Part shown: piece after piece, positions 1 to 64,000 of the stretch
Layout: each line of letters begins with the position of its first letter
Position numbering within the stretch: position 1 is the stretch's first letter
NCBI RefSeq assembly: GCF_002843235.3
Contig: NZ_CP031123.2
Location: 868,001 to 932,000 of the forward strand
Reading direction: 5' to 3'
Length of the DNA: 64,000 bases
DNA from: Providencia huaxiensis
Lineage (GTDB): Bacteria > Pseudomonadota > Gammaproteobacteria > Enterobacterales > Enterobacteriaceae
Notes under the pieces: model-generated
What the model saw: only the letters and a program-made list of their open reading frames with translations
The model's database searches: none
What the model was told of the DNA's origin: nothing
Translations under genes and position numbers: made by a program

Positions 1-1232
1 AAAAAGAAAATCTCGCAGCACTTGAGAGCCGGTATAAAGCATTTGTGTTGACACTCAAAGCATTAAAAACACATTTAGATAACAACGACATTGCCGCCTA
101 TATTGAACTTCCTGCCCAAGAAAACCAGGATCAGTTAGAGCAAGTTGTCGAGGAGTACCTTGAATTACTGAATGCGGAAAACGATGAATCTCTTGCAGCA
201 GCAAGAATGTATAACACGTTTGCGTGGAGTTCATTCGCCTCAGTGATCGTCATCATCATCGCTGTTATCGCATTTGCTCACTATTGGATGAAACGTAAAG
301 TCATTAACCCGCTAAAAAGTATGGGAGATCACTTTGCACTAGTGGCGGATGGCAAACTAAATCAAAAAATTGAAGTCACAACCGGTGATGAAATTGGTGA
401 AGTGTTTGGTAAGTTAAAAGACATGCAGGAGTCTTTAGTGACTTCAGTGACAGCATTGCGCTCGAATACTGATCAAATGTATACAGGGATCCGTGAGATT
501 GCTTTAGGAAATAATAACTTATCATCACGTACTGAACAGCAAGCGGCATCACTAGAAGAAACTGCGGCGAGTATGGAAGAGTTGACAGCAACTGTTAAGC
601 AGAATGCGGATAACGCACGCCAAGCGAGTGAACTGGCGGTGAGTGCATCAAAAACCGCAACGAAAGGTGGAGAGATCACTGAAGATGTGATTGACACCAT
701 GACCTCGATTTCCAATAGCTCACAAAAAATTAGCGCCATTATTAGTGTGATTGATGGCATCGCTTTCCAAACCAATATCTTAGCATTGAATGCCGCCGTT
801 GAAGCCGCTCGAGCAGGTGAACAAGGGCGTGGTTTTTCTGTGGTTGCCGGTGAGGTCAGGGCATTGGCTCAGCGCAGCGCGGAAGCAGCAAAAGAAATTA
901 AAACATTGATTGATGAGTCTGTTGGCAGAGTGAGCCAAGGCTCTCAACTGGTTAATGAGGCGGGTGCAACCATGAGTGAATTGGTTGCAGCTGTTAACCA
1001 AGTTACTGAATTAATGGGTAATATTGCGTCTGCTTCCAATGAGCAAAGCCGTGGTATTGAGCAAGTCGCCACAGCAGTAAGCCAAATGGATTTAGTGACA
1101 CAACAGAATGCGGCATTAGTTGAACAATCGACCAGTGCGACAGCGGCACTAGAAGACCAAGCAAACAACTTAGTCGATACCGTTGCATTCTTTGAATTAC
1201 CCGAAAGCCATTTAAATCGTAATCGGCGTTAA
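1..1232 (+). CDS. Methyl-accepting chemotaxis protein, 5'-truncated by window edge
   Basis: This is the C-terminal part of a transmembrane chemoreceptor that controls CheA kinase activity. The frame is open to base 3, so the real start lies before the window and the GTG at 45 is only internal. A hydrophobic segment ([19 protein letters not shown]) is the second membrane helix. A HAMP linker follows ([14 protein letters not shown]), then the long signalling coiled coil. The conserved hairpin tip, with [20 protein letters not shown], is intact. The protein ends in LNRNRR and lacks the NWETF-type pentapeptide that tethers CheR and CheB to major receptors, so it probably depends on other receptors for efficient methylation. 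It lies just upstream of cheR, as tar/tap do in E. coli. The ligand cannot be told because the periplasmic domain is mostly missing. Confidence 0.95.
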
Positions 1233-1263
1233 GTATTGTGAAAATTCGTTTCTGAATTTTCGG

Positions 1264-1345
1264 TGGATAACCGTAACAGGTTATTTTTCCTTAGGTTATC
1301 CATCCTAAAAGGCAGCCAAATAACTGGCTGCCTCTGGGTTTTTAT
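1264..1345 (+). terminator. Inverted repeats and terminator-like hairpin between MCP and cheR
   Basis: GGATAACC (1264-1271) pairs with GGTTATCC (1294-1301). A second hairpin, AGGCAGCC/GGCTGCCT (1310-1317 with 1326-1333), is followed by a T-rich stretch. This looks like a Rho-independent terminator or attenuator that lowers read-through from the receptor gene into cheR. Confidence 0.6.
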
Positions 1346-1365
1346 TGAATAGGACGACAAGTACG

Positions 1366-2202
1366 ATGCTTTTTGTACCACAGGTAGAACCACTGACTGA
1401 TGATGAGTTTGGTCGGGTTTGTCGATTTATTCATAAAAAATCAGGCATTGTCCTCACCATGAATAAAAAAAATATGGTCTATAACCGGCTATTAAAGCGG
1501 TTACGTGATTGTAATATCGACAATTTTTCAGATTATTTACGAATGTTAGAGCGTGAGCCTCACCATGCAGAATGGCAAGCTTTTGTGAATGCTTTGACGA
1601 CAAATTTAACGGCATTTTTTCGTGAGCCACATCATTTTGTGACGTTAGCAGACTTTGTTCGCACTCGTAAAAATAGCGCCATTAATATTTGGTGTGCCGC
1701 ATCTTCAACAGGAGAAGAGCCGTATTCGATAGCAATGACACTGAGCGATGTTCTTGGGCCAAACGCCATCAATGCCAAAGTGATTGCCAGTGACATTGAC
1801 ACGGAAGTGCTAGAAAAAGCGAAACAAGGTGTGTATCGCATAGAAGAGCTGAAGTCTTTAACAGCATTACAGAGACAACGTTATTTTATGAAAGGCGTTG
1901 GCGAGTTTGATGGCTATGCGAGAGTCAAGCCTGCATTACGCCAAATGATTGAATTTCGTTATTTAAATTTGAGTGATCATGATTGGCAAATGCAGCACCG
2001 ATTTGATGCGATTTTTTGTCGTAATGTCATGATTTATTTTGATAAAGAAATGCAAATCAAAATGTTAGAGCGCTTTGCCACATTGCTTAAGCCAGATGGC
2101 TTGCTATTTATTGGGCATTCCGAAAATTTATCACAGCTATCGCAAAGTTTCGTTATTAAAGGGCAAACCGTCTACAGCTTACAAGCTGCGAGGAGGGGGT
2201 AA
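1366..2202 (+). CDS. cheR: Chemotaxis protein methyltransferase CheR
   Basis: CheR uses S-adenosylmethionine to methylate glutamates on chemoreceptors during adaptation. The 278-aa protein has the N-terminal helical domain ([21 protein letters not shown]) and the methyltransferase core, including the SAM-binding [16 protein letters not shown] and the [13 protein letters not shown] strand. I chose ATG 1366 because the reading frame beyond it runs into the upstream terminator and because AGGAC lies about 9 bases before it. A TTG at 1345 would add seven residues. The stop overlaps the cheB start by one base (TAATG), which indicates translational coupling. Confidence 0.97.
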
Positions 2203-3269
2203 TGAAAAAAATTAAAGTGCTATGTGTGGATGACTCAGCACTGATGCGCCAATTAATGCGTGAAATAATTAATAGTCATGAAGACATGGTTGTGGTCGAT
2301 ACTGCACCAGACCCTTATGTCGCACGTGACTTAATTAAACAGCATGAACCGGACGTGATCACGTTAGATGTGGAAATGCCACGAATGGATGGTATTGATT
2401 TCTTAGAAAAATTAATGCGTTTGCATCCAATGCCTGTGGTAATGGTTTCAACATTAACGTCGAAAGGTTCAGAGGTGACGTTAAAAGCGTTGGAATTAGG
2501 TGCCGTGGATTTTGTCACAAAACCCCAAATTGGTATTCGTGAAACGATGATGAGTTATCGCGATATTATTGGTGAAAAAATCCGTGCGGCAGCAATGTCT
2601 AAAATTACGCAACGGAGCCGCTTTGCTCGTCCAGAAAAAAAGATCAGTGAACCAGCGTCTCAAGCCAAAGCGCTCTCTCCTTATGTTTGCAATAGCCGTG
2701 TGATTGCGGTTGGCGCATCGACTGGAGGCACGGAGGCGATACGTCAATTTCTGGAAATGTTACCTCATGAATGTCCTCCGGTAGTGATTACTCAGCATAT
2801 GCCTGCGGGTTTTACACGCTCTTTTGCTGATCGCTTAAATAAACTCTGTGTTTTGACCGTAAAAGAAGCCGAACACAACGAGTTATTACAAAAAGGCCAT
2901 GCCTATATTGCACCGGGCGATTCGCATATGTTGATTGCTGATAAAGGCAAGGGATTTCAAGTCATTTTACAACAAAGCGAACCTGTTAACCGCCACCGTC
3001 CTTCTGTTGATGTGCTGTTCGATTCGGTTGCTCAATGTGTTGGGCGAAAATGTATTGGGATCTTATTGACAGGAATGGGGATGGATGGTGCAAAAGGGCT
3101 ATTAAATTTACGTAAGCAGGGAGCAATTACTTACGCACAAAACGAAAGTAGTTGTGTTGTGTTTGGTATGCCTCGTGCGGCGATTGAAATGGGGGCTGCG
3201 GATGAAGTGCAAGATATCCTCAAGATTGCCCCAAGTGTTTTAGCAAGACTTTCTTCTGTCACGGTTTAA
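2202..3269 (+). CDS. cheB: Chemotaxis response regulator methylesterase/deamidase CheB
   Basis: CheB removes receptor methyl groups, and deamidates receptor glutamines, when phosphorylated by CheA. The receiver domain occupies about residues 1-120 with the phospho-acceptor Asp56 in [11 protein letters not shown]. The esterase domain follows, with a catalytic triad readable as Ser173 (GASTGG), His199 (TQHMPAGF) and Asp295 (GMGMDGAKG). At 355 aa it is close to the usual length. The AGGAGGGGG ribosome binding site lies inside the end of cheR, and the ATG shares its A with the cheR stop codon. Confidence 0.98.
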
Positions 3270-3310
3270 ACCGAGGCAGGAACTCACAATTGTATTTTGA
3301 AGGAGTGGTT

Positions 3311-3703
3311 ATGGCCGCTAAAGATCTTAGTTTTTTGGTTGTCGATGATTTTTCTACAATGCGACGTATCGTCCGTAACTTATTAAAAGAGCTCGGATTT
3401 AACAAAATAGAAGAAGCGGAAGACGGTGTTGATGCATTAGAGAAAATCCGTACAGGTAGCATTGATTTTGTCGTGGCTGACTGGAATATGCCAAACATGG
3501 ATGGCCTTGAGTTGCTTAAAACCATTCGTGGCGATGATGCTTTGAAACATATCCCTGTATTAATGGTGACAGCCGAAGCGAAAAAAGAAAATATTATTGC
3601 TGCAGCGCAAGCGGGTGCGAGTGGTTATGTTGTTAAGCCGTTCACTGCCGCTATTTTAGAAGAAAAACTGAATAAAGTATTTGAAAAAATGGGTCTGCAA
3701 TAA
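3311..3703 (+). CDS. cheY: Chemotaxis response regulator CheY
   Basis: CheY is the diffusible single-domain receiver which, when phosphorylated, binds FliM and FliN at the motor and changes the direction of rotation. The 130-aa protein carries all the hallmark residues: the acidic pair at Asp12/Asp13, phospho-Asp57 in DWNMPNMDG, Thr87 and Lys109. The ATG at 3311 follows AGGAGTGG directly. An in-frame upstream extension from 3290 is not needed, because the protein begins [14 protein letters not shown] like other enterobacterial CheY. Its target FliM is encoded at 39-40 kb. Confidence 0.98.
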
Positions 3704-3727
3704 CAGTGCGTGCCAAAGGAGATTTTC

Positions 3728-4366
3728 ATGACTGAACAAGTGGGTATGGAAGGTATTCGCAATGGTAATGATGATTTAAAACAAGTCATTACGCGCATTG
3801 GTACGCTAATGAGAACCCTGCGTGAGAGTATGCGCGAATTGGGCCTAGAAAAAAGCGTTCAACAGGCGGTGGCCAGTATTCCAGACGGTAAAGACAGGCT
3901 GCGTTATATCGCACAAATGACAGCGCAAGCGGCAGAGAAAACCTTAAATGGCATTGATGTCATCAAACCACTGCAAGTGGACATGAATAAGAATGCGCAG
4001 GAGCTGCAGCAACAATGGCAAGAAACCGCTGGAGATACGGTTCCTACGCAATTGCGTGAGTCAACAGAAGCCTTTTTAGGACAAGTGATCCAAGACAGCG
4101 AAACGACTAAAGCAGAGCTGTTGGAGATCATGATGGCGCAAGATTTCCAAGATTTAACAGGGCAAGTCATCAAAAAAATGATGGAAGTAGTTGAAGAAGC
4201 AGAGAAACAACTGCTAGCACTGTTAATGGAAAACACGCCACCTGAAATGCGTGCGAAAACGCAAAATGAAGGTCTGCTTAATGGCCCGCAGATCAATAAA
4301 GAAGGCGTTAATGTGATGGCATCACAGTCTCAGGTTGATGATTTACTTGATGAACTAGGCTTCTAA
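3728..4366 (+). CDS. cheZ: CheY-P phosphatase CheZ
   Basis: CheZ speeds up dephosphorylation of CheY-P and so ends the tumble signal. At 212 aa it is about full length. The catalytic region AQDFQDLTGQ holds Asp142 and Gln146, equivalent to E. coli Asp143 and Gln147. The C-terminus SQVDDLLDELGF is the CheY-binding peptide. Start ATG 3728 has AAAGGAG upstream. It is the last gene of the che operon here, and a hairpin at 4388-4421 follows. Confidence 0.97.
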   Translation: MTEQVGMEGIRNGNDDLKQVITRIGTLMRTLRESMRELGLEKSVQQAVASIPDGKDRLRYIAQMTAQAAEKTLNGIDVIKPLQVDMNKNAQELQQQWQETAGDTVPTQLRESTEAFLGQVIQDSETTKAELLEIMMAQDFQDLTGQVIKKMMEVVEEAEKQLLALLMENTPPEMRAKTQNEGLLNGPQINKEGVNVMASQSQVDDLLDELGF

Positions 4367-4387
4367 TTGCCAACATGGTTTTTAATT

Positions 4388-4425
4388 AAACTACTCTAAT
4401 TACATAGGGTTAGGGTAGTTTTCTT
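4388..4425 (+). terminator. Hairpin after cheZ
   Basis: AAACTACTCTAA (4388-4399) pairs with TTAGGGTAGTTT (4410-4421), with one G-U pair, and is followed by TTC. It is a likely terminator for the che operon. It lies about 30 bases before the HTH gene. Confidence 0.65.
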
Positions 4426-4453
4426 GTACTTGAGCGACAAGGAGGAAATTGCA

Positions 4454-4759
4454 ATGATAAATAACGATTTAATTTCGACTTTGGTAATGAAAGAACAAGC
4501 TGAAACAGTTCAAGAAAATGAAGAGGATAGCGACGAATGTTATTCTGAGTTACAGGTGAGGCAAGCGTTAATCAATCAACTAAAAAAAGCGCGTTTAGCC
4601 AATAACTTAACCCAGATGCAAATTGCGGAGAAAATGCAAACACAAAAGCAAAACGTGTCGCGCTTGGAAAAAGCGCAGTTCGACCCGAAATTAGGCACAT
4701 TACTAAAGTACGCAGAAGCGGTGGGAATGCGGATTACATTAGATTTCTCATCTAAATAA
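4454..4759 (+). CDS. XRE-family helix-turn-helix protein (HigA-like)
   Basis: This is a small DNA-binding protein of 101 aa. The C-terminal two-thirds is an HTH_3 fold: LTQMQIAEKMQTQKQNVSRLEK, then GTLLKYAEAVGMRITLDF. This resembles antitoxins of the HigA/RelB-like XRE type. The acidic N-terminus (ENEEDSDE) is variable. ATG 4454 follows a strong AAGGAGG. No RelE/HigB toxin frame is visible on either side, so it may be an orphan antitoxin or a simple regulator. It sits between cheZ and flhB, which adjoin in E. coli, and so is part of an acquired segment. Confidence 0.75.
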   Translation: MINNDLISTLVMKEQAETVQENEEDSDECYSELQVRQALINQLKKARLANNLTQMQIAEKMQTQKQNVSRLEKAQFDPKLGTLLKYAEAVGMRITLDFSSK

Positions 4760-4801
4760 TAATAGGTATGCCAATTAGTATTGATGTGGGTAATTTAATT
4801 G

Positions 4802-5359
4802 CTAATCATGTTGATAAACCGTGATAATTTGGCTGCCAAGAACTTGCTCAAATTGGTCAACAAAATCATCGCGTATATCCCAATTATGAAAACTGAAACC
4901 TAGATTGCCGAATGCCCATTGTGGATCAAACCACCACTTTGATAGAGGGGCATGAAAATCGCAATGAAAGCAAGCGAGATTTTCTAGTTTTCCTTCATAC
5001 CAGTCGGATACCGCATCACCCCATGCGTGACTCTGTTCGCTTTGTTCATTTGCACACTGTGGGCAGTAAATACCGAGACCATTTCCCCCTGCATGGAACA
5101 CAGTGCGTTCGGTAACGATAGATAAATAGTTTTTCAAGGTATCTTCAGGTAACTGAGTCGGCACGATTTCATCATTAATTACGTACAAAATGGGTTCTTT
5201 GTGAGCGGGGGTAGGACGATAAATCACTTCACCATACTCGATACCTTGAAAATCAGGGTCGATAATACCTTGCTGTTTCAGCCAATTAAGCATACGTGAG
5301 GCTTCTTTTGGGGCATCTTCTAAAGTGATATCTGGGGCAACAAGGTGGCAAGTATCCAT
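4802..5359 (-). CDS. Uncharacterised zinc-ribbon protein
   Basis: This is a 185-aa soluble protein that I do not recognise by name. Two CxxC knuckles (Cys99/Cys102 in CPQC and Cys130/Cys133 in CFHC) suggest one structural zinc site. The remainder is acidic and rich in Trp and Phe, with segments such as WWFDPQWAFGNLGFSFHNW near the end. There is no signal peptide or membrane segment. It is encoded on the minus strand just downstream of the ccdAB pair and probably entered with it. No function can be given from the sequence. Confidence 0.7.
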   Translation of the reverse strand: MDTCHLVAPDITLEDAPKEASRMLNWLKQQGIIDPDFQGIEYGEVIYRPTPAHKEPILYVINDEIVPTQLPEDTLKNYLSIVTERTVFHAGGNGLGIYCPQCANEQSEQSHAWGDAVSDWYEGKLENLACFHCDFHAPLSKWWFDPQWAFGNLGFSFHNWDIRDDFVDQFEQVLGSQIITVYQHD

Positions 5360-5374
5360 AATAACCTTTTGTCG

Positions 5375-5682
5375 TTAAAAGCCATTAATAAGCAGGTCAA
5401 CTGCGTGTTTAATCGTGTCTCGTTGGTGAGTCAAATCAACGATTTCTTTTCTAGTAATGAAAGAGGAACACAAGCCATTTGATGAGTCATTAAAATAAAA
5501 ACCTGCCCGTTGATTGATAATTGTGGATTTAAGCGTACAGGTAATGGTTTTTTAACAAGCCTACTATCGAATAACGGGATGACTAAGCGAGTATTCAATA
5601 TATCAATAATATTACTTTGAATATCCAGTAAGTACGGGTATTTAACCGTATCTTCTCGATTTTGATAGAGGCAATATTGCAT
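5375..5682 (-). pseudogene. ccdB: CcdB-type gyrase toxin, frameshifted near the C-terminus
   Basis: CcdB toxins poison DNA gyrase and are neutralised by CcdA. The intact frame covers 5431-5682 (83 aa) with clear CcdB features (DIQSNIIDI, RLVIPL, MTHQMACVPLSLL), but it then reads EKKSLI and stops. Reading in the -1 frame from the GAAAAGAAA run (about 5440-5450) gives RKEIVDLTHQRDTIKHAV and then DLLINGF, stopping at 5375. That matches the missing C-terminal helix of the family. A one-base loss therefore removes the helix that carries the gyrase-contacting tip, and the toxin is probably inactive. The start overlaps the ccdA stop (TAATG). Confidence 0.8.
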
Positions 5683-5921
5683 TAAAAATCCTTGTATTTA
5701 TCTGAGAGTAATCCATGTTCTTCATTGATCCTATTTAACTCATTAAAACCTTCTCTATTTTCATTTTTCCATTTCTGCGCTTCTAGGCGTTTTAATTCAG
5801 CCTGCAAGGCACACGTTAGTATTGCAGATAGGTTAAGTTTTGCCTGCCTAGCTTGTTCGTAGAGTTCAGGCGCCACCGTGACACTGACGGTTTTTTTCAT
5901 TCTTTGAGCCGTGGTATTCAT
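5682..5921 (-). CDS. ccdA: CcdA-type antitoxin
   Basis: This is a 79-aa antitoxin. The N-terminal ribbon-helix-helix (KKTVSVTVAPELYEQARQAKLNLSAIL) binds DNA. The C-terminal tail (EAQKWKNENREGFNELNRINEEHGLLSDKYKDF) is the toxin-binding arm and resembles F-plasmid CcdA (ERWKAENQEG type). A good AAGGA site precedes ATG 5921. The gene is intact although its partner toxin is frameshifted. It is likely autoregulated through the inverted repeat at 5933-5960. Confidence 0.88.
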   Translation of the reverse strand: MNTTAQRMKKTVSVTVAPELYEQARQAKLNLSAILTCALQAELKRLEAQKWKNENREGFNELNRINEEHGLLSDKYKDF

Positions 5922-5932
5922 GGGATTTCCTT

Positions 5933-5960
5933 AATTACACGTGTTCATACACATGTAATT
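5933..5960 (-). promoter_or_regulatory. Candidate CcdA operator
   Basis: AATTACACGTGT (5933-5944) and ACACATGTAATT (5949-5960) form an inverted repeat with 11 of 12 matching bases around a 4-base centre. It lies immediately before the ccdA ribosome binding site. The position and symmetry fit a ribbon-helix-helix operator for autoregulation of ccdAB. This is inferred from position and symmetry only. Confidence 0.6.
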
Positions 5961-6184
5961 TAGCATGCTTATTGCTCATATAGGGATTTTATTCTTTATT
6001 AATACGAAATATAGGATTATCTTCAGTGGGTGCTCATGTTTGCGAAGCCCTTTGCAAAATTGCCGCTTTATTGCTCAATAGGCAAATAACCCCCTTGAAC
6101 TGCGTCTATTTTCCACCATTGATTTTTTTACACTCTGTCATGCTATAGCGATAACTCGTATTTTCATTAAATTTTGGAACCGCG

Positions 6185-7336
6185 GTGTCCGACGAGAGTG
6201 ATGTAGAAAAAACAGAAGAACCCACACCCCATAAAAAGCAAAAAGCCAAAGATGATGGGCAAATCGTTCGTTCAAAAGAACTTAGCTCGCTAATGATGAT
6301 GTTAGCAGGCGTGAGCTTGCTATGGCTAAGTGGTGGGCATCTGGCGACACAACTACGGCAAATTGCTCGGCAGGGTTTTATATTTGATAGCCATTACTTG
6401 CAAAATACAGGTTTGATGCTCAGTTACTTAGGGCGCGTTGTGAGTGAGGCGTTATTTGCTTTATTACCCGTCATTGGCGGGTTAGCGTTAGTGGGTATTT
6501 CTGCGTCATCGTTAGTGGGGGGACTCGTTTTCAATAGCAAGTTGATTAAATTTGATTTGAAAAAGTTAAATCCAATCAAAGGGCTAAAACGTATTTTTTC
6601 TATGAATGCGTTATCGGAGTTATTTAAAGCGATTTTGAAATCGTTATTTGTGGGGTTAGGGGCATTTATTTTTCTTTGGCAAAGTTGGCCCTCATTACTG
6701 CATTTAGTCATGGAATCACCCGTTACGGCGCTAAGTAATGCATTGCAGAAAGTCATTTTTGCAGGGTATTTAATTGTGTTTTTGCTTATTCCTATGGTGG
6801 CTTTTGATGTTTTTTATCAGTTTCGCTCTCATTTGAAAAAATTGCGCATGAGTCGCCAAGAAATCAAAGATGAATTCAAGCAGCAAGAGGGTGACCCTCA
6901 AATTAAAGCTAAAATCCGCCAACAGCAGCGTGCGATTGCGCGTAACCGAATGATGGCGGATGTCCCAAGTGCGGATGTTATTGTCACTAACCCGACACAC
7001 TATGCGGTTGCCCTAAAATATGATGACAAAAAAATGGGGGCACCAAAAGTATTAGCGAAAGGGGCAGGTGTATTGGCTCAGCGCATCAAAGAAATTGGTG
7101 AAGAGCACCGAATATTACAGTTAGAAGCACCGCCGCTTGCTCGTGCGCTATATCGCCACGCGGAGATAGGGCAAAGCATTCCTGTTGCATTATATGCAGC
7201 GGTTGCAGAAGTTTTAGCATGGGTTTACCAACTGCGTCGTTGGCGCCGTGAAGGTGGGCTCAGACCAAAAAAACCGAAAAATTTACCAGTGCCACCGACG
7301 CTGGACTTTGCTGGAGATAACAATCGCGATGGCTAA
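6185..7336 (+). CDS. flhB: Flagellar export gate protein FlhB
   Basis: FlhB is the inner-membrane switch protein of the flagellar type III exporter and changes substrate specificity from rod/hook to filament proteins. The 383-aa protein has an N-terminal soluble stretch, about four membrane helices (residues 35-220) and a cytoplasmic domain with the self-cleaving NPTH motif at 269-272. The start is GTG at 6185 behind a weak GGAA, with the usual MSDESDVEKTEEPTPHK opening. It overlaps flhA by 8 bases. In E. coli it directly follows cheZ, but here about 1.8 kb of cargo intervenes. Confidence 0.97.
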   Translation: MSDESDVEKTEEPTPHKKQKAKDDGQIVRSKELSSLMMMLAGVSLLWLSGGHLATQLRQIARQGFIFDSHYLQNTGLMLSYLGRVVSEALFALLPVIGGLALVGISASSLVGGLVFNSKLIKFDLKKLNPIKGLKRIFSMNALSELFKAILKSLFVGLGAFIFLWQSWPSLLHLVMESPVTALSNALQKVIFAGYLIVFLLIPMVAFDVFYQFRSHLKKLRMSRQEIKDEFKQQEGDPQIKAKIRQQQRAIARNRMMADVPSADVIVTNPTHYAVALKYDDKKMGAPKVLAKGAGVLAQRIKEIGEEHRILQLEAPPLARALYRHAEIGQSIPVALYAAVAEVLAWVYQLRRWRREGGLRPKKPKNLPVPPTLDFAGDNNRDG

Positions 7337-9428
7337 TTTGGCTTCATTATTAAAATTGCCGAAAAATTTACAGGGAACGCAGTGGCAAATACTGGCCGGG
7401 CCGGTTCTTATCTTATTGATTTTGTCGATGATGGTATTGCCATTACCGGCATTTTTATTGGATTTACTGTTTACCTTTAATATTGCGCTTTCCATTATGG
7501 TGTTATTAGTGGCGATGTTTACCAAGCGTACGTTGGATTTTGCCGCTTTTCCAACCATATTACTGTTTGCAACTTTACTGCGACTCTCTTTGAATATCGC
7601 TTCTACCCGGATCATCCTAATGGAAGGCCATACAGGCCCAGATGCTGCCGGGCGAGTCGTCGAAGCATTCGGCCATTTTTTGGTGGGGGGGAATTTTGCA
7701 ATTGGTATTGTGGTGTTTATTATCCTCGTATTGATTAACTTTATGGTTATCACAAAAGGAGCCGGACGTATTGCTGAAGTGGGTGCACGTTTTGTTCTTG
7801 ATGGAATGCCAGGCAAGCAAATGGCGATTGATGCGGACCTCAACGCGGGTATCATCAGTGATGATGAAGCCAAAAAGCGTCGTACAGAGGTTACGCAAGA
7901 AGCTGATTTTTATGGCTCAATGGACGGTGCGAGTAAGTTTGTCCGTGGGGATGCTATTGCGGGGATCATGATTATGGTGATCAACGTAGTGGGTGGGCTG
8001 ATTGTTGGTGTTGCTCAACATAATATGTCTTTGGGGAATGCGACGAGTACATATACCTTGCTGACTATCGGTGATGGGCTTGTGGCGCAAATACCTGCTT
8101 TGATTATATCAACAGCTGCAGGGGTTATTGTCACTCGTGTCGCAACCGATGAAGATGTGGGTGAACAGATGGTCACCCAGCTATTCAATAACCCTCGCGT
8201 GATGTGGTTGAGTGCGGGTGTTCTCGGTTTAATCGGTTTGATCCCGGGCATGCCTAACTTTGTCTTTTTGCTGTTTACCGCAGCATTGGCTGCCCTTGGT
8301 TGGTATTTAGTGCGTAAATCGCAGCAACCGGAAAGTGCCACGGGAGATAATAGCCAATCGCAGCATTTCCAAGAAGCCAATAAAGTGGTTGAAGCCACGT
8401 GGGATGACGTGCAATTAGAAGATTTATTGGCGATGGAAGTGGGTTATCGGTTGATCCCATTAGTCGATAATGAACAGCAAGGCGAGTTATTAGGGCGATT
8501 GCGTGGTTTACGTAAGAAATTTGCTCAAGAAGTGGGGTACTTACCACCGGTGGTGCATATCTGCGATAACTTAGCGCTTTCCCCATGTGAATACCGAATT
8601 CTGATTAAGGGTGCGGAAGTTGGACGTGGTGAAGCACAGCCAGGGCGCAGTCTGGCTATTGACCCAGGTAATGCCGCGGGGACGCTACAGGGGGATATCA
8701 CTAAAGAGCCTGCGTTTGGTTTACCCGCAATCTGGATTGATGATGATTTACGTGAACAAGCACAAATTCAAGGGTATACGGTGGTATCAGCGAGTACTGC
8801 GGTGGCAACTCACTTTAATCAAATTTTACTGCAAAACTCCAGCACCTTATTTGGCCGCCAAGAAGCACAAATGCTGTATGACCGTGTGAAAAAAGAGATG
8901 CCAAAACTGGCTGATGACTTGATCCCAGATACGATTTCATTAACGATTTTGCACCGTGTACTGCAAAATTTATTAATGGAAGATGTGGTGATCCGCGATA
9001 TGCGCACCATCATTGAAACCTTGGCTGAAATGGCAGGGGAAAACGGGGAAAATAAAGATACCGATTATTTAACATCTCAAGTGCGCATTGCATTAGGCCG
9101 AGCAATCACACAGCAGTGGTTTGGTCATGCAGAAGAAATTCAAGTAATTGGTTTAGAGGCTAGCCTTGAGCAGATCTTACTGCAAGCCGCGAAGAACGGC
9201 GGTGGGTTAGAGCCGAATTTGGCACAGTTTATTCAAACTCAAGCGGAGCAAGCCGTGGCACACCAAGAGGCGATGGGGGCACCAACGGTATTATTAGTCA
9301 ACCATGGTTTGCGTTTGATTTTATCGCGTTTCTTGCGTCGCAGCCTGCCGCAGCTGGTGGTTATGTCGAATTTAGAAATGACGGACCACCGTAAGATAAG
9401 AATGACGTCGATGATTAGTGGTAGTTAA
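7329..9428 (+). CDS. flhA: Flagellar export gate protein FlhA
   Basis: FlhA is the largest component of the export gate. It couples proton flow to export and docks chaperone-substrate complexes. The 699-aa protein has eight predicted N-terminal membrane helices, the conserved FHIPEP cytoplasmic loop (GARFVLDGMPGKQMAIDADLN) and a C-terminal cytoplasmic domain (from about residue 330). ATG 7329 is chosen because MANLASLLKLPKNLQGTQWQ aligns with other FlhA, and it gives coupling to flhB. No flhE follows. The next element is a perfect 20-bp hairpin. Confidence 0.97.
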   Translation: MANLASLLKLPKNLQGTQWQILAGPVLILLILSMMVLPLPAFLLDLLFTFNIALSIMVLLVAMFTKRTLDFAAFPTILLFATLLRLSLNIASTRIILMEGHTGPDAAGRVVEAFGHFLVGGNFAIGIVVFIILVLINFMVITKGAGRIAEVGARFVLDGMPGKQMAIDADLNAGIISDDEAKKRRTEVTQEADFYGSMDGASKFVRGDAIAGIMIMVINVVGGLIVGVAQHNMSLGNATSTYTLLTIGDGLVAQIPALIISTAAGVIVTRVATDEDVGEQMVTQLFNNPRVMWLSAGVLGLIGLIPGMPNFVFLLFTAALAALGWYLVRKSQQPESATGDNSQSQHFQEANKVVEATWDDVQLEDLLAMEVGYRLIPLVDNEQQGELLGRLRGLRKKFAQEVGYLPPVVHICDNLALSPCEYRILIKGAEVGRGEAQPGRSLAIDPGNAAGTLQGDITKEPAFGLPAIWIDDDLREQAQIQGYTVVSASTAVATHFNQILLQNSSTLFGRQEAQMLYDRVKKEMPKLADDLIPDTISLTILHRVLQNLLMEDVVIRDMRTIIETLAEMAGENGENKDTDYLTSQVRIALGRAITQQWFGHAEEIQVIGLEASLEQILLQAAKNGGGLEPNLAQFIQTQAEQAVAHQEAMGAPTVLLVNHGLRLILSRFLRRSLPQLVVMSNLEMTDHRKIRMTSMISGS

Positions 9429-9538
9429 TCATCTTGCTTCTATCTGAGGAGTTATGTAGTATAAGTCTGTAGTCGTTTTGAAGCTAAATTGTTCTTATAC
9501 CGAAGGCGTGTATTTGAATGCTCGTCAAAACGCAAAGA

Positions 9539-9582
9539 AAGTACAAAGAGGCCGCTCTAGTAAGAGCGGCCTCTTTGTACTT
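9539..9582. terminator. Perfect 20-bp hairpin between flhA and the Abi gene
   Basis: AAGTACAAAGAGGCCGCTCT (9539-9558) is exactly complementary to 9563-9582 around an AGTA loop. It lies between convergent flhA and the Abi-like gene and overlaps the stop codon of the latter. It is likely a bidirectional terminator, though it is longer and more perfect than most. Confidence 0.8.
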
Positions 9583-10552
9583 AACTGGCTAAAAAACGCC
9601 CTACAATTTTGCCTTTATCTGTTAGCAACACAGATTGCCCATCACGCAGGACTTTTTTCAAATTGTGCTTTCGTCCGATTTTACTCAAAGCTATCTTTTT
9701 TGTACCTGATGCGAGTTTAAATGCGGTTAATCCATCTATGTGGATAAGCTGAACTAAATCTTTATGAGTAAAGCTATGTAGGTAGTAGGATTGCATATCG
9801 CTAGATAGCCACCCAAGTAGGTCGATTAAATGACGATACTCTAACTTTAGTCGGCTTAACGTTGAAGTGATATCATCAGGGGCACTTTTGATTATCGAGT
9901 TATCAAACTCATTAACTAAGTTACCAAATTTCCATATAGGTTCAAAATGAGCACATCTATTGCGCAGTTTATTTGTTTGCAGCAGCCGTTGAATGATTCT
10001 ATGTCGATTTTTTATATCTTTAGGATGTGACTTTTGATGGATAGAGTACGGGTAATACTGAAAAATTTTAGGAAATATTTGTTCCCATGGAATAATTTCA
10101 CCATTGCTGGTTTTATTAATTTTTAAAATATGCGCCCATTTTCCATTCTCTAGAGTTGAAATTATTTTATGTGGAGCAGGGGGTGGTTGAATATATTTGC
10201 CATTTTTCTTTTTCGCAGAATCAATAGCGTTGAAAAGTTTATTACTGCGTGTCAGACCTAGATAATCATACCAATTACAAGACTGAGCATTACCAGATAA
10301 TTTTTTATTACATACAGTTAATTGATTTGTAAAATAAAAATGGCTAAGAGTATTATGGATTTTGTTTCTTAACGTGATTTCAATTATACCAATCAAGTAC
10401 ATAAACTTAGTGGAAATTTCTTCATTCCAACAGTAAATGCCATGCAATTCGTTCATATCTGTTGTTTTGAATATGGTTCGATAGTTAAAAAAACGTTCGA
10501 TACTAATATCTATAATGTGTGAGTTTACATTTATGGGTGGTGCCCTAAACAT
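9581..10552 (-). CDS. Abi family protein with HEPN-like RX4H motif
   Basis: This 323-aa protein resembles the Abi_2 (AbiD/AbiF) abortive-infection family. The key site is KLRNRCAHFEPIW, where Arg197 and His202 form the RX4H motif typical of HEPN RNases and of Abi_2 proteins. The N-terminal part has the family's IEITLRNKIHNTLS helix and a YDYLG segment. HEPN/Abi proteins usually cut RNA and stop growth on phage infection, and here that is inference from family. The gene is AT-rich relative to flhA and sits where flhE is usually found. No partner antitoxin is visible next to it. Confidence 0.8.
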   Translation of the reverse strand: MFRAPPINVNSHIIDISIERFFNYRTIFKTTDMNELHGIYCWNEEISTKFMYLIGIIEITLRNKIHNTLSHFYFTNQLTVCNKKLSGNAQSCNWYDYLGLTRSNKLFNAIDSAKKKNGKYIQPPPAPHKIISTLENGKWAHILKINKTSNGEIIPWEQIFPKIFQYYPYSIHQKSHPKDIKNRHRIIQRLLQTNKLRNRCAHFEPIWKFGNLVNEFDNSIIKSAPDDITSTLSRLKLEYRHLIDLLGWLSSDMQSYYLHSFTHKDLVQLIHIDGLTAFKLASGTKKIALSKIGRKHNLKKVLRDGQSVLLTDKGKIVGRFLAS

Positions 10553-10728
10553 ATCTATCCCCGTGGTATTTAAGAGATATAGTCTAATTGATAAACGTTA
10601 TCTCAGATGAAATAGTTAAATTTACTTAACTTATCATTGAGGGGGGATGATAAAAAGAGGTTGTTACAGAGATTTTGTCTGTATTTACCCTTTATGAGCG
10701 GGATATGAAATGAATACTAGATAAGACG

Positions 10729-10757
10729 GGTGTGTTTTGGACAGGATAAAACACACC
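10729..10757 (-). terminator. flgN terminator hairpin
   Basis: GGTGTGTTTT (10729-10738) pairs with AAAACACACC (10748-10757) and directly abuts the flgN stop codon. The downstream T-run on the minus strand is weak, so termination may be partial. Confidence 0.5.
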
Positions 10758-11198
10758 TTAGATCGAAATTTTCTTACCTAATGCAGGGCTTTTTGACTCT
10801 AAACCATCCGCACCATAAGTGGATTGGTTATTATGTTTTTTCACAAAATTGAGGCGTTGAGCGTTGAGCTCAATATGCAATTGTAGCATTTGGTGATTAC
10901 GGTAATTCAGCTCTTTTAGCTCAGTTGTTAAGCTTTTAATAGCTTCCCATACACCTGCTAGTGCATCATTGCCTTCATAAGGTGCACTGATCTCAGATTG
11001 TGCTTCTAACGCTAGGCGGTTTGTTTCACCATGGCCGATCGCAGCAACTAAAAACCGTTTTTGTTCAGTGGTTTCCTGAAAAGGCGAAGGCGGCACACGG
11101 TGATAACCTAGTAATAGCTCTTCATTTTTCATCACTATTTGTAATGATTGCAAATGGGCGAGTTGTTGCTCAAGTAATATCAGTAATTCGTCAGTCAT
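10758..11198 (-). CDS. flgN: Flagellar export chaperone FlgN
   Basis: FlgN is a cytosolic chaperone that binds the C-termini of FlgK and FlgL and delivers them to the export gate. The 146-aa protein is almost wholly helical, as expected (LLEQQLAHLQSLQIVMKNEELLL; TTELKELNYRNHQMLQLHIELNAQRLNFVK). It ends in a disordered tail with YGADGL, seen in other FlgN. It lies 9 bases after flgM in a two-gene operon with a FliA-type promoter. Its clients are encoded at 20.5-23.2 kb. Confidence 0.93.
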   Translation of the reverse strand: MTDELLILLEQQLAHLQSLQIVMKNEELLLGYHRVPPSPFQETTEQKRFLVAAIGHGETNRLALEAQSEISAPYEGNDALAGVWEAIKSLTTELKELNYRNHQMLQLHIELNAQRLNFVKKHNNQSTYGADGLESKSPALGKKISI

Positions 11199-11207
11199 AG
11201 TGGTTAT

Positions 11208-11510
11208 TTATTTCATTGATAACATGCATTCATGAGCATCGCGCAAAATGCCATCAGCAATTTTTTCAGCATCCATAGTTAGGGTGCCATCTTTGATTGC
11301 TTGTTTAATTTGTTCAACTTTAGCACTATTAATATCACTTGCTTGTGGTTGCAATAATTTTTTTTGTAGCTCACTAGGAGCAAAAGAACTTTCTTTAACG
11401 ACTTCATTAGTGGGCACTTTTTTGTCCCGCATCGGGGCAGCCGCATCTTGTGGATCGCGGTTTGTCACCTGAGTCAACGCAGAAATTGCAGATGTTTGCT
11501 CAATAGCCAT
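11208..11510 (-). CDS. flgM: Anti-sigma-28 factor FlgM
   Basis: FlgM holds FliA inactive until the hook is finished, when it is exported. The 100-aa protein has a disordered N-terminal half and a C-terminal FliA-binding helical part (NSAKVEQIKQAIKDGTLTMDAEKIADGILRDA) typical of the family. It is first in the flgMN operon. A FliA-type promoter at 11549-11575 gives feedback control, and fliA is encoded at the far end of the window. Confidence 0.96.
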   Translation of the reverse strand: MAIEQTSAISALTQVTNRDPQDAAAPMRDKKVPTNEVVKESSFAPSELQKKLLQPQASDINSAKVEQIKQAIKDGTLTMDAEKIADGILRDAHECMLSMK

Positions 11511-11548
11511 AATGTGTTTTCCTATTCCCGATTTTTTTCATATGTGAG

Positions 11549-11575
11549 TTATCGGCTTATATTGATGAATCTTTA
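11549..11575 (-). promoter_or_regulatory. Sigma-28 (FliA) promoter of flgMN
   Basis: On the minus strand the site reads TAAA-N15-GCCGATAA, an exact match to the enterobacterial FliA consensus with exact spacing. It lies about 40 bases before flgM. Confidence 0.9.
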
Positions 11576-11614
11576 GTGTGTATAGTGTTACAAAATATTG
11601 CACCATTCACCAGC

Positions 11615-11989
11615 TATACTCGTCATACTTCAAGTTGCAGCGTTGTTAACTGCGCTCAGATAGCCGAATCACATACTTGTGTATGCTCATCGGTCTCTCT
11701 TCACTTGTCGCCTAGCTGCAACTCGAATTATTTAGAGTATATACTCGTGATACTTCAATCCGCAGTGTTGTTGACTGCGCTCAGCTCGCCGGATCACATA
11801 CTCATGTATGCTCATCGGTCTCTCTTCTCTTGTCGCCTAGCTGCAACTCGAATTATTTAGAGTATATACTCGTGATACTTCAATCTGCAGTGCTGTTGAC
11901 CGCGCTCAGCTCGCCGGATCACATACTCATGTATGCTCATCGGTCTCTCTTCACTTGTCGCCTAGCTGCAACTCGAATTATTTAGAGTA
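11615..11989. repeat. Three tandem ERIC-type elements
   Basis: Three head-to-tail copies start at 11615, 11740 and 11865 with a period of exactly 125 bases. Each begins TATACTCGT(C/G)ATACTTCAA and ends GCAACTCGAATTATTTAGAGTA. These outer parts match the known ERIC ends (TATACCCGTCATACTTCAAGTTGC). Copies 2 and 3 share changes against copy 1 (GTGATACTTCAATC, CTCGCCGG), so they arose by later duplication. Neighbouring copies share the TA at the junction. They fill the gap between flgM and flgA. Any reading frames inside them are spurious. Confidence 0.85.
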
Positions 11990-12004
11990 CAAGTGGGGTT
12001 GTTT

Positions 12005-12673
12005 TTATTTTAATGCCACTTGAACACTGCCATTTTCGAGTGCTTCCCCATTCACAACTTGCCCATTTAACAAGCGCACTCGGGTATTTTGGCCGGCAGT
12101 GGCGTTGTTAATCGCTCTGCCTTCGTATTTCACTGAAAAATTATCACCATTGGCGAACACAAATACCGTTTGCCCCGCTTTTATTGCCCATGGTTGTCTT
12201 GTCATTGATTTTGTGAATGTTTGTCCGGCTGGAATATTGCGCAGGGCGATCGCTCCGCGAAGTGCGATTTTATCGGTGCTTGCGCCTGCAGGTAGCTTAT
12301 GTAATAAGCCCTTTTTAGTTCCGATATCAACAAACTGTATAGATTCCCCTCTGGTTATATTACGTGTGGCTACGTAATACTGGCCTGTAACATTCACCGT
12401 TAGCTGAATAAACTGTTTTTTCTTGCCACATTGTACTGGGAGGGAAACATTACCCATATTGCGTCCACCAATAGGTGGGTTGATTTGAGGGTGCTCACAA
12501 GTTGGCCAACGCTCAATTGGGGTTTTAATTTCTATTGAAATGTGCGTTTTCTTGCCATGAATTTGGCGAAAATAATGGTTGATATCTTGGGGTAACGACG
12601 CTTCAGAAAGCGCTGGAGTAAGCCCTAACAAACTGATTACCATATATAATGGCATTTTTTTAGCGTAATACAT
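12005..12673 (-). CDS. flgA: Flagellar P-ring assembly chaperone FlgA
   Basis: FlgA is a periplasmic chaperone that helps FlgI form the P ring. From ATG 12673 the protein is 222 aa, the usual length, and starts with a signal peptide (LYMVISLLGLTPALSEA). A GTG at 12709 would add 12 residues. The SAF-type domain is in the C-terminal half (VATRNITRGESIQFVDI, GAIALRNIPAGQTFTKSMTRQPWAIKAGQTV). It is transcribed away from flgB, and the 208-base gap between them should hold the divergent early-class promoters. Confidence 0.93.
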   Translation of the reverse strand: MYYAKKMPLYMVISLLGLTPALSEASLPQDINHYFRQIHGKKTHISIEIKTPIERWPTCEHPQINPPIGGRNMGNVSLPVQCGKKKQFIQLTVNVTGQYYVATRNITRGESIQFVDIGTKKGLLHKLPAGASTDKIALRGAIALRNIPAGQTFTKSMTRQPWAIKAGQTVFVFANGDNFSVKYEGRAINNATAGQNTRVRLLNGQVVNGEALENGSVQVALK

Positions 12674-12881
12674 CCCGTTGTATTCCCCCCAACAAACAAA
12701 CTTTTTCACGATTGCAGTTTACGCAGCTCCGTAATAATGAATGAGCCAAATAGGTCAATTATTTTGCCTTTATCTCGCCATTAGATTTTTTAGTAGGCCG
12801 CTAAGATATGCGGGTCGAATTTTAATTTTTACTCACGAACGCTCAAATTCAAGGATCGCGTTATTTCCATTGAGGCCCACT

Positions 12882-13295
12882 ATGATTGATAAATTAAACG
12901 CCACGTTTGCTTTCCAGCAACAGGCTTTGTCAATACGCGAAGCAAGGCAGACCGTATTAGCTTCAAACATTGCTAATGCCGACACCCCCGGCTACCAAGC
13001 ACGTGATATTGACTTTAATCGTCAACTTCAACAAGCCATGGATAAAGGTGTGGTAGGGGGAAAAGGCGTGACGCTCGCTGTTACGTCGAAAGGACATATC
13101 GAAGGGCGAGGGGGCAAAGCGCCAAATATTGACCTGAAATATCGTGTTCCTTACCAAACCTCAATGGATGGTAATACGGTAGATATGGATATTGAACGCA
13201 GCCAATTCGCAGATAACACCCTGAAATATCAGACCGACCTTACATTCATCAATAGCCGCGTCAAAAGTATGCTGGCTGTCTTACAGCAAGGGTAA
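12882..13295 (+). CDS. flgB: Proximal rod protein FlgB
   Basis: FlgB is a proximal rod subunit of the basal body, exported through the type III gate. The 137-aa protein has the flagellar rod signature ([21 protein letters not shown]) and a C-terminal helix ([25 protein letters not shown]). ATG 12882 matches family starts ([16 protein letters not shown]). The longer open frame from 12741 is upstream leader. It heads the flgBCDEFGHIJ operon. Confidence 0.96.
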
Positions 13296-13300
13296 TCTTC

Positions 13301-13705
13301 ATGGCTTTACTGAGTATTTTTGATATCTCTGCATCTGCATTGACCGCGCAATCTCAACGCTTGAATGTCAGTGCGAGCAATATGGCAAACGCAGAAAGTA
13401 TTGCAGGGCCTGATGGTCAACCATATCGTGCAAAACAAGTCGTTTTTCAAATGGCACCACAAGGGCGCCACGAAGTGGGAGGCGTGCGTGTGAGTGAGCT
13501 GATAGAAGACCCTACGCCACCCCGTATGGAATATAAGCCCGGTCACCCGTCAGCGAATGAAAAAGGCTATGTGCAAATGCCGAATGTCGACATGGTTGGT
13601 GAAATGATCAATACCATTTCAGCCTCCCGTAGCTATCAAGCCAACTTAGAAGTGATGAATACAGCAAAAACCTTGCTGCAAAAGACACTCACAATAGGCC
13701 AGTAA
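13301..13705 (+). CDS. flgC: Proximal rod protein FlgC
   Basis: FlgC is a rod subunit next to FlgB. The 134-aa protein starts with the rod motif ([25 protein letters not shown]) and ends with the helix typical of axial proteins ([37 protein letters not shown]). It lies 5 bases after flgB. Confidence 0.97.
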
Positions 13706-13717
13706 GGGAGCGTTTTC

Positions 13718-14575
13718 ATGGGAATTGCAGCCACAATGTACGACTCTTTGGACAATTCGATAGCTGGCCCTGAGCCGGCTGCGAGCAATGTGCCAAAGAA
13801 AAGTCAAAGTGACGATATGCGCGACACTTTTTTAAAAATGATTGTCACGCAGATGCAAAACCAAGACCCAACAAAACCAATGGAAAATACGGATTTAACC
13901 AGTCAATTGGCACAAATTGCCACGCTTGAAAGCATGAATAAACTCAGCGATAGCGTGAGTGGCATTTCCCAACAAATTGGTTCAGGTCAGTCATTACAAG
14001 CCACTCAGCTTGTCGGAAAAGGTGTGCTTATTCCGCGCAATGAAATCATTTTAGCACCACTCAAGAAAGAGAACACAGGCGAAGACAGCAATGTGACTAA
14101 GCCATCAAACCCGCTTCCTGACGAGGGCATCAGCCCAAATAGCCCTTCAATGTTTGGGCTTAGTAACAAAGGTGCTATTGCAGGTGAAGAGGGCGGTGAA
14201 GAGCCGCAATCTGAATATATTTCCTCGCCGTTTGGGTTCTTTTTACCGAAATTGGCGGACAACGTTGAAATTACTATTCGCGATAAAAACCGAATGGTTG
14301 TGCGAACCATTACCTATGATACGGAAGTTAAACCCGATATCTATGATATGGCGTGGGATGGTCGTGATAACAACGGCAACTTGGTCACGGATACAACAGG
14401 AAAATATTACTTTGATGTGAAAGCCGTCAGTTCAGGGGCTGAAATCGAAGTGACCAAACTGGGGTATACCCGTGTTAACGGTGTGACCCCAGGCTCTGAC
14501 GCACCATTACTTGATGTTGGCATTGGGCAAAGTGTCCCGCTGAGCAGCATTTTCAAAGTTTATCCATCTTCTTAA
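13718..14575 (+). CDS. flgD: Hook-cap scaffold protein FlgD
   Basis: FlgD caps the growing hook and lets FlgE polymerise. The N-terminal conserved part (DTFLKMIVTQMQNQDPTKPMENTDLTSQLAQIATLE) and the C-terminal FlgD Ig/Tudor-like region (YDMAWDGRDNNGNLVTDTTGKYYFDVKA) are present. At 285 aa it is longer than the E. coli protein (231 aa). The extra length is mostly a Gly/Glu/Pro/Ser-rich stretch at about residues 110-170. It follows flgC by 12 bases. Confidence 0.95.
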   Translation: MGIAATMYDSLDNSIAGPEPAASNVPKKSQSDDMRDTFLKMIVTQMQNQDPTKPMENTDLTSQLAQIATLESMNKLSDSVSGISQQIGSGQSLQATQLVGKGVLIPRNEIILAPLKKENTGEDSNVTKPSNPLPDEGISPNSPSMFGLSNKGAIAGEEGGEEPQSEYISSPFGFFLPKLADNVEITIRDKNRMVVRTITYDTEVKPDIYDMAWDGRDNNGNLVTDTTGKYYFDVKAVSSGAEIEVTKLGYTRVNGVTPGSDAPLLDVGIGQSVPLSSIFKVYPSS

Positions 14576-14602
14576 TTTACCCCCAATACTCATGGAGAAA
14601 AT

Positions 14603-15862
14603 ATGTCTTTTTCACAAGCAGTCAGTGGCTTAAATGCAGCCTCAGCGGGGCTTGATTCAATTGGTAATAATATTGCCAACTCCGCAACAAATGGTTTTAA
14701 AGGCGCGACGACCTCATTTGCCGATATGTTTGCAGGCTCAGGTGTTGGCTTAGGTGTCAATGTGGCCGCAGTGACCCAAAATTTTAAAGATGGCCCAATC
14801 ACGCGCACGGATAGAGCGACAGACGTTGCCATCTCAGGTAATGGTTTTTTCCGCGTACAAGACCAAAACGGTGATACTTACTACAGCCGTGATGGTCAAT
14901 TCTTACGCGATAAAAGCGGTAATTTAGTCAATAACCAAGGGATGGTAGTCACAGGTTACCCCGCGAGTGTTGATGAAAAAGGCAATGTTACCATTCAAAG
15001 TGGTGGTGTTCCTGCTGGTTTGAATATTCCAACCGATATGATGGATGCAAAAGCGTCGGAATTAGCGAAATTAACCATTAACCTGAACTCAGAAGATAAA
15101 ATCAAAGATAAACCTTTCGATGTAAACAACCCCGATGATTCAGCAACTTACAATTTCAGCACGACTATGACGGCGTATGATAGCCAAGGTAACACGCATG
15201 AAATTTCCGTGTACTTTGTAAAAAGTGCGGATAATGAATGGAAAGTGTATGCCAAAGATGCGAACGACAAAGTTGCAACGCAATTAATCAATACTGAGGA
15301 TGTAGACGATACCGTTGTTGTTCATAATAAATTAATTTTTGATGGTAACGGGCGTTTGTCTGCACCTACAGATGCCACTTTTGATTTTAATTATAAAGGG
15401 CTAAATGGTGCAAATGATGGTGTTCTTAGAGTTGACCTAAACAAAACTCGCCAACAAAAAGTCAGCGAGTCTTCCGTTAGTGCGATTGATGTTAATGGCT
15501 ATCCTGCTGGTGAATACACCACCTTTAAAATCGAAGATAACGGTTTGATTACCGCTAACTATTCTAACCAACAAAAACGTGTGGTTGGTCAAGTGGCATT
15601 ATCCGCTTTCGCAAACCCAAATGGTCTGGTCTCCCAAGGTGGTAACGTTTGGGCCTCTTCTAATGCGTCAGGTAACCCGATGGACGGCGTTCCGGGTGTC
15701 GGCCAGTTTGGTAAATTAACCAGCGGTGCGTTGGAGTCTTCTAACGTGGATATGAGCCAAGAGTTAATTAGCATGATTGTGATGCAGCGTAATTACCAAT
15801 CAAACGCGCAAACCATCAAGACACAAGATCAGATGTTACAGACGCTGGTTAACTTACGATAA
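14603..15862 (+). CDS. flgE: Hook protein FlgE
   Basis: FlgE polymerises into the flagellar hook. The 419-aa protein starts with the axial-protein motif (MSFSQAVSGLNAASAGLDSIGNNIANSATNGFKGATTSFADMF) and ends with the conserved helix (SSNVDMSQELISMIVMQRNYQSNAQTIKTQDQMLQTLVNLR). The variable middle carries the D1/D2 domains. It is slightly longer than E. coli FlgE (402 aa). A GGAGAAA site precedes the ATG. Confidence 0.97.
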   Translation: MSFSQAVSGLNAASAGLDSIGNNIANSATNGFKGATTSFADMFAGSGVGLGVNVAAVTQNFKDGPITRTDRATDVAISGNGFFRVQDQNGDTYYSRDGQFLRDKSGNLVNNQGMVVTGYPASVDEKGNVTIQSGGVPAGLNIPTDMMDAKASELAKLTINLNSEDKIKDKPFDVNNPDDSATYNFSTTMTAYDSQGNTHEISVYFVKSADNEWKVYAKDANDKVATQLINTEDVDDTVVVHNKLIFDGNGRLSAPTDATFDFNYKGLNGANDGVLRVDLNKTRQQKVSESSVSAIDVNGYPAGEYTTFKIEDNGLITANYSNQQKRVVGQVALSAFANPNGLVSQGGNVWASSNASGNPMDGVPGVGQFGKLTSGALESSNVDMSQELISMIVMQRNYQSNAQTIKTQDQMLQTLVNLR

Positions 15863-15877
15863 AACAAGAGGGTGGCC

Positions 15878-16633
15878 ATGGATCACGTCATTTATACCGC
15901 GATGGGAGGAGCGCGTCATGCGCTGGAAAACCAAGCGATTGTTTCAAATAACATTGCCAATGTGTCAACCGCAGGCTTTAAAGCGCAATTGTCCGCAATG
16001 CGTGCCGTACCGATAAATGGTGACAGCGAGCAAACCAGAACACTGGTGGTGGCTTCTACTCCCGGTGCTGATATGAGCCAAGGGCCGCTCAATTATACGG
16101 GTAAACAAACCGATGTTGCGTTGAATGATAAGCACTTTTTGGCTGTTGAGTTAGCAGATGGCACAGAAGCTTATACCCGTAACGGTAATATTCAAGTGTC
16201 TAGTGAAGGTGAACTTGTCATTGGCGAACGTCGCTTACAAGGTGATGGTGGGCCAATTAACGTTCCGCCAAATGCAGAATTAACCATTGGTGCAGACGGG
16301 ACAGTTACCGCGCTTTTAGCCACTGACCCGCCAACGATGTTAGGGCAAATCGGGCGCTTGAAAGTGGTTGAAGCGCAGCCGCAAGACTTGATCCGTGGCG
16401 AAGACGGCTTGTTTCATTTATCACCACAAGGGCAAGCGGCAAATGGCAATGTTTTGCCACAAAGTGAACGCGGAATTGTCACTGCGGGGGTGATTGAAGG
16501 CAGTAATGTCAATGCTGCGGAAGCCATGGTCTCGATGATTGCCAATGCAAGGCACTTTGAAATGCAAATGAAAGTTGTCCGCAGTGCTGATGAAAATGCA
16601 CAACGGGCGAACCAACTGCTCGCTGTTAGCTAA
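15878..16633 (+). CDS. flgF: Proximal rod protein FlgF
   Basis: FlgF is a rod subunit. I chose ATG 15878 (MDHVIYTAMGGARHALENQ) because other FlgF proteins begin MDHAIYTAMG; a GTG six bases upstream would add two residues. The 251-aa protein carries the rod signature (AIVSNNIANVSTAGFKAQLSAMRAVP) and a C-terminal helix (NAAEAMVSMIANARHFEMQMKVV). AGAGGGTGG lies just upstream. Confidence 0.96.
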   Translation: MDHVIYTAMGGARHALENQAIVSNNIANVSTAGFKAQLSAMRAVPINGDSEQTRTLVVASTPGADMSQGPLNYTGKQTDVALNDKHFLAVELADGTEAYTRNGNIQVSSEGELVIGERRLQGDGGPINVPPNAELTIGADGTVTALLATDPPTMLGQIGRLKVVEAQPQDLIRGEDGLFHLSPQGQAANGNVLPQSERGIVTAGVIEGSNVNAAEAMVSMIANARHFEMQMKVVRSADENAQRANQLLAVS

Positions 16634-16651
16634 ATACAGTAAGGAATTATT

Positions 16652-17434
16652 ATGATCCGCTCATTATGGATTGCTAAAACAGGGCTTGATGCTCAACAAA
16701 CTAACCTTGATGTTATTTCGAATAACTTAGCAAACGTTAGTACCAATGGCTTCAAGCGCCAACGCGCTGTTTTTGAAGATTTAATGTACCAAAACATTCG
16801 CCAACCGGGTGCTATGAGCTCTGAACAAACGTCGTTACCATCGGGTTTGCAGATGGGAACGGGGTCACGCCCTGTTGCCACTATGCGTATTCATGCTCAA
16901 GGTGCATTAAATAAAACGGGAAATACCAACGATATCGCTATCAGAGGCCAAGGTTTTTTACATGTGCAAATGCCGGATGGTACAGATGCCTATACACGTG
17001 ATGGGGCACTACAGCCAAACCAAGATGGCCAATTAGTGACGTCCAGTGGTTACCAAATCGTTCCTGCGATTATGATCCCCGATAACGCGAATAGCTTGTC
17101 AATTGCGCGAGATGGTACCGTGACCATCACCGTCTATGGCGATAACCAACCACAGCAAATTGGCCAAATTACATTAACCACCTTTATTAATGACGCCGGT
17201 TTGGAAAGTATGGGGGAAAATCTGTATATGGAAACCGCCAGTTCGGGCGCACCAAATGAAAGTGCACCGGGTACCAATGGCGCAGGTTTACTTTATCAAC
17301 ACATGTTAGAAACCTCTAACGTCAATGTGGCAGAAGAGTTGGTCAACATGATCCAAACTCAACGTGCTTATGAAATCAACAGTAAGGCGGTATCCGCTTC
17401 TGACCAAATGTTACAGCGATTAACGCAATTGTAA
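16652..17434 (+). CDS. flgG: Distal rod protein FlgG
   Basis: FlgG forms the distal rod that spans the periplasm. The 260-aa protein is the normal length, with the opening [46 protein letters not shown] and the conserved end [38 protein letters not shown]. An AAGGAATT site precedes the ATG. Confidence 0.98.
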
Positions 17435-17503
17435 CGGGTAAGAATACGTAGAAATAACTCATTGCGATAGTGATGAGTTATTAATGAGAGGGACCTCTTC
17501 GTG

Positions 17504-18286
17504 ATGATAAAACGTACACAGCAGCAAAAGAGTAACATGATGATTGAAAGCGGCACGATTTCTCAACAGCAAAAAGCAGCGTTGCTAACACGTTTCATAA
17601 CACCTAAACAGGCAGGGTTACTTGCCATTTTGGTCTTAGTTACCAGCGGTTGTGCACAAATCAAATCGCGTCCATTAGTGGACACCCAAACCACGGCAAT
17701 CCCAACAGCACCGACAGCACCTGCACCGAATGGCTCGATATTTCAAAGCGCTCAACCCGCTTACTATGGTTATCAACCATTGTTTGAAGACAGGCGTCCT
17801 CGTAATGTTGGCGATATTTTGACCATTAACTTGCAAGAAAACGTGAGTGCGAGCAAAAACTCCTCAGCGAATGCCAATCGTAGTGGGAAAACAGGTTTCT
17901 TAGCTGCGATCTTACCGGGTTTCATGCAAGGGTGGATTGGCGGTAAAAACACAGAATTAGATATTAAAGGTAACAGTGACTTTAGCGGCAAAGGCGGTGC
18001 CAATGCCAACAACACCTTTAAAGGCACCATCACTGTCACTGTAGACCAATTATTGGCGAACGGTAACTTACATGTGGTTGGTGAGAAACGTATTGCGATA
18101 AACCAGGGAACGGAGTCGATTCGTTTCTCAGGAGTGGTTAACCCGCGCACTATCGGCTCAGACAATCATGTGAGCTCGACACAAGTCGCTGATGCACGCA
18201 TTGAATATGTGGGTGACGGCTATATTAACGAATCGCAAAACATGGGATGGCTACAACGCTTTTTCTTAAATGTTTCGCCTTATTAA
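17504..18286 (+). CDS. flgH: Flagellar L-ring lipoprotein FlgH
   Basis: FlgH forms the outer-membrane L ring. A lipobox (LVTSGC) marks the lipidation site. The rest is typical ([76 protein letters not shown]). From ATG 17504 the protein is 260 aa against 232 in E. coli, because about 38 mostly polar residues precede the signal helix ([14 protein letters not shown]). The true start could be ATG 17537 or a later TTG. The 3' end is certain, the 5' end is not. Confidence 0.92.
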
Positions 18287-18321
18287 TTAAACATTAGCGA
18301 GAAAACAGCCGAGATAATTTA

Positions 18322-19425
18322 ATGAAAAACAACGTATTAATTTTGCTATCACTATTTTTTTGCTTCGCTTTTTCAGCACACAGTGAGCGTATTAAAGATT
18401 TAACTACCGTTCAAGGCGTGCGAGATAACGCGTTGATTGGCTATGGTTTAGTTGTGGGTCTTGATGGGACAGGTGACCAAACCATGCAAACGCCGTTTAC
18501 GACCCAAAGCTTGAATAACATGCTGTCGCAAATGGGCATCACGGTGCCACCGGGTACCAATATGCAATTGAAAAATGTAGCTGCGGTCATGGTCACCGCC
18601 AAATTGCCTCCTTTTGCACGTACAGGGCAATCCGTGGATATTGTCGTTTCCTCAATGGGTAACGCGAAAAGCTTACGTGGCGGTACGTTGTTGATGACTC
18701 CCTTAAAAGGGGTTGATGGGCAAATTTATGCGATGGCTCAGGGTAACATCTTAGTGGGTGGTGCGGGTGCCAGTGGCGGCGGCAGTAGTATTAAGGTCAA
18801 TCAACTCAATGGCGGCCGTATTACTGGTGGAGCAACTATCGAACGTGAGTTGCCGAGCAGTTTCGGGCAAAGTGGTGCGATTAACCTGCAATTAAACGAA
18901 GATAGCTTCACATTGGCACAAGATATTGCGGATGCAATTAACCGAATGGGCGGTATGGGAACCGCGTCTGCGTTAGATTCTCGGACAGTGCAATTACTGG
19001 TTCCTGCCAATAATCGCGACCAAGTGCGCTTTTTAGCACGAGTGCAAGAACTGAATGTGCGTGCGCCAGTGGCTGAAGCGAAAGTGATCCTCAATTCACG
19101 CACCGGCTCTGTGGTGATTAACCGCAGTGTCACACTAGATAGCTGTGCTGTTGCACACGGTAGTTTAGCGGTCACGGTAGAAAGGCAAACTCAAGTGAGC
19201 CAGCCGGACACCCCATTTGCGGGTGGGCAAACCGTGGTGACACGAAACACCAGTGTCGGAGTACAAGATAGGGGCGGAGCATTGCAAAAAGTCAACGCCA
19301 GTGTGCAATTAAACCAAGTCATTCAAGCGCTGAATACACTCGGTGCAACGCCAAACGACTTGATGTCGATACTGCAAGCGATGGAAAGTGCAGGCTGTTT
19401 ACGTGCGAAACTGGAGATCATCTAA
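18322..19425 (+). CDS. flgI: Flagellar P-ring protein FlgI
   Basis: FlgI forms the periplasmic P ring around the rod, with help from FlgA and DsbA. The 367-aa protein starts with a signal peptide ([21 protein letters not shown]) and continues with the conserved [33 protein letters not shown]. Two Cys residues (in LDSCAVAHG and [13 protein letters not shown]) probably form the family's disulphide. Its stop overlaps the flgJ ATG by one base. Confidence 0.97.
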
Positions 19426-20405
19426 TGAGTGACATGCAGCTATTGCAAGGTGCCGCATTTGATTTACAGTCACTAGGGCAGTTAAAAGGTGAACTGAATA
19501 AAAATTCGGAGCAAGGGCTGCGCCACGTCACGCAGCAACTTGAGGCAACATTCGTTCAATTGATGCTAAAAAGTATGCGTGACGCACTTCCGCAAGATGG
19601 TTTATTTTCCAGCGACCAAACGCGCATGCTGACCAGTATGTATGACCAGCAAATCGCCCAAGATCTATCGCAAAAAGGCTTAGGTTTTGGGGAAATGATG
19701 TACCAGCAGCTTACGCGAGACCAGCACTCCTCGAGTGAGCCAGCATCCAGCGGCCTTCTGCCTTTAGATGAGAAAACAGCGCAATCATTACCGCCATTTA
19801 ATATGGAACAAATGATGCGCCACTTTGCACCAATGGGCGATGCTCTATCGGCGCCATTCCAAAAAATCAAAGCCTTATCACTTAATAGCAGTAATTTTAT
19901 TAGCCGCTTAATTGAACCCGCAAAAGCGGCAAGCCAAAACAGTGGTATTTCACATTTTCTGGTATTGGCACAAGCGGCATTAGAAAGTGGATGGGGGCAG
20001 CGCGAAATTCTGAAATCAGATGGAAAAACCAGCCATAACCTATTTGGGATAAAAGCGGGAAAAAACTGGGAAGGGCTTGTCACGAATATTATGACAACAG
20101 AAGTGATTAACGGCAAAACCATCAAAATGCGTGATGATTTCCGCGTTTATGGCTCTTATGAAGAGGCGATTGCCGATTATATCAACCTATTGACCGAAAA
20201 CCCGCGTTATAAAGATGTTAAAAAAGCACCGACACCAGAGATTGCCGCACGCCGTTTACATCAAGCTGGATATGCTACAGACCCCGGTTACTCGGACAAG
20301 CTTATCACTTTGATTAATCAAATACGCGGCCATCAACCGACAAGTAGCCTCTCGACGTCAAGGGCGGTTCAGGCATATACCATAGACTTAAACGATATTT
20401 TCTAA
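19425..20405 (+). CDS. flgJ: Rod cap and peptidoglycan hydrolase FlgJ
   Basis: FlgJ is a two-part protein. The N-terminal part (about residues 1-130) scaffolds rod assembly (TFVQLMLKSMRDALPQDGLFSSDQTRMLTSMYDQQIAQDLS). The C-terminal glucosaminidase domain (about 150-305) opens a hole in the cell wall, with the catalytic Glu at about residue 187 in LAQAALESGWGQ. At 326 aa it is of the usual length. It is the last gene before the FliA promoter of flgKL. Confidence 0.96.
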   Translation: MSDMQLLQGAAFDLQSLGQLKGELNKNSEQGLRHVTQQLEATFVQLMLKSMRDALPQDGLFSSDQTRMLTSMYDQQIAQDLSQKGLGFGEMMYQQLTRDQHSSSEPASSGLLPLDEKTAQSLPPFNMEQMMRHFAPMGDALSAPFQKIKALSLNSSNFISRLIEPAKAASQNSGISHFLVLAQAALESGWGQREILKSDGKTSHNLFGIKAGKNWEGLVTNIMTTEVINGKTIKMRDDFRVYGSYEEAIADYINLLTENPRYKDVKKAPTPEIAARRLHQAGYATDPGYSDKLITLINQIRGHQPTSSLSTSRAVQAYTIDLNDIF

Positions 20406-20432
20406 AAATACGGAATTATTGCGAGTTTGGAC

Positions 20433-20459
20433 TAAATAATTACGCTGAATTTCCGATAA
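20433..20459 (+). promoter_or_regulatory. Sigma-28 (FliA) promoter of flgKL
   Basis: TAAA (20433-20436), 15 bases, then TCCGATAA (20452-20459) differs from the FliA consensus at a single position. It lies about 90 bases upstream of flgK and would give late-class expression of the hook-filament junction genes. Confidence 0.85.
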
Positions 20460-20546
20460 CCAAATATGCTCTAAATACTTTGTGTTGCTATCGCTTTTAT
20501 TGTGTCAGCCAATGGCGGCGATAAGCATCCAGAACAGGAAAAGCTT

Positions 20547-22190
20547 ATGCTGAACAATGTAATGAATAATGCGCTCAGTGGTGTGAACGCTGCACAAGGC
20601 GGGTTAAGTGTGATTTCCAACAACTTAGCCAACGCAGGTGTGGGTTACTATCATCGCCAAAGTGCTGTTTTCGGGGAGAATCCCGGTACGATGACACCTA
20701 ATGGCTATTTTGGTAACGGCACTTATTTCAGCCATGTTCGCCGTGAGTTTGATGAATTTGTCAATGCGCAGTACAGCCAATCTCGCGCGCGTAGCGGCGA
20801 CTATGAGGCGTACGTTAAGAACTGTAATAAAGTTGATGATTTGCTTACTAATGATATCGAAGATATCTCGAGTAATATTGGCAGCTTTTTTACTGCGTTA
20901 GACGCGGCCAGCAGTGATGCCAGTGACAAGACGTTGATTGACGTTTTTTTAGGCAACTCAAATGCATTATTGAGCCAGTTTAAAGAAGCAGATCGTCGTC
21001 TGCAGGAAATGGAACGCGATACGAATCATCAGATAGAAAATAAAGTCAAAGATATCAATATCTACGCTGAAAAAATTGCCGGTTTAAACCAGCAAATTTC
21101 GCGGATCCGTTCAGTAAGTGGCTCAGAGCCAAACGATTTATTAGATGTGCGTGACCGTTTAGTCAATGAAGTTAACTCATTGGTTGGTGTGAAGGTTATT
21201 GAGCAAAACGGCAACTATAACGTGACGTTTGCCAATGGCTTGCCGTTAGTCACCGGTGAGAAAGCGAATCGCCTGGAAGCGGTTCCGTCTTCTAAAGATG
21301 ATAGCCGTTTTAGTATAGGTTTTGTGGGGGCGAATGGCCAAGCGCGTGAAATCCCTGATGAATCATTCCGTGGTGGGGAGCTCAGTGGTATCCTGCGTTC
21401 TCGTCAAGAAGTCATGGACCCGGCTTATCAAAAACTCAATAAGTTAGCATTGGTTTTCGCGACTAAATTCAATGAAGTTCATAGCAAAGGTTATGATGCC
21501 AACGGTAACACTGGTAAAGACTTCTTTGAAATGGGTAAAGGCAGCGTTGTTAGTAACACCCATAATAGTGGCAAAGCAGATTTTGATCTCAGTTATAGCG
21601 ATGTGTCTAAAGTTACAGGCAATAACTACGAAATGCGTTTTGACGGCAATGAATGGAATGTCACACGTTTACCCGAAGGCATTAAAGTTCCTGTAGATTC
21701 CAATACTGCGGGTACACTGAAATTTGATGGTTTAGAAATCAAAATCAGCAATAGCACGGGTATGTCAAAAGGCGACTCATTTCTGGTGAAGCCAGTGAGT
21801 GGTGTGATCAACGGTATGCAGGTCTTGGTAAGCAATGCATCTGATTTCGCAGCTGCTGGAAGTAAAGACAGCGGCCCAGGTGATAATGAAAACATTAAGC
21901 AACTGGTTAAACTGCAAGACGAAAAACTCATTGATGGTAGCTCCACGTTTTCTGATTTCTATGCAACGTTAGTTAATGATGTGGGCAGCAAAACCAAGCA
22001 AGCGCAAATTGATTCTGAAACACAGAACAAAATGACAGAAAGCTTCTATGAACAAGAGCAAGCTATTTCTGGCGTGAATATGAATGAAGAAAGTATTCAG
22101 ATGCAGAAAATCCAACAGTTTTTCAATGCCAATGCGCAAGTGCTAAAAACGGTGGATGATTTATTTAACGCATTGATGCGTGCATTCTAA
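20547..22190 (+). CDS. flgK: Hook-filament junction protein FlgK
   Basis: FlgK is hook-associated protein 1, joining hook to filament. The 547-aa protein begins [31 protein letters not shown] (axial motif) and ends with the helical segment ISGVNMNEESIQMQKIQQFFNANAQVLKTVDDLFNALM. ATG 20547 follows an AGGAAAAG site; the open frame from 20502 is leader. It is exported with FlgN. Confidence 0.96.
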   Translation: MLNNVMNNALSGVNAAQGGLSVISNNLANAGVGYYHRQSAVFGENPGTMTPNGYFGNGTYFSHVRREFDEFVNAQYSQSRARSGDYEAYVKNCNKVDDLLTNDIEDISSNIGSFFTALDAASSDASDKTLIDVFLGNSNALLSQFKEADRRLQEMERDTNHQIENKVKDINIYAEKIAGLNQQISRIRSVSGSEPNDLLDVRDRLVNEVNSLVGVKVIEQNGNYNVTFANGLPLVTGEKANRLEAVPSSKDDSRFSIGFVGANGQAREIPDESFRGGELSGILRSRQEVMDPAYQKLNKLALVFATKFNEVHSKGYDANGNTGKDFFEMGKGSVVSNTHNSGKADFDLSYSDVSKVTGNNYEMRFDGNEWNVTRLPEGIKVPVDSNTAGTLKFDGLEIKISNSTGMSKGDSFLVKPVSGVINGMQVLVSNASDFAAAGSKDSGPGDNENIKQLVKLQDEKLIDGSSTFSDFYATLVNDVGSKTKQAQIDSETQNKMTESFYEQEQAISGVNMNEESIQMQKIQQFFNANAQVLKTVDDLFNALMRAF

Positions 22191-22218
22191 ATATTAGCGA
22201 TAGAATAAGGATTTAGCG

Positions 22219-23154
22219 ATGCGTTTAAGTACCAATATGATTTATCACCAACGCTTGCAAGACATGAACAGCGCTCAAGCGCGTTGGATGGATGCAGGAA
22301 GCCAATTAGCGTCTGGTAAACGTGTAAGCAAGCCTTCTGATGACCCGCAAGCGTCTTCGCAAGCGGTACGGATTAACCAGTCAGAAAACCGTAATCAACA
22401 GTATGTTGCCAGTCGTGGATTTGCTAAAACAGGAATGACGTTGCAGATGAGCATTTTGACTCAGATGACAGATGTGACGACACAAATCGATACCACGATT
22501 ATTCAGGCATCAAACCAAGGTAGTTTAAGCGATAAAGACCGTAATACCTTGGCAGAGCAACTCACGGGGCTGAAAGAGCAGTTAGTGGCGTTGGGTAATT
22601 CGACTGATGGCAATGGCCGATATATTTTCGCGGGTTTTAAATCAGATAAACCACCATTTGAAATCGATGCTAACGGTGATGTGTTGTATCACGGTGGCGA
22701 CAAAGCGATTATGCAGAATGTGGCGAGTGACCGTGAGATGACAACTTATTTCACCGGTGCGCAAGTGTTTGATACGGACAGTAACGGGGTTGTCAATATT
22801 TTCAAAGCGCTGAATACGGGTATTGAGTCACTGAAAAAACCACTGCAAGGCGCACCTCAAGCAGATTTAGACCAAGCGCAATCTGAGTTAGGTGAAGCGA
22901 ACCGTGCCATTAAATCCGCATTAGATCAAATTTCCAATATTGAAGCTAAGCAAGGCTTACAATTACAAGAAATTGATAAATTGAATTTTTTAGCTGACAC
23001 GCGCTCAATTCAAAACGCAGCCCGTAAAAGTGAGTTGTTAGAAACTAACTGGACTGGCACCACCACAGATTATTATAAAGAAAAAGCGATGTTTGAAGCT
23101 TCACAAAGTATTTTTAAAGACTTAAATAGCATGTCACTTTTCGGTAGCCGTTAA
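22219..23154 (+). CDS. flgL: Hook-filament junction protein FlgL
   Basis: FlgL is hook-associated protein 3. The 311-aa protein is homologous to the ends of flagellin (MRLSTNMIYHQRLQDMNSAQARWMDAGSQLASGKRVSKPSDDPQAS; end in FEASQSIFKDLNSMSLFGSR). It follows flgK by 28 bases with an AAGGA site. A strong terminator follows, and the flagellar block is then interrupted by the CRISPR region. Confidence 0.96.
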   Translation: MRLSTNMIYHQRLQDMNSAQARWMDAGSQLASGKRVSKPSDDPQASSQAVRINQSENRNQQYVASRGFAKTGMTLQMSILTQMTDVTTQIDTTIIQASNQGSLSDKDRNTLAEQLTGLKEQLVALGNSTDGNGRYIFAGFKSDKPPFEIDANGDVLYHGGDKAIMQNVASDREMTTYFTGAQVFDTDSNGVVNIFKALNTGIESLKKPLQGAPQADLDQAQSELGEANRAIKSALDQISNIEAKQGLQLQEIDKLNFLADTRSIQNAARKSELLETNWTGTTTDYYKEKAMFEASQSIFKDLNSMSLFGSR

Positions 23155-23176
23155 TTATTTAATATTATTTTTACTC

Positions 23177-23212
23177 ACCGCGCTGTGGAGTGATCCAAGC
23201 GCGGTTTTTTTG
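23177..23212 (+). terminator. flgKL terminator
   Basis: ACCGCGCT (23177-23184) pairs with AGCGCGGT (23198-23205), followed by seven Ts. It is a clear Rho-independent terminator. Confidence 0.9.
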
Positions 23213-23433
23213 TTTGGTTTTTTTAGTCACTACTTCAAAGTTTGAGTTCACTATTTGTGTTTTTCATATTGCATAAATTTGCGTTTGTTTTACCCTAATT
23301 TGACCTTTTATTTTTACTCTTTAAAAATCCATTGACTAAACAATAAGTTGCAACCAGTACTGAAAATAAAGCTATTTTTCATTTTTTAAAGTTAGCACGT
23401 TGTTTTTATTTGTTTTAATCTACAAAAGTTATA
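23213..23433 (+). promoter_or_regulatory. Likely leader of CRISPR array 1
   Basis: These 221 bases between the flgL terminator and the first repeat are very AT-rich and hold no gene. The block at 23400-23418 (TTGTTTTTATTTGTTTTAA) is almost repeated before array 2 (35129-35144), which supports a leader role. A promoter inside it is expected but not certain. Confidence 0.55.
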
Positions 23434-23581
23434 GTTCACTGCCACACAGGCAGCTTAGAAATCAGCTGACGAGTCGGGCAACTACCAGAGCAAGTTCACT
23501 GCCACACAGGCAGCTTAGAAATCAGCAGTAAAGACAATGCCTTTGGATGCTTTGTTCACTGCCACACAGGCAGCTTAGAAA
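23434..23581 (+). CRISPR. Type I-F CRISPR array 1: 3 repeats, 2 spacers
   Basis: There are three identical 28-base repeats (GTTCACTGCCACACAGGC followed by AGCTTAGAAA) at 23434, 23494 and 23554, with two 32-base spacers (23462-23493, 23522-23553) and a 60-base period. The stem CTGCC/GGCAG with loop ACACA is the Cas6f (Csy4) hairpin, and the GTTCA...CTTAGAAA frame matches type I-F. By repeat orientation the crRNA is on the plus strand. It is separated from cas1 by about 3.1 kb with two glycosyltransferase genes. Confidence 0.97.
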
Positions 23582-24182
23582 GTCAGATGTAGATACCATC
23601 TCTAGAAGCGAACTCAAAATTAATGAAGGTTAATTTTGGCTGATATCTTATTTGATTTTTTATACCCCCCAAACAGATTTGAATCAGCTTTTGCGTTGTA
23701 GTCCATAATGCTGCTCGAGTCTCAGATTTAAAAAATTCTATTGGTATTGCTAATTGTTCATTGTATTGACTGTATTTTGGCATAAAAAGCGCGGTAGTAA
23801 TTGGTTGTCCAACTATTGGGGGGCACTTCGCTTTTAAATTTTCCTTAGGGTTTTCTTTTTGTAACAAAGCTAAACTAGATATCTAATTTCACTTGAACAT
23901 CAATATGTATTTTGAAATAGATGATAATCCACCATAACGGTAGCTTTTTGCTGTTAGATGACTTTACTATTTGATAGTATGAATTCCCTAATGTTTCACA
24001 ATGGTTAAGTAGTAGCCTATGATTTTTTAAGTACTGATAGAAAAGTGAAAGAGTTAGGCATGCAACTTGAAAGTCGTAGCCAGTATCGATTTAGTCATAG
24101 CCATTAGCGTGTAAGCACCATATTTTCTAGGCTATAATTCATTAAGTATAGCAGTTTAAACCTCACATATGTAGGTATACAA
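23582..24182. other. Gene-poor AT-rich stretch after array 1
   Basis: About 600 bases with no convincing gene. A minus-strand open frame at 23583-23867 (94 codons, only a TTG start, no ribosome binding site) has no recognisable domain. It may be a remnant. The last part should hold the promoter of the glycosyltransferase gene at 24183. Confidence 0.4.
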
Positions 24183-24926
24183 ATGATTGTTTTTATTATC
24201 AATCTGAAAGAAAGTTCTGAACGTCGAATGAAAATACAAATTCAGCTCGATAAAACTAAATTGAAATATGAATTTATCAATGCGATAAACGGGAAAGATC
24301 TATCAGACACTGAGCTTAAAGAGATTACTTATGACTATCCAAATTGTATGCTTTCAAAAGGTGAAATTGGATGTGTTTTAAGCCATTTGTCAATTTATAA
24401 AAAAATGGCAGATGAAAACATTGAGCAGGCATTAGTACTAGAAGATGATGCCACACTACCTCATAACATCGAATATGTAGTATCTAAAATAAAAAAAATA
24501 GATAAATTAACTAAGCCAAACATTTATTTATTATCATGCGTTGATAGTTACATAAAAAATCAAAAACTAGATAACAATATTTTCAAAGTTTATCAAGCTA
24601 TTCGCTCTCATGCATACATTATCAACAAAAAAGCAGCTAAAAGACTCATATCATTCCAAACCCCAATTAAGTACGAAGCTGATATGTGGTGGTATTTTAG
24701 ATATTTCAACTGTGCTAATATATATTGTTTTATACCGTCAGTCATACCTTATGATGATGAAACTAAAAGTATTTCTTTAATTGAGCAAGAGCGCCTACCA
24801 TTAATAGAATCGAGAGAAAAATACAGAAGTCGACTTCGGAAAAAAATAAGAAATTATCAATATTATAGATTGAAAGATCTATTTTTAAAGAAAGTACTTC
24901 TAAAAATTGAATATTGTAAAAAATAA
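24183..24926 (+). CDS. Glycosyltransferase family 25 (LOS/LPS type)
   Basis: This 247-aa protein resembles family-25 transferases, which usually add galactose or glucose to lipooligosaccharide or O-glycans. Supporting motifs are the opening MIVFIINLKESSERR, GEIGCVLSHLSIYKKM (residues 61-76) and LEDD (86-89), the acidic motif expected at the sugar-nucleotide or metal site. The C-terminus is strongly basic (RSRLRKKIRNYQYYRLKDL). There is no signal peptide. The gene is much more AT-rich than the flagellar genes and was probably acquired. The acceptor is unknown; surface glycan or flagellin are both possible. Confidence 0.85.
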   Translation: MIVFIINLKESSERRMKIQIQLDKTKLKYEFINAINGKDLSDTELKEITYDYPNCMLSKGEIGCVLSHLSIYKKMADENIEQALVLEDDATLPHNIEYVVSKIKKIDKLTKPNIYLLSCVDSYIKNQKLDNNIFKVYQAIRSHAYIINKKAAKRLISFQTPIKYEADMWWYFRYFNCANIYCFIPSVIPYDDETKSISLIEQERLPLIESREKYRSRLRKKIRNYQYYRLKDLFLKKVLLKIEYCKK

Positions 24927-25146
24927 CACTGGACGGGGCCTATAAACATAAAAACGCACAAGTTAGAATACTGATAGGGATGTAGAACGGGTCTACTTAT
25001 TTCTTGATATTGCAGAGTACATGTACGTAAGACTTGGAGAACATTAAGAAAAATGGGGGGTAATGATCTTGTGTCAGTAAAAAAACTTGATATGATAATA
25101 AGCCGATTGTTACAACGGCTCTATTTTATGGGGTTAATTAGCAGTA

Positions 25147-26229
25147 TTAATTTAAATCTTTACGCATAGCATTAATTAAGCGATTAACATCAAATTTACT
25201 CATAGGATCACCTATCGCAAGACCAAGATTATCACTAGTCGTTAGTTGAATTGCATTCGGGCTATTAGCACCAAAAATAATATTACAATTCTGATTTAAA
25301 ACATTACGCTTATTATTATAGACACAATATTGTTTTATATTAAAAGCACTTGCTAAGTGAACAATCGCGGTATCTACAGAAACAACCACATCAGCATTTT
25401 CAACTAGTGCGAAAGAGTTTCCTGCATCACTATATGGATTTAACACCACATTTTCTAATGATTCACAGTTAATATTATGACCTAAATTAAAAACAACTGT
25501 TTTATAATTGTTTAGAGAGTTTAGATACTCGATTATTTCATTTATTTGTTGCATTGAAAAAGAACGTTCACTTTGTGATGCATAAGGATTAAGTATGATT
25601 AGTTTTTTATTTTCTTTTATTGAATTAGCATAGTCATGAGCAGACGAAAATTTGACACTATCAAAAGATAATTTGTATTGATAATTTTTAGTATCTAGCT
25701 TTAAATAGTCTAGAACCTTTCTCATTCGGTCAGTCAAATGAGACCCACCGTCACTGTGTAGATTTATATCGTATATACTTGCTTTAGGCTGATCGAAACC
25801 AATTGATTTTGCAGGTTTTAATAGAAATAAGGTTTTTAACCTATGGCGTATAGAATGGTCAAAATCAAAAATATCAATAACTAGATCAATATTAACTTTT
25901 TTTAATTCACTCACTAGTTCAGGTATTTTCTTTTTATCAAAAGAATAAAAACCATCATTCCCGATAATATCAGAAAATAAAAAACTTAATCCTTCTGGAG
26001 CAATAACGTATACTTTTTTACCACTAGACCTAATTTTTTCAATTAGACCTGATGTAATAATAGCATCTCCTATAGCCTTTGCGTGCATGAAAATGCATAC
26101 GTTATTGCAATCATTTACATCAATGTTTTGTTTTTTATAAAAAAGCTTCATAAACCATAGGTTCAGTTTAAACTTGATTTTTTTTGTTTTTTCATTTCTA
26201 TATCTATTTATCTTTCTTAATATATTCAT
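25147..26229 (-). CDS. Glycosyltransferase family 9 (heptosyltransferase-like)
   Basis: This 360-aa cytosolic protein resembles ADP-heptose:LPS heptosyltransferases (GT9). Two motifs support this. MHAKAIGDAIITSGLIEKI is the N-terminal acceptor-side glycine motif. NADVVVSVDTAIVHLASAFNI is the C-terminal nucleotide-sugar motif with the conserved D-T-x-x-x-H-L-A. The basic N-terminus (RKINRYRNEKTKKIKFK) suggests membrane contact. It is AT-rich and convergent with the GT25 gene. Function in LPS core or other glycan synthesis is inferred from family. Confidence 0.82.
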   Translation of the reverse strand: MNILRKINRYRNEKTKKIKFKLNLWFMKLFYKKQNIDVNDCNNVCIFMHAKAIGDAIITSGLIEKIRSSGKKVYVIAPEGLSFLFSDIIGNDGFYSFDKKKIPELVSELKKVNIDLVIDIFDFDHSIRHRLKTLFLLKPAKSIGFDQPKASIYDINLHSDGGSHLTDRMRKVLDYLKLDTKNYQYKLSFDSVKFSSAHDYANSIKENKKLIILNPYASQSERSFSMQQINEIIEYLNSLNNYKTVVFNLGHNINCESLENVVLNPYSDAGNSFALVENADVVVSVDTAIVHLASAFNIKQYCVYNNKRNVLNQNCNIIFGANSPNAIQLTTSDNLGLAIGDPMSKFDVNRLINAMRKDLN

Positions 26230-26282
26230 CTTCTAATTTTCACACTTAAATTTTATAAGTAAGAGCATAGCTATTATAATAA

Positions 26283-26564
26283 TTATGATTGTAAGTTATT
26301 CAACTTAAATATTACTGATAAATGATTTAAGACCACATTCCCATACTGTCGTAGTACATCAGCATCAAAATATATATCAATTATTCTTACTCGACATTGA
26401 CTAACCCTATACCACAGCATCAATATGATATAAGCGTTGGTTACAGCGAAAGCCGCCCTTGAGCCTGAATTTTCTGTCTTCCCTGAATAGATGTGTGTAG
26501 TTGTCGAGGTCACTGCCATAAACCGCATAAAAAAGTTATCAAAGAGGTATTTTTTACTCACCAT
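26283..26564 (-). CDS. Hypothetical small protein, doubtful
   Basis: This is a 93-codon frame with ATG 26564 and a GAAGAG sequence about 9 bases upstream. I recognise no domain. It lies upstream of and co-directional with the GT9 gene, and antisense to the region that should hold the cas1 promoter. It may be a remnant or a chance frame. Confidence 0.2.
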   Translation of the reverse strand: MVSKKYLFDNFFMRFMAVTSTTTHIYSGKTENSGSRAAFAVTNAYIILMLWYRVSQCRVRIIDIYFDADVLRQYGNVVLNHLSVIFKLNNLQS

Positions 26565-26689
26565 TTTGTGAAACTCTTCGCAAATTGGACTTTAGTCATG
26601 GGTTAAGGCTTGTTTCGTAAGTTAAAGCTTATTCTAATAGGATTAATTGATTCAAAAATCTTATTATTTAAGGACGAAATTTAGCGTTT

Positions 26690-27664
26690 ATGGATGATTT
26701 CTCGCCGAGTGACTTAAAAACTATTTTGCATTCAAAACGTGCCAATATGTATTACTTGGAACATTGCCGAGTGATGCAAAAAGACGGCCGAGTGCTCTAT
26801 TTTACCGAAGCCAAAAACGAAAACCTCTATTTCAATATCCCGATTGCGAATACTACAGTTTTATTACTGGGAACAGGAACCTCCGTCACTCAGGCGGCGA
26901 TGCGAATGCTATCCCAAGCAGGGGTACTCGTTGGCTTCTGTGGTGGTGGGGGAACGCCACTGTATATGTCCACCGAAGTCGAATGGTTAACACCACAAGG
27001 GGAGTACCGGCCAACGGAATATCTACAAGGGTGGCTATTTTTTTGGTTTGATGATGAAAAACGTTTAGCGGTGGCTAAAAAATTACAGCAGTCACGTATC
27101 AAGTACTTACAACAAGTATGGCAAAGCTCCCGTGAGCTACAAAATGAAGGTTTTACCTATAACGACAGCACTATCCAATCTGCATTAAACACCTTTCACC
27201 AACGCACTGACGCAGCTCAAGATACACAAGAATTATTACTCACTGAAGCTCAACTGACTAAAACCTTATATAAGTATGCAGCGAATAATACGGGGCAAAA
27301 GAATTTTACGCGTCAGCACCAAGCCACCGACAAAGCCAATGACTTTTTAAATCATGGTAATTATCTAGCTTATGGGCTAGCGGCGAGTTGCCTTTGGGTA
27401 TTAGGTATTCCTCATGGCTTTGCGGTAATGCACGGTAAAACTCGTCGTGGGGCTTTAGTCTTTGATATTGCTGATTTAATTAAAGATGCCATTGTTTTGC
27501 CGTGGGCATTTATTTGCGGTAAAGAAGGGGCGAGTGAGCAAGAGTTTCGCCAGCAAGTTTTGCAATCCTTTGTTGACCATCAATCCCTTGATTTTATGTT
27601 CGATACCGTTAAATCACTGGCGTTACCCCCAACGAAAAATCCACAACAGGTGACGTCCCTATGA
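26690..27664 (+). CDS. cas1: CRISPR integrase Cas1 (type I-F)
   Basis: Cas1 is the metal-dependent integrase that inserts new spacers together with Cas2. The 324-aa protein matches the I-F subtype (KRANMYYLEHCRVMQKDGRVLYFTEA; GTGTSVTQAAMRMLSQAGVLVGFCGGGGTPL). Catalytic residues His248, Asp259 and Asp262 (HGKTRRGALVFDIADLIKD) are in place, offset by six from P. aeruginosa Cas1. Its stop overlaps the cas2-3 start (ATGA), the usual I-F arrangement in which Cas1 binds Cas2-3. Confidence 0.97.
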   Translation: MDDFSPSDLKTILHSKRANMYYLEHCRVMQKDGRVLYFTEAKNENLYFNIPIANTTVLLLGTGTSVTQAAMRMLSQAGVLVGFCGGGGTPLYMSTEVEWLTPQGEYRPTEYLQGWLFFWFDDEKRLAVAKKLQQSRIKYLQQVWQSSRELQNEGFTYNDSTIQSALNTFHQRTDAAQDTQELLLTEAQLTKTLYKYAANNTGQKNFTRQHQATDKANDFLNHGNYLAYGLAASCLWVLGIPHGFAVMHGKTRRGALVFDIADLIKDAIVLPWAFICGKEGASEQEFRQQVLQSFVDHQSLDFMFDTVKSLALPPTKNPQQVTSL

Positions 27665-30600
27665 TGGTTACCTTTGTTTCTCAATGTGAAAAACATGCCC
27701 TAAAACGAACTCGACGCGTATTAGATGCATTTGCTAACCGAATTGGTGATAACACATGGCAAACCTTGATCACGCAAGAGGGTTTGCAAATGGTTCAAAA
27801 ATTGTTGCGTCGTAGTGCCAGCCGTAATACGGCGGTAAGCTGCCATTGGATCCGCTCCCGTTCGCGCAGCCAGTTACTTTGGGTGGTTGGAAACAAAAAT
27901 AAATTTAACTCGCAGGGGTATGTTCCGGTTAATCGAACAGAAAAATCCTTATTGGCTAGTGAACGTGAAAATAATTGGAAATATCTGTCGTTAATCAATG
28001 CATTAACGCGTTTAGCTGCCTTGCTTCATGACTGGGGAAAAGCCTCTCAGTTATTTCAAGACAAATTAAACCCGCACAGTAAAAACCATTTTAAAGGGGA
28101 TCCGCTACGTCATGAATGGGTTTCTTCATTATTATTCAGTGCATTGGTAAAAAGCCAAGGTGATCCGCAACAAGACGAAAGCTGGCTTGATGCACTAGTT
28201 AACTCCTCATGGCATGAGCTGCAATTACAAACGTGGGTAAAGGAAAATAATCATTGTGAAACACCATTCAGCCAATTACCTGATGCGGCCTCGTTATTGG
28301 TGTGGTTGATTGTTTCTCATCACAGATTACCATTCTTAGGGAATGATAAAGAACGCTTATCCTATGCAGATAAAAGCAGTGACTCGCTAGCGAAACTATT
28401 AGAAACGTTGGATAAACATTGGGGTTATCAAAATTATTATGATGAGGCTGAATATTCACAGCGTATTCATCAATGTTTTGAATTCCCATATGGCTTATTG
28501 AGCGAGTCAAAAGTATGGCAACAAGCACTCAGTCAGGCGGCAGAACACCTTAAGCATCAACTTCCTCTGTTAAACGAAGCGTTAGAGAATGGCTGCTGGC
28601 GGTTGGTTGCGGAACAGGTGCGCTTATGTTTGATGTTAGGGGATCATAATTATTCATCAAAAGAGGCGGACTCAGCATGGCAGTCAGATATTCCATTATA
28701 TGCCAATACCCAACGTTTGCATGGGCACACTGAATATAAGCAACGACTCGATGAACACTTAGTGAATGTGGCTAATATTGCGGCTAACGTCACGGAATAC
28801 TTACCATTTTTCGCAACAGAGCCACCTGTCGCAAGTGACATCAACGAACTTAAACACGATAAACATGCCACAGGGAAATTTAGCTGGCAGGAAGATGCAG
28901 TTAACGCCATTGACCAATATCGAGAAGAACAACAAGATAAAACGCAAGGGTATTTTGTCATTAACATGGCGAGTACCGGCTGTGGTAAGACAATCGCTAA
29001 TGCCAAAATTATGCAGGCGCTTGCGGAAGATAAACAAAGTTTACGGTTTATTTTAGCGTTAGGGCTGCGAACACTGACCCTACAAACAGGGGATGAATAT
29101 CGAGACCGATTAGGCGTCGAAGATGATAACCTTGCTGTGCTGATTGGTTCAAAAGCGGTATTAGAACTCCATCAAGAACAACAAAATAACATTGAAGAAC
29201 AGCCTCTGTCAGTGGAGTCAGGCTCTGAGTCCCAAGAAAGCCTTTTTGATGATGAAAGGTTAGAACTAAACTGGCAAGGCAGTTTACCGGAAGAAGAGCT
29301 CTCTACGGTATTAACAAGGTCAAAAGACAGAGCGCTGCTGTACGCGCCGATCTTAGCCTGCACCATAGACCATATAATGGGTGCCACAGAAACCACGCGA
29401 GGTGGGCGTTATATCCTCCCTTACCTGCGGTTAATGTCATCTGACTTAGTGATTGATGAGATTGATGATTTTACGGGGGATGACTCGAAAGCGATTGGGC
29501 GTTTAGTCTATCTAGCTGGGGCCTTGGGTCGTAAGGTGATGATTTCATCTGCTACTATTCCCCCAACATTAGCACTTTTCTATTTTAAGGCTTACCAATT
29601 AGGTTGGCGAATACATGCACTTAGCCAACGAAAATCACTGCAAGTGGGGTGCGTATGGGTGGATGAGGGGCAATATGACGGGAAGAAAGATAAATGTTTG
29701 CGTTCATGCCAAATTGCAACCATCACGGCTGTAGATGATGACGTTACTCTTAATCATTACCGTCAATACCACCATACTTTTATTGAAAAACGCATTAAAG
29801 TGCTGCAATCACAGGCAGCGCGTCGCAAAGCGTTTATTGTGCCGATGCAAAAAGAACAAGGCCCTGATCGACAAACGCAATATTTTTCTCATATTCAGCA
29901 GGGGATCTTAGGCCTGCACCAAATGCATTTCTGCACTGAAAAGCAAACCCAACTGCAAGTCTCCTTTGGTGTTGTACGTGTTGCCAATATCCCCGTTTGC
30001 GTTGTATTAACCCATTATTTATTAGCGAGCGAATGGCCGGAAGGAGTAGAAATTCGCACGATGGCTTACCATAGTCAGCAAGTGCTGCTGCTACGTCATG
30101 AACAAGAAAAACACCTTGATGCGGTATTGAAGCGCAAAGAAAAAATAGGGGAGCCCCCGGAGGCTTTCCAAAACCCCGTCATTCGTCAACATATCGACCA
30201 TGTTCATCAGCAAGGTAACGCGAAACAGCTTATTTTTATTTTAGTAGCAACGCCTGTTGAGGAAGTCGGCCGCGACCACGACTTTGATTGGGCTGTAATT
30301 GAACCATCTTCTTATCGCTCTATTATCCAAATGGCTGGGCGAGTGCGTCGGCACCGAGAGGGGGAAATTAGCAGTCCCAATATTGCCTTGTTGCAATATA
30401 ACTGGAAAGGCTTTATTGAAGAAAAACCGCAAGATGTTTTTTATAAACCGGGCTATGAAAATGGCAATCTAAACCTACGGCTATCCACCCATGACCTGTG
30501 TGAGCTGGTGGATGAGCTACAATTGCAAAACTCCGTCGATGCAATTCCTCGAATTCAACAAATCCCGAATTGGAAAAGCCAGCAAAAAAACAGTTTGGCT

Positions 30601-31116
30601 TGTTTAGAGCATGCATCAATCGAGCGATTGATGGGCGATATTACCGATCTTAAACCCAAAACAACAACGCATTCACGCCTGCTTTTTCAAGCAATAGAGA
30701 CTCCGTTAAATACACCTAACACGCTTTGGGGATATACCTGTGGGGTTTGGGGGCTAACAGCCCTTTCTCAGCAGTTTTTTTCATATAGAAAAAGTGAACC
30801 AACAATGTGTTTATCGTTGATTTTATCGGCAAAAAATAACCCGTATTTTTGTGAATATGATAAAGACAGTGGTTGGGTAAAAGTTGATGGTAAATATGGG
30901 ATAGGTTTTCAGCCACTGGCCGAGTCACTAAAACAGAGATTATGGCTAGTACGTGATTATCAGCAATCCTTAGAAAGTCGTGAAAATGAATACCAGTCAG
31001 CGGAACAACTTTCTCGACGTTATGGCGAAATCAGTTTCTCACCACGCGAAAAAAGTGGAGTTCATTTTTATTATAACGACCAAATGGGACTCAGCACACT
31101 TAATGTTTCCGAGTAA
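27661..31116 (+). CDS. cas3: Cas2-Cas3 fusion nuclease-helicase (type I-F)
   Basis: Cas2-3 degrades targeted DNA after recruitment by the Csy complex and also takes part in adaptation. The 1151-aa protein begins with a Cas2 domain (about 1-95), then an HD nuclease (His123-Asp124 in LLHDWGKA). An SF2 helicase follows, with Walker A (MASTGCGKT, 436-444), a DEID box near 598-601, a motif III-like SSAT and QMAGRVRRHR (motif VI). It is somewhat longer than the P. aeruginosa protein (1076 aa). No frameshift is visible. Confidence 0.97.
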   Translation: MMVTFVSQCEKHALKRTRRVLDAFANRIGDNTWQTLITQEGLQMVQKLLRRSASRNTAVSCHWIRSRSRSQLLWVVGNKNKFNSQGYVPVNRTEKSLLASERENNWKYLSLINALTRLAALLHDWGKASQLFQDKLNPHSKNHFKGDPLRHEWVSSLLFSALVKSQGDPQQDESWLDALVNSSWHELQLQTWVKENNHCETPFSQLPDAASLLVWLIVSHHRLPFLGNDKERLSYADKSSDSLAKLLETLDKHWGYQNYYDEAEYSQRIHQCFEFPYGLLSESKVWQQALSQAAEHLKHQLPLLNEALENGCWRLVAEQVRLCLMLGDHNYSSKEADSAWQSDIPLYANTQRLHGHTEYKQRLDEHLVNVANIAANVTEYLPFFATEPPVASDINELKHDKHATGKFSWQEDAVNAIDQYREEQQDKTQGYFVINMASTGCGKTIANAKIMQALAEDKQSLRFILALGLRTLTLQTGDEYRDRLGVEDDNLAVLIGSKAVLELHQEQQNNIEEQPLSVESGSESQESLFDDERLELNWQGSLPEEELSTVLTRSKDRALLYAPILACTIDHIMGATETTRGGRYILPYLRLMSSDLVIDEIDDFTGDDSKAIGRLVYLAGALGRKVMISSATIPPTLALFYFKAYQLGWRIHALSQRKSLQVGCVWVDEGQYDGKKDKCLRSCQIATITAVDDDVTLNHYRQYHHTFIEKRIKVLQSQAARRKAFIVPMQKEQGPDRQTQYFSHIQQGILGLHQMHFCTEKQTQLQVSFGVVRVANIPVCVVLTHYLLASEWPEGVEIRTMAYHSQQVLLLRHEQEKHLDAVLKRKEKIGEPPEAFQNPVIRQHIDHVHQQGNAKQLIFILVATPVEEVGRDHDFDWAVIEPSSYRSIIQMAGRVRRHREGEISSPNIALLQYNWKGFIEEKPQDVFYKPGYENGNLNLRLSTHDLCELVDELQLQNSVDAIPRIQQIPNWKSQQKNSLACLEHASIERLMGDITDLKPKTTTHSRLLFQAIETPLNTPNTLWGYTCGVWGLTALSQQFFSYRKSEPTMCLSLILSAKNNPYFCEYDKDSGWVKVDGKYGIGFQPLAESLKQRLWLVRDYQQSLESRENEYQSAEQLSRRYGEISFSPREKSGVHFYYNDQMGLSTLNVSE

Positions 31117-31143
31117 AAAATTCAGTCACAAGGACCATTTACT

Positions 31144-32412
31144 ATGTTAGATCCAGCAATAGAGGTCTTTTTTGCGGAGCGCAAAGAGGGATGGCTTAAA
31201 AAAAATGTAAAGGCGTCGATGAGTGATAATGAACTTCTGCAATTGCAGCAGGAATGTGATGCGGCTTTTTCATTGTCACAGTGGTTGCCGAATGCGGCAA
31301 AGCGGGCAGGGCAAATATCGTTATCCACTCACCCTTGCACCTTTAGCCACCCAAGTTCTCGAAAGAACAAAAATGGTTATGTCACTGCAATACTGGCCAG
31401 TTCTGCTCAGGCAAATGACGGTTTTTTGCGAACAGGGAATGTTGTTGTTGAGACGGACGCGTTAGGTAATGCAGCAGCGCTTGACGTGTATAAATTCCTT
31501 ACCCTTGAGTTGCAAGATAACAAAACATTATTGGCGCATATTGAGGATGAAACGTCATTAGCAAAAGACCTGCTTAAACAAGGCGATGAAAACTATCAAG
31601 TCCTGCGGGACGGTTTTCTGGCTATGGTTGTGTCAGATGATACGGTAGCGACGAGTTCAAAAATCAAACAAGTTTATTTTCCTGTTTGGCTAGAGGGTAG
31701 CGAATATCACTTATTATCACCATTAACCCCATCAGGCTTAGTTTTCGAACTGCGTAAACGCATTGATGCTATTCGATTTTCTGAACAGACTAAAGCACTG
31801 CGAGACTTAAAACGTAAAGGGGAATTTAGCGACATTGGCTATCAAGAAATTTATGGTCTTACAACCATTGGTTACGGGGGAACTAAGCCACAAAATATTT
31901 CCGTGCTCAATAATCAAAATGCAGGTAAAGCGCATTTGTTACCCTCACTTCCGCCTAAAATAGCGCAACGAAAGCTACGTCTACCTACCCATGATTTCTT
32001 TTCAAATACGTTAAGTCCTTGGCAAGTAAAAGAAAGCTTAGAGGCATTTCATGGCTTGATTTCACTACCCAAAGAGCTGCGTGGCAGCCGTTTTATTGAA
32101 TATCGAGATAGACGAATTCAAGAATATCTCGATTACGTTATGTTAACCATGTGGGAAGTACGGCGCGAATTTGAACAATATGGCATTCAATTACCAGCCG
32201 AACTCGCTAAAGTACAACAAACTTGGTTGTTTCCAGACCAACAGCGGCGCAATAACTCAGATGAATGGTTAGAGGGGGTGATCCTCCTTATTGCCCAGCA
32301 ATTTATGCGGCATTACAAAAAAGTACTGGGGAAAAAAGCGATAAGTTTAGGGGATGATGAACTTGCGGCTATCGCGGACGTTATTGCCATTAATAAGGAG
32401 CTATTACGATGA
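31144..32412 (+). CDS. csy1: Csy1 (Cas8f), type I-F surveillance complex
   Basis: Csy1 is the large subunit that recognises the CC PAM with Csy2 and holds the 5' handle of the crRNA. The 422-aa protein fits I-F Cas8f in length and motifs (FFAERKEGWLKKN; QQECDAAFSLSQWLPNAAKRAGQI; THPCTFSHPSS). It starts 27 bases after cas3 and overlaps csy2 by 4 bases (ATGA). Confidence 0.95.
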   Translation: MLDPAIEVFFAERKEGWLKKNVKASMSDNELLQLQQECDAAFSLSQWLPNAAKRAGQISLSTHPCTFSHPSSRKNKNGYVTAILASSAQANDGFLRTGNVVVETDALGNAAALDVYKFLTLELQDNKTLLAHIEDETSLAKDLLKQGDENYQVLRDGFLAMVVSDDTVATSSKIKQVYFPVWLEGSEYHLLSPLTPSGLVFELRKRIDAIRFSEQTKALRDLKRKGEFSDIGYQEIYGLTTIGYGGTKPQNISVLNNQNAGKAHLLPSLPPKIAQRKLRLPTHDFFSNTLSPWQVKESLEAFHGLISLPKELRGSRFIEYRDRRIQEYLDYVMLTMWEVRREFEQYGIQLPAELAKVQQTWLFPDQQRRNNSDEWLEGVILLIAQQFMRHYKKVLGKKAISLGDDELAAIADVIAINKELLR

Positions 32413-33353
32413 GTTCCACTTATATACTTAAACTGCCGCATTTAAAAATTCACAATGCAAATGCGTTATCTAGCCCTTATACCATTGGTTTTCCAGCCAT
32501 GACGGCTTGGTTAGGTTTTATGCATGCCCTAGAGCGCAAACTGGGTGACGATGGCTCGCTAAATATTATTCTCGATTCCATCGCCATCATTAGCCATGAC
32601 TGCGACTTACAAACTTATCGTGGGGCCAATGATTATGTTAGTTCCATTGTAGGAACAGGCAACCCATTAAATAGTGATGGCTCGCGCTCTGCATTTATCG
32701 AAGAAGCCCGTTGCCACTTAGACGTTTCTTTGTTGATTAAATATGGCATTAAAAACAATAAGGTGATTGAAGGTCTTCCTGAATATTCACCGCTACTAGA
32801 TGTTATCCATGATTTAGTGATGACCATGAAACTCGCTGGGGGCGATATTCTGTCATTAGGGAAGCCATCGGTGCATATTTTGCCATCGGAAGATGCGAAT
32901 GGGAAATATAGACAAAAGTTACTCAATAGCGTCATGCCTGGCTATGCATTGATTGAGCGTCGCGACTTAATGATTGGCGCAATGAATAATGGGCAAGATG
33001 CCATAGATGCTCTGTTGGATCATGTGGTCGTGGAAAACTATTGTGTTGATACTGGAAAAGAAAATGGGAACAAGACGTCATTTGAATGGCGAACTCAGCG
33101 TAAAACGGCAGGCTGGATTGTTCCAATAGCAACTGGATATCAAGGTATCTCCCCGTTAGGGCAAGCAAAAAACCAGCGAGACTCAGAAGTGCCACATCGG
33201 TTTGCCGAAAGCGTTGTCACGTTAGGGGAGTTTGTATTAGCAAATCGGGTGAATAACATTCATGACATTTTATGGGGATTTAAGTTTGTTGAGTCCCAAA
33301 ACCTGTATTTATGCCAACAAGTAGCAGCTAACTTTATTTCGAGTGGAGAGTAA
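32409..33353 (+). CDS. csy2: Csy2 (Cas5f), type I-F surveillance complex
   Basis: Csy2 pairs with Csy1 at the 5' end of the crRNA. The 314-aa protein has the expected opening (YILKLPHLKIHNANALSSPYTIGFPAMTAWLGFMHALERKL) and a PIATGYQGISPLGQAKNQRD segment typical of Cas5f. The start codon overlaps the csy1 stop. Confidence 0.95.
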   Translation: MSSTYILKLPHLKIHNANALSSPYTIGFPAMTAWLGFMHALERKLGDDGSLNIILDSIAIISHDCDLQTYRGANDYVSSIVGTGNPLNSDGSRSAFIEEARCHLDVSLLIKYGIKNNKVIEGLPEYSPLLDVIHDLVMTMKLAGGDILSLGKPSVHILPSEDANGKYRQKLLNSVMPGYALIERRDLMIGAMNNGQDAIDALLDHVVVENYCVDTGKENGNKTSFEWRTQRKTAGWIVPIATGYQGISPLGQAKNQRDSEVPHRFAESVVTLGEFVLANRVNNIHDILWGFKFVESQNLYLCQQVAANFISSGE

Positions 33354-33355
33354 TA

Positions 33356-34378
33356 ATGGCGAAGAATAATGATGTTGCATCGGTTTTAGCATTTGAAAAA
33401 AAATTGGTTCCATCAGATGGCTATTTTTACGGTACATGTTGGGATAATAAATCGCAATTTTCACCATTGTCGTTACAGGAAAAATCTGTACGAGGGACGA
33501 TTTCAAACCGCTTAAAAGGCGCGGTGAAAAGTGACCCTTTAAAATTAAATTCAGAAGTGGAGAAAGCCAATTTACAAACAGTGGATGCCTGTGCATTAGG
33601 GACTGAGCAAGACACTTTGGTTCATCAGTTCACCTTAAAAGTGCTTGGAGGCGTTGAAACGCCATCGGCTTGTAATAACGCATTGTTCAAACAAAGCTAT
33701 GCGCAAGCGGCTAAAGATTACATTGAAAAACAAGGCTTCCAAGAACTAGGTCGCCGTTATGCCCAAAATATTGCCAATGGGCGCTTTTTATGGCGCAACC
33801 GTGTGGGGGCTGAACAAATCGAGGTAGTAGTTAAAGTCCTTAATAAAGGCCAATCAATGGAATGGGTGTTTGATGCGACACAATACAGTATTCATCAATT
33901 TGATGCGAAAGATGAAAAAATCACTCAGTTAGCTGAAAAGATTGCGGCGGCCTTAGCACATCCCCAAGGCGCTTTACTATTGGAAATCACTACCTATTCT
34001 CAATTGGGTAAAGCACAAGAAGTGTACCCGAGCGAAGAATTGGTGATGGATAAAGGCAAAGGGGATAAAAGCAAAATCTTATATCATGTAAATGGACATG
34101 CAGCGATGCATTCACAAAAAATTGGTAATGCTTTACGTTCTATTGATACATGGTATCCCGCGTATGGTAGTGAAAGCGGCGCAGGGGCTATCGCGATCGA
34201 ACCTTACGGTGCTGTGACTAACCTTGGAACGGCTTATCGGACACCAAAAGATAAACAGGATTTTTATACCCATTTTGATAAATGGGCGCGGGGTGAAAAA
34301 CTACCACGCATTGAAGATGAACACTATGTAATGGCGGTTTTAGTACGCGGTGGCGTGTTTGGTGAAAGCGACAAATAA
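33356..34378 (+). CDS. csy3: Csy3 (Cas7f), backbone of the Csy complex
   Basis: Csy3 is present in six copies and forms the backbone along the spacer part of the crRNA. The 340-aa protein has typical I-F features (VASVLAFEKKLVPSDGYFYGTCW; NRLKGAVKSDP; GRFLWRNRVGAEQIEV; SKILYHVNGHAAMHSQKIGNALRSIDTWYP). Two bases separate it from csy2. Confidence 0.97.
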   Translation: MAKNNDVASVLAFEKKLVPSDGYFYGTCWDNKSQFSPLSLQEKSVRGTISNRLKGAVKSDPLKLNSEVEKANLQTVDACALGTEQDTLVHQFTLKVLGGVETPSACNNALFKQSYAQAAKDYIEKQGFQELGRRYAQNIANGRFLWRNRVGAEQIEVVVKVLNKGQSMEWVFDATQYSIHQFDAKDEKITQLAEKIAAALAHPQGALLLEITTYSQLGKAQEVYPSEELVMDKGKGDKSKILYHVNGHAAMHSQKIGNALRSIDTWYPAYGSESGAGAIAIEPYGAVTNLGTAYRTPKDKQDFYTHFDKWARGEKLPRIEDEHYVMAVLVRGGVFGESDK

Positions 34379-34386
34379 GGTGGGCT

Positions 34387-35022
34387 ATGAATTATTATCA
34401 GGAAGTCACTTTATTGCCTGACTCAACAGTTCCACTGGATTTCCTCTGGCAAAAAGTTTATCAGCAAATTCATATTGCGCTGGCGGATAATAAGACGTCT
34501 CAGGGGCATAGCACGATTGCAGTTGCCTTCCCTGAATATGGCAGCGTAGGCTTTCGCTTAGGCAAAAAAATCCGTTTACATGCGAAAACACCAGCTGAAC
34601 TTGAGCTGTTAAATGTGCAAAAGTGGTTAGCACGGTTAATGGATTACGTGCATATTAAATCGATTCAAACCGTACCTGAACAGCATGTCCAAGTAAGCTA
34701 TATTCGAAAGCATGTAAAAGGTCAGAGTCGAATTGAAGCCGATATGCAGCAAAAAGCGCGATTATGGTCTGAAAAATCAGGACAACCATTAGAACAGTGC
34801 TTAAAGACGTTGTCTGCGAGTAAGCCAAAGGCGGCTAATCGCTTGCCATTTATTTGGGTTGAAAGCTTACATGCCAGAGATAAGCAAGCTGAAAGCCGGT
34901 CTTTTCCTTTGTTTATTAAAAGGATAGACGCTACACAAAAGCAAGTTGGGGTGTTTAGTTGCTATGGTCTTAGTCAAACAACTAATGACACAGTTTGTTT
35001 AGCAACGGTTCCACATTTTTGA
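34387..35022 (+). CDS. csy4: Csy4 (Cas6f), crRNA-processing endoribonuclease
   Basis: Csy4 cuts the pre-crRNA after the repeat stem and stays on the 3' hairpin. The 211-aa protein starts MNYYQEVTLLPDSTVPLDFLW and has His29, the general base in P. aeruginosa Csy4. A basic, arginine-rich helix region (HVQVSYIRKHVKGQSRIE) and a Ser/Tyr-rich C-terminus (GVFSCYGLSQTTN) match the RNA-binding parts. It must cut both repeat types in this window. It is last in the cas operon. Confidence 0.95.
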   Translation: MNYYQEVTLLPDSTVPLDFLWQKVYQQIHIALADNKTSQGHSTIAVAFPEYGSVGFRLGKKIRLHAKTPAELELLNVQKWLARLMDYVHIKSIQTVPEQHVQVSYIRKHVKGQSRIEADMQQKARLWSEKSGQPLEQCLKTLSASKPKAANRLPFIWVESLHARDKQAESRSFPLFIKRIDATQKQVGVFSCYGLSQTTNDTVCLATVPHF

Positions 35023-35086
35023 CCTTTGTTTTTTGCTCTTTTAAAATTGGTTAATAAATCAGTAAGTTATAATCATCAGTAAATAA

Positions 35087-35112
35087 AAGGGTATTTTTCG
35101 ATAAATACCCTT
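35087..35112 (+). terminator. Hairpin after the cas operon
   Basis: AAGGGTATTT (35087-35096) is exactly complementary to AAATACCCTT (35103-35112) around TTCGAT. It probably ends the cas transcript, leaving about 40 bases of AT-rich leader before array 2. Confidence 0.6.
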
Positions 35113-35152
35113 AACTGATTGTTATTACTTGTTTTTTGTTTTAAAGTGCATT
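35113..35152 (+). promoter_or_regulatory. Proximal leader of CRISPR array 2
   Basis: This is an AT-rich stretch with TTGTTTTTTGTTTTAA at 35129-35144, nearly the same as the block before array 1. The distance to the first repeat differs (8 against 15 bases). Confidence 0.45.
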
Positions 35153-35839
35153 GTTCACCGCCACACAGGCGGCTTAGAAATTGCTAATCTGGTTTCATTT
35201 TAAAATCTGTATGTTCACCGCCATACAGGCGGCTTAGAAATTTCGGCGTGGCAACCACAAATTCGTATCAATGTTCACCGCCATACAGGCGGCTTAGAAA
35301 ATTACTGATAATACCGCAGCAGCGCAAACCAAGTTCACCGCCATACAGGCGGCTTAGAAAACCCTGAAATATCACACTGGTCATCTTCAAAAGTTCACCG
35401 CCATACAGGCGGCTTAGATATATATCAAGACAGAAAATTCCAGTTTGCAAGTTCACCGCCATACAGGCGGCTTAGAAATCTAATTGAGGTTTATACGTCT
35501 CGGGGCAGTTGTTCACCGCCATACAGGCGGCTTAGAAACAAGCGGTTACAGCGCTTGAACAGGCGCAGGCGTTCACCGCCATACAGGCGGCTTAGAAAAT
35601 GTAAGATGGTTGCATTGCATAAATTGGTTGGTTCACCGCCACACAGGCGGCTTAGAAAAAGAAGCATTCACTGGCGACTTTCACGTTGTTAATTCACCGC
35701 CACACAGGCGGCTTAGAAATAGCCTTTAACATTGCATCTGCCATGCGGTAGGTTCACCGCCATACAGGCGGCTTAGAAAATCACTCATAATCGGTTTGCG
35801 TAGCCGTGGTTGTTCACCGCCACACAGGCGGCTTAGAAA
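35153..35839 (+). CRISPR. Type I-F CRISPR array 2: 12 repeats, 11 spacers
   Basis: Twelve 28-base repeats start at 35153, 35213, 35273, 35333, 35393, 35451, 35511, 35571, 35631, 35692, 35752 and 35812. The form is GTTCACCGCCA(C/T)ACAGGCGGCTTAGAAA; repeats 1, 9, 10 and 12 have CACA, the others CATA. Spacers are 32 bases except spacer 5 (30) and spacer 9 (33). Repeat 5 ends TTAGATA and repeat 10 starts ATTCA. The stem CCGCC/GGCGG differs from array 1 at both sides, keeping pairing. crRNA sense is the plus strand, co-directional with the cas operon. Spacer targets cannot be named without a search. Confidence 0.98.
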
Positions 35840-35884
35840 TTGTGTTGCGATAAAGACAGGAAACTATATTGGAGCTACTAAACG

Positions 35885-36157
35885 ATGAAAACACATAAAG
35901 AGCTACATGATGAATGGATGAAAGATCCAGAATACCAAGTTGCTTATGAAGAAGAAATTAGAACTGAAAAATTGCAGGCAATGCTTAAGGCGTGGCGAGA
36001 GTCAGCTGGGTTAACAAAAGTTCAAATCGCTGAAATTATAGGGGTTAATCCATCAACTATCACAAGGTTGGAGAGTAATGAGAATAATGCGAGTATTAAA
36101 AGCATTGTAAAGTATGCAGCTGCATGTGGTATTAAAAACCCTGTAATCGCCCTTTAA
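35885..36157 (+). CDS. XRE-family HTH protein downstream of array 2
   Basis: This is a 90-aa DNA-binding protein with an N-terminal helical, acidic part (HDEWMKDPEYQVAYEEEIRTEKLQ). An HTH_3 domain follows (LTKVQIAEIIGVNPSTITRLESN), then SIKSIVKYAAACGIKNPV. This resembles HigA-type antitoxins and small regulators. ATG 35885 has GGAG ten bases upstream. Only 45 bases separate it from the last CRISPR repeat, so it may be transcribed through the array. No toxin gene adjoins it. A role in controlling the CRISPR locus is possible but unsupported beyond position. Confidence 0.8.
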   Translation: MKTHKELHDEWMKDPEYQVAYEEEIRTEKLQAMLKAWRESAGLTKVQIAEIIGVNPSTITRLESNENNASIKSIVKYAAACGIKNPVIAL

Positions 36158-36265
36158 GATAAACTTTATTTACTTTTAATTAGTCATCCCATATTAACTT
36201 TTAATCTTTACGTTAAAAACAATTCATCTTAGATTTCTCTCCGTACCGTATTAATTAAGTAGATA

Positions 36266-36339
36266 GATAACTGTCAATTGACAGCTTAGAAACGAAACAA
36301 GTAATGGGTATGATTACCGCCACGCAGGCGGCTTTTTAT
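36266..36339 (+). repeat. Degenerate type I-F repeat-like pair
   Basis: The first unit at 36266-36292 has stem CTGTC/GACAG, loop AATT, and ends CTTAGAAA exactly like the true repeats. The second at 36312-36339 has CCGCC/GGCGG with loop ACGCA and then CTTTTTAT. Nineteen bases lie between them. The second unit can equally act as a Rho-independent terminator for the HTH gene. Either this is a relic of the array end or a mini-CRISPR giving a crRNA-like RNA. Confidence 0.5.
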
Positions 36340-36397
36340 GATAATGCCCGAAACAAGTATTGGGTTTTATATGTCGATTTAATAAAAGGAAAAGTCA

Positions 36398-36469
36398 ATG
36401 AGTTTTGAATTCGAAATAAGTTTTTATATATTTACTTTAAGAATCAGAATGACCAAATGGTTTTACTAA
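36398..36469 (+). CDS. Possible 23-aa small protein
   Basis: ATG 36398 follows a good AAAAGGAAAA site by 5 bases, and the frame (MSFEFEISFYIFTLRIRMTK, then WFY) ends at 36469. It is rich in aromatic and hydrophobic residues, as short membrane peptides often are. It ends 23 bases from the fliR stop, convergent with it. I recognise no family. The case rests on the ribosome binding site and placement only. Confidence 0.35.
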   Translation: MSFEFEISFYIFTLRIRMTKWFY

Positions 36470-36491
36470 TTAATTGATTAAGTATCGATAC

Positions 36492-37271
36492 TCAAACAAA
36501 CAAATTAAACATCAACGATAACTGCTCGAAAGCTTGGTGGATAAGCCGCTCGGTGTAGCGGGGGAGGATAGAGATAATCACTCCTAACATACTGATACCG
36601 ATAGTTAAGGTGAGGGGGAACCCCACGACAAACACCGACAACTGAGGGGTCATGCGGTTTAGGATACCCAGAGCAAGGTTTAGAATTAAAAATAAGGTGA
36701 TAAACGGCAAAGCTAACATTAACCCATTAATAAATATAGTGTTAGCAAATTGAGCAAATACCCAAAAACCATCGCGATTTAATGGTGCGGTTTGAATTGG
36801 GAGCAGTTCAAATGAATTGACCACGATATAAATAAGCCACAAGTGCCCATCGAAAGCGAGAAACAATAAAAGGGTGATGACGTTAAATATGCGACCTAAA
36901 ATCGGCATATTGGGTCCACCTGTTGGGTCAAAAAAGGTGGCGAACGATAACCCCATTTGTAAACCAATCACTTCCCCTGCATGACGTACGGCAGCAAATG
37001 CCATTTGCATTGTGAGCCCCATCGCAACACCAATCACCATTTGTTGCACGATAACCCATAGCCCCATAGCAGAAAACAATGGGATATTGACGACCGGAAG
37101 TTGGGGGGAAACAATCAAGACGACAAAAAAAGCTAATGCGACGCGAACTTTGGTAATTGCCTGTTTTTCATTAAAAAAGGGCGCTGTACCAAGCAGCGCC
37201 AAAAGGCGTATGAAAGGGTAGAAACCTTGGCTTAGCCACAGTGTGAGTGTTTCACTGGTAATGGTTAGCAT
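36492..37271 (-). CDS. fliR: Flagellar export gate protein FliR
   Basis: FliR is part of the FliPQR export channel. The 259-aa protein has about six membrane helices (LSQGFYPFIRLLALLGTAPFF; LALGILNRMTPQLSVFVVGFPLTLTIGI is the conserved signature). It is the last gene of the fliLMNOPQR operon, 2 bases after fliQ. Confidence 0.96.
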   Translation of the reverse strand: MLTITSETLTLWLSQGFYPFIRLLALLGTAPFFNEKQAITKVRVALAFFVVLIVSPQLPVVNIPLFSAMGLWVIVQQMVIGVAMGLTMQMAFAAVRHAGEVIGLQMGLSFATFFDPTGGPNMPILGRIFNVITLLLFLAFDGHLWLIYIVVNSFELLPIQTAPLNRDGFWVFAQFANTIFINGLMLALPFITLFLILNLALGILNRMTPQLSVFVVGFPLTLTIGISMLGVIISILPRYTERLIHQAFEQLSLMFNLFV

Positions 37272-37273
37272 TG

Positions 37274-37543
37274 TTAACCAATAATAAATGGTAAGCTGCT
37301 AAGCAAAGACCGCATATAGTCAATGAGCAAATTCAGCATCCAGGGACCTGCAATAATGATCACGGAAATGACCGACAAAATTTTAGGAATAAAAGACAAT
37401 GTCATTTCATTCACTTGTGTGGCGGCTTGCAGTAAGCTGATAATTAAACCCGCGGCTAAAGCGGCTAATAACAAGGGAGCCGCTAGCATCAGTGCGATTT
37501 TCATCGCCTCTGTTCCCATCGCCATCACTGATTCAGGTGTCAT
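37274..37543 (-). CDS. fliQ: Flagellar export gate protein FliQ
   Basis: FliQ contributes four copies to the FliPQR gate. From ATG 37543 (MTPESVMAMGTEAMKIALML) it is 89 aa, exactly the usual length, with two membrane helices (LAAPLLLAALAAGLIISLLQ; ILSVISVIIIAGPWML). CGGAGTA serves as ribosome binding site. A longer open frame upstream overlaps fliP and is not used. Confidence 0.96.
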   Translation of the reverse strand: MTPESVMAMGTEAMKIALMLAAPLLLAALAAGLIISLLQAATQVNEMTLSFIPKILSVISVIIIAGPWMLNLLIDYMRSLLSSLPFIIG

Positions 37544-37565
37544 GACTACTCCGAGTAAAATAATC

Positions 37566-38309
37566 CTAATTAAAAAAGCTTTGCGATAATGAGCCAAGCA
37601 ATAATTGCCAGCCATCGACTAATACAAACAGCATTAATTTGAATGGCAATGAAACTGTTGCGGGGGGAACCATCATCATCCCTAATGCCATCAAGACACT
37701 AGCCACCACTAAGTCGATGATTAAAAATGGAATAAAAATGGTAAAGCCAATTTGGAATGCAGTTTTGAGTTCGCTGGTAATAAAAGCGGGTACTAAAATA
37801 CGTAACGGAACATCTTTCGCTTCTTGAATTTCACCCACTTTCGCTATCCTTGCAAACAGGGCTAAGTCAGATTCGCGCGTTTGTCCTAACATGAAGGTTC
37901 TTAATGGGGCGGTTCCTTTCTCTAAAGCCGTTTCGAGGCTAATTTTGTCTTCGCTAAACGGCTGGTAGGCTTCGCGGTAAACTTGGTCGGCAACGGGTGA
38001 CATCACAAAAAAGGTCAAAAATAGTGCCAAGCCTAGTAAGACTTGATTCGGAGGAGCGGAGGGCGTTCCGAGTGCGTTACGCAATAAACCTAAAACAATA
38101 ATGATGCGGGTAAAACTGGTCATCATTAACAATAAGGCGGGAATAAAGCCTAGTAAGGTTAAAAATAATAGCGTTTGAACGGGTAAAGACCAAGTTTGAC
38201 CGCCATCTGCCATTGAGTGGCTAATAATGGCAGGCAGTGCCGCAGAGGCGGAATTTGGCAATAAAAACAAGAGGGCAGTAATCGTAAATAGAGATTTAAA
38301 AGATAACAT
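37566..38309 (-). CDS. fliP: Flagellar export gate protein FliP
   Basis: FliP forms the pentameric core of the export gate. The 247-aa protein has a cleavable signal peptide ([23 protein letters not shown]), then the conserved [34 protein letters not shown] and [32 protein letters not shown] segments. It lies 12 bases after fliO. Confidence 0.97.
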
Positions 38310-38321
38310 GAGCGTTTCCGA

Positions 38322-38780
38322 TTACTTATGTATAGATGTAACTGAAGCCGCAAATTTTGCAGCCTCTTGTTTTTTCTTTAATAAAGACTGAAATGTGAGT
38401 GGTTCAACTGGCAATGCCGTTGTGTTTTCAGGCTCTGACGGATATTGGTGTAAGAGGCTGATATTTTGTGAGGTGACACCTAATACCAAACACTCATTGT
38501 TCACCTCGACAACCACAACGCGTTCTTTATTACCCAGTGAGCAGCGACTTTTGACTTTTACGATTTGCTCTTTGCCCATTTTTTTTGGGGCAAATCCTAA
38601 TTTTTTCACCAACCAAGCCCCGGCTAATATCAATAAAATGATCCCCCCTAAAGCGCCCGATATTTGCGTCAAGCTATCATTGTGGTCAATAGCCGGTGCA
38701 TTAGGTTCACTGGAGGAAACGGTTGTTGATAAAAAAGGCACAGATGTCGGTGCCTGCTCAGCTTGATTGGATATTGCCAT
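38322..38780 (-). CDS. fliO: Flagellar biosynthesis protein FliO
   Basis: FliO helps FliP assemble. The 152-aa protein has a single membrane helix (ISGALGGIILLILAGAWLVKKLGF) and a cytoplasmic domain (VKSRCSLGNKERVVVVEVNNECLVLGVTSQNISLLHQ). Sequence is poorly conserved in this family, so the call rests on these segments and the fliN-fliO-fliP order. Confidence 0.92.
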   Translation of the reverse strand: MAISNQAEQAPTSVPFLSTTVSSSEPNAPAIDHNDSLTQISGALGGIILLILAGAWLVKKLGFAPKKMGKEQIVKVKSRCSLGNKERVVVVEVNNECLVLGVTSQNISLLHQYPSEPENTTALPVEPLTFQSLLKKKQEAAKFAASVTSIHK

Positions 38781-38802
38781 TATTATCGACTCATGTTGTT
38801 AT

Positions 38803-39219
38803 TTAACGACTTAAACGGCGCATACGTTCGGAAGGCGTAATGATGTCAGTAATACGAATACCGTAATTGTCTGAAACCACGACCACTTCACCCTGTGCGA
38901 TCAAATAGCCATTGATTAAAATATCCAATGGTTCACCCGCTAAGCCATCCAGAGACACCACAGAACCTTGGGATAAGCTCAGTAATTTTTTTATGGTCAT
39001 TTTAGTGCGGCCCAGCTCTACTGACAGGCGCACTGGGATGTCCATGATCATATCGATGTCGGACAATTGGTTTAATGGGTTTTGTCCATCAAAGTTATCA
39101 AAAGCCTGTGCACCAGCTGAGGCGGATTCCGCTTTTTTTTGCTGTTCCAGCGCTTCAGCCCATAGGTCTTCACTGTCGTGATTGGTTGATGCATCAGGAG
39201 AGTTCTTCGCCTCACTCAT
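38803..39219 (-). CDS. fliN: Flagellar switch protein FliN
   Basis: FliN builds the lower part of the C ring and binds CheY-P and FliH. From ATG 39219 it is 138 aa, close to the E. coli protein (137). The C-terminal SpoA domain is almost identical to the family (DIPVRLSVELGRTKMTIKKLLSLSQGSVVSLDGLAGEPLDILINGYLIAQGEVVVV). The first 8 bases overlap the end of fliM. GAGGA upstream supports this start. Confidence 0.97.
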   Translation of the reverse strand: MSEAKNSPDASTNHDSEDLWAEALEQQKKAESASAGAQAFDNFDGQNPLNQLSDIDMIMDIPVRLSVELGRTKMTIKKLLSLSQGSVVSLDGLAGEPLDILINGYLIAQGEVVVVSDNYGIRITDIITPSERMRRLSR

Positions 39220-40219
39220 TGGTACTTTCCTCATCTAGAGTGTTTAATACAGGGTTAATCAAATGTTCTACACGCAATGCATACTGGCCATTTTGAGTAC
39301 CGTATTGACTGGTTAATACGGGAACACCATCAACATTAACGATGAGGCGGTCAGGCTTCTCAATTGGGAGCACATCCCCTTTTTGCAGTTGCAGTAAGCG
39401 AGAAATTCGCATTGGAATGTCAACAAAGTTGGCGACCAATTCAAGTTCGGAGCGTTTTACTTGGGTAACAAGGTTGGTTACCCAAGTTTCGTTTTCTTGG
39501 TGACCTTGTTCCATTGGTGGGTTAATTAAGCGCTCACGCAATGGCTCAATCATAGCGATCGGAATACAAATACTGAATTCACCAACGGTATTGCCTATCT
39601 CCACTAAAAACGGTGTGGTGACTACGATGTCATTTGGGGACGTCGTGATATTGGTGAATTTGACTTGGATTTCAGAGCGCACATATTCCACTTCAATATC
39701 AGCAATGGGTTTCCAAGCATCGCGATATGCCCCTAAAGCGAGCTTGAGCATGCGATTGATAATACGTTGCTCAGTATTGGTAAACTCTTTACCTTCTTGT
39801 CGTACAGGAAAACGGCCATCTCCACCAAACAGATTGTCGACAGCGATATAAACTAACGCAGGCTCAAAGGTAAACAATGCTGTGCCCCGTAATGGCGGCA
39901 TATGAATTAAGTTTAAGTTAGTTGGGACAGGTAAATTACGTGCAAATTCGTGATAAGGTTCGATTTTAATCCCACCCACCGTAATATCTGGGCTGCGACG
40001 TAACATATTGAACAAACCCATACGGAATTGGCGAGCAAAACGTTCATTGATGATTTCGAGAGACTGCATTCGTTCTCGAATAACTCGACGTTGAGTATTC
40101 GGGTCGTAAGGGCGAACATTATCTTTCCCTTGCATCTCTGGTACAGGCGTACTGCTTGATGGTGCATCGTCATTAAGCAGCGCATCAATTTCGGCCTGAG
40201 ATAAAATATTATCGCTCAT
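39212..40219 (-). CDS. fliM: Flagellar switch protein FliM
   Basis: FliM is the CheY-P receptor in the motor switch. The 335-aa protein begins with the CheY-binding segment (MSDNILSQAEIDALLND), then the middle domain (VRPYDPNTQRRVIRERMQSLEIINERFARQFRMGLFNMLR) and ends in a SpoA-like domain. It lies 5 bases after fliL. Confidence 0.97.
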   Translation of the reverse strand: MSDNILSQAEIDALLNDDAPSSSTPVPEMQGKDNVRPYDPNTQRRVIRERMQSLEIINERFARQFRMGLFNMLRRSPDITVGGIKIEPYHEFARNLPVPTNLNLIHMPPLRGTALFTFEPALVYIAVDNLFGGDGRFPVRQEGKEFTNTEQRIINRMLKLALGAYRDAWKPIADIEVEYVRSEIQVKFTNITTSPNDIVVTTPFLVEIGNTVGEFSICIPIAMIEPLRERLINPPMEQGHQENETWVTNLVTQVKRSELELVANFVDIPMRISRLLQLQKGDVLPIEKPDRLIVNVDGVPVLTSQYGTQNGQYALRVEHLINPVLNTLDEESTNE

Positions 40220-40224
40220 GAATA

Positions 40225-40704
40225 TTACCGCAGAATAAAAGTAGTGAATAACACATCAGAAATATCCTGATCGGTATCCCCCGGGATCAGGGTAGGGGTG
40301 AGGGTTTGCTTAATATCTTTCATTAACTGCAACTTACCTTCATGTGTCTCGATATTTTTTGCTTTTTGCTCTGAAAGCAGCAGTAACAAACGGCTACGTA
40401 CTTCAGGGAGGTATTCATGAAGCTGTTTACGCGATTTTTCATTCGCGAGTCGTAAAGTCACATGGATATAGAGCACGCGATCAGGCGTATCAGCAGCACC
40501 GGTTAAATTGACGGTAAATGGCTCTAATTCCATAAAAATAGGCTGTGGCATATTCGGGCGCTTTTCTTCTTCACTATCCGTTTGTGCGCCTTGTTGTGTC
40601 GTCCACCAGGTATAACCCCCAAACCCTGCACCAGCAAGGGCAAGAAGGGCAAATAGAATAATCAACCCTTTGTTGGAACTGTTTGATTTTTTGCTCGACG
40701 ACAT
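40225..40704 (-). CDS. fliL: Flagellar basal-body-associated protein FliL
   Basis: FliL is a single-pass inner-membrane protein that supports stator function. The 159-aa protein has an N-terminal helix (GLIILFALLALAGAGFGGYTWWT) and the periplasmic domain (FMELEPFTVNLTGAADTPDRVLYIHVTLRLANEK; LLLLLSEQKAKNIET). It is first in the fliLMNOPQR operon, whose promoter should lie in 40705-40800. Confidence 0.95.
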   Translation of the reverse strand: MSSSKKSNSSNKGLIILFALLALAGAGFGGYTWWTTQQGAQTDSEEEKRPNMPQPIFMELEPFTVNLTGAADTPDRVLYIHVTLRLANEKSRKQLHEYLPEVRSRLLLLLSEQKAKNIETHEGKLQLMKDIKQTLTPTLIPGDTDQDISDVLFTTFILR

Positions 40705-40805
40705 TTAGCTGAATTCCTGTTTCTTGGGTGCTAAACCCAGATGGGTTTTTACGTTATGATCTCTAGCATTATGGCTTGGTTGCCAAGAGTTAAAGGAGTG
40801 AAAAA

Positions 40806-40852
40806 CGAAACAAAAAGGCGGTAACTCGGCGCTTTAGCTAGGAAATTACCGC
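40806..40852 (-). terminator. fliK terminator
   Basis: On the minus strand GCGGTAA and TTACCGC (40852-40846 and 40824-40818) form a stem followed by CTTTTTG. It lies just after fliK and so separates the fliFGHIJK and fliLMNOPQR transcripts. Confidence 0.7.
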
Positions 40853-40866
40853 ATTTTGTTTATTTT

Positions 40867-42234
40867 TTACGCAAAAGTGTTAATACCACCTTGTCGTGAT
40901 GCTGTTGTTATTGGTGAAACAGTTGTATTCGCTTCGCTAATACCAACAGCTCCCATGGATGGATGTGTTGCTTGAATTTGTCCATCGTGTTGGTGGGTAC
41001 TTTGTTGCGGGTTATCTGACTGATGGTTCAAATTATCTTGACCGACAGAGCCTTGAGCTAGGTGAATGCCACTTTCTTGTAGTGCGCTACGTAGCACAGG
41101 CATCATGGACTCCATTGCGGCTCGCACATGACTATGCGGGGAGACAAAGTGTATCACGGCTTGGTTATCTTCTATACGTAAATGCACATTGAGCGAGCCT
41201 AACTCTTCTGGATGCAAACGAATTTGTGCCTGAGACACCCCTTGACGAGAGAAAAATAACATATGTTGGCTTAATTGCTGCTGCCACGCTTCGCTGCCTA
41301 ATTGGCTAGCTAAATGCATAGTTGGTGTTGCCGTGGGCGCATTCATTGCAGCGGCCTGTGCGGTCGTTGCCGTTGGCATCATACTAACTGGCATAGTTGT
41401 TGTGTGCTGTGAGGATGTGGTAGTAAAAGCGCCAGTTTCAGTTTGTAGTGTAAATGCGCTTTTCGTGGTTTGGTTTAGGGCCTCGCTGGAAACATTTTGT
41501 AGGTTTAATACTGGGTCTTTATCACTCACTTTTTTATTCAATGGCATAAAATCAGCAGTTAAATTTTTGCCACGTATATCGCGTTGGTTATCAAGGGGAA
41601 AAAGAGACTGATCACGGCGTTCTTCTTTTTCATTCTTAATAAATACCCCAAGTTCAGGGCTGTCTTCTTCGCCTGCGATTTGTTGCTGTGAGCTTTCAAG
41701 GTGTTTGCCATCATCTTCATTAATGATGCCATTTGTATTATCCGTTAGATGCTGCATTTTTTGAGTAAATGCGCCTAAAACTGGATGGGATTCAGTTTTG
41801 ATTGCCGTACTCGCCACCGTTTGCACTTGGCCAGTTAATGACTGTTTCAAGTTATTTAGCCATGCTTGTTTGTTGGTATCTTTGCCTGTCAATAACTCTG
41901 TATTAAGTGCAGTTTGCACGCTATCGGCACGCAAGTTACGGCTAAAGTTCAGTTGTTCAATTGTGTTTTCAGCATTTTTTTGCCCAACTTGGGTTTGTTC
42001 AACAGTTTCTTTACTCGCTATTGCCAGTTTGTTGTCAACAATGTCTTTGTTAAGCGCTTCTTCATTGACTGGTTGATTGGCGGCATTTTGTTTTTCAATC
42101 GGTTGCTGGTTATCAAGCATGGCTTGAAAGGGGAGTGCAGGGGCTTGATTTTCATCAGTGCGCGATTCATTTTGTTGTATATTGCCATTTTTAGTCGATG
42201 ATGCGGCTGGCACATTCAGGGCATTGATGTCCAT
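40867..42234 (-). CDS. fliK: Hook-length control protein FliK
   Basis: FliK measures the hook and, via FlhB, switches export to late substrates. The 455-aa protein is longer than E. coli FliK (375 aa) because of the low-complexity Gln/Asn/Thr-rich first two-thirds. The conserved C-terminal FlhB-contacting domain is clear (GVSQAQIRLHPEELGSLNVHLRIEDNQAVIHFVSPHSHVRAAMESMMPVLRSAL). It abuts the fliJ stop with no gap. Confidence 0.95.
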   Translation of the reverse strand: MDINALNVPAASSTKNGNIQQNESRTDENQAPALPFQAMLDNQQPIEKQNAANQPVNEEALNKDIVDNKLAIASKETVEQTQVGQKNAENTIEQLNFSRNLRADSVQTALNTELLTGKDTNKQAWLNNLKQSLTGQVQTVASTAIKTESHPVLGAFTQKMQHLTDNTNGIINEDDGKHLESSQQQIAGEEDSPELGVFIKNEKEERRDQSLFPLDNQRDIRGKNLTADFMPLNKKVSDKDPVLNLQNVSSEALNQTTKSAFTLQTETGAFTTTSSQHTTTMPVSMMPTATTAQAAAMNAPTATPTMHLASQLGSEAWQQQLSQHMLFFSRQGVSQAQIRLHPEELGSLNVHLRIEDNQAVIHFVSPHSHVRAAMESMMPVLRSALQESGIHLAQGSVGQDNLNHQSDNPQQSTHQHDGQIQATHPSMGAVGISEANTTVSPITTASRQGGINTFA

Positions 42235-42678
42235 TTATTGAGGTCTCCGTAAAGTCGCTCGCTGAGCAAACTCGTCCATTTGTTTTTGTTCTAAGCGGTT
42301 TTGACGTTGGTATTCAGTATGTTCAGCACGTTGAATTAATGTGTCGAACGCATTGACACGCTGTTGTTTTTCTTGCCAATGACGGTTAGCTTCGCTAACG
42401 CGTTGTTCCCATAAATTTAGTTGCTGTTGCTGTTGTTCGATGGTCAGTTCCAATGTGACCAAAAATTGCTGATAATTCTGCCACTTATCCGATTCCATAC
42501 CCGTATGTAAGGTTTGGTTGAGTTTTTGACGATACTCGGATTGGTAGTTTTCCAACATATTCAGTTGCTGCGCCATTTGTGTATGGGTTTGGCGCACTTG
42601 AGCTAACACCTTAGCCGCTTCTTCTGAGGCTTCGACGGCTAAGGTGAGTAATGTTGTTAAGGCATTATTTTTGGCCAT
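42235..42678 (-). CDS. fliJ: Flagellar export ATPase accessory protein FliJ
   Basis: FliJ is a coiled-coil stalk protein linking the FliI hexamer to FlhA. The 147-aa protein is entirely helical and Gln-rich (YQSEYRQKLNQTLHTGMESDKWQNYQQFLVTLELTIEQQQQQLNLWEQRV), of the usual length. It lies 11 bases after fliI. Confidence 0.95.
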   Translation of the reverse strand: MAKNNALTTLLTLAVEASEEAAKVLAQVRQTHTQMAQQLNMLENYQSEYRQKLNQTLHTGMESDKWQNYQQFLVTLELTIEQQQQQLNLWEQRVSEANRHWQEKQQRVNAFDTLIQRAEHTEYQRQNRLEQKQMDEFAQRATLRRPQ

Positions 42679-42689
42679 TTATCCCCTCG

Positions 42690-44054
42690 TTATTCGTTGG
42701 GAACTACTTGAGTGAGCTGATCACATGCGGTTTGATAGTCACATCGCTCATCAATATCCTGCTGTAAAAAAGTCGACATTCGCGGATAATACTGAATTGC
42801 CGTATCTAACATGGGGTCACTGCCCATGGCGTACGCACCCACGTTAATTAAGTCTCGGTTACGTTGGTAACTGGAGGTTAACTGTTTGAAACGTTGAATT
42901 TTTCGGTAATGCTCTTTAGGAATGAGCTCCGTCATTGCTCGGCTAATGGATGCCTCGATATCAATCGCAGGGTAGTGCCCTGACTCAGCCAGTGATCGTG
43001 AAAGGACAATATGACCATCCAAAATCGCACGAGCCGAGTCGGCGATCGGGTCTTGTTGGTCATCTCCCTCAGTTAAAACGGTATAGAAGGCCGTAATTGA
43101 CCCACCATTTTTCCCATTCCCCGCACGCTCAACTAAAGCAGGTAATTTGGCGAAAACAGAAGGTGGATAGCCTTTGGTTGCTGGCGGTTCACCGACGGCT
43201 AAAGCAATTTCACGTTGTGCCATACTGTACCGGGTAAGTGAGTCCATAATCAGCAACACACTTAAGCCTTTATCGCGAAAATATTCTGCGATACGAGTGG
43301 CATAAGAGGCGCCTTGCATGCGCAATAGAGGGGACACATCGGCAGGTGCAGCAACGACAACAGCACGTTTTAAGCCATCAGCCCCTAGAATATTTTCAAT
43401 GAAATCTTTAACTTCACGACCACGTTCACCGATCAACCCAACCACGATAATATCGGCTTGAGTAAAGCGTGCCATCATGCCGAGTAATACACTTTTACCT
43501 ACACCAGAGCCAGCGAATAGGCCCATACGTTGGCCTCGGCCAACTGTTAATAACGCATTTATTGCCCGAACACCGACATCCAATACACTGCTAATAGGTG
43601 TTCGCTCCAATGGGTTAATTGGTGGGGTAATTAAGGGGGCGCGTGTTTTTACCTCTAATGGGCCTTTTCCGTCTAATGGGTTGCCTTGGGCATCAAGCAC
43701 TCTGCCTAATAATTCATTACCAATGGGGAGTAAGCGGCTGGTTTGCCCGTCATCTCCGGTTGATTGTGCATAAACACGCGCACCAGGAGCGATCCCTTCG
43801 AGGTCAGCTAATGGCATAAGTAGCATTCTTGGGCCGTTAAAACCGACGACTTCACAGACTACTTCGTCTGAGCCGCCATTAATTGAGCGCTCAATAAAAC
43901 AAGTTGCCCCTAAAGGCATTTTAATGCCTTCGGCTTCCATCACTAAGCCGGTGATTTTTGTGAGGCGGCCATAACGACGCACCATCGGGATCCCTTTCAT
44001 CCGCGACTCTAAATCGTCCAACGAGGCAATCCAGCGTCCCAATCGTGCAGTCAT
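42690..44054 (-). CDS. fliI: Flagellar export ATPase FliI
   Basis: FliI is the F1-beta-like ATPase of the export apparatus. From ATG 44054 the 454-aa protein has Walker A (AGSGVGKS, at about 181-188), the adjacent [10 protein letters not shown] motif, a Walker B-type strand ([18 protein letters not shown]), and [15 protein letters not shown]. The ATG overlaps the fliH stop (ATGA). Confidence 0.97.
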
Positions 44055-44785
44055 GAAAAGCTCTCCGGTGCATATAAACGGCACAACTCTTGCCAGCGTG
44101 TCGCTACTGTCATATCAATTTCACCGTCTTCTGCGACGACACGGCAACCACCGAGATGCAATTTAGGATCTGCCACTAAGCGCCAACCATTTAAGTTGAG
44201 CAGGGAACCGAGATGCTGTTCAATCAATTCAAAATGATTTGGGTTGACGTGCAGTTCAGGCTGCCCTGCAAAAATTGGCTTTTGCTGCAGTAAGTGGCTG
44301 ATTTCTTCCAGCAAAGCAGTGCCATCACAAACGGTAGATTGTCCTAACACTTGCTTCGCTGCGGTTAAAGCTATCTGTAGTAGCTTTGTGGTCACCACCG
44401 TATCAAAGGTATCGAGTGAATAATTAAATTCAGACAGCAATTTTTGCCATGTTTCAATCACGGGTTGTTGCATAGCGAGCGCTTGCTCACGCCCTTGTTC
44501 TTCTCCAGCTCGCAAGCCTTGCTCAAAGCCCGCTTGGTAACCTTCTTGCTGGCCTTTTTCATGCCCTTGTTGGAAACCAGTGCGCTGAGCATCTTCTTTT
44601 ATGTTATCGAGCAAGTTAATTTGCTCTAACACTTCTTTTGGCTCAAGGCACGGGACTTTTGGCGCATCAGGCTCAGGGACATCGCTTAGTGCGGGGATAC
44701 CTGAGTTGAGGTCCCATTGATTAAGCTCACGCAGTTGCCAAGGTTGCCATTGGTCATTTGGAATTGTTGACTTAGACATAGACAT
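44051..44785 (-). CDS. fliH: Flagellar export ATPase regulator FliH
   Basis: FliH holds FliI at the C ring and limits its activity. The protein has the glycine-heptad coiled coil typical of FliH ([33 protein letters not shown]) and a C-terminal domain that binds FliI ([48 protein letters not shown]). Starts at 44785 or 44779 are both possible, and both overlap the end of fliG. A GTG at 44797 is less likely. Confidence 0.94.
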
Positions 44786-45764
44786 CGTCTCCACCACCTA
44801 TAGCGATTTCGCCTTTTTCGACTAAACGGCGAACGATAAGCAAAATGGCTTTTTGTTCGTTTTCCACTTGAGACATACGTACAGGAGAGCGCGATTCCAA
44901 ATCGTCGCGCACGATTTCTGCAGCACGAGCGGCCATATTGTTGAGGAAGTGGTCGCGCAGAGCTTGGTTGCTGCCTTTGAGGGCAATAACCAGTGAGTCT
45001 GTCGAAACATCCTGCAAAATACGTTGAATGCTGCGGTTGTCCACCTCGATAAGGTTTTCGAATAGGAACATTTCGTCAATAATGCGTTGAGCCAGTTCAC
45101 CATCGTAATCACGCATTGCATCGATAACGCTTTCTTCTTGCTGGCTTTTCATCAAGTTGATGATTTCTGCCGCAGTTCTCACGCCACCCATTTTGCTGCG
45201 TTTGAGGTTTTGGCCATCCAGTAAGTTGTTCAATACCTCGGTTAATTCCGCTAATGCAGCAGGTTGGACACCACCGAAGGTGGCGATACGTAACATAATA
45301 TCGTTGCGTTGGCGCTCTTCGAATAATTCGAGGACATCCGCTGCAAGATTGCGTTTTAAGTGAACCAAAATAGTCGCGATAATTTGCGGATGTTCATCAC
45401 GGATAATATCGGCAACAGTTTGGGGCTCCATATAGTTGAGGCTTTCGATCCCCGAGGTTGTTTCTTGTTTTTCAAAGATATCCTCAAGTAAGCTTGCAGC
45501 GCGTTCTTCGCCAAGTGCTTTCACCAATACAGAGCGCAGATAGTCATTCGTGTTGATATTGAGAGCCGCGAATTGGATCGCTGACTCTTCAAATTCCGTT
45601 AATACTTCTGCCAGTTCGTTATTTGAAATTTGGCGCATGTTTGACACTGCCATACTCAATTGTTGAACTTCTTTAGGATTCAGGTGCTTAAAGACTTCTG
45701 CAGCCTGATCTTCACCGAGCGTCATTAACATCACGGCACTTTTTTCTGTTCCACTTAAACTCAT
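44772..45764 (-). CDS. fliG: Flagellar motor switch protein FliG
   Basis: FliG sits on the MS ring and contacts the stator. The 330-aa protein begins [28 protein letters not shown]. It carries the EHPQ motif ([26 protein letters not shown]) and the C-terminal charged torque helix ([32 protein letters not shown]). ATG 45764 overlaps the fliF stop (ATGA). Confidence 0.97.
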
Positions 45765-47446
45765 TGGGATTTTCCTAACCACTGACGGATAACCATTGCC
45801 ACGATTTGTGGGTCTTTTTCTGCCATTTCACGTATGCGTTGGCTTTGGATTTCAGCACTAACACGTTGACGAGTCAGGCGACGGCGTGTTTGCTCATCCA
45901 TTTCTTCATCAATCGCTTCATCAACCACGAGCGGAGTTTTCAGTTGCGTGGCAACAAAAACCTCAGCTTCGGCTTGGGCTTGCTGTGTCTTACGGTATTT
46001 AACCCATTGTGGTTTGATACCAAAACGCCACATAAACCAAGCAATAATGGCAATAAGCAGTATTTTTCCGTAATCCAGAAGCTGGGCAATAAATTGTGGG
46101 CTTTCAAGTAACGAAGGCACTTCTTCAATAGGTGTCTCATTGGTAAACAATGAATTCGTAATATTGAGAGAATCACCTCGTGCAGTGGAAAAACCCATTG
46201 CTTCGCGTGTTAATGCTTCAATTTGTTGCAGCATCTCTGGCGGTAATGGTTTCATTTCTGGGCCATTTTCACTGTCTTGTGAATGGTAATTGACAATAAC
46301 TGCGACCGAGAGCCTATCGACGACACCAATTTGCCGTTGGGTATGACTAATTTTGCGATCTACCTCGTAATTCGTCGTTTCATCGCTTTGTGAGTTCGAA
46401 ACGCTATTACGGTTATTTGCAGTTTGAGCGCCATCTTTATTGTCTTTATTGGTTTCAATTGGTGCATTTGGTGCACTAACGGGTTGATTAGAAAGCGCAC
46501 CAGGCACTCCACCTGTTCCGCCATTGTTATTTTGCATACTTTGGCTGTTTTGGCGGGAACGAATAGCGGCGCTATCTGGTGTTTGGTTGGGTTTATATTC
46601 CTCTGAAGTTTGTTCAACTTTTGAGAAATCCATTTGTGCGGTGACTTGTGCGTGGATATTAGCGCGCCCTACGAGAGGGGATAGAATATCTTCGATGCGC
46701 TGTTTAAGATGGGATTCCATCTCTTTGGTCATTTTAATTTGTGCGCTGTTCGCCGATTGCTGGCTATTATCGTTATTGGTGAGTAAGCGACCCGCTTGGT
46801 CAACAATAATGACATTACTGGCTGTTAGGCCTGTTACGCTACTCGATACCATATGGACAATGGCGCTAATTTGTCCCTCATCAAGCATTCTTCCCGGTAA
46901 TAAGCCAACCGTCACTGAAGCGGTTGGTAGCTTTTGCTCTCGTACAAATAATGTTGGTTTAGGAATGGCTAAATGCACCCGAGCACTTTGTACTGGGCTT
47001 AGTGATTCAATAGTTCGAGAGAGTTCACCCTCTAATGCGCGTTGGTAGTTGATTTGCTCACTAAATTGGCTGATACCAAATTGTTCTTTATCTAATAATT
47101 CAAAACCGGTATTGCCGCCTTTGGGTAAACCTGATTGAGCGAGTTTTAAACGTAATTCATGCACTTTATCTGCAGGAACTAAAATAGCGCTACCATTATC
47201 AGCAATTTGATAAGGCACATTCATCTGAGTTAGCTGGCCAACAATATCGCCACCATCTTTAGCACTTAAATTGCTAAGAAGTACACGGTAGTCAGGGCTG
47301 CGTAACCAGAGGAGAAGGGCGACAATAATTGAAACAGCCGCAGCTGCCGCAATCATTAACGGTATTTTAGGATCAGCTTTAATCCTTTCAACTATAGAGG
47401 CAAAACCCTTTTTGGCCTCCCCCGTGTCTTTAGATGCGGCACTCAT
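45761..47446 (-). CDS. fliF: MS-ring protein FliF
   Basis: FliF forms the MS ring and houses the export gate. The 561-aa protein has two membrane helices ([21 protein letters not shown] near the N-terminus and [17 protein letters not shown] near the C-terminus), ring-building motifs ([36 protein letters not shown]) and a C-terminal FliG-binding tail ([23 protein letters not shown]). It heads the fliFGHIJK operon. Confidence 0.97.
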
Positions 47447-47692
47447 AAATATTCCCTGCTTGGCAGACTACTAGACGGATGAAAATACTTTTGGTGAAAC
47501 AATGTTATTTCCCTCTTCGTAACGTCACTTTTTCACTTTGCTATTATTTCTTGTTTTTGAGGGTTCTAATGACGGAATCAGCCTATAAAATTGGTGTTAT
47601 TTATCGGCTTCAAGTTAAAAAGGGTGTGATAGGGTAAGCTGGCCAATATAGGTTAGTGAAAAATTCACAGTAATTAATAAGAAGAGAATCGA
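47447..47692. promoter_or_regulatory. Divergent fliE-fliF control region
   Basis: This 246-base gap separates the two divergent early-class flagellar genes. Promoters and FlhDC binding are expected here from other enterobacteria. I see no unambiguous consensus by eye. Confidence 0.4.
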
Positions 47693-48004
47693 ATGACAGT
47701 TCAAGCGATTGAAGGGGTTATTTCACAATTAAATGTCGTGGCAACCCAAGCCACTAACCCAATTAAACCAGCAATTGAGCCAGTTGGATTTGCTGACCAT
47801 CTGGTTGCTTCGGTAAATCAAATTAATAAAACGCGTAATGATTCAGCGAAGCAAGTTGAAAACTTCACTTTAGGAAAGCAAGATATTTCCTTGAATGACG
47901 TGATGGTTGATATGCAAAAAGCGAGTTTAAGTTTGCAAATGGGAATTCAGGTACGTAATAAGCTGGTGGCAGCGTATCAAGAGATTATGTCTATGCCTGT
48001 GTGA
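47693..48004 (+). CDS. fliE: Basal-body protein FliE
   Basis: FliE joins the MS ring to the rod and is the first exported subunit. The 103-aa protein ends with the family's helical signature (LNDVMVDMQKASLSLQMGIQVRNKLVAAYQEIMSMPV). It is transcribed divergently from fliF, as in E. coli. Confidence 0.96.
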   Translation: MTVQAIEGVISQLNVVATQATNPIKPAIEPVGFADHLVASVNQINKTRNDSAKQVENFTLGKQDISLNDVMVDMQKASLSLQMGIQVRNKLVAAYQEIMSMPV

Positions 48005-48138
48005 TTTAGCTATCAGTTTGAATATGATAAATTGATTGCCTTGCTATTACTCTTTTGGGGAAGTGGTGGGGCATTTTTATTGCCAATAATAATCAGTTCG
48101 CATATTGTAATTAGGTACTAAAGCATAGGAAGAACAGT

Positions 48139-48255
48139 ATGAAACAAATTATTGATAAGTGTTTTGTTATGGTTTCATTCGTGATTGTTGGGTTATCATT
48201 TGTATTTGCTGGCGGGCTTCCGTTTGATCCAACTGAGAAAAACAGTCAATTATAA
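48139..48255 (+). CDS. Small membrane protein, 38 aa
   Basis: ATG 48139 follows AGGAAGAAC. The frame starts MKQIIDKCFVMVSFVIVGL, continues with SFVFAGGLPFD, and ends in PTEKNSQL, giving one membrane helix and a short polar tail. A terminator-like hairpin (AAGCTGC/GCGGCTT then six Ts) follows at about 48279-48303, so the gene has a start, a body and an end. I do not recognise a family. Confidence 0.6.
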   Translation: MKQIIDKCFVMVSFVIVGLSFVFAGGLPFDPTEKNSQL

Positions 48256-48458
48256 CTATAATGGATTACAAAATTTGCAAGCTGCGTAATGCGGCTTTTT
48301 TGTTATCTTAAATCCTACTTTATATATTGTTGTGAGTCATCAATACTCATTTTATCAACGAAATATCAAAATAATAATTTAGAACACTGAAAAGTATTGG
48401 TATGATCAATAAGTACATATACTTAGTATTTTATGCGAGAAAAACACAAGCAATCATT

Positions 48459-48671
48459 ATGAAATTAATTACCGCACTATTTTGCCTTTTTTTAATTACA
48501 GGCTGTACATTCACGCCTTCCTTTGAACCTAATAAATCAACATGGCCTAAACCACATAAAGACACCCGTTCATCGGAACAAATAAAAGCCGATAGAGAAG
48601 CGGTTCATGAACAACAGCGAGCTGTAATGAGAGGTGAAAGACCGGATTACGGTGTTTTTGATAGGTACTAA
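48459..48671 (+). CDS. Small lipoprotein, 70 aa
   Basis: From ATG 48459 the protein starts MKLITALFCLFLITGC, a signal peptide with lipobox LITGC, and would be lipid-anchored at Cys16. The mature part is polar and charged (KDTRSSEQIKADREAVHEQQRAVMRGERPDYGVFDRY). The first 19 codons of the longer open frame are not needed. I do not recognise a function. Confidence 0.7.
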   Translation: MKLITALFCLFLITGCTFTPSFEPNKSTWPKPHKDTRSSEQIKADREAVHEQQRAVMRGERPDYGVFDRY

Positions 48672-49012
48672 GCATGACAACGCACATTATAGTGAAATAA
48701 CTAACTGCTTAATATTTATAATATTATTGGATTAAATGATATCTATATTATTTACAATTAATGCGTGAAGTATTGGTGTGGCAAATGGATTGCAAAAATA
48801 ATATTTGCCATTTGGTTATAAGTGTGGCTTAATATGCTCACTGGTTTGGAAGTACAGGCCTATTTATGTTAGTCAGTTTTAAGATGTTCACCATTAAGCG
48901 TTATCTCAGATACCACTTCATTGCGAATTCCTTCTAATTAATTCCCATAAGTACCACAAGAAACAAACCGCAACATGCCTTATGGCAATTTTAAAAAATT
49001 AAAGGAAATTCT
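48672..49012 (+). promoter_or_regulatory. Long leader region of the cold-shock gene
   Basis: These 341 bases have no gene. Long structured 5' leaders are usual for cspA-type genes, and the last 150 or so bases are the probable leader with AAAGGAAATT before the ATG. I cannot fix the promoter. Confidence 0.4.
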
Positions 49013-49225
49013 ATGTCTAATACAATGACTGGTTCAGTAAAATGGTTTAACGATGATAAAGGTTTTGGCTTCATTACACCTGCAGATGGCAGCAAAGATG
49101 TATTTGTTCATTTCTCTGCAATTCAAAGCGAAAGCTTCAAAACTTTAGCAGAAGGCCAACAAGTTACATTCACCATTGAAAATGGTGCGAAAGGCCCAGC
49201 AGCAGCTAACGTTATCGTAAAATAA
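49013..49225 (+). CDS. Cold-shock protein (CspA family)
   Basis: This is a 70-aa single cold-shock domain that binds single-stranded RNA and DNA and melts RNA structure. Both RNP motifs are present: KGFGFIT (16-22) and VFVHF (30-34). It resembles CspA/CspC/CspE. Which member it is, and whether it is cold-induced, cannot be told by eye. A terminator follows at 49251-49276. Confidence 0.95.
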
Positions 49226-49250
49226 CGATAAACTAAAAGCTAAGAATTCA

Positions 49251-49276
49251 AAACCTCGCCAAGTGCGAGGTTTTTT
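49251..49276 (+). terminator. Cold-shock gene terminator
   Basis: CCTCGC (49254-49259) pairs with GCGAGG (49265-49270), followed by six Ts. Confidence 0.9.
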
Positions 49277-49318
49277 CGTTTTAACTCTGTGCTATTTTCA
49301 ATAAATACTGTATGAATA

Positions 49319-50284
49319 TCATAAAAGTTGTTTGATAAAATAATTTGCGCCATCACGAATTGCTTCATCTGAAATTTGCATCATGCGTGAGTAATGTAAG
49401 AAGGCATGTAAAGTACCTGGGTACATTTTATATTCACAAGGCATATTGTTAGTGTCGAGTGTTCGGAATAAAGCCAAGCTATCATCTAATAGTGGGTCAA
49501 ATTCCGCACTAGCAATAAAGCAAGGTGGGATGCCGTAGGTTAAATCATTATTGAATAAGCAATAATAAGGCGCTTCTCTATCACCTGCTTCACCAAGATA
49601 GGCATTATCATAATTTTCTAAGTCTTCTTTTTGTAACCCATCCCATTCTCCACCATATAGCCGCCGGCTGATTGAATCCTGCAAGCCATAAAGCCCATAC
49701 CACAATAAAACGGATTTAATATTAGCATTTTCTATAGTGTTATCTCGTAACCAAAGGACAGATGCAAGAGATAACATTGCGCCAGCTGAGTCACCTGCAA
49801 AGCCAGTTTGTTGCATATTGATATTATGCTGTGCGGCATTTTGTTGATAATACTGATAAACGGTGGATATTTCTTCAATGGCTTGGGGGTAGCGAGCTTC
49901 AGGGGATAATGAATAATCAACTCCGATAACGGTACAGCCTGAATATAGTGCCAGTAAGCGCATAATACGTTTGTGAGTCTGTAAATTACCTAAAATGAAC
50001 CCACCGCCATGGAGATAAAATAAGGTGGCTGATGGGGATTTAATCGGCTGAAATAGTCGAGTCAAAACATTGCCATATTGAGTTGGTACTTGAATATCGT
50101 AAATATTGTGCATCATTGGTGCTTCTGCATTCCAATATTTTCTATCTTCTATATACGCTTGTCGCATTCCGTAATAGCTGGTGTCAATAGGGGAAGGGGA
50201 TGGATTTTCTGCATAAAATTGCATTACAGACTGCATTTCAGGTGAAATGTGGTCTAACACATTAATTTTATTTTTCGGGTTCAT
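49319..50284 (-). CDS. Alpha/beta hydrolase, HSL/Aes-type esterase
   Basis: This 321-aa protein is an esterase of the hormone-sensitive lipase family. The oxyanion motif HGGG is at 92-95 ([12 protein letters not shown]) and the nucleophile Ser166 lies in GDSAG. The Asp (in [10 protein letters not shown]) and His (TLHAFLHYS) complete the triad. It probably hydrolyses short acyl esters, like E. coli Aes. AGGAGAG precedes ATG 50284. Confidence 0.9.
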
Positions 50285-50415
50285 TATGCTCTCCTAGCTG
50301 GATGGTTTCCATTGTAAAAGAGAGACATAATTAAGTTGTGATCCTGTTAGCCAATATTAAAATGTCCTACGTTTTAATAGAGTCGGGTTTAGGAATTTAT
50401 TGGTACTTCAATTTA

Positions 50416-50450
50416 TATACCAAGCGGTGAAACAGTCACCGGTTGGTATA
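50416..50450 (-). terminator. Hairpin after the entericidin-like gene
   Basis: TATACCAAGCGGTGA (50416-50430) pairs with TCACCGGTTGGTATA (50436-50450) with one mismatch. It lies 50 bases after the entericidin-like stop on the minus strand. It has no clear T-run, so termination is uncertain. Confidence 0.4.
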
Positions 50451-50499
50451 TATGCCAGTTTTAGTCGAGGTAGCTAATATTTAAGGATGACGGTAATCA

Positions 50500-50631
50500 T
50501 CATTTGGCTGCTCTTTGTATGGCTTCGCCACCTGCTTCGATATCCTCACCAACACCTTTGGTGGTATTGCATGCGCTTAAAGAGAATACGACAGCTAATG
50601 AACATGCTAAAAAACAAATTTTTTTAATCAT
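50500..50631 (-). CDS. Entericidin-type small lipoprotein
   Basis: The 43-aa peptide starts MIKKICFLACSLAVVFSLSAC, a signal peptide with lipobox LSAC (Cys21). The mature part is NTTKGVGEDIEAGGEAIQ, then RAAK. The TKGVGEDIEAGGEAIQ segment is the hallmark of entericidin A/B, the small membrane lipoproteins linked to stationary-phase lysis control. AAGGAAGAAGAT precedes ATG 50631. Only one copy is present, so no EcnA/EcnB pair is seen here. Confidence 0.85.
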   Translation of the reverse strand: MIKKICFLACSLAVVFSLSACNTTKGVGEDIEAGGEAIQRAAK

Positions 50632-51189
50632 ATCTTCTTCCTTTCGTTAGATTCAATTGCAGGTCATAAGATATTTCTTGTTTAAGTATAACAGAAAAAT
50701 AAGAATACATTTTTAAGCCCCCATAATTTTATGGTTTGATAATGCAAATTCTACTAGTCCATCATTCTTTTTTGTCTGTACTTTTAGATTAACAAGCTAG
50801 ATTATTAATTATTAAAAGTTAATTACACTAAAATTTAAAAGGTAGGGTTTTAGATATTTTTGATAAATGCGGGATGCAGAAAAATCCGAATTACATAATG
50901 TAATTAAATTAATGAATATAGGAGGGGTCGATATTTGACCAGTTACATAAGCTTGGTTAATATAAAATAGAGTTTAATCTTAGGATATTATCATTTTATT
51001 AACAATATTGTCGTTATTATATTTGTAAGTGTAAGTAAGAATACTTAAAGTGCTGTCTGATTAATTATTAGTTAAATCAAAATGTTATATCTTGCCGCTG
51101 GGGAAATTTAATGTAATATCGAATTCGTTTGAAATTCCCTTGGTTTCATTGATTTATTTAAACCGCCACATTGGCGGTTTTTTTTGTGT
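50632..51189. other. AT-rich gap with an orphan terminator
   Basis: No protein-coding gene is visible in these 558 bases. At 51161-51187 AACCGCCA/TGGCGGTT followed by eight Ts is a strong plus-strand terminator. No gene ends upstream of it on that strand, which leaves room for an unannotated small RNA. Confidence 0.4.
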
Positions 51190-51895
51190 ATAGAAAACCC
51201 CCAGCTAGGCTGGGGGTTCCGTAAAGCTTTCAGCTTTGAATAAGATATTAAAACCCCTTTTGATTTGTTAAAACACCTTGCGGTCTGGCAACTGCAAGAG
51301 TCAAACAAAAAATCAAAAGGGGGTCCCAATGGGGGACGAAAAGAGCTTAGCGCATACACGATGGAATTGTAAATATCACATTGTTTTTGCCCCAAAGTAT
51401 AGAAGGCAAGTTTTCTACGGTGAAAAACGTAGGGCGATAGGTAGTATTTTAAGGAAATTGTGTGAGTGGAAAAATGTCAGGATAGTGGAGGCAGAATGTT
51501 GTGTTGACCACATACACATGCTTCTAGAAATCCCACCCAAGATGAGTGTTTCGAGCTTTATGGGGTATTTAAAAGGAAAAAGCAGTCTAATGCTTTATGA
51601 GCAATTTGGGGATTTAAAGTTTAAATATCGAAATAGAGAGTTTTGGTGCAGAGGGTACTATGTTGATACGGTAGGAAAGAATACGAAACGAATACAAGAA
51701 TATATAAAACATCAGTTAGAACAGGATAAATTGGGAGAGCAATTGTCGCTCCCCTATCCGGGCAGCCCGTTTACGGGCCGTAAGTAATCCATAGATGCAA
51801 ATGTCAGAGCCGTTATGCGCCTGTTAGGGCGCGGCTGGTAACAAAGCCTTATAGGCGCATATTAAAAACCTCCGGCTATGCCGGAGGATATTTAT
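51190..51895 (+). mobile_element. IS200-type insertion sequence
   Basis: An approximately 700-base element contains an IS200 TnpA gene. Near the left end is the hairpin ACCCCCAGCTAGGCTGGGGGT (about 51199-51219), and near the right end CCTCCGGCTATGCCGGAGG (about 51870-51888). CCCCTTTTGATT (from 51254) and AATCAAAAGGGG (ending about 51324) can pair to hide the transposase ribosome binding site, as known for IS200. There are no terminal inverted repeats or target duplications, as expected. Ends are approximate. Confidence 0.85.
51329..51787 (+). CDS. tnpA: IS200 transposase TnpA (HUH Y1)
   Basis: This is a 152-aa single-strand transposase, exactly the IS200 length. It begins MGDEKSLAHTRWNCKYHIVF. 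The HUH motif is in CVDHIHMLLEI and the nucleophile tyrosine is in the conserved RGYYVDTVGKN. The frame is intact, so the element may still move. Expression is probably held down by the leader hairpin. Confidence 0.95.
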   Translation: MGDEKSLAHTRWNCKYHIVFAPKYRRQVFYGEKRRAIGSILRKLCEWKNVRIVEAECCVDHIHMLLEIPPKMSVSSFMGYLKGKSSLMLYEQFGDLKFKYRNREFWCRGYYVDTVGKNTKRIQEYIKHQLEQDKLGEQLSLPYPGSPFTGRK

Positions 51896-52362
51896 TAGCC
51901 TTTATCCGATGAGAACTTTTCAAATAGCCAAAGTCCACTCTTCTTCATTGCAAAACCAAATAACACACCGATGAGTAATGATTGAATAGTCACCAACCAA
52001 GCACCTTCAGTGGCAAAAATAGTACAGGTACCGACAAACGTACCGGGTATATAAGAAAGCCACTGTTTTTTCGCTTGTATACACATCAAAAAGGCAACTA
52101 TACCGGTAACAAAATACCCTACAAAGTGAGGTAATTGTTGCAGGTAGTCACCGCTATGCAGGATCACTAAACCCCAAAATACGCCGCTACAAACAGTTAA
52201 TGTGGTCACACCTAGGCCTTTAAGCCCATTTTTAGGGTAAGCGAAATAAGCCGTACAGCCTAAAAAGCCTGCCCAGCCGATTAACCCTAAGCTATCTGCA
52301 ACCCAAGCCCATACTCCAGAGAGAATGGCGGTTGTTAAAGAAAGACAAAATAGTAATTTCAC
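51895..52362 (-). CDS. ycdZ: YcdZ-like DUF1097 inner-membrane protein
   Basis: This 155-aa membrane protein has about five helices and closely resembles E. coli YcdZ (SLGLIGWAGFLGCTAYFAYPKNGLKGLG; GYFVTGIVAFLMCIQAKKQWLSYIPGTFVGTC; GFAMKKSGLWL). Its molecular role is not known to me. The stop codon lies directly at the right end of the IS200 copy, so its last residues could be affected, but the length (155 against 163 aa) is near normal. Confidence 0.85.
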   Translation of the reverse strand: MKLLFCLSLTTAILSGVWAWVADSLGLIGWAGFLGCTAYFAYPKNGLKGLGVTTLTVCSGVFWGLVILHSGDYLQQLPHFVGYFVTGIVAFLMCIQAKKQWLSYIPGTFVGTCTIFATEGAWLVTIQSLLIGVLFGFAMKKSGLWLFEKFSSDKG

Positions 52363-52848
52363 AATATATACTTTACGTTATGGTTATTTATTAATAATAC
52401 TGTTAATAAATGATTATCTGTAGCCTGTTCATCAGTGACAAAACCATCAGTGACAAAAACCGAGCTGCTACAAAATCAATTCATCATAAAGTGAAGTTGT
52501 AACGATTCAGCTATATTATTATTCGAGAGCCTTCTAGGGGTTTTAGGTATTGCTAGAGGGGTAACTGATTAATAATATGATGGTTATCTGTAACTGTCGT
52601 GACTCTGGGGCTGTATAAAGCAGAGCATTGTATAGAGTCAGCGGAAATCTGGCAATGAGTATACGCTGAATTATATGTTTTAACTTTATCTTATTGATAA
52701 TGATTAATTATATGTGAATCTCGTGTTAAACAAATCACTTGAAATTTGAAAATCAATTTGTGAGTGAGTTACTGGTTGACGGTTTTTTTACTTTAATTTA
52801 ACCCCTTCCCCCTGTAGCATAAAGTAAATTGGCGAGTGAGGTGAGAGT
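52363..52848. other. Intergenic region with a short direct repeat
   Basis: These 486 bases separate the divergent ycdZ and lipoprotein genes. ATCAGTGACAAAACC (52431-52445) is repeated in tandem at 52446-52461 with one extra A. No gene or known motif is visible. Promoters for both neighbours must lie here. Confidence 0.4.
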
Positions 52849-53349
52849 ATGAAATGGATGATAGCTGGGGCTGCTGCGCTGTTGTTGATTGGGTGTGATG
52901 ATACATCGACCGCACTATTTGGCTTAAACTGGGGTCAAAGTATGGATAGCATCAGCTTTATTAAGGCGGGGGATTGCCAAGTAAGTGGCAGTAAAACTGT
53001 TTGCACTTTTGGGCAACAAAAGCCGTTTAATGATTGGAGCTATGAAAACCAACTCACTTTTGATGGCGGTGTACTCATTCAAGTTGCAACCACACTTGTT
53101 GGGGTCGAGGATTATGCTTCACCCAAACCCGATTTTGCTAACTTTCAACAAAAGCTAGAAAATGAAATGGGCTATTTGACAAAACTGGGCTTTAACTCGC
53201 AAATTGCCAGTGAAGTTCTCACTCAATGCCAGTCTGAAACCAGCTGTAATAAAGTGAGTGAGTCATCGAACACGCGTATCGGCATGTCTAACCTTTGGGT
53301 TACTATTAACTCAACACCAATCGCGATTGTGACTTATCACCAAGGTTAA
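52849..53349 (+). CDS. Putative lipoprotein, 166 aa
   Basis: The protein starts MKWMIAGAAALLLIGC, a lipoprotein signal with Cys16 as anchor. The mature domain has a pattern seen in small periplasmic proteins (LFGLNWGQSMDSISFI; CQVSGSKTVCTFGQQ) and two Cys pairs that could form disulphides. GAGGTGAGAGT precedes the ATG. No family is recognised with confidence. Confidence 0.7.
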   Translation: MKWMIAGAAALLLIGCDDTSTALFGLNWGQSMDSISFIKAGDCQVSGSKTVCTFGQQKPFNDWSYENQLTFDGGVLIQVATTLVGVEDYASPKPDFANFQQKLENEMGYLTKLGFNSQIASEVLTQCQSETSCNKVSESSNTRIGMSNLWVTINSTPIAIVTYHQG

Positions 53350-53400
53350 TTTCAACTCAGAGATTGTTAATTTAGATATTGGCCGATTAAGGCAATTAAA

Positions 53401-53429
53401 AATAGTACCAATATATCATTGGTACTATT
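53401..53429. terminator. Bidirectional terminator hairpin
   Basis: AATAGTACCAAT (53401-53412) is exactly complementary to ATTGGTACTATT (53418-53429) around ATATC. It separates the convergent lipoprotein and adhesin genes. Confidence 0.75.
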
Positions 53430-53483
53430 GGTTAATGTTATATAAATAATTTATAAAGTTATATGAAAATAGGCGTTAGAGAG

Positions 53484-54401
53484 TTACCAACCGAAGGCGA
53501 CACCCGCTCCGATAACGGCAGCATCTGAATTATTCCAAGAAACAGAACTACGTAAGTTGATATTTTCTTTTAGTTGATATTGAGCCCCGGCAGCGATCGC
53601 TGAGCCATTTTTGTAATTCCCCACGCCAACCCCGGCACTAAAGCGGGTATTTGTTGCGTAAGGGATATTGCTCATTGCTGCAACGGATGCAATACCCGCA
53701 TTTGCTTCTTGGGCACGCTTATCTATTTTGCTATCAAGCTGGCTGACTCCATGGTCAAATTTATTTTCTAACTTTGTGAATTTAAGTTCGTTCGCTTTTT
53801 GCGTTTTTGCGGCATCACTTTTTAGGGTCTTGATTGACGAGGTATTTCCAACGACTTTTCTATCGAGATCCTGAATGTTAGTATTTAATTGTTCAGTGAC
53901 TTGGTCGGCTGCATTTACACCAATTAATGCACCTTGCACATATAATTCGACTTCTTTTAATTTTGAGTCAAATGCATGGTGTTTTTTTTCTCTATCTTTG
54001 TTTATTGAGGTAACTTGGTCATTAATTAAATCAGTGTTACTTTGTATTTTTTCAGCGTTTACATTGTAATAATCAAGTATAGAATTATCTACGGTATCTC
54101 GTAAATTTGCTAACTCGTTTCGTATATTCGTAGTTTCTGATTTAAGCCTATTGTTATTATTTTTCTTTAATCTATTAATGCTATTATTAAAACTTGAGTC
54201 CATCAGGCTTATTTGGTTATCAATATTATTGATTCTTTCATTAATACCAACAATGCTTTTAACGTTGTTTTTGATGTCATATGCGTTGATATCACTTAAT
54301 GTTGGTGCGGGCTTTGAAAATGAAGTGTTGGCTGCTGCATTATAAGATAAACCGCTGAGTAATATAGCCACTAAGTGACGAGCTAATGCTTTCTTTTCCA
54401 T
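53484..54401 (-). CDS. Short YadA-type trimeric autotransporter protein
   Basis: The 305-aa protein has a signal peptide (ending AAANTSF), a long Asn/Lys-rich coiled-coil region (about 60-235, with regular heptads such as SSIKTLKSDAAKTQKANELKFTKLENKFDHGVSQLDSKID) and a C-terminal YadA-type membrane anchor (about 236-305: RFSAGVGVGNYKNGSAIAAGAQYQL, ending VIGAGVAFGW). It lacks the large head of typical adhesins, so it is a stalk-plus-anchor form. Role in adhesion is inferred from family. Confidence 0.85.
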   Translation of the reverse strand: MEKKALARHLVAILLSGLSYNAAANTSFSKPAPTLSDINAYDIKNNVKSIVGINERINNIDNQISLMDSSFNNSINRLKKNNNNRLKSETTNIRNELANLRDTVDNSILDYYNVNAEKIQSNTDLINDQVTSINKDREKKHHAFDSKLKEVELYVQGALIGVNAADQVTEQLNTNIQDLDRKVVGNTSSIKTLKSDAAKTQKANELKFTKLENKFDHGVSQLDSKIDKRAQEANAGIASVAAMSNIPYATNTRFSAGVGVGNYKNGSAIAAGAQYQLKENINLRSSVSWNNSDAAVIGAGVAFGW

Positions 54402-55136
54402 GTGTTAATTTCCGTATTATTTAAATTATTATCTAAAGAAGAGTGAAGAGGGGATTTGTTTTTCTCAACTTATTTATAATAGGGTAATTTCTCTGGCGGG
54501 TAAAATCGATTTTTTAAATTATATTTGTTCGGAATATTCGTGTTTGACTGGAATAAATACAGTGCTATCTATTTTATATATGGAATATAGGATTATTTAT
54601 TTGAATGGATTATAAAATGCAATGCTTATTATTTTTTATGTATTAATTCAATTTAAAATAACTTCAATGTGGCCTAAATATATTTTGATGAGGAAACTGT
54701 AAAATGCAAAAATAGTAAAACGTTAAAATAGTATAAGCAAAGAAATGCCATCAGAGGGTGAAGCTAAAAATGGCAGGAAGCCAACAAAGGAGCAGCATTT
54801 TTTCTATTTTAGATGTTTTTTTTCAAATAACGTGTTATTTTTCTGTAAAATTTTATGTGTCTTGTGTTGCTTAAGCAGATAGGTTAAGTAGGCTAGCGCT
54901 AATTTATTGATGTTTAAAGTAAAATTATCTATCTGGTTAATAATGCCACTTTTTGCATGTTGTTGATGAAATAGAAAGACGATAATATTTTGTCTGTTCG
55001 CCATACTTCACTGGCAGGGCTGTGACGGCAGTTAACGGCTTTAAAACCGTGGTTATTGCATGTCGTCACTGTAGTTTAAAGTATTTTGAATTATTGATAT
55101 TTGAATAAAAGCAATCGAATTTATAGGGTTTAAATT
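54402..55136. other. AT-rich intergenic stretch with imperfect inverted repeat
   Basis: No convincing gene is present in 735 bases. A minus-strand open frame at 54804-55004 (66 codons) lacks a clear ribosome binding site and any recognisable domain. At 55023-55070 an imperfect inverted repeat runs inward from GTGACG/CGTCAC, through GCA/TGC, to ACGG/CCGT, about 65 bases before def. Confidence 0.4.
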
Positions 55137-55646
55137 ATGGCAGTAAGAGAAATTATTGAAATTCCAGATGAACGACTGCGCATTAAATGCAGCCCAGTGA
55201 CAGATTTCGCTGCAGTACAAACCTTAATCGACGATTTGTTAGATACCATGTACAGCACCGATAACGGCATTGGCCTCGCTGCTACGCAAATTGCTGAAAC
55301 TAAATCCATTATGGTGATTGATATTTCAGAAAACCGTGATGAGCCGATGGTATTTGTTAACCCTGAGATTGTCGAAAGTGAAGGGGAAACCAGTTACCAA
55401 GAAGGGTGCTTGTCAGTGCCGGAGATCTACGCGGATGTAGAGCGTTTCCTGCGCGTTAAAGTGAAAGCGTTCGATAGGCACGGTAAAGCGTTTGAAGTGG
55501 ATAGCGACGAGTTCTTAGCGATTGTCATGCAACATGAAATCGACCACCTACACGGTAAAGTGTTTCTTGACCATTTGTCTCCATTAAAACGCAATATGCT
55601 GTTGAAAAAACTGAAAAAGCAGCAACGTTTAAAACAGCAACAGTAG
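55137..55646 (+). CDS. def: Peptide deformylase, stand-alone copy
   Basis: Deformylase removes the formyl group from nascent protein N-termini. The 169-aa protein has all three motifs: GIGLAATQ (44-51), EGCLS (89-93, Cys91 metal ligand) and QHEIDH (His133, Glu134, His137). It is full length and intact. The housekeeping def is normally next to fmt, and no fmt is found here, so this is either a second copy or a relocated one. It is convergent with fliT, with a hairpin between. Confidence 0.95.
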   Translation: MAVREIIEIPDERLRIKCSPVTDFAAVQTLIDDLLDTMYSTDNGIGLAATQIAETKSIMVIDISENRDEPMVFVNPEIVESEGETSYQEGCLSVPEIYADVERFLRVKVKAFDRHGKAFEVDSDEFLAIVMQHEIDHLHGKVFLDHLSPLKRNMLLKKLKKQQRLKQQQ

Positions 55647-55669
55647 GCTGTGATCCGAAAGGGAAGAGG

Positions 55670-55693
55670 GTGTCAGGTTTGTTGGCCTGACAC
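55670..55693. terminator. Bidirectional terminator def/fliT
   Basis: GTGTCAGG (55670-55677) pairs exactly with CCTGACAC (55686-55693). It is shared by the convergent def and fliT genes. Confidence 0.75.
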
Positions 55694-55699
55694 TTAAAT

Positions 55700-56089
55700 T
55701 CATTCCATGGGACGAACGACTAACGGGGTGTCTGGCTCATCAAATTGGCCATAGCTATTATTGAGTACCCGTTTTTGGTCTAATTGCTTAATTTCTTTGC
55801 TTAAAAAGTTTAAATGCTGTTGTAAATATTCTTTAGTAACACGTTCATTTTCGATAATTTTATGCAGTAACTGAATAAACTCTTCAGTGATGGGCTGCTG
55901 TTGTTCGAACGCTTGCGTTAACTCGGTGAGGTTTTCCACCGCAAGGACATATTCTGTCTCTCGGGAGACCAACGTCTCCCATTCCCCGGATTGCGCTAAG
56001 GCAACTAAATTTTCACTTAATACTAAGACATTACGGTATATTTCTTGTAAATCGATAGGATTTTTATTGTCCACCTGATTATCTTTCAT
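55700..56089 (-). CDS. fliT: Flagellar export chaperone FliT
   Basis: FliT is the FliD chaperone and also inhibits FlhDC. From ATG 56089 it is 129 aa (MKDNQVDNKNPIDLQEIYRNVLVLSENLVALAQSGEWETLVSRE), mostly helical as in the family. ATG 56095 is an alternative. Either start overlaps the end of fliS. The longer open frame to 56158 runs back into fliS and is unlikely. Confidence 0.9.
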   Translation of the reverse strand: MKDNQVDNKNPIDLQEIYRNVLVLSENLVALAQSGEWETLVSRETEYVLAVENLTELTQAFEQQQPITEEFIQLLHKIIENERVTKEYLQQHLNFLSKEIKQLDQKRVLNNSYGQFDEPDTPLVVRPME

Positions 56090-56477
56090 CCACATTTGCA
56101 CCGATTTGTTGCCACGCAGAGGCGATATCGGAGAGTAACTGGTAAACTTCTTGGACATAAGCCACGTTGTTTTCGAGGTTGGCGCGAAGTAACTGCATTG
56201 TCATGTACTCATACAAACTTGCTAAATTTTCTGCAAGTTCGCCGCCAGCTTCATAATTTAACGACTGCTTTAACCCTGTGTCAATGATGTCGATAGCTTT
56301 TGAGATTTCTTTACCTTTTTCCGCCACCTTACCCTGCTGCATAAAAATTTCCCCGCGTTTTAGGGCACTTAGCGCCCCTTTAAACAGGATTTGGATCAGT
56401 TGGTATGGGGTCGCGTTGGTGATTTCACTCTCCAAATCGACCTGCTGATAGGCTTGCTGTGCGTGTCGTTGATACAT
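56079..56477 (-). CDS. fliS: Flagellin export chaperone FliS
   Basis: FliS binds the C-terminus of flagellin and keeps it from polymerising in the cytosol. The 132-aa protein matches the family (YQQVDLESEITNATPYQLIQILFKGALSALKRGEIFM; LASLYEYMTMQLLRANLENN). It lies 18 bases after fliD. Confidence 0.96.
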   Translation of the reverse strand: MYQRHAQQAYQQVDLESEITNATPYQLIQILFKGALSALKRGEIFMQQGKVAEKGKEISKAIDIIDTGLKQSLNYEAGGELAENLASLYEYMTMQLLRANLENNVAYVQEVYQLLSDIASAWQQIGANVDER

Positions 56478-56495
56478 GTTTTTAACCTAAAAGTA

Positions 56496-57938
56496 TTAGC
56501 CTAATAACCGGCCTAATGAATTACTGGTGCTGTTCAGTGACGTCATCATTTTGTCCAAGTTTTGGAACTGACGGCGGTGTAAATCCATGGTGTTTTCGAT
56601 CTGTTTATTGGTCTGCTCAATACGTTTGTCTAAGCTTTTCTTTTTCTTTTGGATACCATCGGTGGCGTTGTGCAGGGTGCCTTCTTTGCTGTCCAAGGTG
56701 TCTTTCAAGTAGTTAAAGTTTTCAGTACCAAAACCGGTTTCTTTACCGTCACCAGCAAAAAATACTTTGACGCTCGATGGATTTTCTTTGAGTACTTTAT
56801 CCAGCACTTTATTATCAATTTCTAAGGTGCCATCCAGTTTTTGCTTAATCCCCATTTTGCTCAGAGTGTCGATGTCCCCACTTGCTTGAGGAGCCCGAAC
56901 TTGCGTGCGCAGGGTGCTCTGGATCATGCGTAAAGTGGAATCACCAATCAGTGGACCATTGGTTTTATCTGGCGCAGTGCCTTTTTCCGTTGGCGTGTAT
57001 TTGGTGAGTTCTTTGGCTAATGTTTGGAATTCGTTATAGGCATCCACCCACGCTTTAATTTTACCTTTGGCGGGTTCGATATCTTCAGAAACGATTAGGT
57101 GGTCGGCTTTACCGTCTTCGCTTTCTTTTTTCAGCGTTAAGGTTAAACCGGGAAACAGGTCTTTGGCTTCATTGGTTTGTGACTCTAATTTGAAACCATC
57201 GATTTCCAGTAAGGCGGTTTGTGGGGCTACTTTTTGCACCATACCATTATCTGCATCGGTATTTAAGGTAACCACACCTTTATCATCAATAACTGACTCA
57301 ACATTAAGAATAGCAGCCAGTTTGTCATCGCCTTCCACATTGATACTAATACGGTTTTCACTACCTTCTTTTTTAGAGGTAACGACAAGGTGATAGATAT
57401 TGTCTTTATCTTTGATGACCGATGCGGAAACGCCTTTATCGGTTTTATTGATGGCATCGGCAATTTCAATCAGTGAAGTGTGCTCGTTATCCAGTTTGAT
57501 AACGATTTTATCTTTATCTTCTTTTTGTGACGGTTGGGTGATAGTAATGGTTCGCTCAGGGGCACCATTGCCCAGTAATTCTTTGTTGCTATTGTTTGGC
57601 GTGCCTTTGGTAGCGATTGTTTGCGCTTTTGCTAACTGAGTGACTAACACATCATGCACACCCGCGACCGCTTTGCCGTCAGTTTTTACATCAAAGGCCT
57701 TATATTCACCATTGACTTTAGTGGTACTGATATCACCATATTTTTTTAAGTCTTCTGCGGCTTTTTTGAGTTTTTCTAAGGACGATTGCATTTTGCCAAA
57801 GGCGCTAATTTGCGCATCATAACTGGCTTTTTGGGTGGTTAATGGCTCTAAACGACGGCGCTCCATCGCTTCTAACTGGTCCATTTGGACGTTTAAATCT
57901 AAGTTTGACCCGATACCGAGTGTGGATATTCCTGCCAT
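56496..57938 (-). CDS. fliD: Filament cap protein FliD
   Basis: FliD (HAP2) caps the filament and folds arriving flagellin. The 480-aa protein has the FliD_N opening (MAGISTLGIGSNLDLNVQMDQLEAMERRRLEPLTTQKASYDAQISAFGKMQSSL) and the C-terminal coiled coil (IQKKKKSLDKRIEQTNKQIENTMDLHRRQFQNLDKMMTSLNSTSNSLGRLLG). A GGAGAG site precedes the ATG. It heads the fliDST operon under a FliA-type promoter. Confidence 0.96.
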   Translation of the reverse strand: MAGISTLGIGSNLDLNVQMDQLEAMERRRLEPLTTQKASYDAQISAFGKMQSSLEKLKKAAEDLKKYGDISTTKVNGEYKAFDVKTDGKAVAGVHDVLVTQLAKAQTIATKGTPNNSNKELLGNGAPERTITITQPSQKEDKDKIVIKLDNEHTSLIEIADAINKTDKGVSASVIKDKDNIYHLVVTSKKEGSENRISINVEGDDKLAAILNVESVIDDKGVVTLNTDADNGMVQKVAPQTALLEIDGFKLESQTNEAKDLFPGLTLTLKKESEDGKADHLIVSEDIEPAKGKIKAWVDAYNEFQTLAKELTKYTPTEKGTAPDKTNGPLIGDSTLRMIQSTLRTQVRAPQASGDIDTLSKMGIKQKLDGTLEIDNKVLDKVLKENPSSVKVFFAGDGKETGFGTENFNYLKDTLDSKEGTLHNATDGIQKKKKSLDKRIEQTNKQIENTMDLHRRQFQNLDKMMTSLNSTSNSLGRLLG

Positions 57939-57996
57939 GTTCTCTCCTACGCTATGTCAGCGACATAAATCTTGAATATAAAAACTATTTAGACTG

Positions 57997-58023
57997 ATAT
58001 CGGCCAAGGGGAGCAAAATTTTA
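57997..58023 (-). promoter_or_regulatory. Sigma-28 (FliA) promoter of fliDST
   Basis: On the minus strand TAAA, 15 bases, then GCCGATAT differs from the FliA consensus at the last base only. It is about 60 bases before fliD. Confidence 0.85.
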
Positions 58024-58217
58024 GACTATTCTGAAAAAGAGTGATGGGAGGAGCTGACACTGGAAAGGTAGGTAATTATCCCTATTGAAATTAAATAATA
58101 AGAAAATTAATAAAAATTAATGGATGTGTTAAAAATGAAAGTGTTAAAAATAATGGCACAAAAGCGGGCTGTAAAGCCTTTTCCAACCTTACAGATAAAA
58201 TTTTTCATTAAAAAGCC
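58024..58217. other. fliD-fliC divergent spacer
   Basis: AT-rich DNA between the two FliA promoters, with no gene. A 53-codon frame at 58135-58296 contains the fliC promoter and is rejected. Confidence 0.5.
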
Positions 58218-58244
58218 TAAAGGGGACTTTTTTGTAGCCGATAA
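58218..58244 (+). promoter_or_regulatory. Sigma-28 (FliA) promoter of fliC
   Basis: TAAA (58218-58221), 15 bases, GCCGATAA (58237-58244) is an exact match to the FliA consensus, 75 bases before the flagellin ATG. Confidence 0.93.
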
Positions 58245-58318
58245 CCTAGTTGCTGACGAAATTCATCAAGTTAAGCATTTTGGCTTAACGCATTAATTTG
58301 AATAATAAGGATCACATC

Positions 58319-59428
58319 ATGGCACAAGTTATCAATACTAACATTTTGTCTCTGACCACTCAGAACAACTTAAACCGTTCACAAGGCGTTTTAGGTACGG
58401 CGATTGAGCGTTTATCTTCTGGTTCACGTATCAACAGCGCAAAAGACGATGCGGCAGGCCAAGCGATTGCTAACCGTTTTACGGCTAACGTTAAAGGTTT
58501 AACCCAAGCAGCACGTAATGCTAACGACGGTATTTCTATCGCACAAACTGCGGAAGGTGCAGTTAACGAAATCAACGATAACTTACAACGTATTCGTGAA
58601 TTAACGGTTCAAGCGAAAAATGGTTCTAACTCTGAATCAGATACAAAATCAATTCAAGAAGAAGTGGATCAACGTTTAGCTGAAATTAATCGTATTTCAG
58701 AACAAACACAATTTAATGGAGTTAAAGTTCTTAGCCAAGATACTAAAATGGCAGTACAAGTAGGAGCTAATGACGGTGAAAAAATTGACATCGAATTAAA
58801 GAAAATTGACCGTGAAACTTTAGGTTTAGAAAAATTTGACCTGAACTTTACTGGTTATGGTAAGGCTGCTACTAGTGTTAGTGTCAAAATAACAGGCAAA
58901 GATGAAACTCAAGAATTAGATACTACGGCTATAGATGCGAAAGTAGCAGCTGGCACTATTAAGTCCTATGAAGTTTTAGAGTCTATTGACGCAAATGGAA
59001 AGGTTGATCCAACTAAGTTAGTTGTAAAAACAACAGATGACAAAGGTGTCGTTGCCTATAACGAGGCTGCAGTTACCGCTGGTGCTACTGGCGCAAAAGC
59101 AAAAATTGATGTAGGGACTACAAAAGTTGACCCTGTTGCAGGTGATAAAGCGAATGCGAAACCACTTGAAGCTTTAGATAAAGCATTATCAACAGTTGAC
59201 GGCCTGCGCTCTTCTTTAGGTGCGATTCAAAACCGTCTTCAATCAACTATCAACAACCTGAACAACTCTGTTAACAACCTGAGCGCAGCACGCAGCCGTA
59301 TCGAAGATGCTGACTTCGCAACAGAAGTTTCTAACATGAGCCGTGGTCAGATCCTGCAACAAGCAGGTACTGCTGTATTAGCGCAAGCTAACCAAGTTCC
59401 ACAAGGTGTTTTAAGCCTGTTACGTTAA
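58319..59428 (+). CDS. fliC: Flagellin FliC
   Basis: FliC is the filament subunit. The 369-aa protein has the conserved N-terminal D0/D1 ([54 protein letters not shown]) and C-terminal D1/D0 regions (ending [21 protein letters not shown]). A variable middle spans about residues 170-280, with many Lys, Asp and Thr. ATG 58319 follows TAAGGA. A single flagellin gene is seen here. Confidence 0.98.
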
Positions 59429-59451
59429 TTCGTGATTGGTTGATTATACTG

Positions 59452-59478
59452 AAGGCCAGCGATACTGGCCTTTTCTTT
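59452..59478 (+). terminator. fliC terminator
   Basis: AAGGCCAG (59452-59459) pairs with CTGGCCTT (59465-59472) and is followed by TTCTTT. Confidence 0.9.
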
Positions 59479-59486
59479 ATCGAACG

Positions 59487-59606
59487 GTCGTCATACTTCA
59501 AGTTGTAGATGCGTTGGCTTCACAAGGTCACCCGAATCACATACTTTAGTATGCTCATCGGGATAACCTTGATTGCCGCCTTCCTACAACTCGAATTATT
59601 TAGACC
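59487..59606. repeat. ERIC-type element after fliC
   Basis: The copy starts GTCGTCATACTTCAAGTTGTAG and ends CTACAACTCGAATTATTTAGACC, with the same ends as the triple array at 11.6-12.0 kb but a different centre. Confidence 0.8.
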
Positions 59607-59618
59607 TTGCTTTAGCAT

Positions 59619-60797
59619 TCAGTTAAAGTCTGCATGTATTTTAGTGTTAATTTTGACACAGCTGTAAATTAATATATTTGATAACAGAATAAAAATAATA
59701 ATAGCGAGAGGGGTGTTGACCAGAAAACCAGACTCATAAGCATAGGGTAGGGCAATTGCACCAAAGATATCCCCTGTCAAAAATGCGGTTTGTATTAAAC
59801 CAAAAATATGCTCGGCATTTCCTTTGCGGGCGATCTCCATCTCAACCAAATTAATTAATAGTGAGCAAACGGTTCTAAACATATACATGGCAATAACCGA
59901 GATGGCGAAAACAATCGGGGAACTAAATTTTATTGACCAAAACATACCATAGAGCATCAGCATACATAAACCAGAAAAAACGAGTAATGAGATAGGTTTA
60001 TCTTTGTCAGAAAAAATAAACATAAAAAGGTTCTTGAGTACTAGCCCGGTGATCACACCTAATGATAGCACTAGGCCAACATTTGTATCTGAAAAGTGCA
60101 TGTTTTTTAAATACACCGGAATAATGGGTAAGATCAGTGCCCAACTGGCGCCACTGATAATAAATGCAATAAATAAAATTAAATCTGCTTTACTGAAAAA
60201 AGGGAAAAATGAAGTGGTTTTTTGGGGGGGATTCTTAGCTAATGGTGTTTTATTCAGTGGTATTTTTAATGACGGGATGGCAATTATGGCGATTAGTACC
60301 ATACCTCCACTAATTAACAAAGCCGAACGATAGGGGGATTGATCTATAATCGATAAAATTGTGACTAGCCCCCCAGCAATAAAAGCCCCAAGGCTTTGTG
60401 CTACTGTGCTTAAATTATCAGTGTGCAGCAGGACTTTATTTTGTTCCTGTTTATCAATATTAAAAATCAGTGATTTTAGCGCAATAGCGATAATACTCGC
60501 ACCCATCCCTGCCATCAAACCTGAAGTCACGGCGATAGCCATCCCTGTGGGATAGGCTCTAAGAACAAGGCCACATCCATACAGTAAAAAGCCCACAATT
60601 AAACCAGTCTTAGTACCAAATCGGGATAGCCCTTTGGCATAAAGTAGTGAGCACGCCCCCGCAACCGCCATCATTACGTATGAAATTGAAAATAACTTCA
60701 ATTGCGCTTGCTGTTCCCAATAGATGGGTTGTAGTGTTTTGGATATCCACATCGGGAAAAGAAAGAAAAAATAAAAGAAATATATTTTGTATGTCAT
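59619..60797 (-). CDS. MFS transporter of the peptide cassette
   Basis: This 392-aa protein has about twelve membrane helices in two halves, with a loop around residues 185-205 (NKTPLAKNPPQKTTSFFPF). It resembles major facilitator exporters; the GLSRFGTKTGLIVGFLLYGCGLVLR stretch is the loop 2-3 motif A-like region. Its start is 2 bases after the TPR stop, so the two are translationally coupled. By analogy with other peptide loci it could export the product of the 22-aa gene. The substrate is unknown. Confidence 0.85.
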   Translation of the reverse strand: MTYKIYFFYFFFLFPMWISKTLQPIYWEQQAQLKLFSISYVMMAVAGACSLLYAKGLSRFGTKTGLIVGFLLYGCGLVLRAYPTGMAIAVTSGLMAGMGASIIAIALKSLIFNIDKQEQNKVLLHTDNLSTVAQSLGAFIAGGLVTILSIIDQSPYRSALLISGGMVLIAIIAIPSLKIPLNKTPLAKNPPQKTTSFFPFFSKADLILFIAFIISGASWALILPIIPVYLKNMHFSDTNVGLVLSLGVITGLVLKNLFMFIFSDKDKPISLLVFSGLCMLMLYGMFWSIKFSSPIVFAISVIAMYMFRTVCSLLINLVEMEIARKGNAEHIFGLIQTAFLTGDIFGAIALPYAYESGFLVNTPLAIIIFILLSNILIYSCVKINTKIHADFN

Positions 60798-60799
60798 GC

Positions 60800-62272
60800 T
60801 TACATACTCAACATTTTAATATTTTCCTTTACTAAAGGATTGTTTGGAAAAATATGTTGGCATTTTAAGAGATAATTGTAGGCAGCTTTCTCTGAACTTT
60901 GAGCAATTTTTTCAGCTTGTAAAATTAACCATTCCGGGGTCATAAAAATACCTGTTCTTTGCATAAGATGATCCAGGATTTTATAATTGCTATTTAATGA
61001 AAGAATATAAGCATAATTATAGGCTGTAAGATTATCTCCTGAAATTTCCCAAGCAAGGCGAGCATGCTTTTCTGCTGAAATATAATCCTCAGATGATAAA
61101 AATGCTATGCTCATATGATAGTGGCTATCGCTATGCATTGGACTAACAGATAATGCTCTTTGAATATTTTTTATATAGCTTGTTATATTTCCTTTATCAT
61201 AAAAACATATTGCTAATTCAAGATGATATTCAGGAAAAGCATAATCAATTTCAATTAATTGATTGAGATATGTTATCGCATCATCATATTTACCTAATTG
61301 TTTATAGCACAGGCATATATTATAAATAATTACGGAACGATGCATGTAGTGCATACTATGTTTGTCTGATAACTGTTGAAGTCCCCAATTAAGTAACCTT
61401 ATTGCTTCATCAGCATTTCCTTCTCTAAAAAGAATAAGTCCATATCCATTTCGGTTGAACACGGTGAAAAAATTCTTTTTATCTTGTTCTAAATAATCCA
61501 ACTTACCTGTCTGAATAATGTTATAAGCTTCTTGTAAGAATTGACGTCCTTTTTCGATATTACGCTTATTCGATTTATGGTGGCGAAGATATAGCATTGA
61601 TAATGTATAATTCGCCTTAATAATGCTTAACGGGTTTTCCGACTCTTTACTTTTAATGTAGTAATATTCTGCCTCAATAGGTTTATTGATACAGTTTTTG
61701 ATTGTGCCGATTATAAGTGCTTGTGATTTTTCGTAATTATCAAAGTACTCTAAACAGTGTTCTATCAGGTGATCTGCACTGTATATATCACCAGAATTTA
61801 TAATCATCAGAATATAGGGCTGAATAATGTCAATATCACCAAATTTTTCTTTTATTAATTCATTAATTAGTTTGGTTTCATTTTCAGTTAAATATATTTC
61901 TTCATTTTTAGCACAATCTACAATCAGGTTAACAGAAATGTTCATTCGATATAATGCTTGAATGAAACAATTAATCAGTGGGTATGATGAGAATTTAGCT
62001 GTAATATTGATTGTTTTAATTTCCGATGTGGCTATTTTTTTAGCTAACTCTGCAACTTTCCTAAACACCTTATCACTTAGATAGTATCTAATTTGGTCAT
62101 CAGGGCTAATTCTATCTGTTAAGGACAGTTTACTCTTATCAAAATTTTCTAAGGGATAAAGAAATTTTTTATCATTGATAGTTAGTTGCTCTTGTGAAAT
62201 ATATCTAAGTAATATATTCCGAATGATAAGATATTCCAAAGGAATGCTTGCTGCTAGTTTGAAGTAATCCAT
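60800..62272 (-). CDS. TPR protein of the peptide cassette
   Basis: This 490-aa soluble protein has tetratricopeptide-like helical repeats over about residues 160-480 (TVFNRNGYGLILFREGNADEAIRLL; YNICLCYKQLGKYDDAITYLNQLIEI; YHLELAICFYDKGNITSYIKNIQRAL; YHMSIAFLSSEDYISAEKHARLAW). The N-terminal 150 residues are a separate domain with a beta-alpha pattern (KTINITAKFSSYPLINCFIQALYRMNISVNLIVD) that I cannot assign. AGGGGG lies nine bases before ATG 62272. TPR proteins often bind short peptides, which fits the small gene just upstream. No catalytic motif is seen. Confidence 0.8.
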   Translation of the reverse strand: MDYFKLAASIPLEYLIIRNILLRYISQEQLTINDKKFLYPLENFDKSKLSLTDRISPDDQIRYYLSDKVFRKVAELAKKIATSEIKTINITAKFSSYPLINCFIQALYRMNISVNLIVDCAKNEEIYLTENETKLINELIKEKFGDIDIIQPYILMIINSGDIYSADHLIEHCLEYFDNYEKSQALIIGTIKNCINKPIEAEYYYIKSKESENPLSIIKANYTLSMLYLRHHKSNKRNIEKGRQFLQEAYNIIQTGKLDYLEQDKKNFFTVFNRNGYGLILFREGNADEAIRLLNWGLQQLSDKHSMHYMHRSVIIYNICLCYKQLGKYDDAITYLNQLIEIDYAFPEYHLELAICFYDKGNITSYIKNIQRALSVSPMHSDSHYHMSIAFLSSEDYISAEKHARLAWEISGDNLTAYNYAYILSLNSNYKILDHLMQRTGIFMTPEWLILQAEKIAQSSEKAAYNYLLKCQHIFPNNPLVKENIKMLSM

Positions 62273-62279
62273 ATAATAT

Positions 62280-62314
62280 AACCCCCTAATAAAAGGAGGT
62301 TATAACCTCCTTTT
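62280..62314 (-). promoter_or_regulatory. Alternative hairpins between peptide and TPR genes
   Basis: 62291-62314 is a perfect 24-base palindrome (AAAAGGAGGTTATAACCTCCTTTT), which on the minus strand makes a terminator-like hairpin ending in Ts. In the same RNA AACCTCC (62301-62295) can instead pair with GGGGGTT (62286-62280), hiding the TPR Shine-Dalgarno. The two folds exclude each other. This could set the peptide-to-TPR ratio or be regulated. Confidence 0.65.
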
Positions 62315-62321
62315 TATCAAA

Positions 62322-62390
62322 TTACTTAGCGTTGTACATTACAGAGAAATCTATGCGTTTAGTACTTGGTTTATGTTTGATCATTTTCAT
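62322..62390 (-). CDS. 22-aa putative precursor or signalling peptide
   Basis: A complete short gene: AGAGG lies about 7 bases before ATG 62390, then 22 codons and TAA. The product reads MKMIKHKPSTKRIDFSVM and ends in YNAK. It is basic in its first half and has a mixed hydrophobic/polar end. It is followed by a terminator-like palindrome and then by the TPR and MFS genes in the same direction, an order typical of loci for small secreted or modified peptides. It has no signal peptide, so export would need the neighbouring transporter. No family is recognised. Confidence 0.65.
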   Translation of the reverse strand: MKMIKHKPSTKRIDFSVMYNAK

Positions 62391-63155
62391 AATTAACCTC
62401 TTTAATAAAAAATTTAATTTGTGATTAAACTAATACACCGTTGCATCAGTAAATTTAAAATTACATTTGTTAAGCAATTTCGTCAAATGTAAAATAGTTT
62501 GATTTATTTCTATGAGGTTACTGCATTAACATGCTTATGGGGAAATATTAAGCTAGAATGACAATGTATGGAAAAATAAATAACTAAGAATTGGTTTGTT
62601 TTTTTGAATAAAATAAGTTTTAAACTTTTATATATTCTAAATTTTTTCATATCAGTGAGTTAATATTAAATGATCAATTAACTGAATTATTGATTTTTTA
62701 ATTTAATATTTTAATATTTAATTAATGTTGAACTAGCTTGATAATTATATTCTTTAAATATAATTTATTGGACGGATTATTTTTATCACTATTATTATCC
62801 ATGTCCCATACTATGTTCACATTTAAGGCTAAGCTAGCTTGTTGATAACTTCATTTTCTTTAAGGGAAATTTAACGTTTTCTAACTAAAGCTACAATCAA
62901 TAGCAAAGTCTAAAGCCAAAATCTGCAATTCAATGACAAAATCACCTTTCAATAAAACAACTTCTCTCACTTGTATTACCAGTAAAACTCCCTAAAAATT
63001 GTGTTAAAACAATTATTAAAGTTGTGGTTATTCAAATTTTACCTATTTAGGATAAGGCAAATAAAGCTATATTTAGTGCCTTACTCTACGGATTGAATTC
63101 AAAACCAACACAGATAATGAATACCTTTTATAGAGCTTGAAGGGTGATTCAGGTT
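62391..63155. other. AT-rich divergent control region of the peptide cassette and fliA
   Basis: These 765 bases contain no gene. They must hold the promoter for the peptide cassette (minus strand) and the early-class promoter of fliA (plus strand). I saw no FliA-consensus site here. The stretch is unusually long and AT-rich. Confidence 0.45.
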
Positions 63156-63869
63156 GTGAGTGATTTGTATACTGCCGAAGGTGTGATTAATAAAAATAGC
63201 CTATGGGAGCGTTATTACCCTCTAATACGCCATGAAGCCCTGAAACTGCAAGTCAGACTACCCGCCAGTGTTGATATCGACGACTTAATTCAAGCGGGGG
63301 GCATCGGTTTACTACATGCATTGGAACGTTTCGATGTGACCCAAGGGGCGTCATTTGCCACTTATGCGGTGCAAAGAATTCGGGGTTCGATGCTAGATGA
63401 ACTGCGTAGTCGTGACTGGGTGCCGCGCAGTGTGCGCCGCCAAGCGCGTGAAATGACCAAAGCCATTGGTGCGTTGGAACAATCGTTAGGGCGAAGTGCG
63501 ACTGAGCCGGAAATCGCCAAAGCGCTGGATATTGACCTTGCGGAGTATCGCCAAGCATTACTGGACACCAATAATAGCCAACTGTTTTCTTATGATGAGT
63601 GGCATGAAATTCATGGGGAAAGCTGTGAGCCGCAAATGGATGAGGACGATGGCGGTAACCCGTTGAGTCTGTTGCTAGATTCCAGTTTGCGTGACCAAAT
63701 TGCGGCGGCAATCAATCAGTTACCAGAACGCGAAAAAATGGTGCTGACGCTGTATTACCAAGAAGAGCTGAACCTGAAGGAGATTGGGGCGGTGCTGGAG
63801 GTGGGGGAGTCGAGGGTGAGTCAGCTTCATAGTCAGGCTGTAAAACGCCTCCGCGGCAAATTGAAGTGA
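63156..63869 (+). CDS. fliA: Flagellar sigma factor FliA (sigma-28)
   Basis: FliA directs transcription of late flagellar and chemotaxis genes and is held by FlgM until the hook is complete. From GTG 63156 the 237-aa protein begins MSDLYTAEGV like other FliA. Region 2 is clear (YPLIRHEALKLQVRLPASVDIDDLIQAGGIGLLHALERFD, FATYAVQRIRGSMLDELRSRDWVPRSVRR), and so is region 4 (LPEREKMVLTLYYQEELNLKEIGAVLEVGESRVSQLHSQAVKRLR). A GTG at 63144 would add four residues. Four matching promoters are found in this window. Confidence 0.96.
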   Translation: MSDLYTAEGVINKNSLWERYYPLIRHEALKLQVRLPASVDIDDLIQAGGIGLLHALERFDVTQGASFATYAVQRIRGSMLDELRSRDWVPRSVRRQAREMTKAIGALEQSLGRSATEPEIAKALDIDLAEYRQALLDTNNSQLFSYDEWHEIHGESCEPQMDEDDGGNPLSLLLDSSLRDQIAAAINQLPEREKMVLTLYYQEELNLKEIGAVLEVGESRVSQLHSQAVKRLRGKLK

Positions 63870-63996
63870 TGCTCGTCATACTTCGCACCACAGCGTTGTT
63901 GGCTTCACTAGTTCACCCTAGTCACATACTGATGTATGCTCCTAGGGCTAAACTAGCTAGCCGCCTAGCTGTAGCACGAATTATTTAGAGCATCAG
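63869..63996. repeat. ERIC-type element after fliA
   Basis: This is about 126 bases with GATGCTCGTCATACTTCG at one end and GCACGAATTATTTAGAGCATC at the other, the same end pattern as the other ERIC-like copies. It starts at the fliA stop codon. Confidence 0.75.
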
Positions 63997-64000
63997 TATT

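Follow-up and report, generated by a model that had tools for sequence, protein, structure and literature searches.

The Providencia huaxiensis DNA considered here, a stretch of 64,000 nucleotides that we call the window, carries between fliC and fliA a gene of only 22 codons, followed by the genes for a TPR protein and an MFS transporter. Two questions arise from this arrangement: whether so short a gene is real, and what kind of system it would form with its neighbours. Taken together, co-conservation, peptide design, hairpins, predicted fold, gene order and exporter-only alleles, which are the observed basis of all that follows, give a somewhat better than even chance to the idea that this is a mobile cassette for producing and exporting a small product of ribosomal peptide origin, most likely an antimicrobial, and that it does so by a TPR-dependent route which has yet to be described. 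The best reading of the locus is a candidate new class of ribosomal peptide, RiPP-like and with a microcin C-like layout, around the TPR protein.

A three-gene cassette in an accessory gap beside fliA

The peptide, TPR and MFS genes all lie on the minus strand, between fliC (58298-59428) and fliA (63144-63869). The features are, in the direction of reading:

62413..62467, minus strand: upstream stretch, probable promoter region of the cassette from its sequence; 78% match to the region before the exporter-only MFS of G008
62397..62401, minus strand: ribosome-binding site (RBS) of the peptide gene, sequence AGAGG
62322..62390, minus strand: precursor-like peptide gene, 22 codons, MKMIKHKPSTKRIDFSVMYNAK; residues 1-19 conserved part, residues 20-22 variable tail
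62285..62321, minus strand: hairpin in the gap between the peptide and TPR genes (core AAAAGGAGGTTATAACCTCCTTTT); fold -15 kcal/mol, z -2.5
60800..62272, minus strand: TPR protein, 490 aa; Pfam TPR repeats, structure model
59619..60797, minus strand: MFS transporter, 392 aa, Pfam MFS_1; putative exporter, with a putative role in immunity

An earlier reading, made from the sequence only, had described a complete short gene with a good ribosome-binding site, followed by coupled TPR and MFS genes in one direction, and this description is correct: AGAGG stands ahead of the ATG, and 2 bases separate the TPR and MFS genes. A gap of 49 bases, which contains the hairpin, separates the peptide gene from the TPR gene. 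GC content, taken in 1-kb windows, is 26-34% across the peptide and TPR genes and reaches 37% in the MFS gene and 37-47% in the surroundings.

The same reading had called the gap between fliC and fliA accessory, and comparison of the fliA region across 16 Providencia genomes demonstrates that it is. The cassette lies beside fliA in two of these genomes and the MFS gene only in two others; one has a different insertion at this site together with a 90-bp MFS remnant; and in 11 the end of fliC is just 0.2-0.6 kb from fliA, which leaves no space for a cassette. In the remnant-bearing locus (L094, from G011) frames of 810 and 217 aa and others lie beside fliA, and the remnant matches the 3' end of the MFS gene. 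In addition, positions 59513-59604 of the window, after fliC, match sequence that follows fliA in a related genome (L101), and positions 63870-63900, after fliA, give the reciprocal match to what follows fliC there; these matches suggest that both flanks of the accessory gap are copies of one intergenic repeat.

The short gene encodes a conserved peptide

A protein search revealed relatives of the TPR protein in Providencia, Pantoea, Klebsiella, Citrobacter, Xenorhabdus and Vibrio and in more distant sources, the loci coming from genome contigs (15 loci) and from plasmids (22 records, several of them only generic TPR matches; 12 regions were read). Among the short frames upstream of the TPR genes a single peptide design recurs. 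An ungapped 20-column profile trained on 19 peptides was applied to all start-codon frames, on either strand, in 26 loci; because the training peptides had been chosen by eye, the clade of each locus was omitted from the profile when that locus was scored, and the peptides of L022, L023, L029, L030 and L031 were never part of it. The 26 loci leave out L001-L008 (short copies or weak TPR-only matches), L033 (partial TPR) and L035 (a near-duplicate of L027).

With all Providencia peptides removed from the profile, the peptide gene of the window scored 52.4 bits, against 9.1 for the best of the other 3049 frames in the window; the 22-codon gene stands above chance. In 22 of the 26 loci the top-scoring frame was the short gene that immediately precedes the TPR gene on the same strand; the result is clear in 20 of them (13.4 to 56.5 bits) and marginal in 2. 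Streptobacillus (L031) is marginal at 0.6 against 0.0 bits, its leader being one residue longer, and in Exiguobacterium (L032) the difference is narrow, all three copies scoring 11.1 bits and a chance frame 10.9, the highest score of any unrelated frame (elsewhere, 9.1). In Acinetobacter (L029) the best frame, at 18.2 bits, is a 25-codon gene on the opposite strand, in the gap between the TPR and MFS genes. The remaining three loci, L022 (Crocinitomix), L023 (Ligilactobacillus) and L030 (Listeria), gave no profile match, and in each of them a short gene of looser resemblance sits upstream. By the profile, the arrangement with a short frame directly upstream on the same strand is present in the window and in 21 of the 25 other loci, and is false in Acinetobacter. 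Homologous TPR-MFS pairs that go without a conserved short gene upstream, which would have counted against the peptide, are not what this survey returned: the short gene is present in five phyla, namely Pseudomonadota, Actinomycetota, Bacillota, Fusobacteriota (only marginally on the profile) and Bdellovibrionota, to which we take the Bdellovibrionales MAG to belong. The expectation that a short gene ending near YNAK precedes the TPR gene held in part: the gene is conserved and its Tyr19 invariant, and the terminal NAK varies.

The design common to the relatives is MKxIKxxPxxKxVxFSVMY followed by 1-9 variable residues. In a nearly gapless alignment of 17 peptides Met1, Val17 and Tyr19 are invariant and Lys2 almost so; this Tyr is at position 19 in 16 of the 17 and at position 20 in the other, and in the looser peptides at 18 (Listeria) or 17 (Ligilactobacillus). 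The residue that follows is Asn, Gly, Ser, Ala or Cys, and the tail after the Tyr comprises 2 to 9 residues in the aligned peptides, one in Exiguobacterium and six in Acinetobacter; the window peptide ends in NAK, and a few tails of the family end in N. Conservation is strong at the N terminus and weak at the C terminus, and a gene-encoded precursor with a conserved leader and a variable core, as in RiPPs, is present here. The peptides of the window and of Streptomyces (L013) share 11 of their first 19 residues and only 30 of the 57 bases. Three tandem copies in Exiguobacterium, each with its own RBS, differ by 6 to 8 bases and by no amino acid, two copies in Streptacidiphilus differ by one synonymous change, and between Providencia species the peptide gene gives dN/dS pairs of 0.018/0.97 and 0.094/1.52, rough values since they rest on 22 codons only. 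In the Crocinitomix MAG (L022:9698-12125) a gene of 44 codons, its product containing a GG motif and KYNN, is followed by the TPR gene and a methyltransferase gene, possibly a Bacteroidota branch of the system.

A hairpin follows the peptide gene

All 15 peptide-TPR gaps that were folded against shuffles contain a hairpin (z -2.0 to -6.1). Local folding of 29 peptide genes, run without shuffles and to be read knowing that GC-rich genomes fold strongly anyway, placed a hairpin of -14 kcal/mol or lower within 90 bases 3' of 26 of them, the three that lack one being the tentatively assigned gene of Crocinitomix and both inner copies in Exiguobacterium. The hairpin sequences vary between clades, those of Providencia and Pantoea soli being alike, and a pattern scan marked one weak terminator-like site in the hairpin of the window (three found in the region, 1.3 expected). 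Judged from this, the window hairpin is likely an attenuator or terminator that would yield an excess of peptide. In the microcin C operon a terminator in the equivalent position leaves far more precursor than enzymes (PMC6495379).

Nevertheless, the peptide gene could be read in another way. A short frame and a hairpin before an MFS and a hydrolase gene are also the layout of attenuated resistance operons of the ErmCL type, in which case our peptide would be a regulatory leader, with a ribosome-stalling uORF and a hairpin attenuator that switch on a drug-efflux/hydrolase operon. We regard this as very unlikely. The Acinetobacter peptide gene, which has its own RBS and terminator-like hairpin, lies between the TPR and MFS genes on the opposite strand and therefore cannot be a cis leader of the TPR gene; Exiguobacterium has three copies of an identical peptide, two of them without a hairpin; and conservation spans Met1 to Tyr19. 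It is the Acinetobacter arrangement and the tandem copies that speak most clearly against a leader-peptide attenuator.

The TPR protein resembles peptide-binding superhelices

Pfam places the TPR repeats of the window protein within residues 281-375. An N-terminal domain, with a conserved LTD...QIR motif, extends to about residue 140, and the TPR superhelix occupies about residues 147-490; Y222, R230, N273-G276, N318, D343 and Y349 are invariant. The structure model (pLDDT 93) predicts a superhelix like those that bind peptides, in agreement with the earlier assignment of a peptide-binding type, and the N-terminal domain (the LTD...QIR region) gave no confident fold match. The first 150 residues, which the earlier reading had singled out as the stretch in which to seek a modifying enzyme, contain this motif and might hold such an enzyme. 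No modifying-enzyme motif had been seen in the cassette, and indeed scans of the window TPR and MFS proteins with Pfam and NCBIfam list no radical SAM, YcaO, LanM/LanB, ATP-grasp, MNIO or ThiF domain.

Streptomyces encodes other proteins (L051-L055 and L068:6001-6999; 334-419 aa) that are about 40% identical to the Streptomyces TPR members over their first ~210 residues and lack the TPR core and the LTD motif. The L068 protein, the one scanned, ends in DUF6235, and its gene is on a linear plasmid, near DUF6423 and DUF6187 genes and peroxidase-like enzymes.

A TPR superhelix paired with a small peptide recalls the RRNPP quorum-sensing systems (Rap, NprR, PlcR), the fold being similar and peptide binding, in our case, putative. 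The locus might accordingly specify a secreted signal, exported by the MFS transporter, trimmed by a peptidase and sensed by the TPR protein as an intracellular receptor, as in Rap/NprR. We consider this unlikely. The cassette differs from the RRNPP systems in several respects: Pfam matches neither an HTH nor RNPP_C in the window protein (in a Streptomyces TPR relative RNPP_C is matched only below threshold), and the N-terminal domain is different, there is a dedicated MFS transporter, and enzymes appear as partners.

Partner genes in other lineages

Flanking frames were clustered in 25 loci by simple longest-frame calling, by which some genes are missed. This placed an MFS family at 16 of the 25 and a hydrolase family at 13; wherever the two were both called, the genes run TPR, MFS, hydrolase. 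The hydrolase resembles S9/abhydrolase enzymes, its sequence matching acylaminoacyl peptidase weakly, and it is absent from the Providencia loci. In Streptobacillus the hydrolase and ABC genes replace the MFS gene, and in Bdellovibrionales the frame following the TPR gene matches ABC ATPases. About half of the 10.7-kb plasmid pSMON01 of Streptobacillus moniliformis (L031) codes for the peptide, the TPR protein, the hydrolase and an ABC exporter. The loci of Priestia and B. badius comprise genes for the TPR protein, a 77-78 aa protein, an O-methyltransferase and an MFS transporter, and Exiguobacterium has, divergent from the TPR gene, genes for a ThiF protein, a small protein and an O-methyltransferase, this ThiF matching MccB (E 4e-23) and PaaA (5ff5, E 3e-22). 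An HTH-RNPP_C regulator is nearby in Priestia and Exiguobacterium.

Exporter-only alleles

Among 119 relatives searched, six Providencia carry the MFS gene and three of the six (G008, G015 and G023) have no TPR match. The gene lies between fliC and fliA in G008 and G023; in G015 it adjoins fliA, and other genes are in the place of fliC. The three frames are open, at 395, 388 and 392 codons, the G015 frame ending a few codons early. No peptide gene turned up in their vicinity, and the 5' regions of all three are nearly identical and resemble the one before the window peptide gene. From this comparison, the exporter-only alleles look like one ancestral event and not three. Two of them compared with each other give a dN/dS of 0.17, that is, purifying selection. 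Between the window and G008 dS is 0.08 for the MFS gene and 0.50 for fliA; between the window and P. vermicola it is 1.52 for MFS, 0.56 for TPR and 0.66 for fliA; in the G015 comparison the MFS and fliA values agree (0.27 and 0.21). The MFS gene seems, from these divergences, to have moved on its own. At the TPR-MFS boundary (window position 60797) nucleotide identity to P. vermicola, 0.83-0.93 across the peptide and TPR genes, drops to 0.63-0.79 in the MFS gene, which may be taken as a sign of recombination swapping the exporter allele. An exporter that is kept and traded without the producer genes is as expected of an immunity or resistance gene; it could also be a leftover, or a pump with another job.

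These alleles bear, too, on a third explanation, an unmodified peptide toxin or bacteriocin exported as it is, the TPR protein being a chaperone or intracellular immunity protein and the MFS transporter a pump. The peptide is cationic, and minimal sets of peptide, TPR and MFS genes only exist (the window and L023; L030 nearly), as such a toxin would have it. Even so we find it distinctly unlikely, since (i) strong N-terminal and weak C-terminal conservation looks like a leader plus a core; (ii) peptidase and modifying-gene partners are frequent; (iii) alleles with an exporter and no TPR gene are unlike the behaviour of an immunity protein; and (iv) MFS pumps are known to transport 22-residue peptides only rarely.

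The proposal of a locus with a short peptide, a peptide-binding TPR protein and an exporter, for a signal or a small antimicrobial, is supported by the conserved peptide and the modelled fold. Between the two products we lean to the antimicrobial type on account of the exporter-only alleles, the hydrolase, ThiF and methyltransferase partners, and the presence in two Bacilli of RRNPP-type regulators as separate genes; this choice is an inference.

A rare cassette, often on plasmids

Full-length members are rare. They were found in 3 of 60 relatives, where five further weak matches look like other TPR proteins; in a single genome, that of the window, out of 394 in the order; and in 2 of 392 genomes of the genus of L013, one being the starting genome, where 16 others showed matches to part of the protein only. 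Three further sets gave the starting genome as the only positive: an Arthrobacter family (197 genomes), the order of L023 (198) and the genus of L011 (148). The plasmid carriers include conjugative and mobilizable ones, and in all 10 plasmid records with MFS relatives a TPR gene adjoins, in a search whose reach did not extend to the more divergent MFS genes found in Acinetobacter and Bacilli. The cassette of P. burhodogranariea is at a different site, where neither fliC nor fliA is matched within 10 kb. This rarity, the plasmid carriage, the low GC and the second site fit horizontal spread.

Relation to known systems

The closest likeness is to microcin C, in which a very short precursor gene comes first, a terminator precedes the first enzyme gene and there is a dedicated pump, MccC; the window cassette has a terminator-like hairpin between the precursor and the next gene, and a dedicated MFS gene in the operon with a predicted role in export. 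Microcin C immunity is by detoxifying enzymes, and the fixed precursor length is tied to recognition of the N terminus (PMC6495379). The window cassette differs in that its peptide has 22 aa and not 7, a TPR protein is central, and there is no ThiF match in its TPR and MFS proteins and no further gene beside these and the peptide gene, an MccB-like adenylyltransferase being seen only beside the Exiguobacterium member. Moreover, the microcin C precursor ends in Asn, which carries the nucleotide, whereas the window peptide ends in NAK. Since it lacks both the ThiF enzyme and the final Asn, the cassette is not a member of the microcin C family. Pantocin A (PaaP/PaaA) has a short precursor acted on by a ThiF-like enzyme; the Exiguobacterium ThiF resembles PaaA, and the window cassette has no PaaA homologue.

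A TPR protein is also named as part of the FxSxx-COOH peptide system (NF040586), but the Streptomyces L013 protein reaches 21.9 bits against a cut-off of 300 and the window protein is not listed. The biphenomycin RiPP operon has a short precursor followed by bipB (MFS) and bipC, first annotated as TPR, whose product proved to be an arginase of the UPF0489 family (PMC12707348). UPF0489 is unmatched in the window proteins. That the cassette cannot be placed in a known system, as first stated, still stands: Pfam, NCBIfam and PADLOC name nothing beyond TPR and MFS, and a search of the open literature, with most subscription papers outside its scope, gave no matching description. We know of no small ribosomal peptide operon with a TPR-type central protein.

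A model for the cassette and its implications

The antimicrobial cassette that we favour could work as follows: (i) the hairpin would end most transcripts, leaving the peptide in excess over the TPR protein and the exporter; (ii) the TPR superhelix would clamp the 19 conserved residues as a leader whose length is counted from the N terminus; (iii) the region of Tyr19 and the tail would be presented for processing or modification, by the TPR protein itself or by a partner such as the S9-like hydrolase, ThiF or methyltransferase, and in Providencia, where the cassette has no such partners, a host peptidase may process the peptide; and (iv) the short product would leave through the dedicated MFS transporter, which would also protect the cell. 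A bolder version, which we put forward tentatively and think less probable than its negation, has the TPR protein itself as a new kind of peptide-modifying enzyme that gives a new class of ribosomal natural product: the invariant NRNG, Tyr and Asp residues and the LTD...QIR motif would act at Tyr19-(Asn/Gly/Ser/Ala/Cys), the superhelix would measure the 19-residue leader, and the system would have been spread by plasmids over five phyla, with its MFS pump also travelling alone as a resistance gene.

If the reading is right, this is a peptide pathway that would escape family-based mining, because its signature is a TPR protein with a generic annotation and an unannotated gene of about 20 codons; indeed, the peptide gene is annotated in none of 11 member-bearing plasmid regions, in a gene table that is itself incomplete. 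The profile would then serve to find more members, Enterobacterales, Streptomyces, Bacilli and Fusobacteria would offer candidate products, the pump would be a candidate for transferable self-resistance, and the TPR fold as a peptide maturase would become directly testable.
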